DNA from: Pararhodobacter aggregans
Lineage (GTDB): Bacteria; Pseudomonadota; Alphaproteobacteria; Rhodobacterales; Rhodobacteraceae
Direction of reading: 5' to 3'
Assembly (NCBI RefSeq): GCF_003075525.1
Contig: NZ_QDDR01000003.1
Coordinates: 62,001 to 126,000, forward strand
Length of the DNA: 64,000 bases
The notes below the pieces were generated by a model, which saw only the letters and a program-made list of their open reading frames with translations, searched no databases and was not told the DNA's origin. This document shows positions 1-64,000 of this stretch, one piece after another; the stretch's first letter is position 1; the number at the start of each line of letters is the position of its first letter. The translations under genes and the position numbers were made by a program.

Positions 1-1479
1 CGCATCCTCGGACCCGTCGCCGCCCAGCGTGATCTGGTAGTTCTCCACGCCCGCGCGGTCGAGGCCCAGGATGCCGATATGCCCGACATGGTGGTGCCCG
101 CAGGCGTTGATGCAGCCCGAGATCTTGATCTTCAAGGGGCCGATATCGTGCTCCAGCTTCAGCGCGTCGAAATGGGTGGCGATCTCCTGCGCGATGGGGA
201 TCGAGCGGGCGGTGGCCAGCGCGCAGTAATCCATGCCCGGGCAGGCGATGATGTCGCTGACAAGGCCCACATTCGCCGTGGCCAGACCCCGCCCTTTCAG
301 CGCCTTGTGCACCGCCGGCAGATCGGCCAGCGCCACATGCGGCAGGATCACGTTCTGCTCGTGGCTGAGGCGGATCTCGCCGTAGCCATAACGCTCGGCC
401 AGATCGGCAATCAGCCGCATCTGGTCCGAGGTCATGTCGCCGGGCGTCTCGCCATGCGCTTTCAGCGAGATGGTGACGATGGCGTGGCCCTCGGCCTTGT
501 GGGCGTGCAGGTTGGTATCGGCCCAGGCGCGGAACACCGGATCGGCGCTGTAGGCCGCCTGATAGCCAAGGTCCGAGGCCTGGCGGAACTGCGGCGCGCG
601 GAACATTCCCTGGATGCGGGCCAGCGCGGCCAGCGTCCCGGCGGTGTCGAACTGCGGCGCGATCTCGGCGAAGCGGGCCTCGACCAGATCGCGGACCGTG
701 TCGATCCCGTTCTCGTGCACGGTGATCTTGATCCGGGCCTTGTACTTGTTGTCGCGCCGGCCCAGCAGGTTGTAGGTGCCGACCACGGCCTCCAGATAGG
801 GCAGCAGATCGGCCACAGGCAGGAAGTCGCGCAGCACCTTGCCGATCATCGGCGTCCGGCCGAGGCCGCCGCCCACGATCACCTCGAACCCCTCGGCGTA
901 GTCCTTGCGAACCATGCGCAGGCCGATGTCATGGGCCCGGGTCACGGCGCGGTCGATCTCGGATCCCGTCACGGCGACCTTGAACTTGCGCGGCAGGAAC
1001 TGGAATTCCGGGTGGTCGGTCGACCATTGCCGGATCAGTTCCGCATAGGGCCGCGGATCGGCGATTTCCTCGGCCGCGGCGGCGGCGAAATGGTCCGAGG
1101 TCACGTTGCGGATCGTGTTGCCCGAGGTCTGGATGGCGTGCAGCCCCACCTCGGCCAGCGCGTCCAGCATGTCCGGCACATCGGTCAGCTTCGGCCAGTT
1201 GAACTGCACGTTCTGGCGGGTGGTGACGTGGCCATAGCCCTCGTCCCAGCGGTCGGCGATCTCGGCCAGCTTGCGCAGCTGGATGGGGTTCAGCGTGCCG
1301 TAGGGCACCGCCACCCGCAGCATATAGGCGTGGAGTTGCAAGTAGAGGCCGTTCATCAGGCGCAGCGGCTTGAATTCGTCCTCGGTCAGCGAGCCGTCGA
1401 TGCGGCGGGCGACCTGTTCGCGGAACTGGCGGTTGCGTTCCTTCAGAAACGCGGTGTCGAAATCGTCGTAGACGTACAT
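1..1479 (-). CDS. cysI: Sulfite/nitrite reductase hemoprotein subunit (CysI-like), 3' end cut by window
   Basis: Reading leftwards from an ATG at 1479, the frame stays open for 493 codons to the window edge, so the C-terminus is missing. The protein has the two half-repeats of the siroheme-[4Fe-4S] reductase family. Near the visible end are the cluster and siroheme ligands: a C-x5-C motif (CPGMDYC) followed by C-x3-C (CINAC). Such enzymes reduce sulfite to sulfide in cytoplasmic cysteine biosynthesis; the related nitrite reductases look alike. Location just downstream of a siroheme synthase and a DUF2849 gene, the order common in Rhodobacteraceae, favours sulfite assimilation. About 60 further residues would be expected beyond the edge. 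Confidence 0.9.
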   Translation of the reverse strand, partial: MYVYDDFDTAFLKERNRQFREQVARRIDGSLTEDEFKPLRLMNGLYLQLHAYMLRVAVPYGTLNPIQLRKLAEIADRWDEGYGHVTTRQNVQFNWPKLTDVPDMLDALAEVGLHAIQTSGNTIRNVTSDHFAAAAAEEIADPRPYAELIRQWSTDHPEFQFLPRKFKVAVTGSEIDRAVTRAHDIGLRMVRKDYAEGFEVIVGGGLGRTPMIGKVLRDFLPVADLLPYLEAVVGTYNLLGRRDNKYKARIKITVHENGIDTVRDLVEARFAEIAPQFDTAGTLAALARIQGMFRAPQFRQASDLGYQAAYSADPVFRAWADTNLHAHKAEGHAIVTISLKAHGETPGDMTSDQMRLIADLAERYGYGEIRLSHEQNVILPHVALADLPAVHKALKGRGLATANVGLVSDIIACPGMDYCALATARSIPIAQEIATHFDALKLEHDIGPLKIKISGCINACGHHHVGHIGILGLDRAGVENYQITLGGDGSEDA

Positions 1480-1489
1480 GGATCTGTCC

Positions 1490-1789
1490 TCAGGCCGCAG
1501 CTTGCTTGCCGTGGGCATAATTCGAGGGGCCGCGGCGGCGGAAATCCTCGCGGAAATGGGTGGGTTCGATGCCCTGGGCGGTCAGGCGGACCTCGGCCAG
1601 GTAACAGCCGACCACCTCGCCCCCGCGCGTCGCCGCCTTGGCCAGCGCCGCCTCGGCCTCGGCCTGATCCTCAAACGCGCGGGCCGCTTTCAGGTCGCGG
1701 GTCCAGCCCTCGGCCGCGGTCAGATAGACCACATCGCCCTCGATCAGGGCGTTGGCGGTGACGACTTGGATCTGGGGCGCGCGGGACAT
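1490..1789 (-). CDS. DUF2849 domain protein
   Basis: A 99-residue protein without signal peptide or membrane segment. The sequence matches the DUF2849 family as I remember it: a short alpha/beta protein that in Rhodobacteraceae almost always sits between cysG and cysI. Its ATG overlaps the cysG stop codon (ATGA), and it ends about ten bases before the cysI start, so the three genes are probably co-translated. Function is not established. An accessory role in siroheme or sulfite reductase maturation is only inferred from this location. Confidence 0.85.
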   Translation of the reverse strand: MSRAPQIQVVTANALIEGDVVYLTAAEGWTRDLKAARAFEDQAEAEAALAKAATRGGEVVGCYLAEVRLTAQGIEPTHFREDFRRRGPSNYAHGKQAAA

Positions 1790-3183
1790 CAGGCGAATTC
1801 CTCGAGAAGGGCGGGAAGGACGGCGGCGGCCTTGGCGGGCGCCAGACCGAAAAGGGTGATGACGGGACCGGCAAAGGCGGCCTCGGCCAGCGTGGCGGGC
1901 AGGTCGCCCAGCCGCGCCGTGACGATGCGCTGATCGGGGCGCGAGACGTTTTCGACCAGCGTGACCGGGGTCTCGGCATCGGCGCCGTGCATGATGAGGC
2001 GGCCCTGCACGAAGCGCGCGGCGCGCTTGCCCATGTAGATCGCGGCGACGGCGCCCGGGCGGGCCAGCGCGCGCCAGTCGTGATCGGCGTAGCCCTGCAC
2101 ATCCTGCGCCGTCAGCAGCCGCAGCTCGCCGTTGCGGCCCCGGCGGGTCAGGCTGGCGCCGATGGCGGCGGCGGCGGCGCTGGCGGCGGTGATGCCGGGC
2201 GTCACCGACCAGTCGATCCCGGCCCCGGTCAGCGCCTCGGTTTCCTCATCCAGACGCCCGAAGACCGAGGCATCGCCCCCCTTCAGCCGCACCACGCGCA
2301 GCCCGGCGGCGGCGTGGCGGATCATCAGGTCGTTGATCTGTTCCTGCGGGGTCGAGGGGCCGAACCCCTCCTTGCCGACGGCGATGAACTCGGCCTCGCG
2401 CCGGGCCAGTTCCAGGATCGCGGCGGGCACCAGACGGTCGTGGATCACCACATCGGCGGCATCCAGCAGGCGGCGGGCCTTCAGCGTCATCAGCTCGGGA
2501 TCGCCGGGACCGGCGCCGACCAGATCGACGCGGCCTGGCTCGGGCTCGGCGTTCAGATGCTCGCGCAGCAGGGCTTCGAGCGCATGATCGAGCAGTTCCT
2601 CCCCCGCCTCGGCCAGAACCTCGGGCCCGGTGCGGAAATAATAGTCCGCCCAGAAGTCGCGGCGCGCGCGGCCCTGCGGCAGGGCTTCGGCCCGGGCGCG
2701 GAACAGCTTGCCGGCGCGGGCGAGCGGGCCCAGACCCTGCGGCAGACGCTCTTCCAGATCGGTCTTCAGCGCGCGGGCCAGCACCGGCGCCGCGCCTTCG
2801 GTGCCGATGGCGATGGTCACCGGGGCGCGGTCGACGATGGCCGGGGTGATGAAATCGCTGCCTTCGAGGTTGTCGACCACGTTGACCAGCACCCCGGCGG
2901 CACGCGCCAGCCGGGCGAAGCGCGCATCCGCCTCGGCCTCGCCATGCGCGCCATAGGCCAGCGCGGCGCCGGTCAGATCCGCGGCCCCGGGGGCGCGGCG
3001 GTTCAGGGTGACGCCATGGGCGGTGGCGGTCGCTTCCAGATCGGCCTCGGGCGCCTCGGCGAACAGGTGCAGCCGCGCCTCGGTCTTCAAGAGCAGCCGG
3101 AGCTTGGCCAGCGCGAAGGCACCGCTGCCAGCGATGACGACCTTGCGGTCGGCCAGATCGAGGAAGATCGGGAAATGCTGCAT
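1789..3183 (-). CDS. cysG: Siroheme synthase (bifunctional CysG)
   Basis: A 464-residue fusion with the standard CysG layout. Residues 1 to about 200 form the precorrin-2 dehydrogenase/ferrochelatase half, with a dinucleotide-binding glycine motif (AGSGAFALAK) near residue 17. From about residue 215 comes uroporphyrinogen-III C-methyltransferase, with VGAGPGDPELMTLKA, VVRLKGGDASVFGR and VTPGITAASAA motifs. It makes siroheme, the cofactor of the cysI product encoded two genes downstream. The stop overlaps the start of the DUF2849 gene. The intergenic stretch upstream (3184-3375) has AT-rich patches, including GGAAAAATTTCC, and probably holds the promoter. Confidence 0.95.
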   Translation of the reverse strand: MQHFPIFLDLADRKVVIAGSGAFALAKLRLLLKTEARLHLFAEAPEADLEATATAHGVTLNRRAPGAADLTGAALAYGAHGEAEADARFARLARAAGVLVNVVDNLEGSDFITPAIVDRAPVTIAIGTEGAAPVLARALKTDLEERLPQGLGPLARAGKLFRARAEALPQGRARRDFWADYYFRTGPEVLAEAGEELLDHALEALLREHLNAEPEPGRVDLVGAGPGDPELMTLKARRLLDAADVVIHDRLVPAAILELARREAEFIAVGKEGFGPSTPQEQINDLMIRHAAAGLRVVRLKGGDASVFGRLDEETEALTGAGIDWSVTPGITAASAAAAAIGASLTRRGRNGELRLLTAQDVQGYADHDWRALARPGAVAAIYMGKRAARFVQGRLIMHGADAETPVTLVENVSRPDQRIVTARLGDLPATLAEAAFAGPVITLFGLAPAKAAAVLPALLEEFA

Positions 3184-3375
3184 CGAAGCCTCCGGGGTTG
3201 AGGCTCAAGATGGAAAAATTTCCTCCAAACAGCAAGATAACCGGCAAAACAAGGAGGATTCAGGGGCCGCGCCGCGCCGGATGGGAGAAAATTGTTCCAG
3301 ATCCGGCACAACAGGAATGGTTGTCCTCCGACTCCCTGCCGGGCCGGAATTCCCGTCTTGCCGCGCTGCCGCGAC

Positions 3376-4443
3376 TCAGCGCTGGCCGAGGCGGAATCGA
3401 ACCGAAAGCCCGGTCCGGTTGTCCTCGAACAGCGCGATGGTCGAGGTGGTGACCTGATGCGTGACCTCGATGCTCATGCCGCGCCGGGCCTCGATCGACA
3501 GGCCCAGACCGGTCACATGGTCCTCACGCGGCATGCCCAGCAGCATCCCGCCCGAGGCCTGCACATGCCAGGCGCTGACCGAGACCGGCCGGTCGCGCCA
3601 CAGGAAGCCGACCCGCGCGCCGATCCGGCCCCGCGTGGCGGTGGCGCCCGCGATGGGCGTGGCGGTGCCAAGCGTAAGCTCGGTGACGGCGCCGTTCCAG
3701 ACCGCCGACCAGCCCAGCGTGGCGCCGGTCTGCTGGCCCGCGTCCAGCGCCCGGCGGTCCAGTTCAAGGCTGATCTGATGCGCGGCCTCGGCGGTCGAGA
3801 ACAGATGCACCAGCGCGGCCGAGATCCCGGTCGAGCTGCCTTCGGTCAGCGCCCGACGGCTGGCCGAGGCCGAGGCGCAGACATCGATGAAGGTCCAGCC
3901 GCTGACATGGTTGCGCGCGCAGGCCTCAACTCCGGCGGCGCCACGGCCGATATCATGCACCGGCGACCAGGCCAGTTCGGCCGTGGCGCGCAGGTCAATG
4001 ATCCGCCCCTCGGCCCAGGAGAGCCGCGCCGTGGCATCCAGCCGTCCGCCCAGCATCAGCCCGGCACGGGCGCGGCTGGCGGGGTCGGCGTCGAAGATCA
4101 GCCCGCCGATGACCAGCCGGTCATGGAAATAGCCGCCGTTGATGTTGTCATCCCAGGTCAGGATCGGGCTGAACCGCAGGGAACGGTCCATCAGCTCGGC
4201 CCCGCCCTCGTTGTAAAAGCCGGTATCGCGCAGGGCGCGGCGCAGGGCATTGGTATAGGCGGGGGGCGCGCGGCGGGTGTCCTGCGCGCGGGCCAGGGTG
4301 AACAGCCTGAGCCGCTCGCTCGACGCCAGCGGCGCCAGCCGCGCCCGGTCGAAGGCATCCGCCCCCGCCCGCGGCGCCAGCGCCGTCAGGGCGAGGCAGA
4401 GCATCACCAGAAGCGAGAGTGCCTTACGGGCGAGGGAAGGCAT
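3376..4443 (-). CDS. Predicted outer-membrane beta-barrel protein, possibly Slam/DUF560-like
   Basis: A 355-residue protein starting with a clear signal peptide (basic MPSLARK, then a hydrophobic core, cleavage near AGA). I chose ATG 4443 because an upstream in-frame ATG adds residues before the signal sequence. A short helical region (about 30-90) is followed by a long stretch of alternating hydrophobic, aromatic and glycine residues ending in a barrel-like strand (GLSVRFRLGQR), which suggests an outer-membrane barrel. The start lies inside the end of the upstream lipoprotein gene (20-nt overlap), so the two are translated together. A lipoprotein plus dedicated barrel recalls surface-lipoprotein assembly modulators (Slam), but the family assignment is my inference. 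Confidence 0.6.
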   Translation of the reverse strand: MPSLARKALSLLVMLCLALTALAPRAGADAFDRARLAPLASSERLRLFTLARAQDTRRAPPAYTNALRRALRDTGFYNEGGAELMDRSLRFSPILTWDDNINGGYFHDRLVIGGLIFDADPASRARAGLMLGGRLDATARLSWAEGRIIDLRATAELAWSPVHDIGRGAAGVEACARNHVSGWTFIDVCASASASRRALTEGSSTGISAALVHLFSTAEAAHQISLELDRRALDAGQQTGATLGWSAVWNGAVTELTLGTATPIAGATATRGRIGARVGFLWRDRPVSVSAWHVQASGGMLLGMPREDHVTGLGLSIEARRGMSIEVTHQVTTSTIALFEDNRTGLSVRFRLGQR

Positions 4444-5266
4444 TCGGATCCACCCCGACAAAGCCGCCGTCCACCGTCACCTGACGGCCGGTCGCCGAAT
4501 CCGTGCCACTGGCCTCGTAAAGACCCGAGGTCGACAGCTCGTTCATGCCGTTCTCGTAGGTGGGGGTGCCGCCCAGCGTGCCGCGCAGGGTGCCGTCCAC
4601 GGCCAGGATTGCCGGGCTGTCCGGGTCCCAGACGCGGATGGTGATGCCGTCGCCATAGGCGCCGGTAATGATGTTGAGGGGCACGTCCTCGGCCTCGATC
4701 TCCATGCGGACCTGCGATTCGGCGGTGACCCCGGTCCGCAGGTTCAGGCTGACCGTCTCGGCGTCGAAGTCGATCTCCATGTTGACCAGCCCTTCGGCGT
4801 CCGAGCCCTGCAGCATCGGACCGCCGTCGATGGTCACCCAGGAGTAATTCGCACCGCGCAGGTAGAAACGGCCGGTCGCGGCGATCAGGGCGCCGTCGCG
4901 CACGTTCGAGAAGGGCTCCTGATCGGCGGTCAGCCGGACCAGGCGCGTGGCGCGGCCGGTCGGGCCGTCGACCTCGGCCAGCACCTCGACCGCCATGCGC
5001 CCCTCGTAGGGGGTGCCCTGCAGGTCGATCAGGGACCGATAGCCTGCCGGATCGGCGGGATCGTCATCCTCGAAGGCGGCGATGGCGCTGGCATCGCCGG
5101 GCGTCGCGTAATCGCGGCGCACCCGGCTGTAGCCGTTATGCGCGGTGGTATAGGTCTCATAACCGGCAACCGTGATCGGTTGGCCGGCCGGCAGCGGCGG
5201 CAAGCCGCCCCCGGACGAGCAGGCGGCGACAAGAACGAGGGCGGGGAGGGTGAGGATCGGGCGCAT
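4424..5266 (-). CDS. Lipoprotein, TbpB-like beta-barrel candidate
   Basis: A 280-residue protein with a lipoprotein signal: a short hydrophobic segment and lipobox VAAC at the start, then a Ser/Gly linker. The mature part is acidic, rich in beta-strand patterns and Gly/Thr, and ends in a strand series (GTLRGTLGGTPTYENGMNE). This resembles the C-lobe barrel of transferrin-binding-protein-B-like lipoproteins, which are widespread in alphaproteobacteria without proof of transferrin binding. It is the first gene of a pair with an overlapping outer-membrane barrel gene. Ligand and surface exposure are unknown. The 69-bp region upstream has inverted repeats and probably carries its promoter. Confidence 0.65.
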   Translation of the reverse strand: MRPILTLPALVLVAACSSGGGLPPLPAGQPITVAGYETYTTAHNGYSRVRRDYATPGDASAIAAFEDDDPADPAGYRSLIDLQGTPYEGRMAVEVLAEVDGPTGRATRLVRLTADQEPFSNVRDGALIAATGRFYLRGANYSWVTIDGGPMLQGSDAEGLVNMEIDFDAETVSLNLRTGVTAESQVRMEIEAEDVPLNIITGAYGDGITIRVWDPDSPAILAVDGTLRGTLGGTPTYENGMNELSTSGLYEASGTDSATGRQVTVDGGFVGVDPNAFPRP

Positions 5267-5282
5267 GGCCCTTTCCTAAATG

Positions 5283-5336
5283 GAAACAATGGCAAAATCC
5301 GGGCAGATTGCCCTCGAAATTGTGGAAAATTGTTTC
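5283..5336. promoter_or_regulatory. Nested inverted repeats between lipoprotein gene and DUF475 gene
   Basis: An outer pair GAAACAAT (5283-5290) and ATTGTTTC (5329-5336) encloses an inner palindrome GGGCA-GAT-TGCCC (5301-5313). The AT-rich stretch lies just upstream of the lipoprotein gene and at the 3' end of the DUF475 gene, so it could be an operator/promoter of the former or a terminator of the latter. There is no decisive sign either way. Confidence 0.35.
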
Positions 5337-6430
5337 TATTCGCCCTCGCCGCCGTGCAGCCGGTTCCACCGCACCGAGGACCAGAGCGCCACACCGATCA
5401 GACCGGCGCCGAACAGACCCGTCACCACCTCGGGGATCGCCACCAGCGCCTGCACATACATGATGATCGACAGCGCGATGATGGCATAGAACGCCCCGTG
5501 TTCGAGGTAGCGGTATTGCGCCAGCGTCTGCTTTTCGACCAGCATGATGGTCATGGAGCGGACATACATCGCCCCAATGCCCAGCCCGATGGCGATGACG
5601 AACAGGTTGTGGCTGAGGGCAAAGGCGCCGATCACCCCGTCGAAGCTGAACGAGGCATCCAGCACCTCAAGATACAGGAACGCTCCGATCCCGCCCTTGG
5701 CGGCGGTGGCCAGCGTCGCCTGTTTCGAATCAAGGAAGCCGGACAGGACCTCGACCAGCAGGAAGGTCAGCAGGCCCCAGATGGCCGAAACGGTGAAGAG
5801 ATGCCGCTCGAGCTCGGGCAGCAGCCGCGAGATGCCCAGCGCCAGCGCCAGCACCACGGCGACCTCGATCCCGCGGACCGTCGAATAGCGCGACATGCGG
5901 CTTTCCAGCCAGGGGAGCCAGTGGATGTCCTTGTCATGGTCGAAAAAGAAGGTGAGGCCGACCATCATCAGGAAGGTGCCGCCGAACGCCGCAATGGGCA
6001 GATGCGCGTTTTCCAGGATATGGGCGTAGCTGTCGGGCTCGGTCGCGGCGAGGCGCAGGGCCTCCCACGGGCCGACATGGGCGGCGATGACCACGATCAA
6101 CAGCGGAAAGACGATCCGCATGCCGAAGACCGCGATCAGGATGCCCCAGGTCAGGAACCGGCGCTGCCATTCGGGGCGCATGTCCTTGAGCTTGTTGGCA
6201 TTGACGACGGCGTTGTCAAACGAGAGCGAGATTTCCAGCACCGCCAGCACCGCGACGATGAACAGCGTCGACAGCGCGCCGGACCAGGTCCCGGTGCTTT
6301 GCCAACCCAGCACGCCACCCAGGGCGATGCCCAGGATGGTGACGACAAGGGCGGCACGGAAATAGTGGAACAGCGGTGCATGCGCCGGGCCGGGCGCAGC
6401 GGCGGAGGGCAGCTTGGGTGTCGGGGACAT
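5336..6430 (-). CDS. DUF475 family (TerC-superfamily) integral membrane protein
   Basis: A 364-residue protein with about nine hydrophobic segments. Two acidic membrane motifs are typical of the DUF475/TerC group: SLSFDNAVVNA near residue 70 and ASFSFDGVIGAF near residue 240. TerC-superfamily members are linked to metal-ion export or metal-resistance phenotypes; a manganese or other cation transport role here is an inference. It is a single gene facing away from the rcnB-like gene. It is preceded by a strongly folded leader region and an A/T-rich -10-like box (TATATC on the minus strand near 6550). Confidence 0.85.
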   Translation of the reverse strand: MSPTPKLPSAAAPGPAHAPLFHYFRAALVVTILGIALGGVLGWQSTGTWSGALSTLFIVAVLAVLEISLSFDNAVVNANKLKDMRPEWQRRFLTWGILIAVFGMRIVFPLLIVVIAAHVGPWEALRLAATEPDSYAHILENAHLPIAAFGGTFLMMVGLTFFFDHDKDIHWLPWLESRMSRYSTVRGIEVAVVLALALGISRLLPELERHLFTVSAIWGLLTFLLVEVLSGFLDSKQATLATAAKGGIGAFLYLEVLDASFSFDGVIGAFALSHNLFVIAIGLGIGAMYVRSMTIMLVEKQTLAQYRYLEHGAFYAIIALSIIMYVQALVAIPEVVTGLFGAGLIGVALWSSVRWNRLHGGEGE

Positions 6431-6554
6431 GATGACCGTAGCGCGGCAGTTGTCACGTCAGTGCCGACATCGCGAAAGCGCCGCAACTTTCGCCAGAGGG
6501 GCCCGGTCACCGATAGTGCCCCCGGAACCTGCCGGGGGTGCCCCTGATATAGCG
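6431..6554 (-). promoter_or_regulatory. Structured 5' leader of the DUF475 gene
   Basis: Reading leftwards there is a TATATC box near 6550, then AGGGGC, which can pair with GCCCCT further down. Next come a strong hairpin CCCCCGG/CCGGGGG (arms 6519-6525 and 6532-6538) and another, GCGAAAG/CTTTCGC (6472-6478 and 6487-6493). About 120 nt of folded RNA would precede the start codon. TerC-family genes are often controlled by manganese riboswitches (yybP-ykoY), but I could not match the conserved loops, so the class is left open. Confidence 0.35.
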
Positions 6555-6702
6555 CGGCCCCGGGCTTTGGAAAAGGGCCGTGACCCGGTCCCGGGTGGCG
6601 GAGGTCCGCCGCCCCCCGGCGCAGGGCCGGAACCCGGGCCCTGACCGGGCGTTTCCGTCCCGACCCCGCCCCGCCGCGGCGGTGCCCCTGAGAAAGGACA
6701 GA

Positions 6703-7113
6703 ATGATGAAACGCGCGATGATCGCCGGCCTTGCCGCCCTGAGCACGCTGATCGCCGCCCCCGCAGCCTTTGCCGACCCGCCGCCCCATGCCCGGGCGCA
6801 TGGCCGCGGGCACGCGGAATGCCGCGGCCATGAGTGCGGCAGGCGCGGCAATCCCGGCCACGGCTGGAATGACGAGCGGCATGGCGGGCGGCATCTGGAC
6901 CGTCACCGCGACGCGTCTGTGCCCCATATCACCATCAACATCGGCGATGACGGCCGGTATGGCGAGCGCTGGACCTGGCGCGACGGCTACGGCTTCGGCC
7001 CGGCGCCCCGTGGCCGGGAATACCGGGTTATCAACGGCCAGCTGGTCATGGTCGACGCCCAGACGCTGCAGATCGTCGCCATCGTCGGCCTGCTGAGCGC
7101 GCTGCTCAACTGA
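6703..7113 (+). CDS. RcnB-like His-rich periplasmic protein
   Basis: A 136-residue protein starting at ATG 6703, preceded by AGAAAGGACAGA as ribosome binding site; an upstream in-frame ATG gives an implausible N-terminus. It has a signal peptide cleaved near AFA-DPP. A His/Gly/Arg-rich segment (about 25-75) follows. The C-terminal part has the pattern WRDGYGFGPAPRGREYRVINGQLVMVD, shown here only for its key residues YGFGPAPRGREYRV and a hydrophobic tail. This is the layout of RcnB-type periplasmic proteins, which in E. coli affect nickel/cobalt homeostasis. The proximity to a TerC-like gene fits a metal theme. It ends 15 nt from the convergent OCD-family gene. Confidence 0.7.
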   Translation: MMKRAMIAGLAALSTLIAAPAAFADPPPHARAHGRGHAECRGHECGRRGNPGHGWNDERHGGRHLDRHRDASVPHITINIGDDGRYGERWTWRDGYGFGPAPRGREYRVINGQLVMVDAQTLQIVAIVGLLSALLN

Positions 7114-7128
7114 CCGCAGAGGCGGGGG

Positions 7129-8103
7129 TCAGAGGGAAACCTCGGTCCCCCGCCCCTCGCGCTCGGCCCGGGCCAGCGCGTGATGGGCGACGGCCAGATC
7201 CTGCGCCACGATCCCCAGCGAGCGATAGAGCGTGATCGCTTCCGGCCCCGACCGCCCCGGCCCGCCGTTCAGATGCGCGCCGATCTCGCCTTTCAGGTGT
7301 TCCGGCGCGAAGAGCCCCGCCTTCAGCCCCTCGACCACCTCACCCGCCTGCGCCATCAGCGAGGGCAGGTAGTCGCAGAAGACCTCGGCCCGGGGGATGA
7401 CAGCATCGTCCAGCTCGCGTTTCGAGGCAACCGAGGCACCGACGATATTGAGGTGCTGCCCCGGTTCCAGCCAGGCGCCCTGCAGCACGGGCGTGGCGGA
7501 ATTGGTCACCGTGCAGAGGATGTCGGCGCCACGAACGCCAGCCTGCGCGTCGGTGCCATGGGTTGTGGTCAGGCCGGGATGGCGGGAAGCGGCATGGGTG
7601 GCGAAGGCTTCCGCCGCCTCGGCCCGGCGGCCGACAACGTGCAGATGGGTGATCGGTCGGACCGCCAGCATCGCCGTCAGGTGGTGCTCGGCCTGCTCGC
7701 CGGTGCCGATCAGCGTCAACCGCGCGGCCTCGGAGCGGGCCAGTGCCCGCGTAGCAACCGCCGAGGCGGCGGCAGTGCGGATCGCGGTCAGCAGACCCGC
7801 ATCCATCATCGCCACGGCGCCGCCCGTCTCGGATTCGAACAGGACCACTGCACCGCGATGCCCGGAAAGACCCTTCTTCGGGTTTTCGGGAAACAGGCTC
7901 ACCAGCTTCACGCCGAAGCACATCGGCTCGCCCAGCGAACCCGACATCACCCCCATCATATTGGCCCCGCCCACCGGCACCACATGGCGCAGCGGCAGTT
8001 CCGCCGCCCCGCGCGAGACGCTGCGCATGGTGGTCTCGATCACCTCGATCGCCTGCTCCATCGGCAGGAGCGCGGCGATATCGGCGTTCGAAAGGATCCT
8101 CAT
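7129..8103 (-). CDS. Ornithine cyclodeaminase/mu-crystallin family protein
   Basis: 324 residues with the two-domain fold of this NAD(P)-dependent family: substrate-domain motifs FGVKLVSLFPEN and DAGLLTAIRTAAAS, then the nucleotide-binding loop IGTGEQAEHHL near residue 135. Known members include ornithine cyclodeaminase, alanine dehydrogenase, cyclic imino-acid reductases (delta-1-pyrroline-2-carboxylate) and ketimine reductases; sequence alone does not separate them. It is the last gene of an operon starting with an FAD amine/amino-acid oxidase, so reduction of an imine made by that enzyme is an attractive but unproven role. Its ATG overlaps the stop of the upstream hydrolase gene (ATGA). 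Confidence 0.85.
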   Translation of the reverse strand: MRILSNADIAALLPMEQAIEVIETTMRSVSRGAAELPLRHVVPVGGANMMGVMSGSLGEPMCFGVKLVSLFPENPKKGLSGHRGAVVLFESETGGAVAMMDAGLLTAIRTAAASAVATRALARSEAARLTLIGTGEQAEHHLTAMLAVRPITHLHVVGRRAEAAEAFATHAASRHPGLTTTHGTDAQAGVRGADILCTVTNSATPVLQGAWLEPGQHLNIVGASVASKRELDDAVIPRAEVFCDYLPSLMAQAGEVVEGLKAGLFAPEHLKGEIGAHLNGGPGRSGPEAITLYRSLGIVAQDLAVAHHALARAEREGRGTEVSL

Positions 8104-8957
8104 GCCTGGTGGATCCCGTACGTCAGCACCCAGTCGGGCGAGAGGGGCTCAAGCCCCAGCCGGGCCTTGAGGATGTTGCTGTAAAGCGCGGGCCGCAGCA
8201 GATAGGGGAAATGCCCGCCCCAGAGGAAGCGGAAGGCCGCGGCGGGGGCGTTCCGCGCCCGCACGGCATCGCGCATCGGCGGGGGGATCAGCGGGTCGTC
8301 GACGGATTCGATGGTGGTGGCGCTGTCGGCGGTGTTGGACAGCGGCGGCAGCTCGGGCCCGGTCTTGATCGCGTCGAGCCTTGCGCGGAGTTCGTTCTCC
8401 AGGATCCGGCCGCCGGCCTCGGTCAGCAGCAGGTCGAACATCTCGGCCCAGTCGGGATAGGCGGCGCGGGCGGCGCTCATGCTGGTCTCGAACCCGGCGC
8501 GCAGGTCAGCGATGGGGGCCTGCCACAGATCCAGCGAATAGGGCAGATGGGTGCGCGGCGCACCGACATCCGACAGCGTGTTGCCGGGGAAGAGGTGGCT
8601 GACCAGCCCCGGGTGCTGCGCCGCGAAATACTGCGCCAGGAACCCGCCCAGCGAGGAGCCCAGCACGGCGGCCTTGGCGATCCCCAGCCGCTGCAACAGC
8701 ACGGCCAGCGAGGCCGACCATTCCGGCACCCCGCCGCTGTCGGGGTAACTGACCGAAAGGACTCGACGATGCGGCGCCAGCGCCTCGATCTGCGCGAAGA
8801 AGATATCGGCGCGGCCCAGCGTGCCGGGCAGGAACAGAAAGGCCTCGCCCGTGCCGCCGGTGTCGATCAGGCCCCAGTCGCGGCCCTCCAGTTCGATCCG
8901 TTGTTCGGGAAAGCGCGAAAGAAAGGCATCGCGCGCCTGCATCAGGGAATTGGTCAT
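8100..8957 (-). CDS. Alpha/beta hydrolase (maspardin-like)
   Basis: A 285-residue alpha/beta-hydrolase. ATG 8957 is chosen because it overlaps the stop of the M81 peptidase gene as ATGA. The oxyanion-region motif LFLPGTLG is near residue 45 and the nucleophile elbow GSSLGGFLAQ near residue 100, followed by a cap region. A late PFRFLWGGHFPYLLRP-type segment carries the likely catalytic His (GGHFPYL). The elbow resembles the maspardin subgroup, whose substrates are unknown. Operon partners suggest hydrolysis of an ester or amide during catabolism of an imported compound. Confidence 0.8.
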   Translation of the reverse strand: MTNSLMQARDAFLSRFPEQRIELEGRDWGLIDTGGTGEAFLFLPGTLGRADIFFAQIEALAPHRRVLSVSYPDSGGVPEWSASLAVLLQRLGIAKAAVLGSSLGGFLAQYFAAQHPGLVSHLFPGNTLSDVGAPRTHLPYSLDLWQAPIADLRAGFETSMSAARAAYPDWAEMFDLLLTEAGGRILENELRARLDAIKTGPELPPLSNTADSATTIESVDDPLIPPPMRDAVRARNAPAAAFRFLWGGHFPYLLRPALYSNILKARLGLEPLSPDWVLTYGIHQA

Positions 8958-10429
8958 GCGAAAGGGTTCTCCACGCGCGGCCAATAGGTCAGGGACCGGT
9001 GGCGATAGGGGATGGCGGTGAAATCGGGGGTGATGGCCCCCGGCGCGGCGATGGGGATGATGACCGAGGCGATGGGCGCGAACCCGGCGCGGTAATGGTT
9101 CGAGGATTTCACGCAGACATGGCGCTTCTTCGACAGGTCGATGCCCAGTTGGGTGAAGGCCTCGGGGTGGAAGGTCTGGGTGCGGGTGTCGTTGACGATC
9201 AGGTCGATGTTGTCCGTCTCGTCCCCGGTGCCCGCGTCAATGGACAGCCAGACGATGGTGCCCAGATTGACTGGCAGCGAGCCGAAGCGCTGGGAAAGGC
9301 CGGAGGCGACGCGCTTGATGGTGACAGTCAGGTCCAGGGGATCGCCCGACATCGGCCCGCATTTGCCGCCGAGCCGGATGGCCAGCTGCGCGCCCTCGCC
9401 GATCTCGGCGCAGAGCCGCACCACCACCGGGTCCCAGTAGATGCCCGAGGCGACCGAGGTCAGGCCCCGGTCCAGAATCGCCCTGAGCAGGAAGGTGGAA
9501 TCGGACGGCGCCCCGCCGCCCGCGTTGTCGGACATGTCGGCCAGCACGATGGGGCCCTGATTGTGACCGGCGGCCTTGTCCAGCGCCTGGTCGATGGTCA
9601 GGACCTCCTGAAAGATCGCCTCCTTCTCGCGCCAGAGCTTTTCCCCGATCTCGCGCGCCATCCGTTCCGCCAGCGCAGCGTCGCCATCGGTGATGGCCAG
9701 CGCCCTTGCGCCGGTGCGTTCGTGGTCGCCCCAGGGGAAGCCATGCGCCAAGCTGAGGGACAGCACCCCGGGTTCGGATTCCCGCGCGGTCAGGGCGTCG
9801 ACGAAGGCGCGCATCGGGCCTTCGGGCGTGGGCATGGCCATGATGATCCGGCAATCGTAATCGCGCATCACCGGCTTGGTCTTGCCCTCGGCCGCATCGG
9901 CGATGAGCGCGAACAGCTCCGCCCCGCGCTCCAGAATGTCGATATGGGGGTATTCCTTGAAGCAGATCAGCGCCGTGGCCTCGGTCAGCATCTGCTCGGT
10001 CAGGTGGCAATGCGGGTCCAGCAGGGCGCCGATCTTCGCCTCGGGGGCAACCGCGCGGCAGGCGGCGATCAGGTCACCCTCACAATCGGGGTAGCCGTCG
10101 GCGATCATCGCGCCGTGAAGCTGCAGCAGGATCACGTCCACCGGCATCGCGGCTTTCAGATCGGCGACGATCTCATCGCGGAAATCCTCGTAGACCTTGC
10201 GCACCGTCAGCCCGCCCGGCTGAGCGAAGGCGGCGAGGCTTTCGGCCACCTGCCAGCCCTTCGCCTCGGCCTGCTTGCGCCACAGGTGCAGCGCGCCGGT
10301 CCAGTAGACGGGCGCGCCCTGGGTGGCGGTGCCGTGGTGGACATGCCCCTCCTCGAAGGCGGCGATGCCGGTGGGCAGCGGGGAAAAGCTGTTGGTCTCG
10401 GTCGCAAGGCAGGCGATGAAGCACTTCAT
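8954..10429 (-). CDS. M81 family metallopeptidase (MlrC-like)
   Basis: 491 residues, the usual length for the MlrC/M81 family. It starts MKCFIACLATETNSF, with the family's conserved ETNSF, and has LQLHGAM (near residue 125) and DPHCHLTEQM (near 160) as candidate zinc ligands, then ADMSDNAGGGAPSD near 310. MlrC is best known for cleaving linearised microcystin fragments, but most family members occur in bacteria with no link to that toxin and have unknown substrates. Overlaps of ATGA type join it both to the TRAP small-permease gene upstream and the hydrolase gene downstream, tying it to uptake of a small peptide-like or amide substrate. Confidence 0.85.
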   Translation of the reverse strand: MKCFIACLATETNSFSPLPTGIAAFEEGHVHHGTATQGAPVYWTGALHLWRKQAEAKGWQVAESLAAFAQPGGLTVRKVYEDFRDEIVADLKAAMPVDVILLQLHGAMIADGYPDCEGDLIAACRAVAPEAKIGALLDPHCHLTEQMLTEATALICFKEYPHIDILERGAELFALIADAAEGKTKPVMRDYDCRIIMAMPTPEGPMRAFVDALTARESEPGVLSLSLAHGFPWGDHERTGARALAITDGDAALAERMAREIGEKLWREKEAIFQEVLTIDQALDKAAGHNQGPIVLADMSDNAGGGAPSDSTFLLRAILDRGLTSVASGIYWDPVVVRLCAEIGEGAQLAIRLGGKCGPMSGDPLDLTVTIKRVASGLSQRFGSLPVNLGTIVWLSIDAGTGDETDNIDLIVNDTRTQTFHPEAFTQLGIDLSKKRHVCVKSSNHYRAGFAPIASVIIPIAAPGAITPDFTAIPYRHRSLTYWPRVENPFA

Positions 10430-10971
10430 GGGGCAGTCCGGGCAGGGGCGGGAAGCTGGCCCGTCGCCTGCAGCGCCAGCCGCGCCAGCAGGTGGACGAG
10501 GATCAGCGCGAAGGCGACCGGCACGGCCGCGGTGAACCAGATCATCGGGATGTCCAGCATTTCGGCCGAGCGGCCAAGGCTGCGGCCGAGGAAACCGCGC
10601 GCCAGGTTCATGTTGGGGCCGAAGAGGCAGTACCAGAGCACCGGAGCGACAAACAGCACGACGCCCAGCGCCCGGACCACGGCCAGCGCCCCGCCCGCCG
10701 TGCCGCGCAGCGTGGCCACATGCGGAAAGAGCACCGGGTCGGCCCCGGCGCGAAACGCCGCCGAGGCCCCCAGCATGCCGGCCCAGACCATGGCGCGACG
10801 CGCCATTTCCTCGGTCCAGATCGGCGGGTCAGAGAGGATGTAGCGCGCGATGACCTGCCAGCCCGCGGCATAGACCATGACCAGCACCGCCAGCACCGCG
10901 CCCCAGAGGGCGATGGTGTTGAGCAGTGCTGAAATGCGGTCTAGGCCCCGGGCCATCCTGCCGATCATCAC
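10426..10971 (-). CDS. TRAP transporter small permease (DctQ)
   Basis: A 181-residue protein with four hydrophobic segments and the DctQ pattern around W-x-V-x-x-RY (GWQVIARYILSDPPIWTEEMAR), where the short core WTEEMAR is diagnostic. It is the small membrane subunit of a tripartite ATP-independent periplasmic transporter, working with the DctP and DctM proteins encoded just upstream. The gene order DctM-DctP-DctQ is not the commonest arrangement. Its stop overlaps the M81 peptidase start. Confidence 0.85.
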   Translation of the reverse strand: MMIGRMARGLDRISALLNTIALWGAVLAVLVMVYAAGWQVIARYILSDPPIWTEEMARRAMVWAGMLGASAAFRAGADPVLFPHVATLRGTAGGALAVVRALGVVLFVAPVLWYCLFGPNMNLARGFLGRSLGRSAEMLDIPMIWFTAAVPVAFALILVHLLARLALQATGQLPAPARTAP

Positions 10972-10995
10972 GCGCGTCCTTCCCCAACAGAAGCC

Positions 10996-11958
10996 TTACT
11001 CGGCGATCGCCGCCTGCCATTGGGCAAGTTGCTCGGGCGAGACGATCAGATCGTAGGTGGTGGCCGAGGCGGTCTGGAACTCGGCCCGCGCCTCGGGCGA
11101 GAGTTCCGAGATGGTGACGCCCGCGGCTTCGAGCTGGGCGATCACGCCGGTCTGGGTGCCCAGCCAGCTGCGGTTCGCCTCGTTGGCGGCGGCCGCGGCG
11201 GCATCGACCGTGGCGCGGTCGGAATCGCTGAGGCCCTCGTACCAATCCTCGGACACGATGACGATCCTGAGCGAGGGCGAGATTTCTGCCGGGGTGAAAT
11301 ACTTGATGAAGTCGGTGTGCCCGAACAGCAGCGGCACGAAGGCCGGGTTCAGGTAGCCGTTGGCGACGCCCGTCTGCAGCGCGTTCGGCACCTCGGCCCA
11401 GCTGACCACGGTCCCGGTCGAGCCCCAGGCGGCATAGAGCTGGATCTGGCTTTCATCGAGCGCCCGCATCCGCAGGTCCGACATGTCGGCCATCGAGGTG
11501 ACGGGATGCAGCGTGTTGAAGATACCGGTCGCCGGACCCACGGTATCGACCGCCAGCACCTGCACGCCGGAGCCGTCGAGCCCCTCGTTGATCGCGGCCA
11601 GCATGCCGTTGTCGTAGAGTGCGCGGTCGACCGCGGCCATGTCGGCGAAGAAATAGGGCAGGCGCAGCCCGTAGATCAGCGTGTCGATCGAGGCGACGAT
11701 GCCCAGGGGCGAGAGGCCCACTTCCACCAGGCCCTGGCTGACCTGATCGAACACCTCGTCATCGCCGCCCAGCGCGCCGCGCTGGTATTCCTCGGCCGCC
11801 AGCCCGTGTTCGTTCAGATAGGTCGAGAAGGCATGCGCCCAGACATAGCTGCCCGAGCCCTCCAGATCCGGCGGGCTGTCGAGCGAGATCTTGATCTGCG
11901 CCGAGGCGGCGCTGGCGAACAGGGCGAGAGCGCTCGCCGCGAGTAGGATCTTCTTCAT
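10996..11958 (-). CDS. TRAP transporter substrate-binding protein (DctP)
   Basis: 320 residues with a Sec signal peptide cleaved near ASA-QIK. ATG 11958 follows a strong GGAGGTAAGACG ribosome binding site; an upstream ATG in frame would disrupt the signal peptide. The mature protein shows the DctP fold, with a conserved Arg region (MADMSDLRMRAL, near residue 165) that binds a substrate carboxylate and the W-x-E-V-P-N-ALQTG motif near 185. The periplasmic protein delivers an organic acid to the DctQM permease. The substrate is unknown; the operon points to an amino- or imino-acid-like compound. Confidence 0.88.
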   Translation of the reverse strand: MKKILLAASALALFASAASAQIKISLDSPPDLEGSGSYVWAHAFSTYLNEHGLAAEEYQRGALGGDDEVFDQVSQGLVEVGLSPLGIVASIDTLIYGLRLPYFFADMAAVDRALYDNGMLAAINEGLDGSGVQVLAVDTVGPATGIFNTLHPVTSMADMSDLRMRALDESQIQLYAAWGSTGTVVSWAEVPNALQTGVANGYLNPAFVPLLFGHTDFIKYFTPAEISPSLRIVIVSEDWYEGLSDSDRATVDAAAAAANEANRSWLGTQTGVIAQLEAAGVTISELSPEARAEFQTASATTYDLIVSPEQLAQWQAAIAE

Positions 11959-11992
11959 CGTCTTACCTCCGCTTGTTGGTTTCGTTCTTGGG

Positions 11993-13279
11993 TCAGTCAC
12001 CCAGCAGCCCCATGGTCCGGGGCAGCCAGAGCGTCACATCGGGCAGCCAGATCAGCACCCCCAGCACCAGCACCTCGACCAGCAGGAACGGCAGCACCGC
12101 GCGGGCCAGCCGCCAGTAATTCAGCCCCGTCACCGTCGACACGATCAAGAGGCACCCGCCCAGGGGCGGCGAAATCAGGCCGATGCAGAGGTTGAAGCAC
12201 AGCACGATCCCCAGATGCACCGGGTCCGCGCCCTGTTCGATGGCCACGGGCGCCAGCAGCGGCACCAGCAGCGCCAGCGCCACGGGGATGTCCAGCACCA
12301 TGCCCGCCGCCAGGAAGATCAGGTTCAGGAGGATCATGTAGCCGACCGGGCCCAGCCCCATCTCGGTCACCATCCCGGCGATGGCCTCGGGCAGGCGTTC
12401 CAGCGCGCCCAGATAGCCCAGCGCCGAGACGGCGCAGATGATCATGAAGATCGACCCCGACAGCATCGCCGTGCGCCTGAGCGCCTCGATCATCTGGCCC
12501 AGCGCCAGACGCTCGTAGAACATGCCCGCCAGCGTGGCGGCGACCACGGCGACGGCGGCGGCCTCGGTCGGGGTCATCCAGCCCAGCACGATACCGCCGA
12601 CGATAATCAGCGGGATGCCCAGCGCGGGCAGCGCGTTCAGGACCGTGGGCAGCAGCGGCGGGATCTCGGCCCGCGTCAGCCGCGGGTGGTCGTCGCGCCA
12701 GGCGTAGAAGCTGTTCGTGGCCATCAGCGCCGCCGCCAGCAGCAGGCCCGGCACGATCCCGGCGATGAACAGCGCGGTAACCGAAGTTCCCATCAGCGCG
12801 CCGTAGAAGATCATGATGATCGAGGGCGGCACGATCGGCCCGATGATCGACGAGGCCGCGGTGATCGCGCCCGCATAGGGCAGCTTGTAGCCCTGCTCGG
12901 TCATCGCTGGCACCAGCGTGTTCGACACCGCCGCGCTGTCGGCCACGGCCGAGCCCGAGATCCCGGCGAAGAAGACCGAGGTCAGCACGTTCACATGCCC
13001 CAGCCCGCCGCGCACCCGCCCGACCATGACCATGGCCAGCCGGATCAGCACCCGGGTCACGCCGCCGCGGTTCATGATCTCGCCCGCCAGGATGAAAAGC
13101 GGCATGGCCATCAGCGCGAAGACGTCGATCTTGGAGAAGATCTGCTGCGGCAGGACGGCCAGATAGCGCTCCTGCCCGGCGGCGAAGAAGGCCAGCACCG
13201 TGGCGCCACCGATGACATAGGCGATGGCCAGGCCCGAGCCCAACAGCAGCGCTCCGACAAGGGGGACAATCCAGATCAT
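11993..13279 (-). CDS. TRAP transporter large permease (DctM)
   Basis: 428 residues, about twelve hydrophobic segments, typical for DctM. It starts MIWIVPLVG at an ATG that overlaps the stop of the FAD oxidase gene (ATGA); the open frame continues further upstream but that part is antisense-like sequence inside the oxidase gene. The family's GISGSAVADSAAVS and PPSIIMIFYG motifs are present in the middle. This is the ion-coupled channel subunit, partner of the DctP and DctQ products encoded downstream. Confidence 0.9.
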   Translation of the reverse strand: MIWIVPLVGALLLGSGLAIAYVIGGATVLAFFAAGQERYLAVLPQQIFSKIDVFALMAMPLFILAGEIMNRGGVTRVLIRLAMVMVGRVRGGLGHVNVLTSVFFAGISGSAVADSAAVSNTLVPAMTEQGYKLPYAGAITAASSIIGPIVPPSIIMIFYGALMGTSVTALFIAGIVPGLLLAAALMATNSFYAWRDDHPRLTRAEIPPLLPTVLNALPALGIPLIIVGGIVLGWMTPTEAAAVAVVAATLAGMFYERLALGQMIEALRRTAMLSGSIFMIICAVSALGYLGALERLPEAIAGMVTEMGLGPVGYMILLNLIFLAAGMVLDIPVALALLVPLLAPVAIEQGADPVHLGIVLCFNLCIGLISPPLGGCLLIVSTVTGLNYWRLARAVLPFLLVEVLVLGVLIWLPDVTLWLPRTMGLLGD

Positions 13280-14409
13280 GCGGCAAGCGCCTGGCGGCGG
13301 GGGGCGAGCGCCTCGGCCCGGACCCCGTGATCGGCGATATCCTGCGGGATCGGCTGGCCCAAAGCCAGCGCCGCGGCGGTGCGGCCCAGCGCCGGGGCGG
13401 TCTGGATGCCGTAGCCCCCCTGCCCCGCCACCCAGACGAAGCCGGCCGCATCGGGCGCAGGGCCCACGACCGGCGCCTTGTCGGCGACGAAGGACCGAAG
13501 CCCCGCCCATTTGTGGTCGATCCGCCGCACCGGCAGGTCCACCGCCTGCTGCACGCGGTCGATGCAGAGCGCCACATCCCATTCGTCGGGCTGGGCGTCG
13601 CAGGGCTCGGAGGGTGTCTCGTCGGCGGGGGACAACAGCAGCTTGCCGGCGTCGGGGCGCAGATAGAAGGTCTCGTCGATATCCACGACCATCGGCCAGT
13701 CGTCGACATTCTGCCCGGCAGGCGGCGCCACCAGCATCGCGGTGCGCCGCTTCGGCACCAGACCCACCGGCGCCACCCCGGCCATCCGGGCGATGTCGTC
13801 GGCCCAGGCGCCCGAGGCATTGACCAGCATCTCGGCCGTGATCTCGCCCTGCGGCGTCTCGATGCGCCAGCCTTTGCCCGCGCGGGTGATGCCCGTCACC
13901 TCGGCCTTGAGCCGCAGCTCGCCCCGATGAGCGGTCAGCGCCCGCAGGAATTGCCGGTGCAGCGCCTCGACGTCGATATCGGCGGATCCGGCGTCGTGCA
14001 GCGCGCCTGCGAGGTAATCCTCGCGCAGGAGCGGCAGCATCGCCCGGGCCTCGGCGGCGCTGATCCGCGTGACCGGCAGATCGGCGGCCGCGGCCTCGAG
14101 GCTGGCACCCTGACCGGCATTGGCCACGAACAGCACGTCCCGGGGACGCAACAGCGGATAGGGACGCTCGGCGCTGGGGGGCGCGTTGAAGGCGGCGGCC
14201 GAGGCGCGGGTCAGCGCCCGGATCACCGGCGGGCCATAGCTGGGGGTATAAAGCGCGGCAGAACGGCCGGTGGTGTGATAGCCCGGCGCGCTTTCACGCT
14301 CCAGCAGCAGCACATCCTGTCCCGCCGCCGCCAGTTCGGCCGCGACCGAGGCCCCGGCGATCCCGGCGCCGATCACGACGATCCCCCTGTGATGTCCCCT
14401 CGAGCCCAT
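13276..14409 (-). CDS. FAD-dependent amino-acid/amine oxidase (DAO family)
   Basis: 377 residues. The FAD-binding Rossmann motif VIGAGIAGASVAAELAA is at residue 10 and a conserved ERES follows. Further on are NASGAWAD (near 205) and a C-terminal VWVAGQGGYGIQTAPALG nucleotide-binding segment. DAO-family enzymes oxidise D-amino acids, sarcosine, N-substituted glycines or opines. ATG 14409 is preceded by AAGGGGAAGG. It is the first gene of a seven-gene operon with a TRAP transporter, and is divergent from an XRE-cupin regulator. The likely role is the first oxidative step on the imported compound, giving an imine or keto acid. Confidence 0.85.
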   Translation of the reverse strand: MGSRGHHRGIVVIGAGIAGASVAAELAAAGQDVLLLERESAPGYHTTGRSAALYTPSYGPPVIRALTRASAAAFNAPPSAERPYPLLRPRDVLFVANAGQGASLEAAAADLPVTRISAAEARAMLPLLREDYLAGALHDAGSADIDVEALHRQFLRALTAHRGELRLKAEVTGITRAGKGWRIETPQGEITAEMLVNASGAWADDIARMAGVAPVGLVPKRRTAMLVAPPAGQNVDDWPMVVDIDETFYLRPDAGKLLLSPADETPSEPCDAQPDEWDVALCIDRVQQAVDLPVRRIDHKWAGLRSFVADKAPVVGPAPDAAGFVWVAGQGGYGIQTAPALGRTAAALALGQPIPQDIADHGVRAEALAPRRQALAA

Positions 14410-14444
14410 CGCGCGCCTTCCCCTTTGCCTCACGCTAACACGGT

Positions 14445-14482
14445 TTTTCGCATCAGAAAGAGGAATTTTTCCGATACGAAAA
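14445..14482. promoter_or_regulatory. Candidate operator between FAD-oxidase operon and XRE-cupin regulator
   Basis: Inverted repeat TTTTCGCATC (14445-14454) and GATACGAAAA (14473-14482), nine of ten positions symmetric. It surrounds a second small palindrome GGAA-TTT-TTCC (14462-14472). It lies in the 111-bp AT-rich divergent promoter region, the natural binding place for the regulator encoded on the right. Confidence 0.5.
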
Positions 14483-14520
14483 TTAATTGCACGCGTCCCG
14501 GTTGCGCGTATGATCGGGGC

Positions 14521-15147
14521 ATGCCGCCCAGAAATCGCGCCTTGGCCCGCCCCGACCCGACCGAGATGGCAGACAGCCAGCGCGCCGAATTCGGCAGCCG
14601 GTTGAAGGAGTTGCGCCGGGCCCGCGGCTGGACGCTGGCGCAGCTGGCGGAACGCTCGGGGCTGGCCGTCTCGACCATTTCCAAGGCCGAGCGCGGGCTG
14701 ATGTCGCTGACCTATGACCGGATGCTCTCGCTCGCGCGGGGGATTGGCGTGGACATGGCCGAGTTCTTCACCGCCGAGGGCGCGGTCTTCGCGCCGGGCA
14801 GTTTCGCGGTGGCGCCGAAGGGCGTTTTCCAGAAGCAGGAGACGCGGAACTACGTCTACGAGATGCTGTTCCCCGAGATCCGCAACAAGGCGATGGTGCC
14901 GATGATGGGCACGCTCAAGGCCCATGACCTGATGGATTTCGACGATTTCGTCCGCCATCCGGGGCAGGAATTCCTGCTGGTGCTGGAAGGCGCCGTGACG
15001 GTTTTCGCCGAGGGCAAGGCGCCGGTGCTGCTGAGGCAGGGCGATTCGCTCTATTTCGACAGCTCGCGCGGGCATCTCTATGCCTCGGCCGGGGCGGTCG
15101 ATGCCCGGATTCTGGTGGTCTGTACCGAGGTGGAAGGCGGCGCCTGA
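14521..15147 (+). CDS. XRE-family transcriptional regulator with C-terminal cupin
   Basis: 208 residues. A helix-turn-helix of the XRE type occupies about 25-80 (GWTLAQLAERSGLAVSTISK). A small cupin barrel covers about 125-200 (FLLVLEGAVTVFAEG, LRQGDSLYFDSSRGH), the usual effector-binding domain of regulators of amine, amino-acid or phosphonate catabolism. ATG 14521 begins just after the divergent promoter region. It most likely controls the FAD-oxidase/TRAP/M81 operon on the other strand. Confidence 0.88.
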   Translation: MPPRNRALARPDPTEMADSQRAEFGSRLKELRRARGWTLAQLAERSGLAVSTISKAERGLMSLTYDRMLSLARGIGVDMAEFFTAEGAVFAPGSFAVAPKGVFQKQETRNYVYEMLFPEIRNKAMVPMMGTLKAHDLMDFDDFVRHPGQEFLLVLEGAVTVFAEGKAPVLLRQGDSLYFDSSRGHLYASAGAVDARILVVCTEVEGGA

Positions 15148-15156
15148 GCCGTTTGC

Positions 15157-15180
15157 GGTGCGTGCAAGCACGCACCCTAC
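15157..15180. repeat. Palindromic intergenic repeat, copy 1
   Basis: GGTGCGTGC-AA-GCACGCACC followed by CTAC, just after the XRE regulator stop. It is the same element as at 15268, 15423, 55693 and 55734, in the opposite orientation. It may act as terminator for the regulator gene. Confidence 0.75.
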
Positions 15181-15241
15181 GGGTCATCGCTCATCCAAGC
15201 CCCATTGCCGCCTTGGCAGGGTAGCGCCGGAACTGCCCCCT

Positions 15242-15291
15242 GCGGGACCGTCGAGACGACCGCTCCCGTAGGGTGCGTGCTCGCACGCACC
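15242..15291. repeat. 50-bp direct repeat with embedded palindrome, copy A
   Basis: Begins GCGGGACCGTCGAGACG and ends in the palindrome GTAGGGTGCGTGC-TC-GCACGCACC. A second copy at 15397-15446 differs at only two positions. It is not a coding sequence; the 404-bp gap 15148-15551 contains nothing but these repeats, GC-rich filler and a terminator. Confidence 0.8.
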
Positions 15292-15396
15292 CTCCCCATG
15301 CACTCTTCGTGACAAGGGCGGCGCCCGAACCGCCGGGGTGGGCGAGAAGCGCCCGCCCCGGGGGGGCGGTTCGGGCGCTGCCCGGCTTGCCGCCGG

Positions 15397-15446
15397 GCGG
15401 GACCGTCGAGACGTCCGCCCCCGTAGGGTGCGTGCTCGCACGCACC
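15397..15446. repeat. 50-bp direct repeat with embedded palindrome, copy B
   Basis: Matches the copy at 15242-15291 at 48 of 50 positions by my hand alignment, 155 bp away in the same orientation. It ends in the same GGTGCGTGC/GCACGCACC palindrome. Confidence 0.8.
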
Positions 15447-15457
15447 GTCTGGCCCCC

Positions 15458-15480
15458 GTAGGGTGGGATTTCATCCCACC
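15458..15480. repeat. Variant palindromic repeat (GTAGGGTGGGAT type)
   Basis: GTAGG followed by GTGGGAT-TTC-ATCCCACC. It shares the GTAGGGTG head with the neighbouring palindromes but has a different stem. Short GTAGGGTGGG... palindromes of this kind are frequent between genes in Proteobacteria. Confidence 0.65.
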
Positions 15481-15499
15481 TGGGCGAGGCCCGAACGGA

Positions 15500-15530
15500 A
15501 AAGGGCCCGTACCACCGGTACGGGCCCTTT
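15500..15530. terminator. Rho-independent terminator downstream of livM
   Basis: A perfect 14-bp stem AAAGGGCCCGTACC / GGTACGGGCCCTTT with a 3-nt loop. It is A-rich on one side and T-rich on the other, so it could stop transcription from both directions. It lies 20 bp beyond the livM stop codon, between convergent units. Confidence 0.85.
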
Positions 15531-15551
15531 CCTGTCACATGCCGGAAGACG

Positions 15552-16853
15552 CTACTTCTCGGGGATCAGCCCCCTCGGCGCGAACCGCAGGACCAACAGC
15601 AGGATCAGCCCCATGGTCAGGAGCCGCATATGCGCCGCGCTGTCCAGCAGATGGCTGCGCAGGAAGCTGTCCTCGGGCAGGGGCGCGGTGATCCAGCCCA
15701 TCAGCCACAGGCCGATCGGCTCGACCTCGACCCAGAGGAACCAGATCAGGAAGCCGCCCAGCACGGCGCCCCAATTGTTCCCCGACCCGCCGACGATCAC
15801 CATCACCCAGATCAGGAAGGTGAAGCGCAACGGCTGGTAGGAGCCGGGCGTGAACAACCCGTCGAGCGTGGTCAGCATCGCCCCGGCGATGCCGCAGACC
15901 GCCGAGCCGAGGATGAACACCTGCAGATGCCGCTTCGTCACGTCCTTGCCCATGGCCCGCGCCGCCGTCTCGTTGTCGCGGATCGCCCGCATCATCCGGC
16001 CCCAGGGCGAGCGCCAGGCGCGTTCCGACAGCCACATGATGACGCCGAGGACCACGATGAAGGTCAGTGCGAAACAGGCTTTGACGAAGAGGGACGAGGC
16101 CTCGGCCGGGGCCAGCCCGAACCACGAGGCCCAGGCGATGAAATCGGGGTTGCTCTGCAGGCTGACCTCGTAGGGGATCGGCGCGCGCGGCAGGCCGTTC
16201 ACGTTGCGCACCCCGCGCGACAGCCAGTCCTCGTTCTTCAGCACGGCGATGATCGTCTCGGCGATGCCCAGCGTGGCGATGGCCAGATAGTCGGACCTCA
16301 GACCCAGGCTGACCTTGCCGATCACCCAGGCCGCGCCCGCCGCCAGCAGGCCGCCAACGATCCAGCTGGCGAAGATCGGCAGACCGGCGCCGCCCAGATA
16401 GCCGGCGACGGCGGTGTTGGTGCCCTCGATCGCGTCGACCGCCGGGTCCAGCACCGCGCGGAAAAGAAAGAACCCGCCTACCACCACGACCAGCAGCACC
16501 AGCGCCCGGGTCCAGCCCTTCTGCATCCGCCGGTAGACCAGGACGCCCAGCGCGATGGCCGCGACGCCGATCAGGATGCCGAAGATCGCCCTGAGGCCCC
16601 CCGCCGCCCAGGCGTCATGCACCGGCGGCATCGAGGTCAGCACCGTGGCGACCCCGCCCAGCGCGACGAAGCCCATCGTGCCGACAGAGAAGAGCCCGGC
16701 GTAACCCCACTGGATGTTCACGCCCAGCGCCATGATCGCCGAGATCAGGCACATGTTGACCAGACCCATGGCGACCGAGGGGCTCTGCAGCCAGCCGACC
16801 AGCACCAGCAGCACCGCCATGATGAGGAAATAGGAGGTGTTTTTCGCGCTCAT
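15552..16853 (-). CDS. livM: Branched-chain amino acid ABC transporter permease LivM
   Basis: 433 residues with around ten hydrophobic segments and the LivM hallmarks: GLFSVGTMGFVALGGVA near residue 55, SDYLAIATLGIAETI near 190, and the cytoplasmic coupling loop RSPWGRMMRAIRDNETAARAMG near 285. Its start overlaps the livH stop (ATGA). It forms the heteromeric inner-membrane channel with LivH. It is longer than many LivM proteins owing to an insert around residues 85-150. Confidence 0.92.
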   Translation of the reverse strand: MSAKNTSYFLIMAVLLVLVGWLQSPSVAMGLVNMCLISAIMALGVNIQWGYAGLFSVGTMGFVALGGVATVLTSMPPVHDAWAAGGLRAIFGILIGVAAIALGVLVYRRMQKGWTRALVLLVVVVGGFFLFRAVLDPAVDAIEGTNTAVAGYLGGAGLPIFASWIVGGLLAAGAAWVIGKVSLGLRSDYLAIATLGIAETIIAVLKNEDWLSRGVRNVNGLPRAPIPYEVSLQSNPDFIAWASWFGLAPAEASSLFVKACFALTFIVVLGVIMWLSERAWRSPWGRMMRAIRDNETAARAMGKDVTKRHLQVFILGSAVCGIAGAMLTTLDGLFTPGSYQPLRFTFLIWVMVIVGGSGNNWGAVLGGFLIWFLWVEVEPIGLWLMGWITAPLPEDSFLRSHLLDSAAHMRLLTMGLILLLVLRFAPRGLIPEK

Positions 16854-17860
16854 ACGGATTGCCCCTTGAAGAGCCCGGTCGGGCGGAACAGCAGCACAAG
16901 CACCAGCAGCACGAAGCTGACCGCGAACTTGTAATCGGTGGAAAGGAGTTGCATCAGCCCCTGCGGCTCGAGGCTCTCGGGCAGCAGGTATTCAAAGAAC
17001 TTGCGGAAGGCATAGGTAACGCCCACCTCGCTCAGCGCGATGACATAGGCCCCGGCCACGGCCCCCAGCGGGTTGCCCAGCCCCCCCAGGATGGCCGCCG
17101 CGAACATCGGCAGCAGCAGCTGGAAATAGGTGAAGGGCTTGAAGCTCTTGTCCAGGCCATAGAGCGTGCCCGCCACCGTCACCAGCACGGCGACGATCAG
17201 CCAGGTCACCATGACCACCCGTTCGGGATTGATGCCCGACAACAGCGCCAGATCCTCGTTGTCCGAGAAAGCGCGCATCGACTTGCCGGTGCGGGTGCGG
17301 TTCAGGAACCAGAAGAGCGCCCCCACCACGACCAGCGTCACCGAGATGGTGATGAGCTGCGACCAGCGCAGGCCCAGCCCCTCGGCCAGGCCGGTCGCGT
17401 CGCGGAAATCGCGCACGGTGAACAGGAACCGCGCGCCATCGGCGAAGTTCTGGTCATCGGGGCCGATGACCAGCCGGGTCAGCCCGTTCACCACGAACAT
17501 GACGCCGAGCGAGGCCATCACCACGACGATGGGCGCCGCGCGGACCTTCCGATAGAAGCGATAGACGGATCGGTCGACCCCCAGCAGCAGCAGCGCCGTC
17601 ACCACGATCCCCACCGGCAGCGCCAGCAGCGCGGTCGGAAGCGGGTCGATGGAGACGCCGAGCGATTGCAGCCACCAGGTGAACAGGATCACCGCCATGG
17701 TGCCGAAGGCCATCACGTCGCCATGCGCAAAATGTGAAAAGCGCAGGATGCCGTAGACCAGCGTGATCCCCAGCGCGCCCAGCGCCAGCTGGCTGCCATA
17801 GGAGACGGCCGGGATGAGGACGAAATTGCCCAGAAGGACCAGGGCGTTCAGGAAATCCAT
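16850..17860 (-). CDS. livH: Branched-chain amino acid ABC transporter permease LivH
   Basis: 336 residues, about eight hydrophobic segments, with the LivH motifs GALGITLVYGILRFSHFAHG at the start, TRTGKSMRAFSDNEDLALL (coupling loop, near 210) and ILGGLGNPLGAVAGAYV near 265. It pairs with LivM. Its first 30 codons are strikingly similar to those of the small gene just upstream (17942-18373), including the ribosome binding site, which suggests a local duplication. Confidence 0.92.
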   Translation of the reverse strand: MDFLNALVLLGNFVLIPAVSYGSQLALGALGITLVYGILRFSHFAHGDVMAFGTMAVILFTWWLQSLGVSIDPLPTALLALPVGIVVTALLLLGVDRSVYRFYRKVRAAPIVVVMASLGVMFVVNGLTRLVIGPDDQNFADGARFLFTVRDFRDATGLAEGLGLRWSQLITISVTLVVVGALFWFLNRTRTGKSMRAFSDNEDLALLSGINPERVVMVTWLIVAVLVTVAGTLYGLDKSFKPFTYFQLLLPMFAAAILGGLGNPLGAVAGAYVIALSEVGVTYAFRKFFEYLLPESLEPQGLMQLLSTDYKFAVSFVLLVLVLLFRPTGLFKGQSV

Positions 17861-17941
17861 GTCGAAGCCTTTCCGGTTTCGATGGGGAACGAGGACGGCA
17901 TCTGGTGCCGATCCGTGAGGCGGGCCCGGGTGAGGTCTGTG

Positions 17942-18373
17942 TCAGGCATCCCGAAACTCCCCGCATGCGCCGTGCAGCAGCCACTCGGTCGCGCCGTCGA
18001 GGCCGAGGGACAGAAGCTCGGCATTCGCGCCGGATTCATCGACGCTGAGCGCGAAGGCCCCGGCGGCATGCTCGCCCCCCAGAACCACGCGACCGGATTC
18101 GGTGCTGAGGAAATGCAGCCCCAGGTCAGCCTCGCCCAGCCGGAAGCCGATCACCGCGTCAATCGGCGTGCTGCGCTCCAGCCGGGCCACGATCTCGGCA
18201 CTCTGGCACAGGCCATCGGCGTCGCAGCGCTGGTCGAAACGGCATTCCGCCGTTTGCAAGGCCAGCGCCGCGCCGGGGGTCAACAGCGCGCCCAGCACCA
18301 GCAGGCGGCCATGGGAGATGGCCGTGAAGAAGATGGATTTGCCCGGCGATCGCAGGGCGTTCAGAAAGTCCAT
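17942..18373 (-). CDS. Small Cys-motif periplasmic protein with LivH-like N-terminus
   Basis: 143 residues. The first 30 match LivH at 16 positions without gaps (MDFLNAL..., G11, A18, S20, G22, LGAL) and the DNA at 70 of 90 bases by hand count. This segment now looks like a signal peptide or membrane anchor ending near ALA. The remainder carries C-x5-C-D-x2-G-x-C (CRFDQRCDADGLC) and a final Cys (HGACGEF), a pattern also seen in the protein encoded next upstream. So it appears to be a secreted, probably disulfide-bonded protein made from a duplicated livH 5' end joined to a paralogue of its neighbour. Function unknown; an accessory role in amino-acid uptake is a guess from position. Confidence 0.65.
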   Translation of the reverse strand: MDFLNALRSPGKSIFFTAISHGRLLVLGALLTPGAALALQTAECRFDQRCDADGLCQSAEIVARLERSTPIDAVIGFRLGEADLGLHFLSTESGRVVLGGEHAAGAFALSVDESGANAELLSLGLDGATEWLLHGACGEFRDA

Positions 18374-18398
18374 ACGTTTGCCTTTCCCGCGACGCGCG

Positions 18399-18749
18399 TC
18401 ATTCGGGCGAACAGTGGATGGTCATCAGCGCGGCCTCGTCGGCACTGCCTTCCACCGGCGAGGCGGTCAGCAGGCCGGCGCCATCGCCGGTGAAACGAAG
18501 CTGATAGATGCGGCCGGCGCTTTCCCAGGCGGCGGTCTGCAGCACGCCGTCATAGACCGGGCTGAGGTGATCGCCGTTCATGGCGACCTCCAGCCCGCCA
18601 CCGAGGAAGGCGAGGTCGAACCCCTCGCCCCCCTCGGTGCAGGTGCCTTGCAGGTCGCAACTGCGCAACACGGCGCAGGTGAACCCGTCGCGCTGGCTTT
18701 CGGCAAGGGCGGGCGTGGCGAGCAGCAGGCTCAGCAGAAGATACCGCAT
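18399..18749 (-). CDS. Small Cys-motif periplasmic protein
   Basis: 116 residues: a clean signal peptide (MRYLLLSLLLATPALA), then C-x5-C-D-x2-G-x-C (CAVLRSCDLQGTC) near residue 25, a beta-rich body and a Cys four residues from the end (IHCSPE). Four cysteines suggest two disulfides. It begins three bases after the livF stop and is followed by its paralogue. I do not recognise the family. Position inside a liv operon suggests a periplasmic helper, but nothing shows it. Confidence 0.65.
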   Translation of the reverse strand: MRYLLLSLLLATPALAESQRDGFTCAVLRSCDLQGTCTEGGEGFDLAFLGGGLEVAMNGDHLSPVYDGVLQTAAWESAGRIYQLRFTGDGAGLLTASPVEGSADEAALMTIHCSPE

Positions 18750-18752
18750 CGC

Positions 18753-19479
18753 TCAGCCCCCCAGGAAGGAACGCCGCACCTCGGGATCGGCGAGAAGCGC
18801 CTGCCCGGTATCGGTGTAGCGGTTGGCGCCCTGAACCAGCACATAGCCCTTGTCGGCGATCTCCAGCGCCTGGCGGGCGTTCTGTTCCACCATCAGGATC
18901 GAGATACCGGTGCGGGCGATCTCGATGATCCGGTCGAAAAGCTCGTCCATGACAATGGGCGAGACCCCGGCGGTGGGCTCGTCCAGCATCAGGACCGAGG
19001 GCTTGGTCATCAGCGCGCGGCCGACGGCCACCTGCTGGCGCTGCCCGCCGGAAAGCTCGCCCGCCGCCTGCCGCCGCTTGTCCTTGAGGATCGGGAACAG
19101 GTCATAGATCTGCGCCATCGTCTCGCGGTAATCATCCGTGCGGATGAAGGCGCCCATCTCCAGGTTTTCCTCGACGGTCATCGAGGGGAAGATGTTGCGC
19201 ACCTGCGGCACAAAGCCCATGCCGCGCGCCACGCGGTCCTGCGGCGAGAGCGCGGTGATATCCTCGCCATTCAGCCGCACCTGCCCCTTGCGCAGGTTCA
19301 GCATGCCGAAGACGGCCTTCATGGCGGTCGATTTGCCGGCGCCGTTCGGGCCGACGATCACCGCGATCTGGCCCTTGTCCACGGCGATGGTGCAGGAATG
19401 CAGGATATCCGCCGCGCCATAGCCGCCGGTCATCGCCTCGCCGATCAGCACAGCCTCGGGGTCGGGAAGAACGGGATGT

Positions 19480-19487
<8 letters not shown>
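18753..19487 (-). CDS. livF: Branched-chain amino acid ABC transporter ATPase LivF
   Basis: 244 residues with Walker A GPNGAGKSTAMKAVFG near residue 45, signature LSGGQRQQVAVGRALM near 145, and Walker B VLMLDEPTAGVSP directly after. The short length and the TAGVSP after Walker B separate LivF from LivG. It overlaps the livG end by 8 nt. It powers LivHM import with LivG. Confidence 0.92.
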
Positions 19488-20271
<784 letters not shown>

Positions 20272-20289
20272 GGGAAATCCTTACGAAAA

Positions 20290-20317
20290 GGCAGCCCGGA
20301 CCCGCGCCCGGACTGCC
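20290..20317. terminator. Hairpin between livK and livG
   Basis: Arms GGCAGCCCGGAC and GCCCGGACTGCC (10 of 12 pair), loop of 4 nt, without a long T-run. Stable hairpins just after a binding-protein gene commonly protect its mRNA or partly terminate transcription, giving more binding protein than permease. Confidence 0.55.
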
Positions 20318-20341
20318 CTTGAGGTCAGGGTTTACGCCGCA

Positions 20342-21523
20342 TCAGCGGAAGCGGACGGTGACGAATTCGTCGCCCTGGATCTCCAGCTCGCGGTAATTGC
20401 CCGCGCTTTCGCCCGGCCCGATCAGTTCCACGGCCGAGGCGCCGACGTAATCGACGTCACCACCGGCGGCGATGATCTCCAGCGCGCGCGCCAGCTGACC
20501 CGGGAAGATCTGCTCGCCCGGGGCGTTGGCCACGTCCATCACGTGATCCTTGTAATCGGCCGAAGCGGTCGATCCCGCGGCCGCCATGGCCAGCAGCATC
20601 AGCGCCGCAGCGTCATAGGATTCCGGCGCGAAGGCCGAGGTCCCGTCGAAGCCCGCCGCCGAGGCGAGGTCCTGGAACATCTGCGTGCCGGGGTTGTCGG
20701 CGCCCGGCAGCTGGCCGTAGGAGCCCTGGATCTCGTCGCCCATGGCGTCGATCAGCGACTGGCCGATCATGCCGTCCACCAGTTCGAACGTGTCGAAGGC
20801 GCCGAGGTCCAGCGCCGAGCGGATGATGCCGCGGCCGCCCTGGTCGACATAGCCCGCAACGACCAGCACCTCGCCACCGGCCGCCGCCAGCGCGCCGACT
20901 TCGGCCGAGTAATCCGCCTTGCCGTCCTCGTGGCTGGCAACCATGGTCACGGAGCCGCCCGCTTCGGTGAAGGCCGCCTGGATCGAATCCGCCAGGCCCG
21001 CGCCGTAGTCGTTGTTGGTGTACGAGATGGCGATCGACTCGACGCCGCGGTCACGCAGGATGTCGGCCACGACCTGGCCCTGACGGGCGTCCGACGGCGC
21101 GGTGCGGAAGAACAGGCCGTCGTCCTCGGCCGTCGACAGCGCGGGCGAGGTCGCCGAGGGCGAGATCATGACGATCCCGTTCGGGCGGGCGACGTTCTGC
21201 AGGATGGCGCCCGTGACGCCCGAGCAATCGGCGCCGACGATGCCGACCACGCGGTCCGAGGTCACCAGACGCTCGGCCGTGGCGACGGCGAGGCCGGAAT
21301 CGACGCAGCCGTCATCGCCGCGCACCGAGGTCACGTTGCCCAGCGTGAAGAGGCCCGAGGCGTTGACCTCGGCAATCGCCATCTCGGCCGATTGGGCCAT
21401 CGTCGGGGTGATCGATTCCAGCGGCCCGGTGAAGCCGAAGATGATGCCCAGCGGCACATCGTCAGCCTGCGCGGCGCCTGCCGCGAAGCCGACCAATGCG
21501 GTGGTCATAAGAAACTTTTTCAT
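20342..21523 (-). CDS. livK: Branched-chain amino acid ABC transporter substrate-binding protein
   Basis: 393 residues from ATG 21523, preceded by AGGAAGGACC; an upstream frame extension is unlikely because a signal peptide starts exactly here (cleavage near AQA-DDV). The mature protein has the type I periplasmic-binding fold: GIIFGFTGPLESITP at the start, GDDGCVDSGLAVATAERLV, and VGIVGADCSGVTGA, matching Leu/Ile/Val-binding proteins. Two cysteines in these segments may form a disulfide. It is the first gene of the liv operon. Confidence 0.9.
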   Translation of the reverse strand: MKKFLMTTALVGFAAGAAQADDVPLGIIFGFTGPLESITPTMAQSAEMAIAEVNASGLFTLGNVTSVRGDDGCVDSGLAVATAERLVTSDRVVGIVGADCSGVTGAILQNVARPNGIVMISPSATSPALSTAEDDGLFFRTAPSDARQGQVVADILRDRGVESIAISYTNNDYGAGLADSIQAAFTEAGGSVTMVASHEDGKADYSAEVGALAAAGGEVLVVAGYVDQGGRGIIRSALDLGAFDTFELVDGMIGQSLIDAMGDEIQGSYGQLPGADNPGTQMFQDLASAAGFDGTSAFAPESYDAAALMLLAMAAAGSTASADYKDHVMDVANAPGEQIFPGQLARALEIIAAGGDVDYVGASAVELIGPGESAGNYRELEIQGDEFVTVRFR

Positions 21524-21963
21524 GGATCTGGTCCTTCCTGTGGATTGGATTTCCGGTCGGTCTCGGGGCAGGGTTGCCTCGGGAACCTTATCTGTCGCAC
21601 CGGCTCTCGTTCCGCCTTGCGGGCGGCTGGCCGGTGTCGGCGGCAAAACTCGCGAGTCGTCTCGTGGGTCTCAACTCCCTCCTTCTGCGCCGTTGACCGG
21701 CATTCAGATGGCGTCCCCGAACCGGGCCCGAAGGCCGCGTCCCGGGTGTATCGCTTTCCCGACTTTACCCGGCGCCACGCTTTCGGCAACACCCTTCCGT
21801 CACCGAATTCCCCCTCCCGGCAGGGCCCGGCCGGGTTTTTCCCGCCTTCCGCTGGGTCAAGTGCGCGCCGCCCCGGCCGCCCTCGCCGAATCGTGCCCCG
21901 CCATCGCGTTGAACTCGCCCGGGTTTTGGCCCAGAAGGGCAACGCTTCCGAAAGGGATTCCCC
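21524..21963. other. 440-bp divergent intergenic region
   Basis: No convincing gene. It must hold the livK promoter on the left and that of the phosphatase gene on the right. A terminator-like hairpin CCCGGC/GCCGGG (21816-21821 and 21830-21835) followed by five T points rightwards, although no rightward gene precedes it; it could end a small RNA or serve as a leader attenuator for the next gene. Confidence 0.4.
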
Positions 21964-22689
21964 ATGACTCTGCGCAGCTACGCCATCGGCGATATCCACG
22001 GCCAGATCGACCTGTTGCACGCCGCCCATGCCCGGATCGCCGCCGACCGCGCCCGCACCGGCGACGCCGAGGCGCCGGTCATCCATCTGGGCGATCTGGT
22101 CGACCGCGGGCCGGATTCGCGGGGCGTGGTGGACCTGCTGCTGAAAGGCCAGCTTTCCGGTCAGAACTGGGTGGCGCTGAAGGGCAACCACGACCGCATG
22201 TTCGGCTATTACCTGGAGGGGCGGACCGATCCGGCGCTGCGCCCCGGCCTCGATTATCTGAACCCGCGGATCGGTGGCGATGCGACGCTGGCCAGCTACG
22301 GCCTCGCCCCCGATGCCCCCCCGGCCGAGGCCCGAGCCGCCGTCCCCGCCGGGCACCGCGCCTTCATCGAGGGGCTGCCCAGCTACCACCTGCGCGGCGG
22401 GGTGCTTTTCGTCCATGCCGGCATCCGCCCGGGCGTGGCGCTGAACGACCAGACCGAGACCGACATGGCCTGGATCCGCGCGCCGTTCCTGGACTTCACC
22501 GGGGCCCATCCCTGGCTGGTCGTGCACGGCCATACCCACCGCCCCGCCGCCGAGCATTGCGGCAACCGGGTGAATATCGACAGCTCGGCCGCCTATGGCG
22601 GGCCGCTGACCGCCGTGGTGATCGAGGGGCGCGAGGTCTTCACCCTGACCGATCAGGGCCGCGAACCCCTGCTGCCGGGCGCCGATTAA
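21964..22689 (+). CDS. Metallophosphoesterase, PPP-type serine/threonine phosphatase family
   Basis: 241 residues with the complete PPP metal-binding signature: GDIHG at residue 9, GDLVDRGPDS near 41, KGNHD near 75, a later H (FVHAGIRPG) near 155 and VVHGHTHRP near 182. Bacterial relatives (PrpA/PrpB-like or ApaH-like) dephosphorylate proteins or dinucleotides. There is no clear operon partner; it lies 54 nt before motB in the same direction, so a link with motility is possible but unproven. Confidence 0.85.
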   Translation: MTLRSYAIGDIHGQIDLLHAAHARIAADRARTGDAEAPVIHLGDLVDRGPDSRGVVDLLLKGQLSGQNWVALKGNHDRMFGYYLEGRTDPALRPGLDYLNPRIGGDATLASYGLAPDAPPAEARAAVPAGHRAFIEGLPSYHLRGGVLFVHAGIRPGVALNDQTETDMAWIRAPFLDFTGAHPWLVVHGHTHRPAAEHCGNRVNIDSSAAYGGPLTAVVIEGREVFTLTDQGREPLLPGAD

Positions 22690-22743
22690 CCCGGGCTTCA
22701 CCTCTGCCTGCTAGGCCGGAAGCGGGTGAATAAAGGTGTTGAG

Positions 22744-23544
22744 ATGAGCCGACAGAACGACGTCGCGCCCATCATCATCAAGCGCAAGAAGGTAATCGTG
22801 GGGGGCGGCCATCACGGCGGCGCCTGGAAGGTGGCTTATGCCGACTTCGTCACCGCGATGATGGCCTTCTTCCTGATGATGTGGCTGCTGGGCGCAACCA
22901 CCGAATCGCAGCGCCGCGGGCTGGCGGATTACTTCAATCCCTCGATCCCGGTGCACCGGATCTCCTCGGGCGGGGAAGGGATGTTCGGCGGCTCGGATCT
23001 GGAGACCCGCGACCAATCCGCCCCCGCCACCCCCGCCGAGAACGAGACCGATTCGGGCGTCGATACCCAGGTCGAAACCCGCAGCTTCGAGGATCTTCAG
23101 CAGCGCCTGACCGGCCTCGGCGGCGAAAGCGCGGTGCTGGACGAGGCCCTGCGCCATGTCGTCACCCGCCAGACCGACGAGGGGCTGGTGGTCGAACTGT
23201 TCGACCTGCCCGGCGCCCCGCTCTTCGAGCCCGAAACCAACGAGCCGACCGAGGTGACCCGCCGCATCGTGACCATCGTGTCGCAGATATTCGGCATGGT
23301 TCTCAATCCCCTGGCGATCGAGGGGCATACGCGGACCTATTCCGTCGTCCAGGCCAGCGATCCCCGCTGGGCGCTGTCCACCGCCCGCGCCGACCGTATC
23401 CGCAGGCTGCTGGACGAGGACGGTTTCGACCCCGCGCGCATCGCCCGGGTGAGCGGCCATGCCGACCGCCGGCCCGCCGATCCCAACCCGATGTCGGTCC
23501 GCAACAACCGGCTGGAACTGATCCTGCTGCGCAGCCGCCGCTGA
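22744..23544 (+). CDS. motB: Flagellar motor protein MotB
   Basis: 266 residues from ATG 22744; an ATG six codons upstream lacks a good ribosome site while AAAGGTG precedes this one. One membrane segment near residue 35 contains the conserved proton-channel Asp in AYADFVTAMMAFF. The C-terminal OmpA-like peptidoglycan-binding domain (about 170-266) has LAIEGHT, ARVSGHADRRP and SVRNNRLEL. MotB anchors the stator to the cell wall. No motA is in the window. Confidence 0.9.
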   Translation: MSRQNDVAPIIIKRKKVIVGGGHHGGAWKVAYADFVTAMMAFFLMMWLLGATTESQRRGLADYFNPSIPVHRISSGGEGMFGGSDLETRDQSAPATPAENETDSGVDTQVETRSFEDLQQRLTGLGGESAVLDEALRHVVTRQTDEGLVVELFDLPGAPLFEPETNEPTEVTRRIVTIVSQIFGMVLNPLAIEGHTRTYSVVQASDPRWALSTARADRIRRLLDEDGFDPARIARVSGHADRRPADPNPMSVRNNRLELILLRSRR

Positions 23545-23555
23545 GCGGTCGGGCG

Positions 23556-23570
23556 TTAGGCGCACATTAA
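23556..23570. promoter_or_regulatory. Candidate CtrA-binding site upstream of flgE
   Basis: TTAG-GCGCACA-TTAA matches the CtrA box TTAA-N7-TTAA at seven of eight positions, with exact spacing, 58 nt before the flgE start. CtrA controls flagellar genes in many alphaproteobacteria. A 15-bp site can occur by chance. Confidence 0.4.
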
Positions 23571-23627
23571 GACGCCTCGTGCAACCTCGGGTCCAGTCGC
23601 TCCGCACCAGCACGAAAGGCAGGACCC

Positions 23628-24935
23628 ATGTCCACCCTCTATTCCTCGTTCAACGCCGGTATCGCCGGGCTGAATGCCAACTCGACGCGGCTTGCCGCGA
23701 TCTCCGACAACATCGCCAATACCGGCACGCTCGGCTACAAGCGCGTCGTCGCCTCGTTCCAGTCGATGGTGATGGGCGGCTCGCATTACGGCCCCTATAT
23801 CGCTGGGGGCGTGCGCGCCTCGACGATCCGGCTGATCGACGAACGGGGCGCCATCACCGCCAGCGCCAATGCCACCGACCTCGCGGTCAGCGGCCGCGGC
23901 TTCCTGCCGGTGACCGCGCAATCGGCGCTGAACCGCTCGGGCAATCTGCCGCTGATGCTGACCACCACCGGCTCCTTCCGGCCCAATGCCGACGGCCTCC
24001 TGGAAAATCCGGCCGGGCTGATCCTGCTGGGCTGGCCCGCCGATCCCGACGGCTCGATCCCCGCCTTCCCGCGCGACACGATCGGCGGGCTGGAACCGAT
24101 CCGCATCAACTCGAACCAATTCGCCTCGGACCCGACGACGCGCATCAACGTCCGCGTCAACCTGCCCGCCACCGGCACCCGCGCCGATTCCGATGGCCGC
24201 TCGCATGACGTGGCGCTCGAATATTACAGCCCGCTCGGCACCACCGACACGCTGACCATGACTTTCGCGCCGACCGTGCCCGCCACCGGCCAGTCGAACG
24301 AATGGACCGCCACGGTGACCGATCCCTCCACCGGCACCGTGATCGGCGAATACACCATCACCTTCGACGACCAGCCGCCGAACGGGGGCCGCATCCTCAG
24401 CGTCACCACCGGCGGCGCGGGCGGCGCCTATGACCCGCTGACCGGCGAATTCACCGTCACCACCGACTCGGGTCAGGACATCGCGCTGAACATCGGCATG
24501 CTGGGGGACGAGGACAGCATAACCCAGATGGCCGACAGTTTCATCCCCGTCTCGACCGACCGCGACGGCTCGCCGGTGCAATCCCTGGTCGGCGTGCAGG
24601 TCGATGCGACCGGCTATGTGAAGGCCTATTACGACAGCGGCCTGATCCGCACCATCGCCCAGATCCCGCTGGTCGACGTGCCCAACCCCAACGGGCTGAT
24701 GGCGCTGGACAACCAGGCCTATCGGGTCGCACCCGAATCGGGCGCCATGTTCCTGTGGAACGCCGGCGACGGCCCGACGGGCGAGATCAACGGCTTCTCG
24801 CGCGAGGAATCGGCAACCGATGTCGCGGCGGAACTGACCAACATGATCCAGACCCAGCGCGCCTATTCCTCGAACGCCAAGGTCATCCAGACCGTGGACG
24901 AGATGCTGCAGGAAACCGCCAATCTGAAGCGCTGA
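23628..24935 (+). CDS. flgE: Flagellar hook protein FlgE
   Basis: 435 residues. The N-terminal rod/hook motif NSTRLAAISDNIANTGTLGYKR spans about 20-41 (core SDNIANTGTLGYKR). The C-terminal coiled-coil motif MIQTQRAYSSNAKVIQTVDE is at the end. In between lies the hook D1/D2 beta region. It forms the flexible hook outside the cell and is exported by the flagellar type III system without a signal peptide. A ribosome site AAAGGCAGGACCC precedes the ATG. Confidence 0.93.
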   Translation: MSTLYSSFNAGIAGLNANSTRLAAISDNIANTGTLGYKRVVASFQSMVMGGSHYGPYIAGGVRASTIRLIDERGAITASANATDLAVSGRGFLPVTAQSALNRSGNLPLMLTTTGSFRPNADGLLENPAGLILLGWPADPDGSIPAFPRDTIGGLEPIRINSNQFASDPTTRINVRVNLPATGTRADSDGRSHDVALEYYSPLGTTDTLTMTFAPTVPATGQSNEWTATVTDPSTGTVIGEYTITFDDQPPNGGRILSVTTGGAGGAYDPLTGEFTVTTDSGQDIALNIGMLGDEDSITQMADSFIPVSTDRDGSPVQSLVGVQVDATGYVKAYYDSGLIRTIAQIPLVDVPNPNGLMALDNQAYRVAPESGAMFLWNAGDGPTGEINGFSREESATDVAAELTNMIQTQRAYSSNAKVIQTVDEMLQETANLKR

Positions 24936-24954
24936 CCGATAGGAGGGCCGGACC

Positions 24955-26382
24955 ATGGGCATCACATCCGCACTGAACAACGCCAATTCCGGCCTTGCCG
25001 CCTCGGCGCGCGCGGTGCAGGTGGTCTCGGCCAATATCGCCAATGCGCTGACCCCCGGCTACGCCGCCCGCCAGCTGGAGCTGAGCGCGGCCACGCTGGG
25101 GGGCGTCGGCGGCGGGGTCCGGGTCAACGGAATCACCCGCCTGGTCGACCCGATCCTGCTGGGACTGCAGCGCGACGCGGGCGCCGCGCTGGCCTCGGGC
25201 AACAGCGCCTCGGCCTTCTGGCAACGGATCGAAACCAGCATCGGCCAGCCCGGCGAGGGGCTCTCGGCCGCACTCACGGCCTTCGACGCGGCGCTGATCG
25301 CCGCCAGCGAACGCCCCGATCTGACCAGCCGCCTCGCCGCGGTCTCGGACAGCGCCAAGTCCCTCGCCGCCAGACTGGGCAGCATCGAGGATACGGTTCA
25401 GCAGCTGCGGGTCGAGGCCGACAAGGCCATCGCCAATGACCTGCGCAGCCTGAACGAGGGGCTTGCCCGCGTCGATGTGCTGAACGACCAGATCGTCAAG
25501 ATGCGGATGGGCGGCCAGCCCACCCAGGGGCTGGAGGACGAACGCCAGTCGCTGATCTCCTCCCTGTCCGAGATCGTGCCGCTGCGCGAATACCCGCGCG
25601 ACAACGGGCGGGTCATGCTCTATTCCGCCGCGGGTGAATTGCTGCTCGATACCGAACCCGCGGTCTTCGGTTTCACCAATACCGTGGCCATCGACGCCGG
25701 GATGTCGGTCGGCGCCGGGCTTTCCGGCCTCACCCTCAACGGCCGCGCCATCGCCACCGGCGACAGCGGCCCGGTCGGTGGCGGGCGCCTCGGCACCAGC
25801 TTTGCCATCCGGGACGAGGCCGCGCCCGCTGTCCAGACCCAGATCGACGCCTTCGCCCGCGACCTGATCGCCCGTTTCTCGGATCCGGCAAGCGACCCGA
25901 CACTGGCGGGGGCCGTCGGTCTCTTCACCGATGACGGGGGGCCGGACAGCGGGCTTGCCGGGCTCGCCGGTCGGCTGTCGCTCAACGCGGCGGTCGATCC
26001 CGCCGCGGGCGGTGCGCTCTGGCGGATCCGTGACGGGATCGGCGCCGCCATCCCCGGCCCGGTCGGCGATCCGGCACAGATCAACCGGTTGCTCGGCGCG
26101 CTCGATCGCAGCCTGCCCTCGGGCCCCGGCAGCCCGCTGCAGGATGTCGCCGCACAGCTGGGCGACCTGCTGACCGCCGTCTCCCGCAACCGGCAAAGCG
26201 CCGAAGACACGCAGGCCAGCGCCCGGACCCGCCACGACACCTTTACCGAATCGATGTTGGCGCAGGGCGTCGATACCGATTCCGAGATGCAGCGCCTCCT
26301 CCTGATCGAAGAGGCCTATGCCGCCAACGCCCGCGTCATCCAGACCGCCGACGCGATGCTGCGCACCCTGCTGGAGATCTGA
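24955..26382 (+). CDS. flgK: Flagellar hook-associated protein FlgK
   Basis: 475 residues, starting MGITSALNNANSGLAASARA with the family motif VVSANIANALTPGYAARQ near residue 25, and ending LLLIEEAYAANARVIQTADA. The middle is variable. It forms the hook-filament junction with FlgL, encoded next. The gap to flgE is 19 nt. Confidence 0.92.
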   Translation: MGITSALNNANSGLAASARAVQVVSANIANALTPGYAARQLELSAATLGGVGGGVRVNGITRLVDPILLGLQRDAGAALASGNSASAFWQRIETSIGQPGEGLSAALTAFDAALIAASERPDLTSRLAAVSDSAKSLAARLGSIEDTVQQLRVEADKAIANDLRSLNEGLARVDVLNDQIVKMRMGGQPTQGLEDERQSLISSLSEIVPLREYPRDNGRVMLYSAAGELLLDTEPAVFGFTNTVAIDAGMSVGAGLSGLTLNGRAIATGDSGPVGGGRLGTSFAIRDEAAPAVQTQIDAFARDLIARFSDPASDPTLAGAVGLFTDDGGPDSGLAGLAGRLSLNAAVDPAAGGALWRIRDGIGAAIPGPVGDPAQINRLLGALDRSLPSGPGSPLQDVAAQLGDLLTAVSRNRQSAEDTQASARTRHDTFTESMLAQGVDTDSEMQRLLLIEEAYAANARVIQTADAMLRTLLEI

Positions 26383-26385
26383 TCG

Positions 26386-27393
26386 ATGAGCTGGCTCACC
26401 CTCGGCAGCCTGGCCCTGCCCTTCACCATGAACCGCAATGCCCTGATCTTGCGGCAGGAAATGTCCCGCCTCAATCAGGAGGTGGTCACGGGCGTCGCCA
26501 AGGATCCCCAGCGCCGGCTCAGGGGCGATCTGGGGCCGCTCAGCGCCGTCGAAAGCCGCCTCTCCCGGATCGAGGCCTTCACCCAGGCCAATACGCTGGC
26601 CACCAACGCCGCCGACATCGCGCAATCGGCCCTGAACCGCGCGGGGGATATCGCCTCGGACATCGGCAACCGGATGCTCGCGGTCTCGATCGACGGCATC
26701 GCCCCGGCGACCCTGCGCGCCGGGGCCACCGCCGCCCGCAACGCCCTCGGCGATCTGGCCAGCACCCTCTCGCAGCGCGTGGCCGGCCGGGCGGTCCTTT
26801 CGGGAAATGCAAGCGACACGGCCCCGCTGCCCGACGGCGAGGCGATCCTTGCCACGATCCTGCCCTCGGTTACCGGCCTGACCGACCCGGATGACATCGT
26901 CACCGCGGTCACCGCCGCCTTCATGGATCCGGGGGGCCTGTTCGAGACGACGCTCTACCAGGGCGGCCCCGCCGCCGAGGGCCCCGCCATCGACACCGCC
27001 GCCAATGCCCCGGCGCTGCCCACCGCCGCGGACCCCGCCCTGCGCAAATTGATGGCCGGGCTGGTGATCTCGGCCCTCGCCGGCAGCACCGCGCTGGGCC
27101 TCGCCGACGTGCACCGCCAGCAGATGGCGCAGGCCGGGGCCGAGGCGCTGATCGGTGCCGCCCCCGCCATCGCCGAGGCGCAGGCCAGTCTGGGCGAAAC
27201 CCAGGCGCGGCTGGACACCACCCTCACCCGCCTCGGCGGTGAGCGCGACGCCCTCACCCTGGCCCGTCACAGCCTGATCGGCGTCGATCCCTATCAGGCG
27301 GCCAGCGAGCTCGACGTGGTGCAGACCCGGCTCGAGACGCTTTATGCGCTGACCGCCCGCACGCAGCGGCTGTCGCTGACGGAGTATCTCTGA
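26386..27393 (+). CDS. flgL: Flagellar hook-associated protein FlgL
   Basis: 335 residues with flagellin-like ends: an N-terminal MNRNALILRQEMSRLNQEV helix and a C-terminal SELDVVQTRLETLYALTAR helix. It starts 3 nt after flgK. Its stop overlaps the flgI start (TGATG). It is the second hook-filament adaptor. Confidence 0.88.
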   Translation: MSWLTLGSLALPFTMNRNALILRQEMSRLNQEVVTGVAKDPQRRLRGDLGPLSAVESRLSRIEAFTQANTLATNAADIAQSALNRAGDIASDIGNRMLAVSIDGIAPATLRAGATAARNALGDLASTLSQRVAGRAVLSGNASDTAPLPDGEAILATILPSVTGLTDPDDIVTAVTAAFMDPGGLFETTLYQGGPAAEGPAIDTAANAPALPTAADPALRKLMAGLVISALAGSTALGLADVHRQQMAQAGAEALIGAAPAIAEAQASLGETQARLDTTLTRLGGERDALTLARHSLIGVDPYQAASELDVVQTRLETLYALTARTQRLSLTEYL

Positions 27394-28493
27394 TGCTGCG
27401 CGCCCTCGCGGCCCTTCTGCTCATCCTGCTGACGGCCAGCGCCGCCGCGGCACAGATCCGCCTCAAGGATCTGGTCGAGTTCGACGGCGTCAGGGGCAAC
27501 GATCTGATCGGCTACGGCCTTGTCGTGGGGCTGGACGGGACCGGTGACGGAATCCGCAACGCGCCCTTCACCGAGGACATCATGACCAACATCCTCGAAC
27601 GGCTGGGGGTCAACATCACCGGCGAGCAATTCCGGCCCCGCAACGTGGCCGCGGTGCTGGTGACGGCGACGCTGCCGCCGTTTTCGCGCGCAGGCTCCCG
27701 GGTCGATGTCACCGTCTCGGCGATCGGCGACGCCAGCAGCCTGTTCGGCGGCACCTTGGTGATGACGCCGCTGAACGGGGCGGATGGGCAGATCTATGCC
27801 GTGGCCCAGGGCGCGGTTCTGGCCGGCGGGGTGGCGGCGCGCGGCGCCGCCGCGCAGGTGGTCGAGGGGGTGCCGACCTCGGGGTCGATCCCCGGCGGGG
27901 CCCGCGTCGAGCGCGAGGTCGATTTCACCCTTGCCTCGCTGCCCAGGGTCCGCTTGGCCCTCCGCCAGGCGGATTTCACCACGGCGGTGCGGATCGAGCA
28001 GGTGATCAACAGCCATTTCGGCCGGGCGGTGGCCGCAATGCAGGATTCGGGCACCGTGCTTCTGGACATCGCCGCCACCCGCGCCCCTTCGGCGGCCCAT
28101 GCCCTCAGTCAGGTCGAGAACCTGGTCGTCGATCCGGGCTCGCGGGCCCGGGTGGTGATCGACCAGCGCTCGGGCACCATTGTCATGGGCGAGGATGTCC
28201 GGATCAGCCGGGTCGCCGTGGCGCAGGGCGGGCTCACGCTGCGGGTCGAGGAGACACCGCAGGCGATCCAGCCCAACCCCTTCAGCCCGGGCGAAACGGT
28301 GGTCGTGCCGCGCACCAACGCCTCGATCACCCCGCGCCCCGGCGTCGGCATGGCCGAGGTTGCGGGCGGGACCTCGCTGGCGCAGGTGGTGGCAGGACTG
28401 AATGCTCTGGGGGTGGGACCGCGGGACATGATCGACATCCTGAACACGATCAATGCAGCGGGCGCGCTGCATGCGGATCTGGTCGTGCGCTGA
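27393..28493 (+). CDS. flgI: Flagellar P-ring protein FlgI
   Basis: 366 residues with a signal peptide cleaved near AAA-QIR, as expected for this periplasmic ring protein. It has family motifs NDLIGYGLVVGLDGTGD near residue 38, RPRNVAAVLVTATLPPF near 85, and GTSLAQVVAGLNALGVGPRD near the end. Translation is probably coupled to flgL. It is the last recognisable flagellar gene here. Confidence 0.95.
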   Translation: MLRALAALLLILLTASAAAAQIRLKDLVEFDGVRGNDLIGYGLVVGLDGTGDGIRNAPFTEDIMTNILERLGVNITGEQFRPRNVAAVLVTATLPPFSRAGSRVDVTVSAIGDASSLFGGTLVMTPLNGADGQIYAVAQGAVLAGGVAARGAAAQVVEGVPTSGSIPGGARVEREVDFTLASLPRVRLALRQADFTTAVRIEQVINSHFGRAVAAMQDSGTVLLDIAATRAPSAAHALSQVENLVVDPGSRARVVIDQRSGTIVMGEDVRISRVAVAQGGLTLRVEETPQAIQPNPFSPGETVVVPRTNASITPRPGVGMAEVAGGTSLAQVVAGLNALGVGPRDMIDILNTINAAGALHADLVVR

Positions 28494-30797
28494 CCGCTTT
28501 GACGGGATGTCCGGCGCCTGATCCCCGAGTGTCAACGGATTGCCTCGATTGGTCCGACACCGCGTCAAGCCGATGGGAGAATTGCCGGAGGTCGCAGGAC
28601 GAGACCGCAGGAAGGGTCCGCAGGACGGAGCCGCCAGTCCGCTCGCCAGCCCTTGAACCAAGCCGGGAACGACATTCGCGATCGCGCGCCGGTGCAGAAG
28701 GATCTCGCGCTGGCGGGACGCCCCCTCGCTGCTGCGGACGTGGATCGAGCGCGCCGCCGATCGGCGGCGCCCCTTCCCGGACGCGAGGGGCCCCCGGCCT
28801 CCCCGAAACGCAGCGGCAAACGCGGGATCGCTGATCTCGGCGGCCGATCATGCGGGGTGCCTGCCCTCGGCTGGCGGGCGCGCGGCGGGCCCCCGGCCGC
28901 GCGCCCGCCGCCATCGGCCCTGCCTCGCGCAGCGTGCTCGATGGCGCGGGGGGGCCTTGGGAAAGGGCTCCAGCCCGACGGGCGTCGCCCCCTTGCCAGG
29001 CCGCGGGAGGCGCGGCAAGGCACCGGAGAGAGGTTCGCCCTCCGCGATGACCGGCCGGGCATGACGAGCCGTCGGCCAGAGAGCGGACGCCCAGCTGTCA
29101 CAGGCGACTGGCTCTCGACCACGGGATGCTGACTGCTGTGACTGGCGCCGATTCCCTCGGCCTACCGGACGCCGTCGAGCGACGCGCTGGCGGCATGTCC
29201 GGGCCGGGTCGGCGGCAAATCCGGGTCTCGGGGATAGCGGATGTCCTGCGACCAGACCGGCACCCGCCGTCAGAAGAGCGCAGGCGCGGATCCGGGACGA
29301 AGCATCCGTGACCTCGCCCCCCGGCAACGCGGATCGGTATCGCCGTCCGATAGGGCGGGCCCCGCGCCATCGTCCAGGAATGCGGGGTCGGGCCAGGGAT
29401 AGGCCGCTCATGCTTGGCCGGGCCCTGCGCCCCTTGCCGGCTTGGGTCATCGGCGGAGGCTGGGGCCCGCGGACCGGCACCCTGAACCCGGCAGACCGGG
29501 AGGAGGCGATCATGCCCCCTTGGATCGGCACGGCGCCGCGGTCGGGCGTGGATCGACCTCCGTCCTCCCGCGGCGCTGGGGCGAGGCAGGGGCGGTGGGA
29601 TCGACCGTCGTCCCGGGCCGGGCTGACCCAGGCGTCTGCCGAAACCGGGGCAGGACCGACACCGGTCACCCGCAGCGGCAGAAGGCGGGCCGGCAACCGG
29701 AGGACCGCATGCGCATCATCAACGATGAACGGAAACAGGAGCCTCGCCCGGGCGCTACGGGATCGGCGCCGCTTTCCTCTGAGTGCGGGTTGAAGACGCC
29801 TGATTGCCTGAAGACAGCGCCTCTGGGGACCGCACCGATGCGGAGTTGCTCGGCCTCAGCGGCATGCGTGATGCAGGCCCCCCCAGGGGCAAGACATCGA
29901 GACCGGCGGGCCGAGACGCGCCAGATTGCGAGGCGGCGGGCAACGGGGCCACAGCGGCGCCCGACCGGACCAACGCCACCGCCCCGGCCCGCGGACTGGA
30001 AACACCGCGCGGACGACCACGGGACTGAGGCGCCCCCTGATGTCCTCATGCCGGGCTCGACCTGGGTCTGCGACCCGGCGTCGGGGCTGCCGACCCTTCG
30101 CGCCCGTGCTTGCTCTGCGCGGCATTGGCACGCGCGATGGGGCGCGCCTTTCCCGCCCGTCAACGTCCCGGATCAGACATCGGCGGCGGCAGAGAGACGG
30201 CCGCCGGTCGGGCCGAGAGTGGCTCCCCCGGCGGCGTGGCGGCGCAGGGCCCGGGTGGTCGGGGAACCGCGATCGCGGATCGGAGGGGCATCCCTCCGCC
30301 CCCGGATTTCGTCCGGCCGATAACCACGGGCTGGGCCAGAGGGAAGAGACCGGCCGCTCTTCGGCGTCCGGTCAGCCACCGCCGAAGCGCAGGGAAAGCG
30401 TCGCGGAGGTGGATTGCAACGGGCAGCTCCCCCTCGGGTCTTGACCAAGGTGATGCCGGTCGTGCGAAGCCTGTCGGCGACACCGGACCAGCCGCCGGAA
30501 TTGGCCGGTCAGGCGGGCGATCCTGCCCCGCAACGCTGCCGCCTGATCTTGCCGATCACGCGCCGCTTGCGCGCGCTGCAACCTCTGCCGCTCCCGGGCG
30601 CGACCCACCGGTTTCATGCTGCGATACTGCAACGCCCTGCGCAGCCTGACATAACGGGTCCTCAAGGCAGGCGGCGAGCCGCGGATCTGCCGCCGCAGGA
30701 GCCGATACGGGGGCCCCTTGTCCGCAGGCCCGGATCCCCGCAAACAGAGGGCCGAGCCACGCGGGTCCGACAGATCGGCGGCCGGAAACGCCCAGGC
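28494..30797. other. 2.3-kb stretch with no recognisable gene
   Basis: Very GC-rich; many long but mutually contradictory open frames on both strands, all Arg/Pro/Gly/Ala-rich and without any motif I know. One frame (rightwards from ATG 29512) has a good ribosome site, GGGAGGAGGCGATC, but its product is not protein-like. A leftward frame at 30372-30743 has codon use somewhat like real genes and a basic coiled-coil-like product. The stretch could be decayed genes, an island remnant or regulatory/structural DNA. I see no tRNA, integrase or clear repeat borders. Confidence 0.5.
30372..30743 (-). CDS. Doubtful ORF, basic coiled-coil-like product
   Basis: 123 codons in a gene-poor region. From the second ten codons on, third positions are mostly G/C, and the product contains RYVRLRRALQYRSMKPVGRA followed by alternating Arg/Gln/Ala as in a basic helix. 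No family recognised, no clear ribosome binding site, and the tail (SATLSLRFGGG) looks non-coding. It could be the remnant of a broken gene. Low confidence. Confidence 0.15.
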   Translation of the reverse strand: MRGSGPADKGPPYRLLRRQIRGSPPALRTRYVRLRRALQYRSMKPVGRARERQRLQRAQAARDRQDQAAALRGRIARLTGQFRRLVRCRRQASHDRHHLGQDPRGSCPLQSTSATLSLRFGGG

Positions 30798-32024
30798 TCA
30801 GGTCCCCAGCGTGCCCTCGACGAAGGCGACGAGGCGGGGCAGACAGATGCGGGTCAGGTCGTAATTCTCGACGATATGCGCCCGGGCGGCGCGGCGCAGG
30901 GGCTCGAACTCGGCCGGGCGGGCGAGGCATTCGGTCAGCGTCGCCGCCATCGCCCCGGTGTCGAAGAAATCCACCAGCCGCCCGTTCACCCCGTCCTCGA
31001 TCAGCTCCTCGACCGGGGCGGTGCGCGAGCCGACCACCAGCGCGCCGGCACTCATCGCCTCCAGCATCGACCAGGACAGCACGAAGGGCACCGTCAGGTA
31101 ACAATGCACGCGGGTGCATTGCATGAGACCGACGAAGGTGGCGTAAGGCACCTTGCCGGTGAAATGCACGCGAGACAGGTCCAGCCGGTCGCGCACCTCG
31201 TCGAGGAAGATCTCTTTCCAGCTGCGGCCGCCGCCCGGACGGGCGCCATAGCTCACTTCGTCGCCGCCGATGATGACGACCTGCGCCCGGGGCCGGGCGC
31301 GCAGCACCTCGGGCAGGGCGCGCATGAAGGAATGATAGCCGCGGTAGGGTTCGAGATTGCGGTTGATGAAGGTCAGGAGTTCGTCGCCCGCGCGGAATTC
31401 GACGCCCGAGGGCAGGGTCACCCGGGCCGCCGGATCGGGGGCCAGCCGCGCGGTGTCGACGCCGTCATGGATGATGGTGATCTTGTCGCGGAAACAGGCG
31501 GGGAAGGTGTCGGCCTGAAACTCGGTCGGCGCCAGCGCGGCATCAGCCTGCGCCATCATCAGCGCCTGATGCCCCTGCCGGGCGACGACGGCATAGGCCT
31601 TGTCCTCGGATTCGGTGGCGAATTCGGGATCGAAACCCACGTCGAGCCCGCGCGGCGCGTAATAGAGTTCGGCATAGACGATGAGCCGCGCCTCGGGCCA
31701 GACCTCGCGCAGGAACAGGGTCTCGCCCCAGCCGCCATGGCCGAAGATCACGTCCGGGCGATAGCCGTGCCGGTCACGCAGGATCCGGGCGGCGCGGGCC
31801 ACGCGATAGGCGCGGTTGGTCATCTCGGCGAAGGTGGTGCCAAGCTGGGCGACCTTCGGATCGGGGCGGGGATCGGGCTTGCGGTAGCGGAAGGTGGTGA
31901 TGGCGGTCTTGCGGGCGTTGGTCTCGTCGGTGAGCGCGGTCACGTCATGGCCGCGTTCCACCAGAGCCGGGGCCAGATGCAGGAACTGGCCCGGGAAATT
32001 CTGGTGAACGAAGAGGATCTTCAT
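30798..32024 (-). CDS. Glycosyltransferase, GT4-like
   Basis: 408 residues with a GT-B layout. The start [19 protein letters not shown] is typical of GT4 enzymes. The nucleotide-sugar domain has TFINRNLEPYRGYH near 230 and the acidic E-x7-E-type stretch SWSMLEAMSAGALVVGS near 325. No signal peptide. The ATG overlaps the stop of the yejF gene (ATGA), so it is made from the same mRNA as a peptide ABC transporter, an unusual partner for a glycosyltransferase. Acceptor unknown; surface polysaccharide or glycoprotein modification is possible. Confidence 0.85.
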   Translation of the reverse strand: MKILFVHQNFPGQFLHLAPALVERGHDVTALTDETNARKTAITTFRYRKPDPRPDPKVAQLGTTFAEMTNRAYRVARAARILRDRHGYRPDVIFGHGGWGETLFLREVWPEARLIVYAELYYAPRGLDVGFDPEFATESEDKAYAVVARQGHQALMMAQADAALAPTEFQADTFPACFRDKITIIHDGVDTARLAPDPAARVTLPSGVEFRAGDELLTFINRNLEPYRGYHSFMRALPEVLRARPRAQVVIIGGDEVSYGARPGGGRSWKEIFLDEVRDRLDLSRVHFTGKVPYATFVGLMQCTRVHCYLTVPFVLSWSMLEAMSAGALVVGSRTAPVEELIEDGVNGRLVDFFDTGAMAATLTECLARPAEFEPLRRAARAHIVENYDLTRICLPRLVAFVEGTLGT

Positions 32025-33643
32025 CCCTCGGACCGGCCGATCGTGCGCAGGTCGAAAGCCGCCGCCAGCAGGGCCTTGGTATACTCGCTTTCGGGCGCGT
32101 CGAAGATCTGCGCGGCGGGGCCGTATTCCAGCACATCGCCCGATTTCATCACCAGGATCTGGTGCGCCATGGCCCGCACGACGCGCAGATCGTGGCTGAT
32201 GAACAGATAGGCCAGCCCGTGCTTGCGTTGCAGGTCGCGCAGCAATTCGACGATCTGCACCTGCACCGTCATGTCCAGGGCCGAGGTCGGCTCGTCCAGA
32301 ATGACCAGCTTCGGTTGCAGGATCATGGCCCGGGCCACGGCGATCCGCTGCCGCTGCCCGCCCGAGAATTCATGCGGGTAGCGGTGCATCATCGCCGGAT
32401 CGAGGCCGACCTCCTCCATGATCGCGGCGACCGCCTGGCGGGCGCTGCCGCCGGTCGGCACGCCGTGGACGCCCAGCCCTTCGGCGATGATCTCCTCGAC
32501 CGTCATGCGCGGGCTGAGGCTGCCATAGGGGTCCTGAAAGACGATCTGCATGTCGCGCCGGAGCGCCCTGAGCGCGGCGCGGCCGGTCCCGTCACGGGCA
32601 CCGGCCGAAATGTCGCGGCCCAGAAAGACGATCCGCCCCTCGGAGCGGGTCAGCCGGGCAATGGCCAGCGCCAGCGTGGTCTTGCCCGAACCGCTTTCGC
32701 CGACGATGCCCAGCGTCTCACCGGCACGCAGGCTGAGCGAGGCGTCGTTGACCGCCTTGATGTGCCCGACGGTGCGGCGCAGGAAACCGCGGGTGATCGG
32801 GAACCAGACGCGCAGATTCTCGGTCCGCAGGATCTCGGTCGCCTCGGCGGGCACCGGATCGGGGCGGCCCTGCGGCTCGGCGGCCAGCAGCTTGCGGGTA
32901 TAGGGGTGGCGGGGATCGGAGAAGACGCGCTCGGTCGGGCCCTGTTCGACGATCTCGCCGTTCTGCATGACGCAGACCCGGTCGGCCACGCGGCGGACGA
33001 TGTTCAGATCATGGGTGATGAACAGCATCGACATGCGTTCCGAGCGTTTCAGCCCGGCCAGCAGTTCGAGGATCTGCGCCTGAATCGTCACGTCCAGCGC
33101 GGTGGTCGGCTCGTCCGCGACCAGCAGTTTCGGGCCGTTGGCCAGCGCCATGGCGATCATGACCCGCTGGCGCTGCCCGCCCGACAACTGGTGCGGATAG
33201 GCGCTGAGCCGGGTCTCGGCGTCGCGGATGCCGACCTTTTCCAGAAGCTCCAGCGCCCGGGCGCGGGCCTGTTCGCCGCGCAGCGCCTGATGCAGTTCCA
33301 GCGCCTCGGTGATCTGCCGCTCGACCGTGTGCAGCGGGTTGAGCGAGGTCATCGGCTCCTGGAAGATGAAGCTGATGTCGTTGCCGCGCACCCGGCGCAG
33401 TTCGGCGGCATCGGCGCCGACCATCTCGGCCCCTTCGAAGGTGATCGACCCCGCCAGATGCGCGGCATCGCCCAAGAGGCCCACGGTGGACAGCGCCGTC
33501 ACCGACTTGCCCGAGCCGCTTTCGCCGACCAGCGCCACCGTCTCGCCCTCGGCGATGTCGAAGCTGACGCCCTTGACGGCGCGGGTCTCCTGCCCGCCCT
33601 GCCGGAAGGTGACGCTCAGATCGTGGACGCGCAGCAGGGTCAT
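32021..33643 (-). CDS. yejF: Peptide/microcin C-type ABC transporter, double ATPase YejF
   Basis: 540 residues holding two complete nucleotide-binding domains. The first has [12 protein letters not shown] near residue 38 and [15 protein letters not shown] near 155. The second has [14 protein letters not shown] near 315 and [15 protein letters not shown] near 435. ATG 33643 overlaps the yejE stop; the longer open frame upstream is out of register with yejE. YejABEF systems import oligopeptides and, in E. coli, microcin C. Confidence 0.9.
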
Positions 33644-34749
33644 CGGAAGGTCTTTCGCGGGTCGAAGGCATCGCGAATGCCCTCGAAGATGAAGACCAGC
33701 AGGCTGAGCATGATGGCGAAGGTGAAGAAGGCGGTGAACCCCAGCCAGGTGGCTTGCAGGTTCTGTTTCGCCTGCAGCGTCAGGTTGCCCAGCGAGGGGG
33801 CGCTGGCGGGCAGGCCGAAGCCGAGGAAGTCGAGCGTGGCCAGCGCGCCGATGGCGCCGGTGATGATGAAGGGCAGCATGGTGACGGTGGCCACCATGGC
33901 GTTGGGCAGCACATGGCGGAACATGATCCGCCCGTTCGAGACGCCCAGCGCGCGGGCGGCGCGGACGTATTCGAAGTTCCGCGCCCTGAGGAATTCGGCC
34001 CGCACGACGCCCACCAGCGCCGTCCAGCTGAACATCACCATCAGGAACACCAAGAGCCAGAAGTTCATCGGCGTGATCGCGGCGATGATGATGATGACAT
34101 AGAGCGAGGGGACGGAGCCCCAAAGCTCGATCAACCGTTGCGCCACCAGATCGGTGATGCCGCCGAAGAAGCCCTGCACGGCCCCGGCGAAGATCCCCAC
34201 GACCGAGGAAATCGCCACCACGACGAAGGCGAAGCTGACCGACAGCCGGAAGCCATAGATCACCCGCGCCAGCACGTCGCGGGCGCCGCCGTCGGTGCCC
34301 AGCCAATGATCGCCATCGGGGGCCGAGGGTGCCGGGCCGCCGAGGTTGTTGATCGTGTCATAGGAATAGGGGATCGGCGGCCAGAGCAGCCAGCCCGCGA
34401 CCACCGGCTCGCCCTCGACACTGCCGGTGGCTTCGGCCTGGGCCAGCGCGTCCTCGGGGTCATCCAGACACCATTCGATGCCGCCGGTGCGGATCAGGCA
34501 TTGCACCTCGTCCGTGCGGTAATCGGCCTGGGTGCGGAACTCGCCGCCATAGGCGGTTTCCGGGTAGAACTGGAAGATCGGGAATTGCACATCGCCGCGA
34601 TAGCTGACGGCGATTGGCACGTCATTGGCCAGGAATTCCGCGAACATCGTCACGCCATAGAGGACCAGAAAGATCCACAGCGACCAGAAGGCCCGGCGGT
34701 TGGCGCGGAAGTTGCGCCAGCGCCGCTGATTCAGGGGCGACAGGGCCAT
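33640..34749 (-). CDS. yejE: Peptide ABC transporter permease YejE
   Basis: 369 residues. An N-terminal membrane segment is followed by a periplasmic insert (about 45-160, GEFRTQADYRTDEVQ) typical of YejE and then the binding-protein-dependent permease domain. Its coupling motif is EYVRAARALGVSNGRIMFRH near 265. It pairs with YejB and YejF; it overlaps yejF by 4 nt. Confidence 0.9.
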   Translation of the reverse strand: MALSPLNQRRWRNFRANRRAFWSLWIFLVLYGVTMFAEFLANDVPIAVSYRGDVQFPIFQFYPETAYGGEFRTQADYRTDEVQCLIRTGGIEWCLDDPEDALAQAEATGSVEGEPVVAGWLLWPPIPYSYDTINNLGGPAPSAPDGDHWLGTDGGARDVLARVIYGFRLSVSFAFVVVAISSVVGIFAGAVQGFFGGITDLVAQRLIELWGSVPSLYVIIIIAAITPMNFWLLVFLMVMFSWTALVGVVRAEFLRARNFEYVRAARALGVSNGRIMFRHVLPNAMVATVTMLPFIITGAIGALATLDFLGFGLPASAPSLGNLTLQAKQNLQATWLGFTAFFTFAIMLSLLVFIFEGIRDAFDPRKTFR

Positions 34750-34752
34750 GCG

Positions 34753-35844
34753 TCAGCTCTCCCGCGTCTCGAAGTCGATGCGGGGGTCGATCCAGACATA
34801 CATCAGGTCCGAGATGATGCCGACGATCAGCCCCAGCAGGGTGAAGATGAACAGCGTGCCGAAGATCACCGGATAATCCCGGGCCAGCGCCGCCTCGTAG
34901 AACAGCTTGCCCAGCCCGTCGAGCGAGAATACCGCCTCGATGATGAGCGAGCCGCCGAAGAAGGCGCCGATGAACACGGCCGGGAAGCCGGCGATGACGA
35001 TCAGCATGGCGTTGCGGAACACATGGCCATAGAGGACCTTGCGCTCCACCAGCCCCTTGGCGCGGGCGGTGACCACGTATTGCTTGCGCAATTCGTCGAG
35101 GAACGAGTTCTTGGTCAGCAAGGTCAGCGTGGCGAAGCTGGAGATGGTCAGCGCGATGGTCGGCAGGACCATGTGATGCGCGTAATCGAGGATGTATTCC
35201 GGCCAGCTCATCTGCGCCACGACCTCGGCCTCGGAATGGAGGCCGCGCAGCGGGAACCACTGGAAATAGGAGCCGCCCGCGAACAGCACCAGCAGCAGGA
35301 TCGCGAACAGGAAGCCCGGGATCGCGTAGCCCACGATGATCGCGCCCGAGGTCCAGGTATCAAAGGGCGTACCGTCCTTGACCGCCTTGCGGATGCCCAG
35401 CGGGATCGAGACCATATAGGCGATGAGGGTGGACCAGAGGCCCAATGAGATCGACACCGGCATTCGCTCGATAATCAGCTGGATCACGGTCTTCGAGGTG
35501 AAATAGCTGGTCCCGAAATCGAAGCGGAAATAATTCCACATCATGTCGAGGAAGCGTTGAAGCGGCGGCTTGTCGAAGCCGAATTCGCGTTCGAGCTGCT
35601 CGATGAAGGCAGGCGGCAGGCCGCGGGCGCCGATATAGCGTTCCTCGCCGCCACCGCCGCCGCGGCTTGCGTCATCGCCCGCGCCGGTGAAGCCGCGGGT
35701 GACGTCGCCCTGCCCCTGCATGTTGGCGATGACCTGTTCGATCGGCCCGCCGGGGACGAACTGGACCAGCGTGAAATTGATGATCATCACGCCAATGAGC
35801 GTGGGGATCACCAAGAGCAGGCGGCGGAGGATATAGGCACCCAT
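34753..35844 (-). CDS. yejB: Peptide ABC transporter permease YejB
   Basis: 363 residues with the DppB-like start [19 protein letters not shown], a periplasmic linker including a Gly-rich [19 protein letters not shown] stretch characteristic of YejB, and the coupling loop [20 protein letters not shown] near 275. Three bases separate it from yejE. Confidence 0.9.
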
Positions 35845-35854
35845 GCCGGAAGCC

Positions 35855-37789
35855 CTACCTCAGCGCCCCCGCGGCGCGCAACTCTGCCGCGCGCTCGGCA
35901 TCGTACCACCACCAGTCCAGCACCCCTGCCGAATAGCGCGGCGTCTCCTCGGGATGGCGGTACATGTCCCAATAGGCGAACCATTGGTTGGCGCTGTACC
36001 ACAGCGGCACCATGATCCGTTCCCAGCGCAGCACCCGGTCCAGGGCACGCAGCGTGGTATCGCGATCCTCGGGCGACTCGGTCACCAGCGAGATGTTGAT
36101 GATCTCGTCCACCAGCGGGCTGCGCAGCGCCGCCGGGTTGAACAGGTCATCCGCCGCCTCGGATCCGAAGCGCTGGAGCAATCCGGTGCCGGTGTCGAGG
36201 AAGGCCGGATAGGAATCGAGGATCATGTCGTAATCGTGGTTCCGCTCGCGCTCGGTATATTGCGCGGGGTCGATGCGCTGGCCCTGCGCGTCGATGCCCA
36301 TGGTGCGCAGATTGTCGAGGAAGCTCTCGATGATCGCCTCGGCGGTGGCGGAACCGGCGGTGGAATAGGGGAACTGGATGACCATCCGCTGCCCCTCGGC
36401 GTTGCGGCGCAGGCCCTGGTCGCCGACGGTCCAGCCCGCCTCTTCCAGCAGGCGGTTGGCGCGGCGCATGTTGCGCCGGTCGATCAGCTGATCGGCCGAG
36501 GAACTGTGTGCGGTCACCGCTTCCTCGGTCAGCAATTCCGGCGGCACCAGATCGCCCAACGATTGCAGGAACGCCAGTTCCGCGCCTTCGGGCACGCCCG
36601 TGGCCTCCAGCGGCGAGCCCTGGGAATAGGAATAGCGCTGGCTCATCAGCCCGTATTGCAGCTGCTGGTTGGTCCATTCGAAGTTATAGGCCAGGGACAG
36701 CGCCTCGCGCACCCGCCGGTCCTGCAGGAAGGGACGGTTGAGGTTGAAGACGAAGCCCAGCGCGGTGGGCGGGGTGCCGTCGGGGATTTCCTCGCGCTTG
36801 ACCCAGCCGCGCTCGACCGCCGGGAAATCGTAGCCGATGGCCCATTGGCGCGAATTGCCCTCGGCGCGGAAGGTGTATTCGCCGGTCTTGAAGGCCTCGA
36901 ACGCGGCGGCGTCGTCGCTGAAATACTCGACCCGGATGCGGTCGAAATTGTTGCGGCCGACGTTGATCGGCAGATCCTTCGCCCAGTAATTCGGGTCGCG
37001 GCGATAGGTGATGCGGCGGTTGACCTCGAAACTGTCCAGCACATAGGGGCCGGAGCCGGGCGAAATCTCCATCCGCGGCTCGTCGAGGCGGGCGCCGGTC
37101 TCCTCGTACCAGCGTTTGGAGAACACCGACTGATAGCCCACCTGGTCGATCAGCGAGCGGCGCGAGATATTCGGCGCGAATTCGAATTTGACGGTGTGGT
37201 CATCCAGCGCCACGGCGCTCAGCACCCGCTGGCGCACCGCCTCGGCATAGGAGGGCAGGCCCTGCTCCAGGATCAGGTCGTTGCTGAACACCACGTCATG
37301 CGCGGTCAGCGGCGTCCCGTCCGAGAAATGCGCCTCGGGGCGCATGTGGAAGATCACCCAATCCTTGGTTTCCGGGTATTCGATCGTATGGGCCAGCAGC
37401 CCGTAAAGCTCGTCATAGACATCGGCGGGGGTCGCGTCACCGAAGGGGCCGCTGGTCAGCAGCAGGCTCTCATAGATCGCATGGCTGTAACGCCCGGCCC
37501 GGCCCCGGCGCGAGAAAGGGTTCATCGAATCGAAGGTGCCCGAGGCGTATTCGGAAATCTCGCCGCCCTTGGGCGCGTCCGGGTTCACATAGTTGAAATG
37601 CTCGAAATCCTCGGCATAGCTGAGGTTGCCGTAATAGGAATAGCCATGCGCGCGGATCAGATTGTCCTGCGCCCGGCCCCGTCGCGGCATCATCAACCCC
37701 GCCCCCAGTGCCGCCGCCCCGCCCATCAAGCCGCGCCGCGTCAGCGTCAGGGCGGATTTCGATGCCAGGGGGGAAACGGGTCGGGTCAT
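35855..37789 (-). CDS. yejA: Extracellular peptide-binding protein YejA
   Basis: 644 residues from ATG 37789 after GGAGAGCGCCGC. An in-frame ATG 18 codons upstream would bury the export signal. The N-terminus carries a twin-arginine signal ([13 protein letters not shown]) cleaved near GRA-QDN. The mature part is an SBP family 5 protein: [21 protein letters not shown] near residue 55, [20 protein letters not shown] near 155. It is first in yejABEF-GT. Tat export of a YejA is notable but not rare in alphaproteobacteria. Confidence 0.9.
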
Positions 37790-37914
37790 GCGGCGCTCTC
37801 CTGTAGACGTCTGACTTCTGGGGGTCAGATGGGCTTTCTCCACCTAAATCCGCCCCCGCCCCCTGTTGCAAGTGGCGTTTGCGTGAGGCCAGCGCGTTTT
37901 CTGCCCGCGAATGC

Positions 37915-38403
37915 TCAGCGCGCGCGCTCTTCGAGGAAGCGGATGACATTCAGGCGGTCGGCGCGGTCCTGCGTGCCGAAGAAGGCCATGCTGGTGCCGG
38001 GCGCCGCCTCGCTGGGGCGGGCGAGGAAACGGCTCAGCGCCGCGACGTCCCAGACCGGGCCAAGACGGGCCAGGGCGCCGGTGTAATCATAGCCCTGCAC
38101 GCCATTCACCGGCATGCCGACCACGTCGAACAGGCTTGGCCCGACGCCGTTGTCGTTGGGGTCGAGCGAATGGCAGACCTGGCAGCGGCGGGTGAAATAG
38201 GCCTCGCCCGCCACCGGATCGGCCTGGGCATAAAGCGCCAGTAGATCGACGCCCGCATCGGGGTCGAAGGCGGGCGGCGGGGCCTCGTGGTTCAGCGTGT
38301 CGGCGGCCGAGGGCAATTGCCCCGTCTCGCGTGCCGTCTCGGCCAGGGCGGGGGCCGGGACCAGCATCAGGCACAGGAGCAGGGCTTTGGCGCGGGGCGT
38401 CAT
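37915..38403 (-). CDS. Soluble periplasmic c-type cytochrome
   Basis: 162 residues from ATG 38403, with a signal peptide ending near ALA-ETA and a single heme site CQVCH near residue 75. A distal ligand Met is likely in PGTSMAFFG near 140. This is class I cytochrome c architecture. It resembles the membrane-anchored cytochrome encoded just upstream (shared GYDYTGAL/GYNYSGAL, LARP/LRDP and SMAFFG/RMSFRG segments), so the two are paralogues. Electron-transfer partners cannot be told from sequence. Confidence 0.85.
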   Translation of the reverse strand: MTPRAKALLLCLMLVPAPALAETARETGQLPSAADTLNHEAPPPAFDPDAGVDLLALYAQADPVAGEAYFTRRCQVCHSLDPNDNGVGPSLFDVVGMPVNGVQGYDYTGALARLGPVWDVAALSRFLARPSEAAPGTSMAFFGTQDRADRLNVIRFLEERAR

Positions 38404-38485
38404 GGCATGTCTCGCAGGGGGTGCCATGGATGAAAGCCCGGCAATCCCGTTCCGGCAAGCGATTTTCGCCGACCCCCGGACAGCA

Positions 38486-38516
38486 AAAGGGCCGCGCGCG
38501 AAAGCGGCGGCCCTTT
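38486..38516 (-). terminator. Terminator between the two cytochrome genes
   Basis: AAAGGGCCGC (38486-38495) pairs perfectly with GCGGCCCTTT (38507-38516), loop of 11 nt, with A/T ends. It sits 23 nt beyond the stop of the membrane cytochrome gene and thus separates the two genes into independent or partly coupled units. Confidence 0.75.
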
Positions 38517-38538
38517 GACGATCGGTTGGTGCGGCGGA

Positions 38539-39069
38539 TCAGCCCGGATGATCGGCGAGGTAGCGGATCAGGTTGACCCGGTCCTCGGGGCTGGAGATGC
38601 CGCGGAAGCTCATGCGGGTGCCCGGCGCCATGGCGCGGGGGTCGCGGAGGAAGTGGAACAGGTTCTCGACCGACCAGGTTTCGCCCATGGCCAGCAGCGC
38701 GCCCGAGTAGTTGTAGCCGTCCACCGCGTCGATGGCGCGGTCGACCACGCCGTCCAGATGCGGGCCGGTGCCGTTGGTGCCGTCCAGCTTGTGGCAGGAC
38801 TGGCAGTTGCGCCACAGCGCGGCGCCGGCGGCGGAATCGGCGGTCTCATAAAGCGCCATCACGTCGATGCCGTCATCGGGGTTGGTCGGGGCGGCGGGCG
38901 CCGCGCCTTCACCGCCCTCGACGGGCAGCGGATAGACCGCATGGGCATGGTCGTCGCCATGAGCGGCGGGCAGATAGATCGCCGAGGCGCCCCAATTCGC
39001 AAGAAGGAAGAACAGGAGTGCCGCGCAGAGCGCTGCCACCGTCTTGGTGATAACCATGGTATCGAACAT
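38539..39069 (-). CDS. Membrane-anchored c-type cytochrome (CycM-like)
   Basis: 176 residues from ATG 39069. An uncleaved hydrophobic anchor (about 8-30) is followed by an acidic/Pro linker and a class I cytochrome c domain with heme site CQSCH near residue 88 and ligand Met in PGTRMSFRG near 150. This is the layout of CycM/cytochrome c552 of alphaproteobacteria, which carries electrons from the bc1 complex to terminal oxidases. It is divergent from pheA. Confidence 0.88.
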   Translation of the reverse strand: MFDTMVITKTVAALCAALLFFLLANWGASAIYLPAAHGDDHAHAVYPLPVEGGEGAAPAAPTNPDDGIDVMALYETADSAAGAALWRNCQSCHKLDGTNGTGPHLDGVVDRAIDAVDGYNYSGALLAMGETWSVENLFHFLRDPRAMAPGTRMSFRGISSPEDRVNLIRYLADHPG

Positions 39070-39186
39070 GTCGCATCCCGAGCCTGAGCAGAAGTCGCGC
39101 CCTTCTACCCGCTTCCCCTTGGCCAATTCAAGCGCTAGTTACCGCGACGAATTGACTGAGCAGCCTGCTTTTTGCGGGCGGAGGGC

Positions 39187-40023
39187 ATGATGAGCAAGCG
39201 TATCGCATTCCAGGGTGAACCCGGCGCCTATTCGCACGAGGCCTGCGCGGCCTCGCGCCCCGGATTCGAGGCGCTGCCCTGCAACACCTTCGAGGAGGTG
39301 ATCGACTCGGTCCGCGAGGGCCGGGCCGAGCTGGCCATGCTCCCGGTCGAGAATTCGACCTATGGCCGCGTCGCCGACATCCACCGCCTGCTGCCGGAAA
39401 GCGGGCTGCATATCGTGGACGAGGCTTTCGTGCGGGTGCGCATCGCGCTGATGGGCCTGCCGGGCGCCAGGCTGGACGACATCCGCCATGTCCGCGCCCA
39501 TCTGGTGCTGATCCCGCAGGCGCGCAGCTTCCTCAAGTCCAAGGGCATCACCGCCGAGGCCGCCGCCGACAGCGCCGGTGCCGCCGCCGATCTGGCCCGC
39601 ACCCGCATTGCGCATGAGGGCGTGCTGGCCAGCGAGATGGCGGCGCAGATCTACGGGCTGGACGTGCTGGCCACGGATATCGAGGACAACCACCACAACA
39701 CTACCCGCTTCCTGGTCATGTCGCCCGAACCCGACCTGACCCGGCGCGGCAGCCATGGCATGGTCACCACCTTCGTGTTTCAGGTCCGCAACATCCCCGC
39801 CGCGCTCTACAAGGCGATGGGCGGGTTCGCGACCAATGGGGTGAACATGACCAAGCTGGAAAGCTACATGGTCGACGGCTCGTTCACCGCGACCCAGTTC
39901 TATGCCGATATCGAGGGGCACCCGGACGACCCCAACGTGAAACTGGCGCTGGACGAGCTGAGCTATTTCACCACCCGGCTGCATATCCTGGGGACCTACC
40001 CGGCCTCGGACGCGCGGCTCTGA
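39187..40023 (+). CDS. pheA: Prephenate dehydratase
   Basis: 278 residues. The prephenate dehydratase domain begins with FQGEPGAYSHEA near residue 7 and carries the catalytic TRF motif (HHNTTRFLVM) near 175. A C-terminal ACT domain (about 195-275, with LESYMVDGSFTATQFY) should bind phenylalanine for feedback inhibition. There is no chorismate mutase part. Start at ATG 39187 (a second ATG follows directly) after GGCGGAGGGC. It makes phenylpyruvate in Phe synthesis. Confidence 0.93.
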   Translation: MMSKRIAFQGEPGAYSHEACAASRPGFEALPCNTFEEVIDSVREGRAELAMLPVENSTYGRVADIHRLLPESGLHIVDEAFVRVRIALMGLPGARLDDIRHVRAHLVLIPQARSFLKSKGITAEAAADSAGAAADLARTRIAHEGVLASEMAAQIYGLDVLATDIEDNHHNTTRFLVMSPEPDLTRRGSHGMVTTFVFQVRNIPAALYKAMGGFATNGVNMTKLESYMVDGSFTATQFYADIEGHPDDPNVKLALDELSYFTTRLHILGTYPASDARL

Positions 40024-40036
40024 GCGGGAGCGGGGG

Positions 40037-40261
40037 ATGGTAAAGGCGCTATTGTACTTGGTTGGATGGTTGGCAGTTCTGGTTGCCAGCACAGGGATCG
40101 CCATCCGCGTTGCCGGATCTGATGCGATGGTGCGGCAATACGCAGGAGGATCCCGCAATCTGGATTTCACTTTCTATCTGCTGGTTGTCGGTCTCATATT
40201 CCTCGCTCTCGCCGCCATCCTTACCCGCCTCGACACCCTGCTGGCTCAACGCGAGGAGTGA
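40037..40261 (+). CDS. Small two-helix membrane protein
   Basis: 74 residues with hydrophobic segments at about 4-26 and 46-64, a short loop between them and a charged tail (TRLDTLLAQREE). It starts 13 nt after the pheA stop behind GCGGGAGCGGGGG, so it may be co-transcribed. Base composition is clearly less GC-rich than its neighbours. I recognise no family. Confidence 0.6.
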   Translation: MVKALLYLVGWLAVLVASTGIAIRVAGSDAMVRQYAGGSRNLDFTFYLLVVGLIFLALAAILTRLDTLLAQREE

Positions 40262-40376
40262 GCGCCCCTCCGGTGGCGCTCCGCTCTGCCCCAGCGTAAT
40301 TCCCGCCACCGTTCCGCCATCGCTTTCCTCTTCGTTTCAAGCGGTCTAGGCTCCGCGCAACCGAGGGAGGAAGCTC

Positions 40377-41141
40377 ATGGATACGCAACTTCAGGGACGT
40401 CACGCGCTGGTCACCGGCGGGGGCACGGGGATCGGCCTGGCCATCGCGCAGATGCTGGCGGGGCGCGGCGCACAGGTCACCATCACCGGCCGCCGCGCCG
40501 ATGTCCTGTCTGACGCCGCCGCCGCAACGCCCGGCCTGCACGCGCTGGCCATGGACGTGGCCGATGAGGCGAGCGTGGTCGAGGGCACGGCCAAGGCCGT
40601 CGCCGCGCGCGGGCCGGTCACCATCTGCGTCGCCAATGCGGGCATCGCCGAGGGCAAGTCGATGGCCAAGATGGACCTCGCCTTCTGGCGCAAGATGATG
40701 GCGATCAACCTCGACGGCGCCTATCTGACGGTGCGTGAATGCCTGCCCGGCATGCTGGCCGAAGGCTGGGGGCGCACGCTTTTCGTGTCCTCCATCGCCG
40801 GGATCAAGGGGCTGAAGGGGGCGCCGGCCTATACCGCCTCGAAACACGGGATGATCGGGCTGATGCGCGGCCTGTCCGAGGATTACCTCGGCTCGGACCT
40901 GACCTTCAACGCGCTCTGCCCGGGCTATACCGACACCGATATCATCGCCCGCAACACCCAATCCATCGCCGCCCGCGCCGGCATCGACACCGACCAGGCG
41001 CGCAACATGATGGTCAAGACCAACCGCCACAAGCGCCTGATTACCGCCGACGAGGTCGCCGCGGTGGCCGCGCTGCTGGTCGGGCCGCAATCGTCCAGCC
41101 TCAACGGTCAGGTCTACGAGATCGCCGGGGGGCAGATGTGA
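40377..41141 (+). CDS. Short-chain dehydrogenase/reductase (FabG/3-hydroxyacyl type)
   Basis: 254 residues with the full classical SDR set: cofactor loop TGGGTGIG near residue 14, DVAD near 60, NAG near 87, catalytic Ser in VSSIAG near 138 and YTASK near 151, and a final substrate-loop NALCPGYTDTD. It is a cytoplasmic oxidoreductase; related proteins include 3-hydroxybutyrate and 3-hydroxyacyl-CoA dehydrogenases. Specificity cannot be read. It is followed closely by a membrane protein gene. Confidence 0.85.
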   Translation: MDTQLQGRHALVTGGGTGIGLAIAQMLAGRGAQVTITGRRADVLSDAAAATPGLHALAMDVADEASVVEGTAKAVAARGPVTICVANAGIAEGKSMAKMDLAFWRKMMAINLDGAYLTVRECLPGMLAEGWGRTLFVSSIAGIKGLKGAPAYTASKHGMIGLMRGLSEDYLGSDLTFNALCPGYTDTDIIARNTQSIAARAGIDTDQARNMMVKTNRHKRLITADEVAAVAALLVGPQSSSLNGQVYEIAGGQM

Positions 41142-41163
41142 CACCGGATGTGACTGCGGGCGC

Positions 41164-42243
41164 ATGTCGGGCCTGACCCGGTTCACCAACGGCATCCCGC
41201 CGCTGACCATCCTGGCGACCTTTGGCCTGGGCGGCGCGGGCGGGTTGCTGGCCAGCTGGCTGGGCCTGCCCCTGGCCATGCTGCTGGGCTCGATGACTGC
41301 GGTAACGCTGGCCTCGGCGCTGGGGCTGCGGGTCAGCGGCCATGCGCTGGCCGTGCCGCAGAAATGGCGCTACGTGCTGGTGCCCATCGTCGGCACCGCC
41401 ATCGGCGCCAGCTTCCCGCCGGATTTCGCCAGCCAGGCGATGCATTGGTGGCTGACCATGGCGGCGCTGGTGATCTTCATCCCGGCGGTGCATGCCCTGG
41501 GCTATCTGCTGTTCGGGCGCCTGGGCGGGCTCAGCCGTCCGACCGCCTTTTACGCCGCCATGCCCGGGGGCTTCATCGAATCGCTCGACATGGGGGAAAA
41601 GGCCGGGGCCGACATGCCGATGCTCATCATGCTGCAATTGCTGCGGCTGATCCTGTGCATCGTGCTGATCCCCATCGCCTTTTCGCTGATCGAGGGACAG
41701 GCCGTCGGCTCGGCCTCGGGCCTTGCCGCGGGCGCCGGGCACGCGCCGCTCACCGTGTGGGACGCGGCCGTGCTGACCGCCATCGCCGTTTCGGGCTGGT
41801 TCATCGCCAGCCGCCTCAACTTTCCCGCCGCCGTGCTGTCCGGCCCCCTGCTGCTGAGCGGGCTCGCCCATGCGCTGGGCCTGACCGCGGCGGTGCCGCC
41901 GGTCTGGATGGTGCTGGTCACGCAATGGGTGATGGGAACCTCGCTGGCGGTGAGGCTTTCGGGCTTCACCCGCGGCGAGGCGGGGCTGGCGCTGCGCCTG
42001 TCGCTGGCGCATGTCGGGCTGATGCTGGGGGTCGCGCTGGGCGTGGCCCTGCTGACCTCGGGCCCGGTGGGCGAGCCGATCTCGGCGGTGGTTCTGGCCT
42101 TCGCGCCGGGTGGCGTGACCGAGATGTCGCTGGTCGCGCTGTCGCTGCACCTGAGCGCGGTCTATGTCACGCTGCACCATCTGGCGCGCATCGTGCTGGC
42201 CGTGCTGGTGGCGCGGATCGGGCAGCGCTGGGTCGGGCTTTGA
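41164..42243 (+). CDS. AbrB-family (PF05145-type) membrane protein
   Basis: 359 residues, around ten hydrophobic segments in two similar halves. Each half contains a Gly/Pro-rich motif: LGLPLAMLLGSM near 30 and FPAAVLSGPLLLSG near 220. A conserved FYAAMPGGFIESLDMGEKAG lies near 125 and its counterpart FAPGGVTEMSLVALSL near 320. These features define the AbrB (formerly 'ammonia monooxygenase') permease-like family. The transported molecule is not known. It starts 22 nt after the SDR gene. Confidence 0.82.
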   Translation: MSGLTRFTNGIPPLTILATFGLGGAGGLLASWLGLPLAMLLGSMTAVTLASALGLRVSGHALAVPQKWRYVLVPIVGTAIGASFPPDFASQAMHWWLTMAALVIFIPAVHALGYLLFGRLGGLSRPTAFYAAMPGGFIESLDMGEKAGADMPMLIMLQLLRLILCIVLIPIAFSLIEGQAVGSASGLAAGAGHAPLTVWDAAVLTAIAVSGWFIASRLNFPAAVLSGPLLLSGLAHALGLTAAVPPVWMVLVTQWVMGTSLAVRLSGFTRGEAGLALRLSLAHVGLMLGVALGVALLTSGPVGEPISAVVLAFAPGGVTEMSLVALSLHLSAVYVTLHHLARIVLAVLVARIGQRWVGL

Positions 42244-42269
42244 CGCCCGACCCCAGAGCCGTCAGCGCG

Positions 42270-42446
42270 TCACTTCGTCAGGATCAGCTTGCCGGCGCGG
42301 GTGATGCGCAGGTCATAGACCTTGCCGTCCAGTTCGATCTGCGCCTGCGTGCCACCCTTGGTCAGCGCGCGGGCCGAATGCACGGGCAGGCCGCGTTGCG
42401 GAACCGCTTCGGCGCGGGTGAAATCCGGTTGGGAATAGAGGGACAT
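42270..42446 (-). CDS. hemP: Hemin uptake protein HemP
   Basis: 58 residues from ATG 42446, chosen because GGAGAG stands 5-6 bases upstream, whereas an ATG four codons earlier has none. The C-terminal half matches HemP: a Ser-Arg-like VHSARALTKGG, then LDGKVYDLRITRAGKLILTK (20 residues), whose end LRxTRxGKLILxK is the family signature. HemP homologues activate heme-uptake genes under iron limitation. No heme receptor is nearby, so it is an orphan here. Confidence 0.8.
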   Translation of the reverse strand: MSLYSQPDFTRAEAVPQRGLPVHSARALTKGGTQAQIELDGKVYDLRITRAGKLILTK

Positions 42447-42517
42447 AACACTCTCCATGGTCGGGTGAGCCTATTCCTGACAAAAACACTTGGATGAGTC
42501 AATCCCGATTTTAACAC

Positions 42518-43312
42518 TCAGGATTTGACGGCCCCGCCGATGGACCGGGTGATCTCGGCTGCCGCCGCCCTGACCCGGGCGCCCAGCTCCGGCAGCGCAT
42601 CGGGCGGCAGGCGGAACACCGGCCCGCTGATCGAGACACCGGCGACCGGCTCGCCATGGGCGTTGAAGATCGGCGCGGCGACGCAGCGCATGCCCTCGGT
42701 CCGTTCCTGATTGTCCAGCGCCCAGCCCCGGCTGCGGGTCAGGGCGAGGTTGCGCGCCAGCGCCTCGGGCTCGGTGATCGTGGCCTCGGTGAAGCGGGTC
42801 AGCGGCCCCGGGTTCAGCCCCGGCATCCAGGCCATGAGCGCCTTGCCGATGCCCGAGGCATGAAGGGCCGAGCGCGTCCCGGGCGAGAAGAAGGCGCGGA
42901 TCGCCTGATGCGTCTCCACCTGCGTGAGGAACAGGACCTCGCCCTGCTGCTCGATCCCCAGATTGGCGGTCTCGTTCGTGGCCCGCATCAGCGCCTGCAT
43001 TGGCGCCCGGGCCCGTTCGACGACATTGGTGCGCCGGAGGAAGGCCGCGCCAGTGCGGAAGGTGCCAGCGCCGACGTACCAGACCTGCCCCCGTGGATCG
43101 AGCTCCACCATCTGCCGCTGCGCCAGCGTGGTCAGCACGCGGTAGGTGGTGGCAGGCGATTCGCCTTCGGCCTGCGCCAGTTCGGTCAGGGTCATCCCGT
43201 CCGATCCCGCCAGCGCTTGCAACAGCGCCATGGCCCGGTCCAGCGCCCGGATCGTGTTCTGCTCGGTCTTGTCGTGAAAGGCCTTGGGACGGCCGCGGCG
43301 GGACTCGGTCAT
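42518..43312 (-). CDS. bhcR: IclR-family regulator of the beta-hydroxyaspartate cycle (BhcR-like)
   Basis: 264 residues. A winged helix-turn-helix occupies about 18-80 (MTLTELAQAEGESPATTYRV) and an IclR effector domain about 95-260 (HASGIGKALMAW near 150, NERTEG-like QERTEGMRCVAAPIF near 205). It is divergent from bhcABCD, as in Paracoccus denitrificans where BhcR controls the cycle in response to glyoxylate. Two TTTCA/TGAAA palindromes in the 157-bp divergent region are candidate operators. Confidence 0.88.
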   Translation of the reverse strand: MTESRRGRPKAFHDKTEQNTIRALDRAMALLQALAGSDGMTLTELAQAEGESPATTYRVLTTLAQRQMVELDPRGQVWYVGAGTFRTGAAFLRRTNVVERARAPMQALMRATNETANLGIEQQGEVLFLTQVETHQAIRAFFSPGTRSALHASGIGKALMAWMPGLNPGPLTRFTEATITEPEALARNLALTRSRGWALDNQERTEGMRCVAAPIFNAHGEPVAGVSISGPVFRLPPDALPELGARVRAAAAEITRSIGGAVKS

Positions 43313-43331
43313 GTACGCCTCCGAAAATCGA

Positions 43332-43346
43332 TTTCAATAGATGAAA
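43332..43346. promoter_or_regulatory. Candidate BhcR operator, bhcR-proximal
   Basis: TTTCA-ATAGA-TGAAA, a perfect 5-bp inverted repeat with 5-nt spacer, 20 bp upstream of the bhcR start. The arms also occur, everted, at 43395-43409. Confidence 0.45.
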
Positions 43347-43394
43347 AAGTATAGCAGCTTATGATGATTGGGAAAATCACCCTCAAGGCACTTG

Positions 43395-43409
43395 TGAAAA
43401 AACATTTCA
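43395..43409. promoter_or_regulatory. Candidate BhcR operator, bhcA-proximal
   Basis: TGAAA-AAACA-TTTCA, the same half-site in inverse order. It is enclosed by a wider inverted repeat CCCTCAA (43380-43386) and TTGAGGG (43416-43422) in the AT-rich part of the bhcR-bhcA promoter region. Confidence 0.45.
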
Positions 43410-43469
43410 AAAAAATTGAGGGGGGAGGCGCCGCGCCCTAGGATCAGCGGACAATCAAGGAGCGCGACC

Positions 43470-44669
43470 ATGACCGCCCACCAAGCCTTTGCCCAGAACC
43501 CGGTCTTCATTCCCGGCCCCACCAACATGCCCGAGGCCCTGCGCAAGGCCTGCGATGTGCCGACGCTGGACCACCGCTCGCCCGCTTTCGCGCGAATGCT
43601 GGCCCCGGCGCTGGCGGGGGTGAAGCGGGTGATGGGTATGGAGTCGGGCGAGGTGTTCCTGCTGCCCGCCACCGGCACCGGCGGCTGGGAGGCGGCGATC
43701 GCCAACACGCTTTCGCCCGGCGACCGGGTGCTGGCGGCGCGCTATGGCGTCTTCTCGGCCCGCTGGATCGACCTCTGCCAGCGTTTCGGGCTGGAGGTCG
43801 AGGTGCTGGACACCCCCTGGGGCGAGGGCCTGCCGCTGGAGCGGATCGAGGCGGCGCTGAGGGCCGACCGGACCGGCCGGATCAAGACGGTTCTGGCCAC
43901 GCATAACGAGACGGCGACCGGCGTGCGCTCGGACATCGCCGGGCTGCGCCGGGCGATGGACCGGGCCGGGCACGAGGCGCTGATGATGGTTGACGGGGTC
44001 AGTTCCATCGCCTCGATGCCGTTCGATTTCAGCGGCTGGGGCGTCGATATCGCGGTGACCGGCAGTCAGAAGGGCTTCATGCTGCCGCCGGGGCTGGCGA
44101 TTCTGGGGCTCTCGGACAGGGCGCTGGCGGCGATGGAGAATGCCCGCCTGCCCCGCACCTATTTCGACCTGAAGGACATGCGCCGCAGCATGGCGGCGGG
44201 CGGCTATCCCTATACCCCGCCGGTCGGGCTGATCGCCGGCCTCGCCGCCTCGGTGGCGATGCTGGAGGATGAGGGCCTGGCGGCGGTCCACGCCCGCCAC
44301 TACCGGCTGGCCGAAGGCGTGCGCCGGGCCGTGGCGGGCTGGGGGCTTTCCACCTGCGCCGCCGGGCCGGCGCTCGCCTCGGATACGGTGACGGCGGTTC
44401 TGGCGCCCGAGGGCTGCGATGCCAACGCCTTCGTCGCCCGCGCCGCCGGGACCTATGGCATGGCCTTCGGCACCGGGCTGGGACAGCTGGCGGGCAAGGC
44501 CTTCCGCATCGGCCATCTGGGGATGCTGTCGGACCCCCTGATGCTGGCCGGGCTGGCGACGGCCGAGATGGTGATGGCGGATCTGGGCTGGCCGGTCCGG
44601 CTGGGCTCGGGCGTGGTGGCGGCGCAGGACTTCTATCGCGGGGCCTTGCCGCTGGCGGCGGCGGCCTGA
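43470..44669 (+). CDS. bhcA: L-aspartate:glyoxylate aminotransferase BhcA
   Basis: 399 residues of the class V PLP aminotransferase (serine-glyoxylate type) family: FIPGPTNMPEALRKA at the start, TGTGGWEAAIANTLSPGD near 70, and PLP lysine K201 in VTGSQKGFMLPPGLA. ATG 43470 follows CAAGGAGCGCGACC. In the beta-hydroxyaspartate cycle this enzyme aminates glyoxylate to glycine using aspartate. The gene order and a divergent IclR regulator agree with the Paracoccus cluster, which is what separates it from ordinary serine-glyoxylate aminotransferases. Confidence 0.92.
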   Translation: MTAHQAFAQNPVFIPGPTNMPEALRKACDVPTLDHRSPAFARMLAPALAGVKRVMGMESGEVFLLPATGTGGWEAAIANTLSPGDRVLAARYGVFSARWIDLCQRFGLEVEVLDTPWGEGLPLERIEAALRADRTGRIKTVLATHNETATGVRSDIAGLRRAMDRAGHEALMMVDGVSSIASMPFDFSGWGVDIAVTGSQKGFMLPPGLAILGLSDRALAAMENARLPRTYFDLKDMRRSMAAGGYPYTPPVGLIAGLAASVAMLEDEGLAAVHARHYRLAEGVRRAVAGWGLSTCAAGPALASDTVTAVLAPEGCDANAFVARAAGTYGMAFGTGLGQLAGKAFRIGHLGMLSDPLMLAGLATAEMVMADLGWPVRLGSGVVAAQDFYRGALPLAAAA

Positions 44670-44693
44670 GGGCGGGGCTGACGCCCCGGGAAA

Positions 44694-44784
<91 letters not shown>

Positions 44785-44859
44785 GCGGGGGGCTGCCGCC
44801 CCCCGCACCCCCCGCTTCAAGGAGGGTTTTCCACCCTCCTTGAAAATCCTCCCGAGGAT
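44785..44859. repeat. G-rich hairpin element with GGATATTTGG tail, copy 1
   Basis: Three successive perfect hairpins: GCGGGGGGC/GCCCCCCGC (44785-44806), TTCAAGGAGGGT/ACCCTCCTTGAA (44816-44844) and ATCCTC/GAGGAT (44846-44859). They are followed by ATTTGGAGAACAAAG immediately before the bhcB ATG. Related elements are at 47010 and, inverted, at 49825-49881. Confidence 0.7.
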
Positions 44860-44874
44860 ATTTGGAGAACAAAG

Positions 44875-45846
44875 ATGAAGGATCTGGGGATGGAACTCCC
44901 GAGCTATGCCGATGTGGTGGCCGCGCAGGCGCGGATCGCGCCGCATGTGCACCGGACGCCGGTGCTGACCTCGCGGATGATGGATGAACAGGCCGGGGCC
45001 TCGCTGTTTTTCAAATGCGAGACTTTGCAGAAGGCCGGGGCCTTCAAGGCGCGCGGGGCCGCGAACGCGGTGTTCGGGCTGAGCGAGGCGCAGGCGGCGC
45101 GGGGGGTGGCCACGCATTCCTCGGGCAATCACGGGACCTGTCTGGCCTATGCCGCCGGGCGGCGGGGCATTCCCTGCACCGTGGTGATGCCGCGCACCGC
45201 GCCGCAGGCGAAGAAGGACGCCGTGCGCGGCTATGGCGGGCGGGTGGTGGAATGCGAGCCCTCGACCACATCCCGCGAGGCGGTCTTTGCCGGGGTGCTG
45301 GCCGAAACCGGGGCCGAATTCGTCCATCCCTACAACGACAAGCGGGTCATCGCCGGTCAGGGCACCTGTTCGCTGGAGCTGATCGAGCAGGCGCCGGATC
45401 TGGACGCGGTGATCGCGCCGATTGGCGGGGGCGGGATGGTCTCGGGCACCTGTCTGGCGCTGTCGCAGGCGGCACCGCGGGTGCGGATCTATGCCGCCGA
45501 GCCTGAACAGGCCGACGATGCGGCGCGCAGTTTCCGCGCCGGGCATATCATCGCTGACGACGCGCCGGTCACGGTGGCGGACGGGCTGAAAGTGCCGCTG
45601 AAGGCGCTGACCTGGCATTTCGTCAGCCGCCATGTCACCGATATCCTGACCGTCAGCGAGGCGGAGATCATCGCCGCCATGCTGCTGATCTGGAAGCGGC
45701 TGAAGATCATCGCCGAGCCTTCGAGCGCGGTGCCGCTGGCCGCCGTGCTGAAGAACCCCGCCTTGTTCGCCGGGCAGCGGGTCGGCATCATTCTCACCGG
45801 CAGCAATGTCGACCTCGACCGTCTGCCCTGGCAGCAAGGAGCCTGA
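44875..45846 (+). CDS. bhcB: beta-Hydroxyaspartate dehydratase BhcB
   Basis: 323 residues of the fold-type II PLP family (serine racemase/threonine dehydratase-like). PLP lysine K58 is in GAFKARGA, the catalytic Ser region SSGNHG at 82-87, the phosphate-binding glycine loop GGGGMVSG near 185, and a C-terminal TGSN. It dehydrates (2R,3S)-beta-hydroxyaspartate to iminosuccinate. The ATG directly follows the GGATATTTGGAGAACAAAG tail, whose GGAG serves as ribosome site. Confidence 0.92.
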   Translation: MKDLGMELPSYADVVAAQARIAPHVHRTPVLTSRMMDEQAGASLFFKCETLQKAGAFKARGAANAVFGLSEAQAARGVATHSSGNHGTCLAYAAGRRGIPCTVVMPRTAPQAKKDAVRGYGGRVVECEPSTTSREAVFAGVLAETGAEFVHPYNDKRVIAGQGTCSLELIEQAPDLDAVIAPIGGGGMVSGTCLALSQAAPRVRIYAAEPEQADDAARSFRAGHIIADDAPVTVADGLKVPLKALTWHFVSRHVTDILTVSEAEIIAAMLLIWKRLKIIAEPSSAVPLAAVLKNPALFAGQRVGIILTGSNVDLDRLPWQQGA

Positions 45847-45849
45847 GCC

Positions 45850-47004
45850 ATGAAAGATATCGCGGATCTGGAGGTCGGTTTCGATGTGCCCGCCCTGCCG
45901 GGGATGACGGAAGCCGAGATCGCGACGCCCTGTCTGGTGCTGGATCTGGACGCGCTGGAGCGCAATCTGCGCAAGATGGGGGCCTATGCCGCCGCCCACG
46001 GGATGCGGCTGCGGGTGCATGGCAAGATGCACAAATCGGTCGATGTCTACCGGTTGCAGGAGGAGATCGGCGGCGCCTGCGGCATCTGCTGCCAGAAGGT
46101 CAGCGAGGCCGAGGTCTTTGCCCGGGCCGGGGTCAGGGATGTGCTGGTCTCGAACCAGGTGCGGGGCGCGGCCAAGGTCGACCGGCTGGCGCGGCTGCCG
46201 ACGCTGGGCGCGCGCACGCTCTGCTGCGTCGACGATCCGGCGAATGTGGCCGAGCTGTCGGCGGCGGCGGTGCGGCACGGGACGCAGATCGAATGCCTGG
46301 TCGAGATTGATTGCGGCGCGGGGCGCTGCGGGGTTTCCTCGACCTCGGACGTGGTGGCGCTGGCCCGGGCCATCGACGCCGCGCCGGGGCTGAAATTCGC
46401 CGGGCTGCAGGCCTATCAGGGGGCGATGCAGCACCTCGACCGCTATGCCGACCGCAAGGCCAAGCTGGATGTCGCGGTGGCCATGGTGCGCGAGGCTGTC
46501 GAGGCGCTGGCGGCCGAGGGGCTGGACTGCGACATCGTCGGCGGCGGCGGCACCGGCAGTTATTATTTCGAGAGCGCCTCAGGCGTCTATAACGAGCTGC
46601 AATGCGGGTCCTACGCCTTCATGGATGCGGATTACGGCCGGATCCTCGATGAAGGCGGCCAGCGGATCGACCGCGGGGAATGGGAGAACGCGCTGTTCCT
46701 GCTGACCTCGGTCATGAGCCATGCGAAGGCCGATCGGGCGGTGGTCGACGCCGGGCTGAAGGCGCAATCGGTGGACAGTGGCTTGCCGGTGGTCTTCGGG
46801 CGGGACGACGTGCGCTATGTGAAATGTTCGGACGAGCATGGCGTCATCGAGGACCCTTCGGGCGCCCTGACGGTCGGCGACCGGCTGCGGCTGGTGCCGG
46901 GGCATTGCGATCCGACCTGCAACGTCCACGACTGGTATGTCGGCGTCCGGAACGGGGTGGTCGAGGTGGTCTGGCCCGTCTCGGCCCGCGGCAAGGCCTG
47001 GTGA
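45850..47004 (+). CDS. bhcC: beta-Hydroxyaspartate aldolase BhcC
   Basis: 384 residues, fold-type III (alanine-racemase-like) D-threonine aldolase/DSD1 family. PLP lysine K59 is in VHGKMHKS. The C-terminal metal site is in GHCDPTCNVHDWY near 355, with His and Cys ligands as in metal-dependent aldolases. It condenses glycine with glyoxylate to beta-hydroxyaspartate, the carbon-carbon forming step of the cycle. It starts 3 nt after bhcB and is probably translated with it. Confidence 0.92.
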   Translation: MKDIADLEVGFDVPALPGMTEAEIATPCLVLDLDALERNLRKMGAYAAAHGMRLRVHGKMHKSVDVYRLQEEIGGACGICCQKVSEAEVFARAGVRDVLVSNQVRGAAKVDRLARLPTLGARTLCCVDDPANVAELSAAAVRHGTQIECLVEIDCGAGRCGVSSTSDVVALARAIDAAPGLKFAGLQAYQGAMQHLDRYADRKAKLDVAVAMVREAVEALAAEGLDCDIVGGGGTGSYYFESASGVYNELQCGSYAFMDADYGRILDEGGQRIDRGEWENALFLLTSVMSHAKADRAVVDAGLKAQSVDSGLPVVFGRDDVRYVKCSDEHGVIEDPSGALTVGDRLRLVPGHCDPTCNVHDWYVGVRNGVVEVVWPVSARGKAW

Positions 47005-47009
47005 GGAAG

Positions 47010-47071
47010 CCGGGGGCATTCTGCCCCCGGACCCCCTGAGCGTATTTGGGACAAGATGATGAGGGTGCGGC
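47010..47071. repeat. G-rich hairpin element with GTATTTGG tail, copy 2
   Basis: CCGGGGGCA-TTC-TGCCCCCGG (47010-47030) followed by ACCCCCTGAGCGTATTTGGG and the bhcD ribosome site GATGAGGG. It has the same layout as the element ahead of bhcB. Confidence 0.65.
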
Positions 47072-48025
47072 ATGCTGGTGGTGCCTGAGCGGCTGATTGC
47101 CGGGCTGATGGGGCCGGACGAGGCCTTCGAGGCCGTGGCCGAGGTGTTCCGGCAGACGGCCGGGGGCGCGGCGCGGAACTTTCCGGTGGTGCGCGAGGCC
47201 CTGGGGGGCGGGCGGCAGTACGGGTTCAAATCGGGGATGGGCCCGGGGGCGCTGGGGGTCAAGGCAGGGGGCTATTTCCCCGGCAACGCGGCGCGCGGGA
47301 TCACCAACCACCAATCGGTGGTGACGCTTTTCGATCCCGAGACCGGGCGGCCCGAGGCGATGATCGGCGGCAATCTGTTGACCGCGCTGAGAACCGCGGC
47401 GGCGGCGGCGGTGTCCATCGACGCGCTGGCCCGGCCCGGGGCGCGGGTGCTGGGGATCGTCGGTGCCGGGCATCAGGCAGCGTTCCAGCTGCGCGCCGCG
47501 GCCCGGGTGCGGCGCTTCGAGCGGGTGATCGCCTGGAACCGGACGCCGGAGCGGCTGGCGGGGCTGGCGGCGGTCGCGGAGGAGCTGGGGCTGCCGTTCG
47601 AGGCGGTCCCGCTGGCAGGGATGCGCGAGGCGGAGGTCATCGTCACCATCACCTCTTCGCCGGCCTATGCCCTGGCGGCGGCACATGTCTCGCCCGGCAC
47701 GCATCTGGCCTGCATGGGCACCGACACGATCGGCAAGCAGGAGGTCGAGCCCGCCCTTCTCGGCGCGGCGCGGGTCTTCACCGACGAGCCCGCGCAATCG
47801 GTGACGCTGGGCGAGGCGCAGCACGCGGTGGCGCAGGGCTTGCTGGACCCCGCCCGCATCGTGCCGCTGGGCGCGGTCCTGACCGGCGAGGCCCCGGGGC
47901 GCGAGGATCCCGACCAGATCACCCTCTATGATGGCACCGGGGTCGGGCTTCAGGACCTCGCCGTCGCGGCAAGGGTGCTGGCGCTGGCCAAGGCACGCGG
48001 CCTCGCAATCCCGGTTGAGATTTGA
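47072..48025 (+). CDS. bhcD: Iminosuccinate reductase BhcD
   Basis: 317 residues of the ornithine cyclodeaminase/mu-crystallin family, with substrate-domain FKSGMGPGALGVKAGGYFPG near 50, NLLTALRTAAAAAVS near 107 and the NAD loop GIVGAGHQAAFQL near 128. In the beta-hydroxyaspartate cycle BhcD reduces iminosuccinate to L-aspartate, regenerating the amino donor for BhcA. Position as fourth gene in bhcABCD supports this over other family functions. Confidence 0.9.
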   Translation: MLVVPERLIAGLMGPDEAFEAVAEVFRQTAGGAARNFPVVREALGGGRQYGFKSGMGPGALGVKAGGYFPGNAARGITNHQSVVTLFDPETGRPEAMIGGNLLTALRTAAAAAVSIDALARPGARVLGIVGAGHQAAFQLRAAARVRRFERVIAWNRTPERLAGLAAVAEELGLPFEAVPLAGMREAEVIVTITSSPAYALAAAHVSPGTHLACMGTDTIGKQEVEPALLGAARVFTDEPAQSVTLGEAQHAVAQGLLDPARIVPLGAVLTGEAPGREDPDQITLYDGTGVGLQDLAVAARVLALAKARGLAIPVEI

Positions 48026-48069
48026 TCAAACCAAGCCTAGCAAGGGGGCCTCAGCCTTCGGAGGGTGCC

Positions 48070-49047
48070 ATGCGGGTGATGATCAACGGCTTCGGGCGGA
48101 TCGGGCGGACGGTACTGCGCGCCTGGCTGAAAGGCGGCTGGCCGGGGATCGAGATTGTCGCCATCAACGACATCGCCCCCGCCGAGACCTGCGCCTATCT
48201 TCTGGAATACGACAGCGTTTTCGGGCCCTTGGAGGGTGTGGCGCTGGAGGGCGAGACGCTGGTCGTCCAGGGCCGCCGCCTGCCGCTGACCCGGGTGTCG
48301 GACATCGGCACGCTGGACCTGTCGGGCGTCGATCTGGTGATGGAATGCACCGGCAAGGCCGAGTCGCGGGCGGTCGCCGAGGCCGGGCTCAGCGCCGGGG
48401 CGGCGCGGGTGCTGATCTCTGGCCCCTCGGACGCGGCGGATGCGACGCTGGTCCTTGGCGCGAATGACGCGCTGCTCACGCCCGCCCTGCGCGTGGTCTC
48501 GAACGCCTCCTGCACCACCAACGCGCTGGCGCCCCTGGCCCGTCTGCTGGACGAGGCCTTCGGGATCAGCGCCGGCTGGATGACGACGATCCATTGCTAC
48601 ACCGGCTCGCAACCCACCGTGGACGCGCCGCGCTCCTCGGACCCCGCGCGCAACCGGGCCGCGGCGCTGTCGATGGTGCCGACCACGACCAGCGCCGGGC
48701 GGCTTCTGGACCGGGTGCTGCCGACGCTCGAAGGAATCATCGAATGCGCCGCGGTGCGGGTGCCCACCGCCAGCGTCTCGGCCGTGGACCTCTGCGTCGT
48801 GCCGAAGCGCCGCGCGGGGGTCGAGGCGGTCAATGCCGTGCTGGAGGGCGCGGGCGGGGTGATCGGCTGGACCGCGAAGCCGCTGGTGTCGTCGGACCTG
48901 CGCGCCCGGCCCGAATCGATCGTCATGGCCCTGCCCGAGACGCGGGTCAGCGGTGCCGGGCTGATCCGGGTGTTCGGCTGGTACGACAACGAATGGGGCT
49001 TCTCGTGCCGCATGCTGGACATGGCTGAGCGGATGGGCGCGGCATGA
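48070..49047 (+). CDS. Glyceraldehyde-3-phosphate dehydrogenase-family enzyme
   Basis: 325 residues from ATG 48070 (after GGAGGGTGCC). NAD-binding start INGFGRIGRTVLRAW, catalytic Cys148 in SNASCTTNALAP, substrate-binding stretch THHCYTG-like IHCYTGSQPTVDAP near 175, and C-terminal WYDNEWGFSCRMLDMAERM. It could be GapA/GapB or erythrose-4-phosphate dehydrogenase; divergence around 185-200 (ARNRAAALSMVPTTTSAG) leaves this open. It begins 44 nt after bhcD and overlaps the next gene (ATGA), so it may be part of the bhc transcript. That is unexpected for a glycolytic enzyme. Confidence 0.85.
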   Translation: MRVMINGFGRIGRTVLRAWLKGGWPGIEIVAINDIAPAETCAYLLEYDSVFGPLEGVALEGETLVVQGRRLPLTRVSDIGTLDLSGVDLVMECTGKAESRAVAEAGLSAGAARVLISGPSDAADATLVLGANDALLTPALRVVSNASCTTNALAPLARLLDEAFGISAGWMTTIHCYTGSQPTVDAPRSSDPARNRAAALSMVPTTTSAGRLLDRVLPTLEGIIECAAVRVPTASVSAVDLCVVPKRRAGVEAVNAVLEGAGGVIGWTAKPLVSSDLRARPESIVMALPETRVSGAGLIRVFGWYDNEWGFSCRMLDMAERMGAA

Positions 49048-49810
49048 TTACCATCGCCGACGCCATCCTGCATGCCTTCGACCGCGGCCAGCCGATGGCG
49101 CCGATCACCGACTCCGACCCGGGGTTCGACCTGCCCCGCGCCTATCAGGCGCAGGCGCTGCTGACCGCGGCCCGGGTCCGGCGCGGCGCCCGGGTGGTCG
49201 GGGTGAAAACCGGCTTCACCAACACCACGATCTGGGACGAGTACAACGTCCACGCCCCGATCCACGGGCCGGTCTTCGACACGACCTGGCGCACGGGACC
49301 CCTGGCCCTCGCCCCCTTCCTCGAACCCCGGATCGAGCCCGAGATTGTGCTGAAGCTCGGCGCCTCGCCCGCGCCCGGCATGGGGCCGGAGGCGCTGAAA
49401 ACCTGCGTCGCCGAGGTCGCGCGCGGGTTCGAGATCGTGCACTCCCCCTTCCCCGGCTGGCGTTTCCGCGCGCCCGATACCGTGACGAGGGCGCCCTGCA
49501 CGGCGCCCTCGTCACCGGCGATTTCGTCCCGGCCACGCCCGGGCTCCTCGACGCGCTCGCCGATCTCGACGTCACGCTCCTCTGCGACGGCGCCGCCATG
49601 GACCGGGGCCATTCCCGCAACGTCCTGGGTCTCGGGCCGCTCGCCGCGCTGGCCGATCTGGTGGCGCAACGGGGCGAGGACCGGCTGCCGGCGGGCTGGA
49701 TCGTCTCGACCGGCACGCTGACCCGCGCCCTGCCCATCGCCCCCGGCCAGAGCTGGACCACCACCATCGACGGCGCCGACCTCCCGCCGCTGACCCTTGC
49801 CCTGACCTGA
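49044..49810 (+). pseudogene. 2-keto-4-pentenoate hydratase/FAH-fold gene with frameshift
   Basis: The frame opening at ATG 49044 encodes a good family match up to GWRFRAPDTV (about residue 147): PITDSDPGF, ARVVGVKTGFTN, and PRIEPEIVLKLG with metal-binding Glu residues. It then turns into Ser/Arg/Pro-rich nonsense. From about 49487 the family sequence resumes one frame over (GALHGALVTGDFV, LCDGAAMDRGHSRNVLG) and runs to the stop at 49810. One base is missing near 49485. Joined, it would be about 255 residues, normal length. Either a genuine inactivation or a sequencing error. The start overlaps the upstream dehydrogenase gene. Confidence 0.8.
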
Positions 49811-49824
49811 CCCCTTCTTTGCGC

Positions 49825-49881
49825 TCCAAATATCCCGGGGGGTGAATGCGCGGCACGCGCAGAGGGGGGCTGGCCCCCCTC
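49825..49881. repeat. G-rich hairpin element, copy 3 (inverted)
   Basis: TCCAAATATCCCGGGGGG (the reverse of the CCCGGGATATTTGGA tail), then a G6/C6 hairpin GAGGGGGGC...GCCCCCCTC (49862-49881). It points opposite to copies 1 and 2 and lies between the hydratase and cobQ genes. Confidence 0.65.
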
Positions 49882-49924
49882 CCTTTCCCCGCGCTAACAC
49901 AGGAACGAAGCAAGGGGTGAGGCG

Positions 49925-51382
49925 ATGACGGCGACAGTGATGATCCAGGGCGCGGGCTCGAATGTCGGCAAGTCGCTGCTGGTGGCGGGCTTCGCGCGGG
50001 TCTTTGCCCGGCGGGGGCTCAGCGTGCGGCCCTTCAAGCCGCAGAACATGTCGAACAACGCCGCCGTCACCCCGGAGGGGGCCGAGATCGGCCGGGCGCA
50101 GGCGCTGCAGGCCATGGCCTGCGGCGTGCCGCCGTCCGTTCACATGAACCCGATCCTGCTGAAACCCGAATCCGAGACCGGCGCGCAGGTGATCGTCCAG
50201 GGCGCCCGCTTCGCCACCTGCAAGGCGCGGGAATATTCCGCGCTGAAGCCGCAACTCATGGCCCCGGTGCTGGACAGTTTCGCCCGGCTGACGGCCGAGG
50301 CCGATCTGGTCATTGTCGAGGGCGCGGGCAGCCCGGCCGAGGTCAATCTGCGCGCGGGCGACATCGCCAACATGGGCTTTGCGCAGGCCGCCCGGGTGCC
50401 GGTGGTGCTGACCGGCGACATCGACCGGGGCGGGGTCATCGCCCAGATCGTCGGCACGCAGGCGGTGCTGGATCAGGCCGACAACGCGCTTATCAAGGGC
50501 TTTCTCATCAACAAGTTCCGGGGCGATCCCCGGCTTTTCGACGATGGCTACCGGATGATTGCCGAGCGGACCGGCTGGCAGGGTCTGGGCGTGCTGCCGT
50601 GGTTCGCCGATGCCCACCGCCTGCCGGCCGAGGATGCCGCCGACCTGCGCCGCAAGAGCGCGGGCACCGGGTTCCGCATCGTCGTGCCGCAGCTCAATCG
50701 GATCGCCAATTTCGACGATCTCGACCCGCTGATGGCCGAACCCGGCGTCAGCGTCGAGGTGATCGCCCCCGGCCTGCCGCTGCCGGTCGAGGCCGATCTG
50801 ATCCTGATCCCCGGCTCCAAATCCACCATCGCCGACCTCGCCCATTTCCGGGCGCAGGGCTGGGACATCGACCTTCAGGCGGCGCTGCGGCGGGGCGCCA
50901 AAGTCCTCGGCCTCTGCGGCGGCTACCAGATGCTGGGCCGCTCCATCGCCGACCCCGAGGGGATCGAGGGCGCGCCGGGCTCTGTCCCCGGCCTCGGCCT
51001 CCTGGACGTGGACACCGTCATGACCCCGGAAAAGCGGGTGACGCTGACCGAGGCGGTGCATGCGGCCTCGGGCGAGGCGGCGCAGGGGTATGAGATCCAC
51101 ATCGGCCGGACCGAGGGGCCGGACCGCGCGCGGCCCCTTTTCACCGTCGATGGCCAGCCGGAAGGGGCGATCCGGGCCGACGGGCGGGTCATGGGCAGCT
51201 ACCTGCACGGGCTCTTCGGCGCGGACGGGTTCCGGCGGGCGTTTCTGGCCGGGCTGGGGGCGACCACCGGCAACGCCTCCTACGCCGAGGGGGTGGAGGA
51301 GGCGCTGGAAAAGCTGGCCGATCATCTGGAGGCCCATGCCGATTGCGCGGGCCTGCTGGAGATAGCCCGCCGGGGCCTCTGA
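49925..51382 (+). CDS. cobQ: Adenosylcobyric acid (cobyrate) synthase CobQ
   Basis: 485 residues. An N-terminal dethiobiotin-synthetase-like ATPase domain starts [20 protein letters not shown] with P-loop, then [15 protein letters not shown] class I glutamine amidotransferase-like domain covers about 255-445, with nucleophile Cys in [10 protein letters not shown] near 330 and the catalytic His in GSYLHGLF near 425. It amidates cobyrinic acid side chains in cobalamin synthesis. No other cob gene or cobalamin riboswitch is nearby, so it is an isolated member. Confidence 0.93.
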
Positions 51383-51453
51383 CCCGCGTCCCGGGTTTCC
51401 TTTGTCGCGCCTTGGCGCTAAGCCTCTGGGAACCAAGTTTCACAGGCTGATCC

Positions 51454-52791
51454 ATGACCCAAGACCTCGCCCATGCCCTTCTCGATGCCGCCCGCAAGGC
51501 CGGGGCCGATGCCGCCGACGCGCTGGTGATCGAGGGCACGGCGCTGTCCATCGACGTGCGCGAGGGGCGGCTGGAGCATGCCGAACGGGCCGAGGGGCTG
51601 GACCTGGGCCTGCGGGTGCTGATCGGGCGGCGGCAGGCCTGCGTGTCCTCCTCGGATGCCAGGCCCGAAACGCTGGCGATGATGGCCGAACGCGCCGTCG
51701 CCATGGCCCACGAGGCGCCCGAGGATCCCTACGCGGGCCTCGCCGATCCCGGCCAGCTGAGCGCCCGGCGCGATGGCGAGGGGCTGGATCTGTTCGACCC
51801 CGCCGCCGAACCCGACCCCGCCGCGCTGGAAGACGACGCCCGCCGGGCCGAGGCCGCCGCCCGCGCCGTGCCCGGCATCAGCCAGATCGACCAGTCGGGC
51901 GCCAGCTATTCGCGCCGCACGATCCATCTGGCCGCGACCAACGGCTTTGTCGGTGGCTATCAGCGGTCCACGCGCAACACTTCCTGCGTCGCCATCACCG
52001 GCGAGGGCACGGGGATGGAGCGCGACTGGTCCAGCGAAAGCCGCATCTTCCAGGCCGACCTGCCCAGCCCCGAGGCGATCGGCACCGAAGCGGGCCAGCG
52101 CGCCGCCGCCCGCAAGGGCAGCCGCAAGCCGCCGTCGGGCGCCTTTCCGGTGCTTTATGACGAGCGCGTGGCCTCCTCGCTGATCGGGCATCTGACCTCG
52201 GCGATCAACGGCACCGCCATCAGCCGCGGCGCCAGCTGGCTGCGCGATGCGCTGGGCCAGCCGGTGCTGCCCCGGGGCTTCACGCTGACTGAGGATCCGC
52301 TGCGCCGCCGCATCGCCGGAACCCGCCCCTTTGACGCCGAGGGGCTGGCGACGGCCCGGCGCCTCTGGGTCGAGGACGGGGTGCTGCAAGGCTGGGTGCT
52401 GGACCTTGCGACGGCGCGGAAACTGGGGCTGGAAAGCACCTCGAACGCGGCGCGCGGCCCCTCGGCCCCGCCTTCGCCCAGCCTGTCCAATCTGGCGCTG
52501 AGCCAGGGGACGGCCAGCCGCGCCGATCTGATCGCGGGCATGGGGACGGGCCTGCTGATTACCTCGCTGATCGGCTCGACCATCAACCCGACGACCGGTG
52601 ATTATTCGCGCGGCGCCTCGGGCTTCTGGATCGAGAACGGCGAAATCGCCTATCCGGTCAACGAATGCACCATCGCCGGCAATCTGCGCGACATGCTGAT
52701 GCGGATGACGGCGGCGAATGACGCGCGCGCGCACCTCTCCACGCAGGTGCCGTCGCTTCTGGTCGAGGGCCTGACGATTGCCGGCGCGTGA
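51454..52791 (+). CDS. pmbA: TldD/PmbA family metalloprotease (PmbA-like)
   Basis: 445 residues with PmbA features: ALSIDVREGRLEHAERAEG near residue 28, the GLDLGLRVLIGRRQACVS segment, a central ATNGFVGGYQRS near 170, and the C-terminal metal-site region NPTTGDYSRGASGFWIENG near 380. It works with TldD in maturation or degradation of small peptides. The gene overlaps the next one by 14 nt. Confidence 0.88.
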   Translation: MTQDLAHALLDAARKAGADAADALVIEGTALSIDVREGRLEHAERAEGLDLGLRVLIGRRQACVSSSDARPETLAMMAERAVAMAHEAPEDPYAGLADPGQLSARRDGEGLDLFDPAAEPDPAALEDDARRAEAAARAVPGISQIDQSGASYSRRTIHLAATNGFVGGYQRSTRNTSCVAITGEGTGMERDWSSESRIFQADLPSPEAIGTEAGQRAAARKGSRKPPSGAFPVLYDERVASSLIGHLTSAINGTAISRGASWLRDALGQPVLPRGFTLTEDPLRRRIAGTRPFDAEGLATARRLWVEDGVLQGWVLDLATARKLGLESTSNAARGPSAPPSPSLSNLALSQGTASRADLIAGMGTGLLITSLIGSTINPTTGDYSRGASGFWIENGEIAYPVNECTIAGNLRDMLMRMTAANDARAHLSTQVPSLLVEGLTIAGA

Positions 52792-53584
52792 CGGCGATCT
52801 GGCCGATCTCCAGCTTCTGACCGAGGCCGCGCAGGCGGCGGGTGCCATTGCGCGGCGGTTCTTCGACGGCGAGGCCAAGGTCTGGGACAAGGGCGACGGG
52901 CAGGGCCCGGTGACCGAAGCCGACCTGGCGGTGAACGAGCATCTGCACGGCTTTCTGGGCCAGGCCCGGCCCGGCTATGGCTGGCTGTCCGAGGAGAGCA
53001 ACCCGCTGGGCAACCTCGCCCGCCTCGCGCACGAGCGTTGCTTCGTCATCGATCCGATCGACGGCACGCGGTCCTTCATCGACCGTCAGCCCGGTTTCGC
53101 CCATGCGCTGGCGGTGACGGACAAGGGCGCGCCCGTGGCGGCGGTGGTGCATCTGCCGATGCTGGACCTGACCTATGCCGCGGTGCGGGGCGGGGGCGCC
53201 ACGCTGAACGGCAAGCCCATCGCCGCCACCCAGCCCGAGGGGCCCTTGGGGGCGACGATGCTGGTGGCGCGCCCGGCCCTCGACCCGGTGCACTGGCCGG
53301 GCGGCGTGCCGCCGGTGAAGCGCGAATTCCGGCCCTCGCTGGCCTGGCGGCTGGCGCTGGTCGGTGAAGGCCGCTTCGATTCCATGCTGACGATCCGCGA
53401 TTCCTGGGATTGGGACATCGCGGGCGCGGCGCTGATCGCCACCGAGGCGGGCGCCCGCGTCACCGACCGCCACGGCCATCCCCTGCGCTTCAACCGGGCC
53501 GAGGCCCGCAGCCCCGGCGTGGTCGCCGCGGGCCCGGCGCTGCATGCGGCGCTGATGGCGGGCCTGACCGGGGACGCGGCCTGA
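52778..53584 (+). CDS. cysQ: 3'(2'),5'-bisphosphate nucleotidase / inositol-monophosphatase family (CysQ-like)
   Basis: 268 residues with the lithium-sensitive phosphatase motifs: metal site ERCFVIDPIDGTRSF near 85 (DPIDGT) and WDWDIAGAALIATEAG near 205. It hydrolyses PAP in sulfur assimilation if truly CysQ; inositol monophosphatase-like activity is possible. It starts inside the end of pmbA and its stop overlaps the next gene start (TGATG). Confidence 0.82.
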   Translation: MPARDGDLADLQLLTEAAQAAGAIARRFFDGEAKVWDKGDGQGPVTEADLAVNEHLHGFLGQARPGYGWLSEESNPLGNLARLAHERCFVIDPIDGTRSFIDRQPGFAHALAVTDKGAPVAAVVHLPMLDLTYAAVRGGGATLNGKPIAATQPEGPLGATMLVARPALDPVHWPGGVPPVKREFRPSLAWRLALVGEGRFDSMLTIRDSWDWDIAGAALIATEAGARVTDRHGHPLRFNRAEARSPGVVAAGPALHAALMAGLTGDAA

Positions 53585-54693
53585 TGCCCGCCGCGACACC
53601 CGCCCGCGGTGTCTGGTTGCACGCCACCGACGCCGCGCTGACCGGAGCGCTGCGGGTGCTGGCCCGGCAGCTGGCCGAGCGTCCCGATGCGCCCCCGACC
53701 TGGGTCACGGGCGATGCCGCGGCGCCGGGACCGGGCGAGGATCTGCGCGCCATTGACGCCGCTTTCGACCGTTTCCCGACCCGGCTGCTGGTGCTGGCGG
53801 GCCCGGCGCTGCCCGCGGCGCTGATGGACCGCGCCCGCGCCCGCAACATCGCCCTGATGCTGGTCGAGGCGGTGCCGCCCGGCGCCCGCGGCGGCTGGCG
53901 GCTTTTCGGCGCGCAGCCGCGCGGCCAGCTGGGCCGCTTCCAGCAGATCCACGCCCGGGACGAGGCCGCCGCCACCGCGCTGCGCCGTCAGGTCAGGGAC
54001 GCGGTGCCGGTCCTGCCGACCGGGCGGCTCGCGCGCTTTGCCCCGGTGCCGGGCTGCAACATCCAGGAGCTGGACGCGATGCGCCAGTCGATCGGGGCCC
54101 GCCCGGTTTGGCTGGCCCATGACCTGCCCGAGGCCGAGGCCGACGCGGCCTTCCTCGCCCATTCCCACGCCCTGCGCCGCGCCCATCGCCTGCTGATGAT
54201 CGCCCAGCCGCGCGACCCCGCCGGGGGCGCCACGCTGGCCAGCCGCGCGGCCGAGGTGGGGTTCGTCTGCGCCCGCCGGTCGGCCGACGAGGAGATCGAC
54301 GAGACGACGCAGGTCTATGTCGCCGATGCAGGCGACGATCCGGGGCTTTTCCTGCGGCTGGCGCCGGTCACCTTCCTCGGCGGCTCGCTGACCGCGGGGG
54401 CGCCGATCCCCTCGCCGGTGATCCCGGCGGCGCTGGGTTCGGCGCTGGTCTTCGGCCCGCATGCCGAGGGCGACGAGGGCCGCTTCATGGACCAGCTGCG
54501 CACGCAGGGCGGCGGGCGGCAGATCAACGGGCCGTCGGACCTCGGCCCGGCGGTCAGCGCGTTGCTCTCGCCCGAGGCGGGGGCCGATGCGGCGCTCAGG
54601 GCCTGGTCGCTGGCGACCGACGGGTCCGAGGCGACCCTCGCCGTGGCCGATGCGATCTGCGACTGGCTGACGCTGAACGGGGGACGGGGATGA
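53584..54693 (+). CDS. Kdo-transferase-like glycosyltransferase (WaaA/KdtA N-terminal type)
   Basis: 369 residues. A GT30-type N-terminal domain ([21 protein letters not shown] near 115) is followed by a GT-B C-terminal domain with [18 protein letters not shown] near 265, the counterpart of the FVGGSL...HNP site of Kdo transferases, and [14 protein letters not shown]. It is shorter and more divergent than classical WaaA. The immediately following lpxK strongly supports a role in lipid A/Kdo core assembly at the inner membrane. Confidence 0.75.
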
Positions 54694-55691
54694 GGGCGCC
54701 GCGCTTCTGGACCAATCCCCCCGCGCGGCCCGGCTGGCAGGCCCGGCTGCTGGCGCCGCTGGGCTGGCTCTATGCCCGCGCCACGGCGCGGCGCGTGGCG
54801 CAGCCCGGCGCGCTGCGGGTGGGGGTGCCGGTGATCTGCGTCGGCAACCTGAACGCGGGCGGCACCGGCAAGACACCCACGGTCATCGCCCTGATGCAGG
54901 CGCTGGCGGCACGCGGGCTGTCGCCGCAGGTCGTCTCGCGCGGGTATGGCGGCACGCTGGAGGGGCCGGTCTATGTCAACGAACGCGGCCACCGCGCGGC
55001 CGAGGTTGGTGACGAGCCGCTGCTGATGGCCGCCTTCGGCCATGTCTGGGTGGCGAAGGACCGCGCCGCGGGGGTGCAGATCGCCGCCGACAAGGGCGCC
55101 GATGTGGTGCTGCTGGACGACGGGTTCCAGAACCCCTCGGTGGTCAAGACGGCCTCGGTCGTGGTGGTGGACGCGGCGGTGGGCTTCGGCAACGGGCGCT
55201 GCATCCCGGCCGGCCCCCTGCGCGAGCCGGTGGCGGCGGGTCTGGCGCGGGCGACCTGCGTGCTGGCCATCGGCGGGGACGAGGCGCAGGCGCGGTTCCG
55301 CGCGGACTGGGGCGCGGCGCTGGGATCGGTGCCGCTGTTCACCGGCGCGCTGGAGCCCTTGCAGACCGGGATGATGTGGCAGGGGCTGCGGGTGCTGGCC
55401 TTCGCCGGTATCGGCCGGCCGGGCAAGTTCTTCGAAACGCTGCGCCAGACCGGGGCCGAGGTGGTGCGGATGCAGGCGCTGGACGACCACCAACCGCTGA
55501 CCACGCCGCTGTTCATGCGGCTCGAAGCCGAGGCCAAGGCGGCCAAAGCGCAGCTGGTGACGACCGAGAAGGACGCGGTGCGCCTGCCGTTGGACGCCAG
55601 AAAGCGGGTGCTGACCCTGCCGGTGCGGTTGAAGATCGCCGATGAGGCGGGGTTCCTGCGGGTGTTGGGGCTCACGGCGCCGTCGCCCTGA
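54690..55691 (+). CDS. lpxK: Tetraacyldisaccharide 4'-kinase LpxK
   Basis: 333 residues. An N-terminal membrane-associated helix ([10 protein letters not shown]) is followed by the P-loop [18 protein letters not shown] near residue 50. Family motifs [30 protein letters not shown] and [14 protein letters not shown] are present, as is [11 protein letters not shown] near the end. It phosphorylates the lipid A precursor. It overlaps the preceding glycosyltransferase by 4 nt and ends inside a long inverted repeat. Confidence 0.95.
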
Positions 55692-55760
55692 CGTAGGGTG
55701 CGTGCTTGCACGCACCGATCCAGAGGCAGGGAAGGTGCGTGCAAGCACGCACCCTACGTC
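55690..55760. terminator. Bidirectional terminator built from two palindromic repeats
   Basis: A perfect 27-nt inverted repeat: arms 55690-55716 and 55734-55760, spacer 17 nt. Each arm starts GACGTAGGGTGCGTGC and itself contains the GGTGCGTGC/GCACGCACC palindrome found at 15157, 15268 and 15423. It spans the whole gap between convergent lpxK and the thiolase gene; both stop codons fall at its edges. Confidence 0.8.
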
Positions 55761-56949
55761 AGCCGACCCGGACCACCACCGCCATCGCCGAATCCCCGGC
55801 CGCGCAGCCCTGGAACAATCCGGTGCCGCCGCCGCGCATCTCCAGCTCCTCGATCAGCTCGATCACGCCGCGCAGCCCGGTCGGCCCCTGCGGATGGCCC
55901 CAGATCAGCGACGAGCCGTAGTTGTTCATCCCCCGCCAGTCGATGCCGAAGGCCCGGGCAAAGGCGATGTCATTGACCGCGAAGGGATTGTGCGACTTGA
56001 TCGCGTCGATCCCGCCGATCCCCAGCCCCAGCTGATCCAGCGCCCGCTGTGTGGCCTTGATCGGCGCGGCGGGCATGAAGCCCTTTTCCTCGCGCGCCTG
56101 CGTCACCGCCAGGATCGAGACCCTGGGCCCCGTCCCCAGCTCCGCCGCCTGCCCGGCCTCGGCACAGAGGATCATCCCCGCGTTGCCGTCGGCGGGATGG
56201 GTCTGTCCGGCGAAGGTCACGCTGCCGCCCTCGCGCACCGGCTTCAGCCGCGCCATCTTTTCGGCATCGACCGGCTGGATGCCCTGATCGCCCGAAACGG
56301 TGCCGACAGACTTGCGGAACCCCGCATCCGGCACCTCCAGATCCGCCATGTAGCGCCGCTGAAAGGCGCGGTCCCCGGCCAGCGCGTCCTGGTACTGGGC
56401 GTGACGGTGGATCACCAGCTCGTGCTGTTCCTCGGTCGCGATGCCCTCGCGGCGGGCCACGTTCTCGGCCGTGTCGACCATGGCGTTCTTGGCGAAAGGA
56501 TCGTGGTTGAAACTGTCCAGCACCCAGTTCTCGCTGGCGCCGGTGCCGCCCGGGCCGCCCGGCGCCGGGTAATAGACATGCGCGCCGTTGGACAGCCGGT
56601 CGCCCGCCGCGACCAGCGCCACCTTGGCGTTGCCCAAAGCCATCTCGCCCGCCGCGGTGGCGATCAGCCGCGGGCCGGTGGCGCAGGCCTGGTTGACGGT
56701 GGGGCCTGCCAGCCCCTCGGCCCCGATCAGGGCCGAGAACCACGGCGCGCCGTAAAAGATGTTGGGCTGGATCACGGTATAGCCATAGGCGACGTAATCC
56801 AGCGCCTCCGCTGCAAGGCCACGGTCAGTCATCGCCGCGCGGGTGACATGGGCGGCGAACTGCACCGAATGCAGATGCGCGAAGGCCCCCTGCCAGCGGG
56901 CGAAGGGCGAGGACCAATAGGCCCCGTAGGGGATATGGGCGATGGCCAT
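55759..56949 (-). CDS. Thiolase-family acyltransferase (beta-ketothiolase of phenylpropanoid degradation)
   Basis: 396 residues from ATG 56949, 4 nt after the upstream gene. Thiolase-fold features are the nucleophile Cys in VNQACATGPRLIATAA near 90, the His motif WGHPQGPTGLRGV near 355 and a late Cys in LFQGCAAGDSA. Several canonical residues differ (SHNPFAVND in place of NEAFA), so it belongs to a divergent subgroup. Last gene of the operon; likely cleaves a 3-oxo-phenylpropanoyl-CoA to an aroyl-CoA and acetyl-CoA. Confidence 0.82.
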   Translation of the reverse strand: MAIAHIPYGAYWSSPFARWQGAFAHLHSVQFAAHVTRAAMTDRGLAAEALDYVAYGYTVIQPNIFYGAPWFSALIGAEGLAGPTVNQACATGPRLIATAAGEMALGNAKVALVAAGDRLSNGAHVYYPAPGGPGGTGASENWVLDSFNHDPFAKNAMVDTAENVARREGIATEEQHELVIHRHAQYQDALAGDRAFQRRYMADLEVPDAGFRKSVGTVSGDQGIQPVDAEKMARLKPVREGGSVTFAGQTHPADGNAGMILCAEAGQAAELGTGPRVSILAVTQAREEKGFMPAAPIKATQRALDQLGLGIGGIDAIKSHNPFAVNDIAFARAFGIDWRGMNNYGSSLIWGHPQGPTGLRGVIELIEELEMRGGGTGLFQGCAAGDSAMAVVVRVG

Positions 56950-56953
56950 GGGG

Positions 56954-58741
56954 TCAGACCTTGATCGTTGCGGGGTCGGCGTCGTCATAGAGCCGGTCGA
57001 GCATCGCCTTGCGGGTCAGCAGCAGCTTGCGGAAGTTGAGGTTGCCCTTGGCGGTGATCTCGCCCTCGGCCATCGAGGGCGGCTCGGCCAGCACCTGCGC
57101 CCGGCGCACGGCATGGGCCGAACCCTCGGTCGGGCCGGGTTTCAGCCGCAGGGCAATCTCGGCCGCCTGCGTCACCGCCAGCGCGCCGCCGTGATCCACC
57201 GCGCCTGCGCGCAGGGCGTCGGTCGGCACGATCATCACCCCCACCTCGGCCCGGTCGGCGCCGGTGATGACGATGTCCTGCGCCAGGCCCTTCAGCTTGC
57301 CCAGCAGCTCCAGCCTGAGGCCCGCTGCCCGCACCCAGGTGCCGGTGTTCAGCTTGAACTCCTCGGCCAGGCGGCCGTCGAACTTCATGCCCTTGTTCAT
57401 GTCGGCGGGATCGACGAAGCGCATGGCGTCGCCGGTGATGAAATAGCCTTCCTCGTCAAAGGCCTCGGCGGTCTTTTCGGGGTCGTTCAGATAACCCGGC
57501 GTGATCGTGTCGCCCTTCACCCGCACCTCGAAGCGGTTCTCGTCATCGGCGGGGACCAGCTTGATCGTCACCTCGGGCAGCGGCACGCCGATGATCCCCG
57601 ATTGATGGGTGAATTCGTGCTGGATCAGCGCGGCGGGCGCCGTCTCGGTCAGGCCCCAGGACGAGTTGAAGAGCGGCATGTCGCCCCGCACCTCGTGCGC
57701 CATGGCCTCCAGATCGGCCCAGATGTCCTGCGGCAACGAGGCCCCGGCGTAGAACAGCATGTCGAGGTTCTGGAAATACTGGCGGCGCAGCGTGGCGTCC
57801 TCCTTCATCGCGTCGCGCAGCACGGCGAAGCCGACCGGCACGTTGAAGGCGATGGTGGGCGAGACCATGCGCAGGTTCTCGATCGTATGCGCGGCGAGCG
57901 CTGGCGTCGGCTTGCCGTTGTCGATATAGAGCGTGCCGCCGTTGGCCAGCACCAGATTGAAATTGTGCGAGCCGCCGAAAACGTGGTTCCAGGGCAGCCA
58001 GTCCAGCAGGACGGGCGGCTTTTCGGTGACGAAGGGCAGGCAGACGGCCAGCTGCGCCTGATTGGTGGTCATCATCCGCTGCGTGGTCAGGACGCCCTTG
58101 GGATGCGAGGTCGAGCCCGAGGTCAGCAGGTATTTCGCCACCGTGTCGGGGCCGACGGCGGCGTTCAGCCCGCTGACATCGCCCCGGCCCTTTTCCAGAT
58201 CGGCAAAGGCGGTCAGGCCCGGACCCGCGCCCTGGCTCACGACCTTCTCGATACCGTCGAAGACCGGCAGCGCCAGCGCCGCGCCATAGCGGGCGGCATC
58301 GTCGGCAAAGACCATGGCCGGGCGGATCATCCCGGCGATGCGTTCCAGCACCGGATGCGCCCCCGGGATCAGCGCGTATTGCTCGGCCACCGGCACGCTC
58401 GGCACGCCGATATACTGCGCGGCGAGGGTCAGCAGGGCGTGGTCCACCCCGTTGCCGCTGACGATCAGGATCGGCGTCCCCGCGCCCATGCCACGGTCGG
58501 CCAGCGCGGCGGCGAGAGCCTTCACCTGCTCCAGCGCCTGGGCATAGGTGACCTCGCGCCAGCCGGGGCCCGAGCGTTCGGCCAGGAACACGCGGTCCGG
58601 CGCGGCGGCGGCCCAGTCGACCAGCCAGTCGGTGGTGCGATGGGCGACCGGGCCCAGATCCCAGCCGCTGCTCAGCAGGATCGCGCCATCGGGCCGATCC
58701 TCGCGCGTTGCCCTATGGGCGCGATACCTGTCGTGCGTCAT
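56954..58741 (-). CDS. fcs: Feruloyl-CoA synthase-like CoA ligase
   Basis: 595 residues of the adenylate-forming family. ATP-binding YLLTSGSTSHPKGV is near 205. LDWLPWNHVFGGSHNFNL near 250 is a hallmark of feruloyl-CoA synthases. LTETAPAALI is near 390, YFITGDAMRF near 465 and a C-terminal GNLNFRKLL with the catalytic Lys (TAKGNLN). It activates ferulate or another hydroxycinnamate. The start lies inside the end of the MarR gene. Confidence 0.85.
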   Translation of the reverse strand: MTHDRYRAHRATREDRPDGAILLSSGWDLGPVAHRTTDWLVDWAAAAPDRVFLAERSGPGWREVTYAQALEQVKALAAALADRGMGAGTPILIVSGNGVDHALLTLAAQYIGVPSVPVAEQYALIPGAHPVLERIAGMIRPAMVFADDAARYGAALALPVFDGIEKVVSQGAGPGLTAFADLEKGRGDVSGLNAAVGPDTVAKYLLTSGSTSHPKGVLTTQRMMTTNQAQLAVCLPFVTEKPPVLLDWLPWNHVFGGSHNFNLVLANGGTLYIDNGKPTPALAAHTIENLRMVSPTIAFNVPVGFAVLRDAMKEDATLRRQYFQNLDMLFYAGASLPQDIWADLEAMAHEVRGDMPLFNSSWGLTETAPAALIQHEFTHQSGIIGVPLPEVTIKLVPADDENRFEVRVKGDTITPGYLNDPEKTAEAFDEEGYFITGDAMRFVDPADMNKGMKFDGRLAEEFKLNTGTWVRAAGLRLELLGKLKGLAQDIVITGADRAEVGVMIVPTDALRAGAVDHGGALAVTQAAEIALRLKPGPTEGSAHAVRRAQVLAEPPSMAEGEITAKGNLNFRKLLLTRKAMLDRLYDDADPATIKV

Positions 58742-59177
58742 CCGAACTCCTCCCGTTCGATTGAATCTGCCGCAGGGCGCGGTGCAGGGCTGCGCGTTCC
58801 TCGTCGCTCAGCCCCCGCGCCATGCGGTCGTCATGCTCGGTCACGGCGACGAAGCTGCGCTCGGCCAGGCGGCGCCCCTTCAGCGTGACCTTGAGTTCAT
58901 AGGCGCGCCGGTCATCCCGCGCGCGGGTCCGCGTCACCAGATCGAGACCTTCCAGCTCGTCCAGGATCAGCACCAGATTGGGCCGCTCGATGGCCAGGAT
59001 CTCGGCCAGCTGCGTCTGCCTCAGGCCCGGGTTGTCGCGGATCACCGAGAGCACGGAGAAGGTCAGCATCCTCAGGCCATAGGGCGCCAGCACCGCGTTC
59101 ACATCGGTCTGGATCGCGGCAAAGGCGCGCTTCATGTCGTAGCCCATGAAGACGCGCAGGATGCTGTCGCCGCTCAT
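58713..59177 (-). CDS. MarR-family transcriptional regulator
   Basis: 154 residues with a winged helix-turn-helix: LRQTQLAEILAIERPNLVLI (recognition region) near 55 and the wing DDRRAYELKVTLKGRRLAE near 90. It is encoded inside a hydroxycinnamate operon, like FerR/FerC/HcaR repressors that are released by hydroxycinnamoyl-CoA thioesters. Start overlaps the crotonase stop (ATGA); the end overlaps fcs by 29 nt. A TAGTTAC/GTAATTA palindrome at the operon promoter is a likely target. Confidence 0.85.
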   Translation of the reverse strand: MSGDSILRVFMGYDMKRAFAAIQTDVNAVLAPYGLRMLTFSVLSVIRDNPGLRQTQLAEILAIERPNLVLILDELEGLDLVTRTRARDDRRAYELKVTLKGRRLAERSFVAVTEHDDRMARGLSDEERAALHRALRQIQSNGRSSDDARQVSRP

Positions 59178-59929
59178 GCCCGGAATTGCGGATCGCGCTT
59201 TTGCAGGAAAGCGGTCAGGCCCTCGCGGGCGTCGCTGCTGGTCTGGGTGATGGCGGCGCAGAGGCTTTCGGTGAAGAACCCGTCTGCCCTTCCCATGTCG
59301 TCGATCCGGGCCAGCGCCTGGATCATGATGTAGTTCGACAGCGGCGCGTTGCCGGCGATCTGTTCGGCCAGTTCCCGCGCCTTGGCCATGGCATCGTCCA
59401 CGACATAATGGGCAAGGCCCATCGCCCGGCCGTCCTGCGCGTCATATTTGCGCCCGGTGAGCATCATCTCGGTCATCCGGTCGGCGCCGATGATGCGGCC
59501 GACGCGGACGCTGGCGCCGCCGCCGATGAAGATGCCGCGCCGCCCCTCGGGCAGCTGGAAATAGGCGGTGGGATCGGCGACACGCACATGAGTCGCGGTG
59601 GCAATCTCAAGCCCGCCGCCGATCACCGCGCCGGACAGGGCCGAGACCACCGGCAGCCCGCCAAACTGCACCCGCTCCAGCGTGGCATGCCAGCCGCGCG
59701 AATGGCGCATGACGGCTTCGGCATCCATCCGGCCCGCGTGTTCGCTGAGGTCGAGGCCGGAACAGAAATTGCCCCCCGCCCCGGTCAGGATCGCCACCTT
59801 CACCGCGGCCGGAGGCGCGCGGAAGAAGGTGTCGATCTGGGCGAACAACCCGTCCGACATGGCGTTGCGCTTGTCGGGACGGTTCAGGGTCAGCGTGGCG
59901 ATGCTGCCGTCGATCGCGATGTCCAGCAT
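59174..59929 (-). CDS. Crotonase-family enoyl-CoA hydratase
   Basis: 251 residues from ATG 59929. Crotonase oxyanion-hole segments are LTGAGGNFCSGLDLSEH near 52 and SALSGAVIGGGLEIATATHV near 98, then QLPEGRRGIFIGGGASVRV near 125, where Glu is the usual acid/base residue. In ferulate pathways such proteins hydrate feruloyl-CoA and, in the lyase type, split it to vanillin; the presence of a dehydrogenase and a thiolase in the same operon argues for simple hydration. It is 4 nt from the SDR gene. Confidence 0.85.
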   Translation of the reverse strand: MLDIAIDGSIATLTLNRPDKRNAMSDGLFAQIDTFFRAPPAAVKVAILTGAGGNFCSGLDLSEHAGRMDAEAVMRHSRGWHATLERVQFGGLPVVSALSGAVIGGGLEIATATHVRVADPTAYFQLPEGRRGIFIGGGASVRVGRIIGADRMTEMMLTGRKYDAQDGRAMGLAHYVVDDAMAKARELAEQIAGNAPLSNYIMIQALARIDDMGRADGFFTESLCAAITQTSSDAREGLTAFLQKRDPQFRA

Positions 59930-59933
59930 GGGC

Positions 59934-60698
59934 TTAGCGCGGCGGCAGGCGGGTGGCGCCGTCAAGGCGGATCGTCGTGCCGTTGAGATAGGCGTTCTCG
60001 ACGATCTGGGCGACCATCAGCCCGTATTCCGAGGGATGGCCCAGCCGGTCCGGGAAGGGGATGTTGGCGGTGATCTGGCGGGTGGTTTCCTCCGGCAGGC
60101 TCTCCATCATCGGGGTGTTGAAGAGGCCGGGCGCGATGGCCATGACCCGGATGCCCGAGCGCGCCAGTTCCCGCGCGGCGGGCAGGCACATCGAGGCGAT
60201 GCCGCCTTTCGAGGCCGAATAGGCCGATTGCCCGACCTGACCGTCCTGCCAGGCGGCCGAGGCGGTGTTGATGACCACGCCCCGTTCGCCGCCGTCCAGG
60301 GGGTCCTGCTCCTGCATGCCCTTCACGGCATAGGACATGACGATGTAGCTGCCGATCAGGTTGACGCGGATCACCTTCTCGAAAAGGTCGATCGACATCT
60401 TGCCCTCGCGCCCGACGATCCGGGCGGCGACGCCGATCCCGGCGCAGTTCACGGCGACCCGGGGTGCGGCGCCGTAATGGGCCTTCACCGCGTCGAAAGC
60501 CGCGGCCACCGCCGCTTCGGAGCCGACATCCGCCTGCACGCCGAAGCCGCCGATCTCGGCCGCGACCGCATCGGCCTTGCCGCCGTCGAAATCGAGCACC
60601 GCAACCCTGGCGCCCCGGGCAGCCAGCAGCCGCGCGGTGGCGGCACCCAGGCCGCTGCCGGCACCGGTGACAAGGGCGATCTGTCCGTCGATTTGCAT
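59934..60698 (-). CDS. SDR-type 3-hydroxyacyl-CoA dehydrogenase
   Basis: 254 residues: cofactor loop TGAGSGLGAATARLL near 11, DFDGGKADA near 37, NCAGIGVA near 84, Ser in INTASAAW near 145, YSASK near 160, and APGLFNTPMM near 190. The pattern resembles HSD17B10-type 3-hydroxyacyl-CoA dehydrogenases. It is the first gene of the operon, preceded by GGGAGGAGG and a promoter with an operator palindrome. It probably oxidises the 3-hydroxy-phenylpropanoyl-CoA made by the crotonase. Confidence 0.87.
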   Translation of the reverse strand: MQIDGQIALVTGAGSGLGAATARLLAARGARVAVLDFDGGKADAVAAEIGGFGVQADVGSEAAVAAAFDAVKAHYGAAPRVAVNCAGIGVAARIVGREGKMSIDLFEKVIRVNLIGSYIVMSYAVKGMQEQDPLDGGERGVVINTASAAWQDGQVGQSAYSASKGGIASMCLPAARELARSGIRVMAIAPGLFNTPMMESLPEETTRQITANIPFPDRLGHPSEYGLMVAQIVENAYLNGTTIRLDGATRLPPR

Positions 60699-60729
60699 GG
60701 AAACCTCCTCCCAAGGTTATGTTGGATAT

Positions 60730-60759
60730 TAATTACATCTCGTAACTATATCGAGTCAA
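60730..60759 (-). promoter_or_regulatory. Promoter and MarR-type operator of the hydroxycinnamate operon
   Basis: On the minus strand, TTGACT (60754-60759) and TAATTA (60730-60735) form -35 and -10 boxes 18 bp apart. The inverted repeat TAGTTAC-GAGAT-GTAATTA (60730-60748, six of seven positions symmetric) overlaps the -10 box, where a repressor would block transcription. Confidence 0.55.
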
Positions 60760-60760
60760 G

Positions 60761-60791
60761 AAAACCCCGGGGCCTTGGCCACCGGGGTTTT
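60761..60791 (-). terminator. Terminator of the TRAP transporter operon
   Basis: AAAACCCCGG (60761-60770) pairs with CCGGGGTTTT (60782-60791), loop 11 nt; on the minus strand the stem is followed by a T-rich tail. It lies 7 nt after the large permease stop and separates this operon from the hydroxycinnamate operon. Confidence 0.8.
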
Positions 60792-60797
60792 CAGGGA

Positions 60798-62111
60798 TCA
60801 GGGGATCAGGAACAGCGTGATCGCCGGGAAGGCCACCAGGATCAGCACGCGGATCAGGTCGGACACCACGAACCACGACACCGCCTTGTAGGTGTGGGTC
60901 ATCGGCGTCAGCCGGTCCATGGCGTTGATGATGAACAGGTTCATCCCCACCGGCGGGGTGATGAGCCCCGTCTCGACCACGATCAGCACCAGAATGCCGA
61001 ACCAGATGGCGACATGTTCCGAGGGCATGCCGAAATCCAGCGCCATCATCATCGGGAAGAAGATCGGGATGGTCAGCAGGATCATCGACAGGCTGTCCAT
61101 GACGCAGCCCAGAACCAGATAGATGGCGAGGATCAGCAGCAGCACGGCGACCGGCGCCAGGCCCAGGCTGACCACCCAGTCGCTCAGCGCGTTGGGCACC
61201 TGGGTGCGGGCGAGGAAGCCGTTGTAGAAGGCCGCGCCGAAGACGATGAAGAAGATCATCGCCGAAGAGCGCGCGGTCGAGGTGAAGCTTTCCAGCAGCG
61301 TCCTCAGGTTGAGGCCCCGGTTGGCCAGCGCGATCAGGCCGGTGCCCAGCGCCCCGACCGCCGCGCCCTCGGTGGGGGTGAAGACACCGCCATAGATGCC
61401 GCCGACCACGGCCAGGAACACCAGGATCACCGGCCAGACCTGCCACAGCAGTTTGAAACGCTCGCCCATCGGCACGCGCTCGGCGGTGCCCGCCCGCTCG
61501 GGGTAGATGCGGACATAGATCGAGATGACGATCATGTAGCCGATGGCGGCCAGGATCCCGGGCGCGAAGGCGGCAAGGAACAGCTTGGCGATGTTCTGCT
61601 CGGCCAGGATGGCGTAGATCACCAGCACCACCGAGGGCGGGATCAGGATGCCCAGCGTGCCGCCCGCCGCCAGAAGCGCGGTCGAGATGCCGCCGTCATA
61701 GCCGAAGCGCCGCAGTTCCGGCAGCGCCACGCGGCCCATGGTGGCGGCGGTGGCCAGCGACGAGCCGCAGATCGCCCCGAACCCCGCGCAAGAGGCGACG
61801 GCGGCGATGCCGACCCCGCCCTTGCGGTGGCCGACGAAGGATTCCGCCGCCTTGAACAGCGCCTTCGACATGCCGCCGATGGTGGCGAAATAGCCCATCA
61901 GCAGGAACATCGGCACCACGGCCAGCGATTCGCTGGCAAAGGTCGAATAGGCCGCGTTCTTCAGCTGGGCCAGTGGCACACGGGTCGAGCCGTCGATGAT
62001 CCAGTAGCCGGCGAAGCCGGTGACGAACATCGACAGGCCGATCGGCACGCGGACGAAAATCAGGCCGAGGAGGACGGGAAAGGACAGGATGCCGATCGCA
62101 AGGTTGCTCAA
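60798..62111 (-). CDS. TRAP transporter large permease (DctM)
   Basis: 437 residues, about twelve hydrophobic segments. I chose a TTG start at 62111 because it overlaps the small-permease stop (TTGA) and gives LSNLAIGILSFPVLLGLIF, the expected first helix; a much longer frame upstream is antisense to the small subunit. Typical motifs are GFGAICGSSLATAATMGRVA near 120 and IPPSVVLVIYAILAEQN near 165. Partner of the adjacent DctQ and DctP proteins. Confidence 0.88.
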   Translation of the reverse strand: MSNLAIGILSFPVLLGLIFVRVPIGLSMFVTGFAGYWIIDGSTRVPLAQLKNAAYSTFASESLAVVPMFLLMGYFATIGGMSKALFKAAESFVGHRKGGVGIAAVASCAGFGAICGSSLATAATMGRVALPELRRFGYDGGISTALLAAGGTLGILIPPSVVLVIYAILAEQNIAKLFLAAFAPGILAAIGYMIVISIYVRIYPERAGTAERVPMGERFKLLWQVWPVILVFLAVVGGIYGGVFTPTEGAAVGALGTGLIALANRGLNLRTLLESFTSTARSSAMIFFIVFGAAFYNGFLARTQVPNALSDWVVSLGLAPVAVLLLILAIYLVLGCVMDSLSMILLTIPIFFPMMMALDFGMPSEHVAIWFGILVLIVVETGLITPPVGMNLFIINAMDRLTPMTHTYKAVSWFVVSDLIRVLILVAFPAITLFLIP

Positions 62112-62701
62112 TGGTCTGCTCCGGCGGTGGCGATGAGGGTACGGTTGGTGACGGCCTCGGCCAGGCGGACCAGGGCCATGTAGACGGCAATCGCGGCCGT
62201 GGCGATGGCGGGCACCAGGGCCAGCGCATAGTTCCACCACAGCGGATATTGCAGCAGGAAGGTGGTCGAGCGGCGCCGCGCCAGCGTGTTCATCCCGTCG
62301 TAGAGCTGCACCGCGATCAGGACCAGCGCCGCGGCGAACAAGGCCTCGATCAGCACCTGCATCCAGCGCCGGGTCCGGTCGCTGAGGCCCGAGGTGAAGA
62401 CATCGACCGTGGCATGCCCGGCGGTGATCTGGCACCAGCCGAGGAAGCAGAACACGGCAAAGGCCAGCCCGCCGACCAGCAGCTCATAATCGCCGAAGAT
62501 CGGCCCGACGCCCGCGTCGAGCAATTGCCGGGCGAGGCCGGGCATGGTCGACTGCATCCAGGTGGAATGCAGCAGGTCCGAGGCCTCGCGCCCGATGATC
62601 GAGAGGCAGAGCATCAGCACCAAGATGGTCAGCACCAGGCCGCCGATCACGGCCATCAGCCAGGCGATGCCGTAGAAGATCCTGTGTATCGTTGCGAACA
62701 T
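62108..62701 (-). CDS. TRAP transporter small permease (DctQ)
   Basis: 197 residues from ATG 62701, four hydrophobic segments, with the DctQ core LGWCQITAGHATVDVFTSG near 95. It is longer than average because of a periplasmic loop (STWMQSTMPGLARQLLDAG) after helix 1. It is followed by the overlapping large permease. Confidence 0.82.
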   Translation of the reverse strand: MFATIHRIFYGIAWLMAVIGGLVLTILVLMLCLSIIGREASDLLHSTWMQSTMPGLARQLLDAGVGPIFGDYELLVGGLAFAVFCFLGWCQITAGHATVDVFTSGLSDRTRRWMQVLIEALFAAALVLIAVQLYDGMNTLARRRSTTFLLQYPLWWNYALALVPAIATAAIAVYMALVRLAEAVTNRTLIATAGADH

Positions 62702-62734
62702 GCGTGTCCCGTCCCTCGGGTCCTTCAGGTTGCC

Positions 62735-62760
62735 GCCCGCCCGCACTCAGGCGGACGGGC
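62735..62760. terminator. Hairpin between dctP and dctQ
   Basis: GCCCGCCCGC / GCGGACGGGC (nine of ten pair), loop 6 nt, no T-run. It is likely an mRNA-stabilising or attenuating hairpin after the binding-protein gene. Confidence 0.5.
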
Positions 62761-62777
62761 CTGTCGCTGCCCCGCGG

Positions 62778-63818
62778 TCAGTGCGAGGCCTGATAATCCG
62801 CCATCAGCTGGCGGGCCTCGTCGAGAAGCGCCTGACCGTCGATCCCCTGCGATTGCATGTCGGCCAGCCAGCTGTCGTAGACCGGCTGCGCCGCCTCGCG
62901 CCAGGCCGCCACATCGGCCTCGGGGATGGTGATGATGTTGTTGCCGTTATCGACCGCCAGCTGACGGGCGGGAATGTCCGCATCCGCCTGCGTGCCACCG
63001 GCGAAGACCGACAGGTCGGCGCCCGAGTTGCGGTCGATGATCTCGCGCAGGTCGTCCGGCAGCCCCTCGTAGACCTCGCGGTTCATCGCCAGGGTGAAGG
63101 TCACCGTATAGGGATAGGAATTCTCGAACTCGGTGTGGTTGTTGACCAGTTCCGGCACGCGCAGCGAGGTCGTCACCTCCCACGGGATCACCGCGCCGTC
63201 GATGACGCCGCGCGACAGGCTTTCGGGGATCATGGTGACCGGCAGGCCGATCGGCTCGGCCCCGAGGATCTGCAACAGCTGCCCGACCATCCGCGACGGC
63301 GTGCGCAGCTTCAGGCCCTGCATGTCGGCGATGGTGTTGACCGGCCGGTTCGAGTGGATCACGCCCGGGCCATGCACCCAGGTCGCCAGCAGATGCACGT
63401 CCTGATAATCGGTATCGGCCATATGCTCGGTGAACATCTGCCAATAGGCGGCCGAGGCGGCGCGGGCATCCTGCACGAAGAAGGGCAGTTCGAAGACCTC
63501 GGTGCGCGGGAAGCGGCCGGGGGTGAAGCCGTTCACGGTCCAGGCGATGTCGGCGATGCCGTCGATCACCTGATCCATCAGCTCGGGCGGGGTGCCGCCC
63601 AGCGCCATGGCCGGGAAACGCTCGATGCGGATACGGCCCTCGGATTCACGCTCGATCGTGTCGGCCCAGACGTCCAGCACCAGCGCCGGCACATTGGCCT
63701 GCGGCGGCAGGAACTGGTGCAGGCGCAGCGTGACCTCCTGCGCCAGCGCGGCGCCCGCGGTCAGCGCGCTCAGCGCCACGGCACTGGCAAGGCCTGCGAT
63801 CTTGGAAAAATGCGGCAT
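62778..63818 (-). CDS. TRAP transporter substrate-binding protein (DctP)
   Basis: 346 residues with a signal peptide cleaved near ALA-QEV. DctP-fold motifs are HQFLPPQANVPALVLDVWAD at the start, DMQGLKLRTPSRMVG near 175 with the conserved Arg for the substrate carboxylate, and GAVIPWEVTTSLRVPEL near 215. Neighbouring hydroxycinnamate genes suggest an aromatic acid substrate. A close paralogue begins 89 nt upstream. Confidence 0.88.
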   Translation of the reverse strand: MPHFSKIAGLASAVALSALTAGAALAQEVTLRLHQFLPPQANVPALVLDVWADTIERESEGRIRIERFPAMALGGTPPELMDQVIDGIADIAWTVNGFTPGRFPRTEVFELPFFVQDARAASAAYWQMFTEHMADTDYQDVHLLATWVHGPGVIHSNRPVNTIADMQGLKLRTPSRMVGQLLQILGAEPIGLPVTMIPESLSRGVIDGAVIPWEVTTSLRVPELVNNHTEFENSYPYTVTFTLAMNREVYEGLPDDLREIIDRNSGADLSVFAGGTQADADIPARQLAVDNGNNIITIPEADVAAWREAAQPVYDSWLADMQSQGIDGQALLDEARQLMADYQASH

Positions 63819-63858
63819 ACTGTCCTCCCTGATGCCCCGTACAATCGTTGGTGCGAGA

Positions 63859-63883
63859 GGGGCGCGGCTTGTGACCGCGCCCC
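63859..63883. terminator. Hairpin between tandem dctP genes
   Basis: GGGGCGCGG / CCGCGCCCC, perfect 9-bp stem with a 7-nt loop, 24 nt beyond the stop of the upstream dctP. Confidence 0.55.
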
Positions 63884-63907
63884 CAGGCTTCTTGGTGCCT
63901 CTGCGGC

Positions 63908-64000
63908 TTATTGGTGCGCCGCTTCGTATTCGGCCATCAGCGACTGGGCTTCGTCGATCAGCGCCTGACCATCGATGCCGCGGCCGTTCATGTCGGCGAC
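63908..64000 (-). CDS. Second DctP-like protein, C-terminal 30 residues only
   Basis: The frame enters from the right window edge and stops at 63908. Its end, MNGRGIDGQALIDEAQSLM and following residues, closely matches the end of the downstream DctP (MQSQGIDGQALLDEARQLM). So it is a tandem paralogue, mostly outside the window. Confidence 0.8.
   Translation of the reverse strand, partial: VADMNGRGIDGQALIDEAQSLMAEYEAAHQ

What the first reader, a model, noticed from the sequence alone, without database searches (positions are those of the whole stretch)
42518..49810. Complete beta-hydroxyaspartate cycle cluster with two extra downstream genes
bhcR and divergent bhcABCD are all present, with catalytic residues visible (BhcA K201, BhcB K58, BhcC K59, BhcD NAD loop). 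This net-assimilates glyoxylate/glycolate carbon into C4 units. Unlike the published core cluster, it is followed at short distance by a GAPDH-family gene and an ATGA-coupled hydratase-family gene, which could be new accessory members handling a phosphorylated or keto-acid intermediate.
Basis: partly seen in the sequence, partly recalled or inferred. Interest (0 to 1): 0.7.

Follow-up and report, generated by a model that had tools for sequence, protein, structure and literature searches.

The report
Glyoxylate cycle cluster with extra dehydrogenase
A bacterium carries the known genes that turn two-carbon glyoxylate into a four-carbon building block, and right behind them sits an unusual version of a central sugar-metabolism enzyme that keeps turning up with glyoxylate genes in related bacteria and is a good candidate for an overlooked partner of the pathway.

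Summary
The bhcRABCD cluster is real (42518-48025). Two genes follow. The first (48070-49047) belongs to a GAPDH subfamily distinct from the canonical GAPDHs of the same genomes: one clade of 67 with 100/100 support and fixed serines at window positions 208 and 235. In 289 genomes of the class only the four of the window's own family have it. It lies within 0.8 kb behind bhcD in 19 of 54 relatives' loci. Of 45 copies away from bhcC, 12 lie near allA, a purine-to-glyoxylate gene. Stand-alone BhcR-like/gap pairs carry the bhcR-bhcA dyad GAAA-N5-TTTC upstream of the regulator in 6 of 8 loci, against 13 of 1175 controls. Most likely it is a dedicated GAPDH for the gluconeogenic exit; its substrate is untested. 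The second gene, the 'hydratase', is frame-broken here at a perfect 14-bp inverted repeat, intact in two congeners, and next to gap in five loci seen: not a conserved accessory. A 90-G run between bhcA and bhcB is probably an assembly artefact. Two dyads 71-73 bp apart fit the published two-site idea for BhcR.

The parts
42518..43312 (-). bhcR, IclR-family regulator
   Evidence: NF045644 384.2 bits, cut-off 350; 95% identical to the congener L116
43323..43335 (.). operator-like dyad GAAA-N5-TTTC, bhcR-proximal (candidate BhcR site)
   Evidence: 25 sites of this class lie 141-182 nt before bhcA in the 53 stretches
43396..43408 (.). operator-like dyad GAAA-N5-TTTC, bhcA-proximal (candidate BhcR site)
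   Evidence: 33 sites of this class lie 63-83 nt before bhcA in the 53 stretches
43470..44669 (+). bhcA, L-aspartate:glyoxylate aminotransferase
   Evidence: NF045640 668.4 bits, cut-off 650 (ORF from 43416); K201
44694..44783 (.). run of 90 G, probable assembly artefact
   Evidence: absent in the congener L116, and no G or C run of 14 or more in the 80 loci L058-L137; a run of 92 G ends 14 nt before the end of contig C1 of the same assembly
44875..45846 (+). bhcB, beta-hydroxyaspartate dehydratase
   Evidence: NF045641 576.7 bits, cut-off 550; K58
45850..47004 (+). bhcC, 3-hydroxyaspartate aldolase
   Evidence: NF045642 738.5 bits, cut-off 690; best solved relative 6qkb D-3-hydroxyaspartate aldolase, E 3.4e-194
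47010..47066 (.). intercistronic repeat
   Evidence: 28 of the 36 other matches in the own genome cover this stretch
47072..48025 (+). bhcD, iminosuccinate reductase
   Evidence: NF045643 493.2 bits, just under the cut-off 500; best solved relative 6rqa
48070..49047 (+). GAPDH-family gene of a distinct subfamily
   Evidence: Pfam Gp_dh_N and Gp_dh_C; own clade; clade-specific residues; dN/dS 0.075 against the congener
49044..49486 (+). hydratase/decarboxylase-family gene, N-terminal part (first frame)
   Evidence: weak TIGR03220/TIGR03218 hits; 90% identical to the intact congener gene in L116
49482..49515 (.). perfect 14-bp inverted repeat (arms 49482-49495 and 49502-49515, loop 6) at the frame break
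   Evidence: the left arm differs in the congener L116
49487..49810 (+). hydratase/decarboxylase-family gene, C-terminal part (second frame)
   Evidence: TIGR03218 hit of 25.1 bits; 88% identical to the C-terminal part of the intact L116 protein

Best explanation
This is a beta-hydroxyaspartate cycle operon extended by a dedicated GAPDH isoenzyme. BhcR reads glyoxylate through two dyads between bhcR and bhcA and switches on bhcABCD, which turn two glyoxylate into oxaloacetate (known for Paracoccus; inferred here from homology). The last intact gene makes an NAD-type GAPDH paralogue of a subfamily that recurs with glyoxylate genes. I think it serves the gluconeogenic exit of the cycle: oxaloacetate, PEP, 3-phosphoglycerate, 1,3-bisphosphoglycerate, then glyceraldehyde 3-phosphate. 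Shown here: identity of the genes, the separate clade, catalytic residues kept, recurrent linkage, and the same dyad before stand-alone BhcR-like/gap pairs. Inferred: co-transcription, glyoxylate induction, substrate and direction. The hydratase-family gene behind it is a narrow, mostly genus-level addition that is broken, or wrongly assembled, in this genome.
For: 32 of 65 clade genes lie within 8 kb of bhcC or allA, against 0 of the 85 listed canonical paralogues. Stand-alone BhcR-like + gap pairs: 6 of 8 carry GAAA-N5-TTTC within 250 nt upstream of the regulator, against 13 of 1175 control ORFs. The same dyad is in 39 of 53 bhcR-bhcA stretches, 1.1 expected from shuffles, but found and counted on the same set. 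dN/dS of gap 0.075 against the congener. Cys148, His175, Thr178, Arg194, Thr207 and Arg230 are in the window protein and invariant in the 18 proteins of A1, Asp34 nearly so (roles recalled). Five loci have a malic-enzyme-like gene behind gap (cluster 41; one tested, 970.9 bits, under the cut-off 1178). Fold: GAPDH, TM-score 0.88.
Against: 33 of 65 clade genes are near neither bhcC nor allA; 92 of 235 neighbour ORFs of gap from named loci without bhcD gave no dominant Pfam family. 30 of 89 genomes without bhcC have the gene and 25 of 60 with bhcC lack it. Only 1 of 85 unlinked gap genes has the dyad in its own upstream 250 nt. The protein misses the GAPDH-I cut-off (321.3 against 367.2) and has clade-wide changes near the active site, so the G3P reaction is an assumption. 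The own genome has four further matches to GAPDH, so another one for the same reaction needs a reason. In Rhodobacter capsulatus one regulator represses a gap3 while it indirectly activates allA (PMC9603854, passages); whether gap3 is of this clade is unknown.
Confidence: 0.5

Rival explanations
1. A GAPDH-family enzyme with a changed substrate: the subfamily oxidises or reduces an aldehyde other than G3P that appears during glyoxylate, glycine or purine use.
For: Clade-wide changes: S at window 208 (67 of 67; G or K in the 22 outgroup rows) and S at window 235 (66 of 66 that reach it; N in 22 of 22), S at 180, R at 278, and A or G at 152 where canonical copies have C. Under every GAPDH and E4PDH equivalog cut-off listed in 3 of 3 members tested. 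Long stem branch, 0.57 changes per column.
Against: Thr178, Arg230, Ser147, Cys148 and His175 are kept and Thr207 is T or S, as expected for a phosphorylated aldehyde; E. coli GapA has T, not D, at the position of S180. The model is poor just there (pLDDT under 50 at 178-185).
Confidence: 0.23
2. An erythrose-4-phosphate dehydrogenase that raises pyridoxal phosphate supply, because BhcA, BhcB and BhcC all need this cofactor.
For: E4PDH models are next after the two best GAPDH models for the window protein (265.6 and 263.5 bits) and second for L122; 2x5k and 2xf8 are among the top fold matches; BhcA, B and C belong to PLP enzyme families.
Against: Far under the E4PDH cut-offs (265.6 against 539; 263.5 against 530.55). 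E. coli Epd has M where the clade keeps T178 and K where it has S208. No PLP-synthesis family among the 25 commonest families of 92 neighbour ORFs (73 further families were not listed).
Confidence: 0.1
3. Bystander: gap is a spare GAPDH that sits in a conserved stretch of chromosome (bhc, gap, purine genes) by inherited gene order only.
For: 24 of 62 bhcC loci lie within 8 kb of allA, so the stretch as a whole is partly conserved; 33 of 65 clade genes lie near neither.
Against: With labels corrected the tree needs 10 gains or losses of bhc linkage, at least 6 of them forced by well-supported branches (8 in the first tree, in which L159 was mislabelled); these may be losses. Stand-alone pairs with a BhcR-like gene carry the dyad (6 of 8); none of the 85 listed canonical paralogues shows such linkage.
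Confidence: 0.12

Closest known systems
bhcRABCD cluster of Paracoccus denitrificans (beta-hydroxyaspartate cycle)
   Same: Same five gene families and divergent bhcR; the two dyads fit the published idea of one BhcR site for bhcR and one for bhcA (PMC11323563, passages)
   Different: Followed by a GAPDH-family gene; the main text of that paper holds 'glyceraldehyde' 0 times. Whether P. denitrificans has the clade gene was not tested
Type I GAPDH (TIGR01534; 3doc, 1gd1)
   Same: Fold, Cys/His pair, NAD-type Asp, 44-46% identity in the fold matches
   Different: Under the curated cut-off; own clade with fixed changes at window 208, 235 and others
Erythrose-4-phosphate dehydrogenase (Epd; 2x5j, 2xf8)
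   Same: Family, fold, altered position at window 208
   Different: T178 kept (M in E. coli Epd), S not K at 208, far under the cut-off
DmpE/DmpH-type hydratase/decarboxylase
   Same: Intact congener proteins match these models nearly end to end, best 78.7 bits (L116) and 83.0 bits (L117); best solved relative of L116 is 8ih6_F, 4-oxalocrotonate decarboxylase, E 8.2e-26
   Different: Far under the cut-offs (350-409 bits); frame-broken in the window

Membership tests
bhc cluster (beta-hydroxyaspartate cycle) | BhcR, BhcA, BhcB, BhcC over NCBIfam equivalog cut-offs | tested here: met
   384.2/350, 668.4/650, 576.7/550, 738.5/690
bhc cluster (beta-hydroxyaspartate cycle) | BhcD over NCBIfam equivalog cut-off | tested here: inconclusive
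   493.2 against 500 bits; best solved relative is iminosuccinate reductase 6rqa
bhc cluster (beta-hydroxyaspartate cycle) | divergent bhcR and bhcABCD order | tested here: met
bhc cluster (beta-hydroxyaspartate cycle) | growth on glyoxylate or glycolate, induction by glyoxylate | not testable with these tools
   needs the strain
type I GAPDH (TIGR01534) | curated score cut-off | tested here: not met
   321.3 against 367.2; 333.8 and 324.6 for two further clade members
type I GAPDH (TIGR01534) | GAPDH fold and catalytic Cys-His pair | tested here: met
   the model is weak (pLDDT under 50) at 178-185
type I GAPDH (TIGR01534) | oxidation of G3P | not testable with these tools
   enzyme assay needed
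erythrose-4-phosphate dehydrogenase | curated score cut-off | tested here: not met
   265.6 against 539 and 263.5 against 530.55
DmpE/DmpH hydratase/decarboxylase | curated cut-off of an equivalog, one open frame | tested here: not met
   intact relatives at best 78.7 and 83.0 bits against 350-409; window copy in two frames

The most novel reading that the evidence does not exclude
A previously unrecognised GAPDH subfamily, nearly confined to Rhodobacteraceae, has been recruited into glyoxylate metabolism with a changed active site and works on an aldehyde other than glyceraldehyde 3-phosphate, adding a missing step or safety valve to the beta-hydroxyaspartate cycle and to the use of purine-derived glyoxylate.
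Probability: 0.22. Interest if true: 0.7.

Novelty: new variant of a known kind. Interest (0 to 1): 0.45.

Why it matters
Glycolate is an abundant carbon source that this cycle assimilates (PMC11323563, start of the abstract and passages), and the cycle has been put into Arabidopsis and Pseudomonas putida (PMC12214560, passages; PMC8166194, search listing with the start of the abstract). A recurrent extra enzyme in its native neighbourhood would bear on how the cycle is drained or balanced in the cell. The two spaced dyads also give a direct, testable form to the published two-site idea for BhcR.

Tried and rejected
Hydratase as a conserved accessory: rejected, five loci seen. Its 11 further relatives at 41-52% identity in the family sample (L161-L171) were looked at with about 1.5 kb on each side and show no bhc gene that I could recognise; four lie beside a gene that I took by eye for trpA-like, three of these also beside an lldD-like one (L164, L169, L170; L171 trpA-like only).

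BhcR control of every stand-alone gap gene: not supported, 1 of 85 unlinked genes with the dyad in its own upstream 250 nt; the dyad is found before pairs with a BhcR-like gene (6 of 8).

Erythrose-4-phosphate dehydrogenase: considered because of three PLP enzymes, weakened by residues and scores.

AllA co-occurrence: uninformative, since 138 of 149 genomes have AllA; only adjacency was used. For one search I left out the weaker listed AllA matches (104 bits and less) and those that the call did not list.

Terminator and promoter scans gave nothing useful (0 terminators, 2.5 expected; 1 promoter-like site on the - strand).

Literature: bhcD with glyceraldehyde-3-phosphate dehydrogenase, 0 papers; iminosuccinate reductase with gene cluster, 0; erythrose-4-phosphate dehydrogenase with alphaproteobacteria and pyridoxal, 0; three or more of GAPDH/glycolate/Paracoccus/BHAC, 7 papers, none of them with both GAPDH and BHAC; GAPDH with ureidoglycolate, glyoxylate and Rhodobacter, 1 paper (passages). 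The library lacks most subscription journals; the 2019 paper that described the cycle was not seen (recalled).

Errors mended: a first dN/dS script failed on the reverse strand and was repeated. In the first tree L159 was labelled unlinked although it lies behind a lower-scoring bhcC; one search repeats the tree with that label mended and with the 24 of 65 clade genes that had first been assigned by score alone. A second GAPDH of G106 (339.6 bits) scores like the weakest clade members but is canonical by its motifs (L142) and was counted as a paralogue.
Full report
What is there. The window lies in contig C3 of a 5.08-Mb, 32-contig genome. A same-genus genome, G152, has a contig of 197,920 bases, the length of NZ_LRRR01000006.1 of Pararhodobacter sp. 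CCB-MM2, so the genus is probably Pararhodobacter. The cluster reads bhcR (-), then bhcA, B, C, D, a GAPDH-family gene, and a hydratase-family gene in two frames. NCBIfam supports R, A, B and C over their cut-offs and D just under; the best solved relatives are 6qkb for BhcC and 6rqa for BhcD.

Quality of the sequence. Between bhcA and bhcB there is a run of 90 G. The nearest congener, L116, has the same stretch without it. The assembly holds three G or C runs of 20 or more: this one, one of 92 that ends 14 nt before the end of contig C1, and one of 28 at C1:282351-282378. That pattern, next to a G+C-rich hairpin, is what two-colour Illumina chemistry can leave (recalled); I treat it as a probable artefact. 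The hydratase frame break lies in a perfect 14-bp inverted repeat with a loop of 6. In L116 the gene is open, the right arm is the same and the left arm differs. A perfect palindrome made from an imperfect one is the mark of template switching (recalled), in the cell or in library preparation; the data cannot tell which. Both pieces still show purifying selection against L116 (dN/dS 0.17 and 0.25; bhc genes 0.07-0.25; gap 0.075), so any loss is recent.

Gene order in relatives. BhcC is over its cut-off in 60 of 149 family genomes (62 loci) and 8 of 18 genus genomes, the own genome counted in both. I fetched 54 of the 62 family loci (left out: the own one and seven others, several on short contigs) and 6 of the 8 genus loci (left out: the own one and one on a short contig). 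gap lies on the same strand within 0.8 kb behind bhcD in 19 of 54 and 2 of 6; in L078 and L106 another ORF lies between, and L105 has only a fragment. The spacing over 37 loci, named ones included, has a median of 98 nt; one locus is counted twice (L078, L201). Two of the 54 and two of the 6 loci have bhcC without bhcA or bhcD. The hydratase was found beside gap only in L116 and L117, L191 and L194, besides the window; of these only L116 and L117 were checked to be open.

A distinct GAPDH. The window protein finds a match in all 149 genomes. By score and motif 65 genomes hold a clade gene; all 65 were fetched, one of them partial (G012). In the tree of 88 proteins these 65 and the two congener genes form one side of a branch with 100/100 support; a first tree had 43 of them. 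Against 22 outgroup sequences the clade has S for G at window 208 in 67 of 67 and S for N at window 235 in 66 of 66 that reach it (209 and 236 in the usual GAPDH numbering, recalled), and R for N at window 278 in the 43 checked. The first cysteine motif is SCTTNA, or SCTTNG in four, instead of SCTTNC. S at window 180 is less telling, since E. coli GapA has T there. Thr207 is S in 12 of 67; Cys148, His175, Thr178 and Arg230 are invariant in the 18 proteins of A1. In 289 genomes of the class the clade shows in the 4 genomes of the window's family (478-569 bits); the best match in any of the other 285 has 393 bits. One named record outside the family, Jiella avicenniae, has it (L259; family by recall). 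The model folds as GAPDH.

Neighbours. Of 65 clade genes 20 are within 8 kb of bhcC, 24 of allA, 32 of either; 33 are near neither. Of the 85 listed canonical paralogues none is. The list of paralogues was cut, and one unlisted canonical copy does lie beside bhcR in G140 (L058). Genomes with bhcC have the clade in 35 of 60, without in 30 of 89 (Fisher p 0.004), a modest association. The purine neighbours were named by NCBIfam on one protein each: allantoinase PuuE with UraD, ureidoglycine aminohydrolase, ureidoglycolate lyase, hydroxyisourate hydrolase, xanthine permease; the PuuD label got 0 families and is by eye, as are the LysR and gcv labels. Among 80 named and 20 unlinked loci gap also sits beside gcvTHP-like genes (L120, L136), a BhcC relative (L191, L244, L257), a malic-enzyme-like gene (5 loci) and a semialdehyde-dehydrogenase-like gene (7 loci); the two last were tested on one protein each and lie under their cut-offs. 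Many other loci show no such neighbour.

Regulation. In 53 bhcR-bhcA stretches the dyad GAAA-N5-TTTC occurs in 39 (1.1 expected from shuffles), in two position classes, 63-83 and 141-182 nt before bhcA; of 18 stretches with two, 16 have them 71-73 bp apart. In the window they start at 43323 and 43396. The P. denitrificans paper reports one possible palindromic site upstream of the bhcA -35 region and proposes a second one for bhcR (PMC11323563, passages); the comparison supports two. Eight loci have a BhcR-like gene beside gap without bhcA; six have the dyad within 250 nt upstream of the regulator, against 13 of 1175 control ORFs. Two of the six are near relatives (L223, L231) and so, it seems, are the two misses (L215, L216). 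IclR-type regulators in general may use similar dyads (recalled), so this points to common regulation of the pair, not to the inducer. Two of these regulators were scored: 306.7 and 347.0 against the BhcR cut-off of 350.

Reading. The known cycle gives oxaloacetate. A co-regulated GAPDH most simply serves gluconeogenesis from it; the purine, glycine and malic-enzyme neighbours fit a role in growth on C2 units. The fixed changes near the active site leave room for another substrate, which I rate at about one in four. The frame-broken hydratase should not be cited as part of the pathway.

Noticed in passing
window 44694-44783: Run of exactly 90 G between bhcA and bhcB; a run of 92 G ends contig C1 of the same assembly. 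Probable assembly artefact.
   Followed up: yes
window 49482-49515: Perfect 14-bp inverted repeat at a frame break, not perfect in the congener L116: template-switch type change or library artefact.
   Followed up: partly
window 43323-43335 and 43396-43408: Two GAAA-N5-TTTC dyads, mostly 71-73 bp apart where relatives have two: likely BhcR operator pair.
   Followed up: yes
window 47010-47066: Intercistronic repeat between bhcC and bhcD; 28 of 36 other matches in the own genome cover it.
   Followed up: no
L191 (Pararhodobacter sp. CCB-MM2) and L114: The same genome (G152) holds two bhcC: one in a bhcRABCD cluster without gap, and a second, lower-scoring one (644.8 bits) just before gap and a hydratase match (76%; not checked for an open frame).
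   Followed up: partly
L102, L111, L113, L115: BhcC over its cut-off with no bhcA or bhcD found in the fetched stretch (L115 has a weak bhcB-like hit).
   Followed up: no
L058:256-1239 (oriented): G140 has a canonical GAPDH gene on the other side of bhcR in addition to the clade gap behind bhcD.
   Followed up: no
L105:6816-7107 (oriented): G108 has only fragments of the clade gap behind bhcD.
   Followed up: no
L259 (Jiella avicenniae): Clade gap outside Rhodobacteraceae (family by recall), next to a malic-enzyme-like gene: probable transfer.
   Followed up: no
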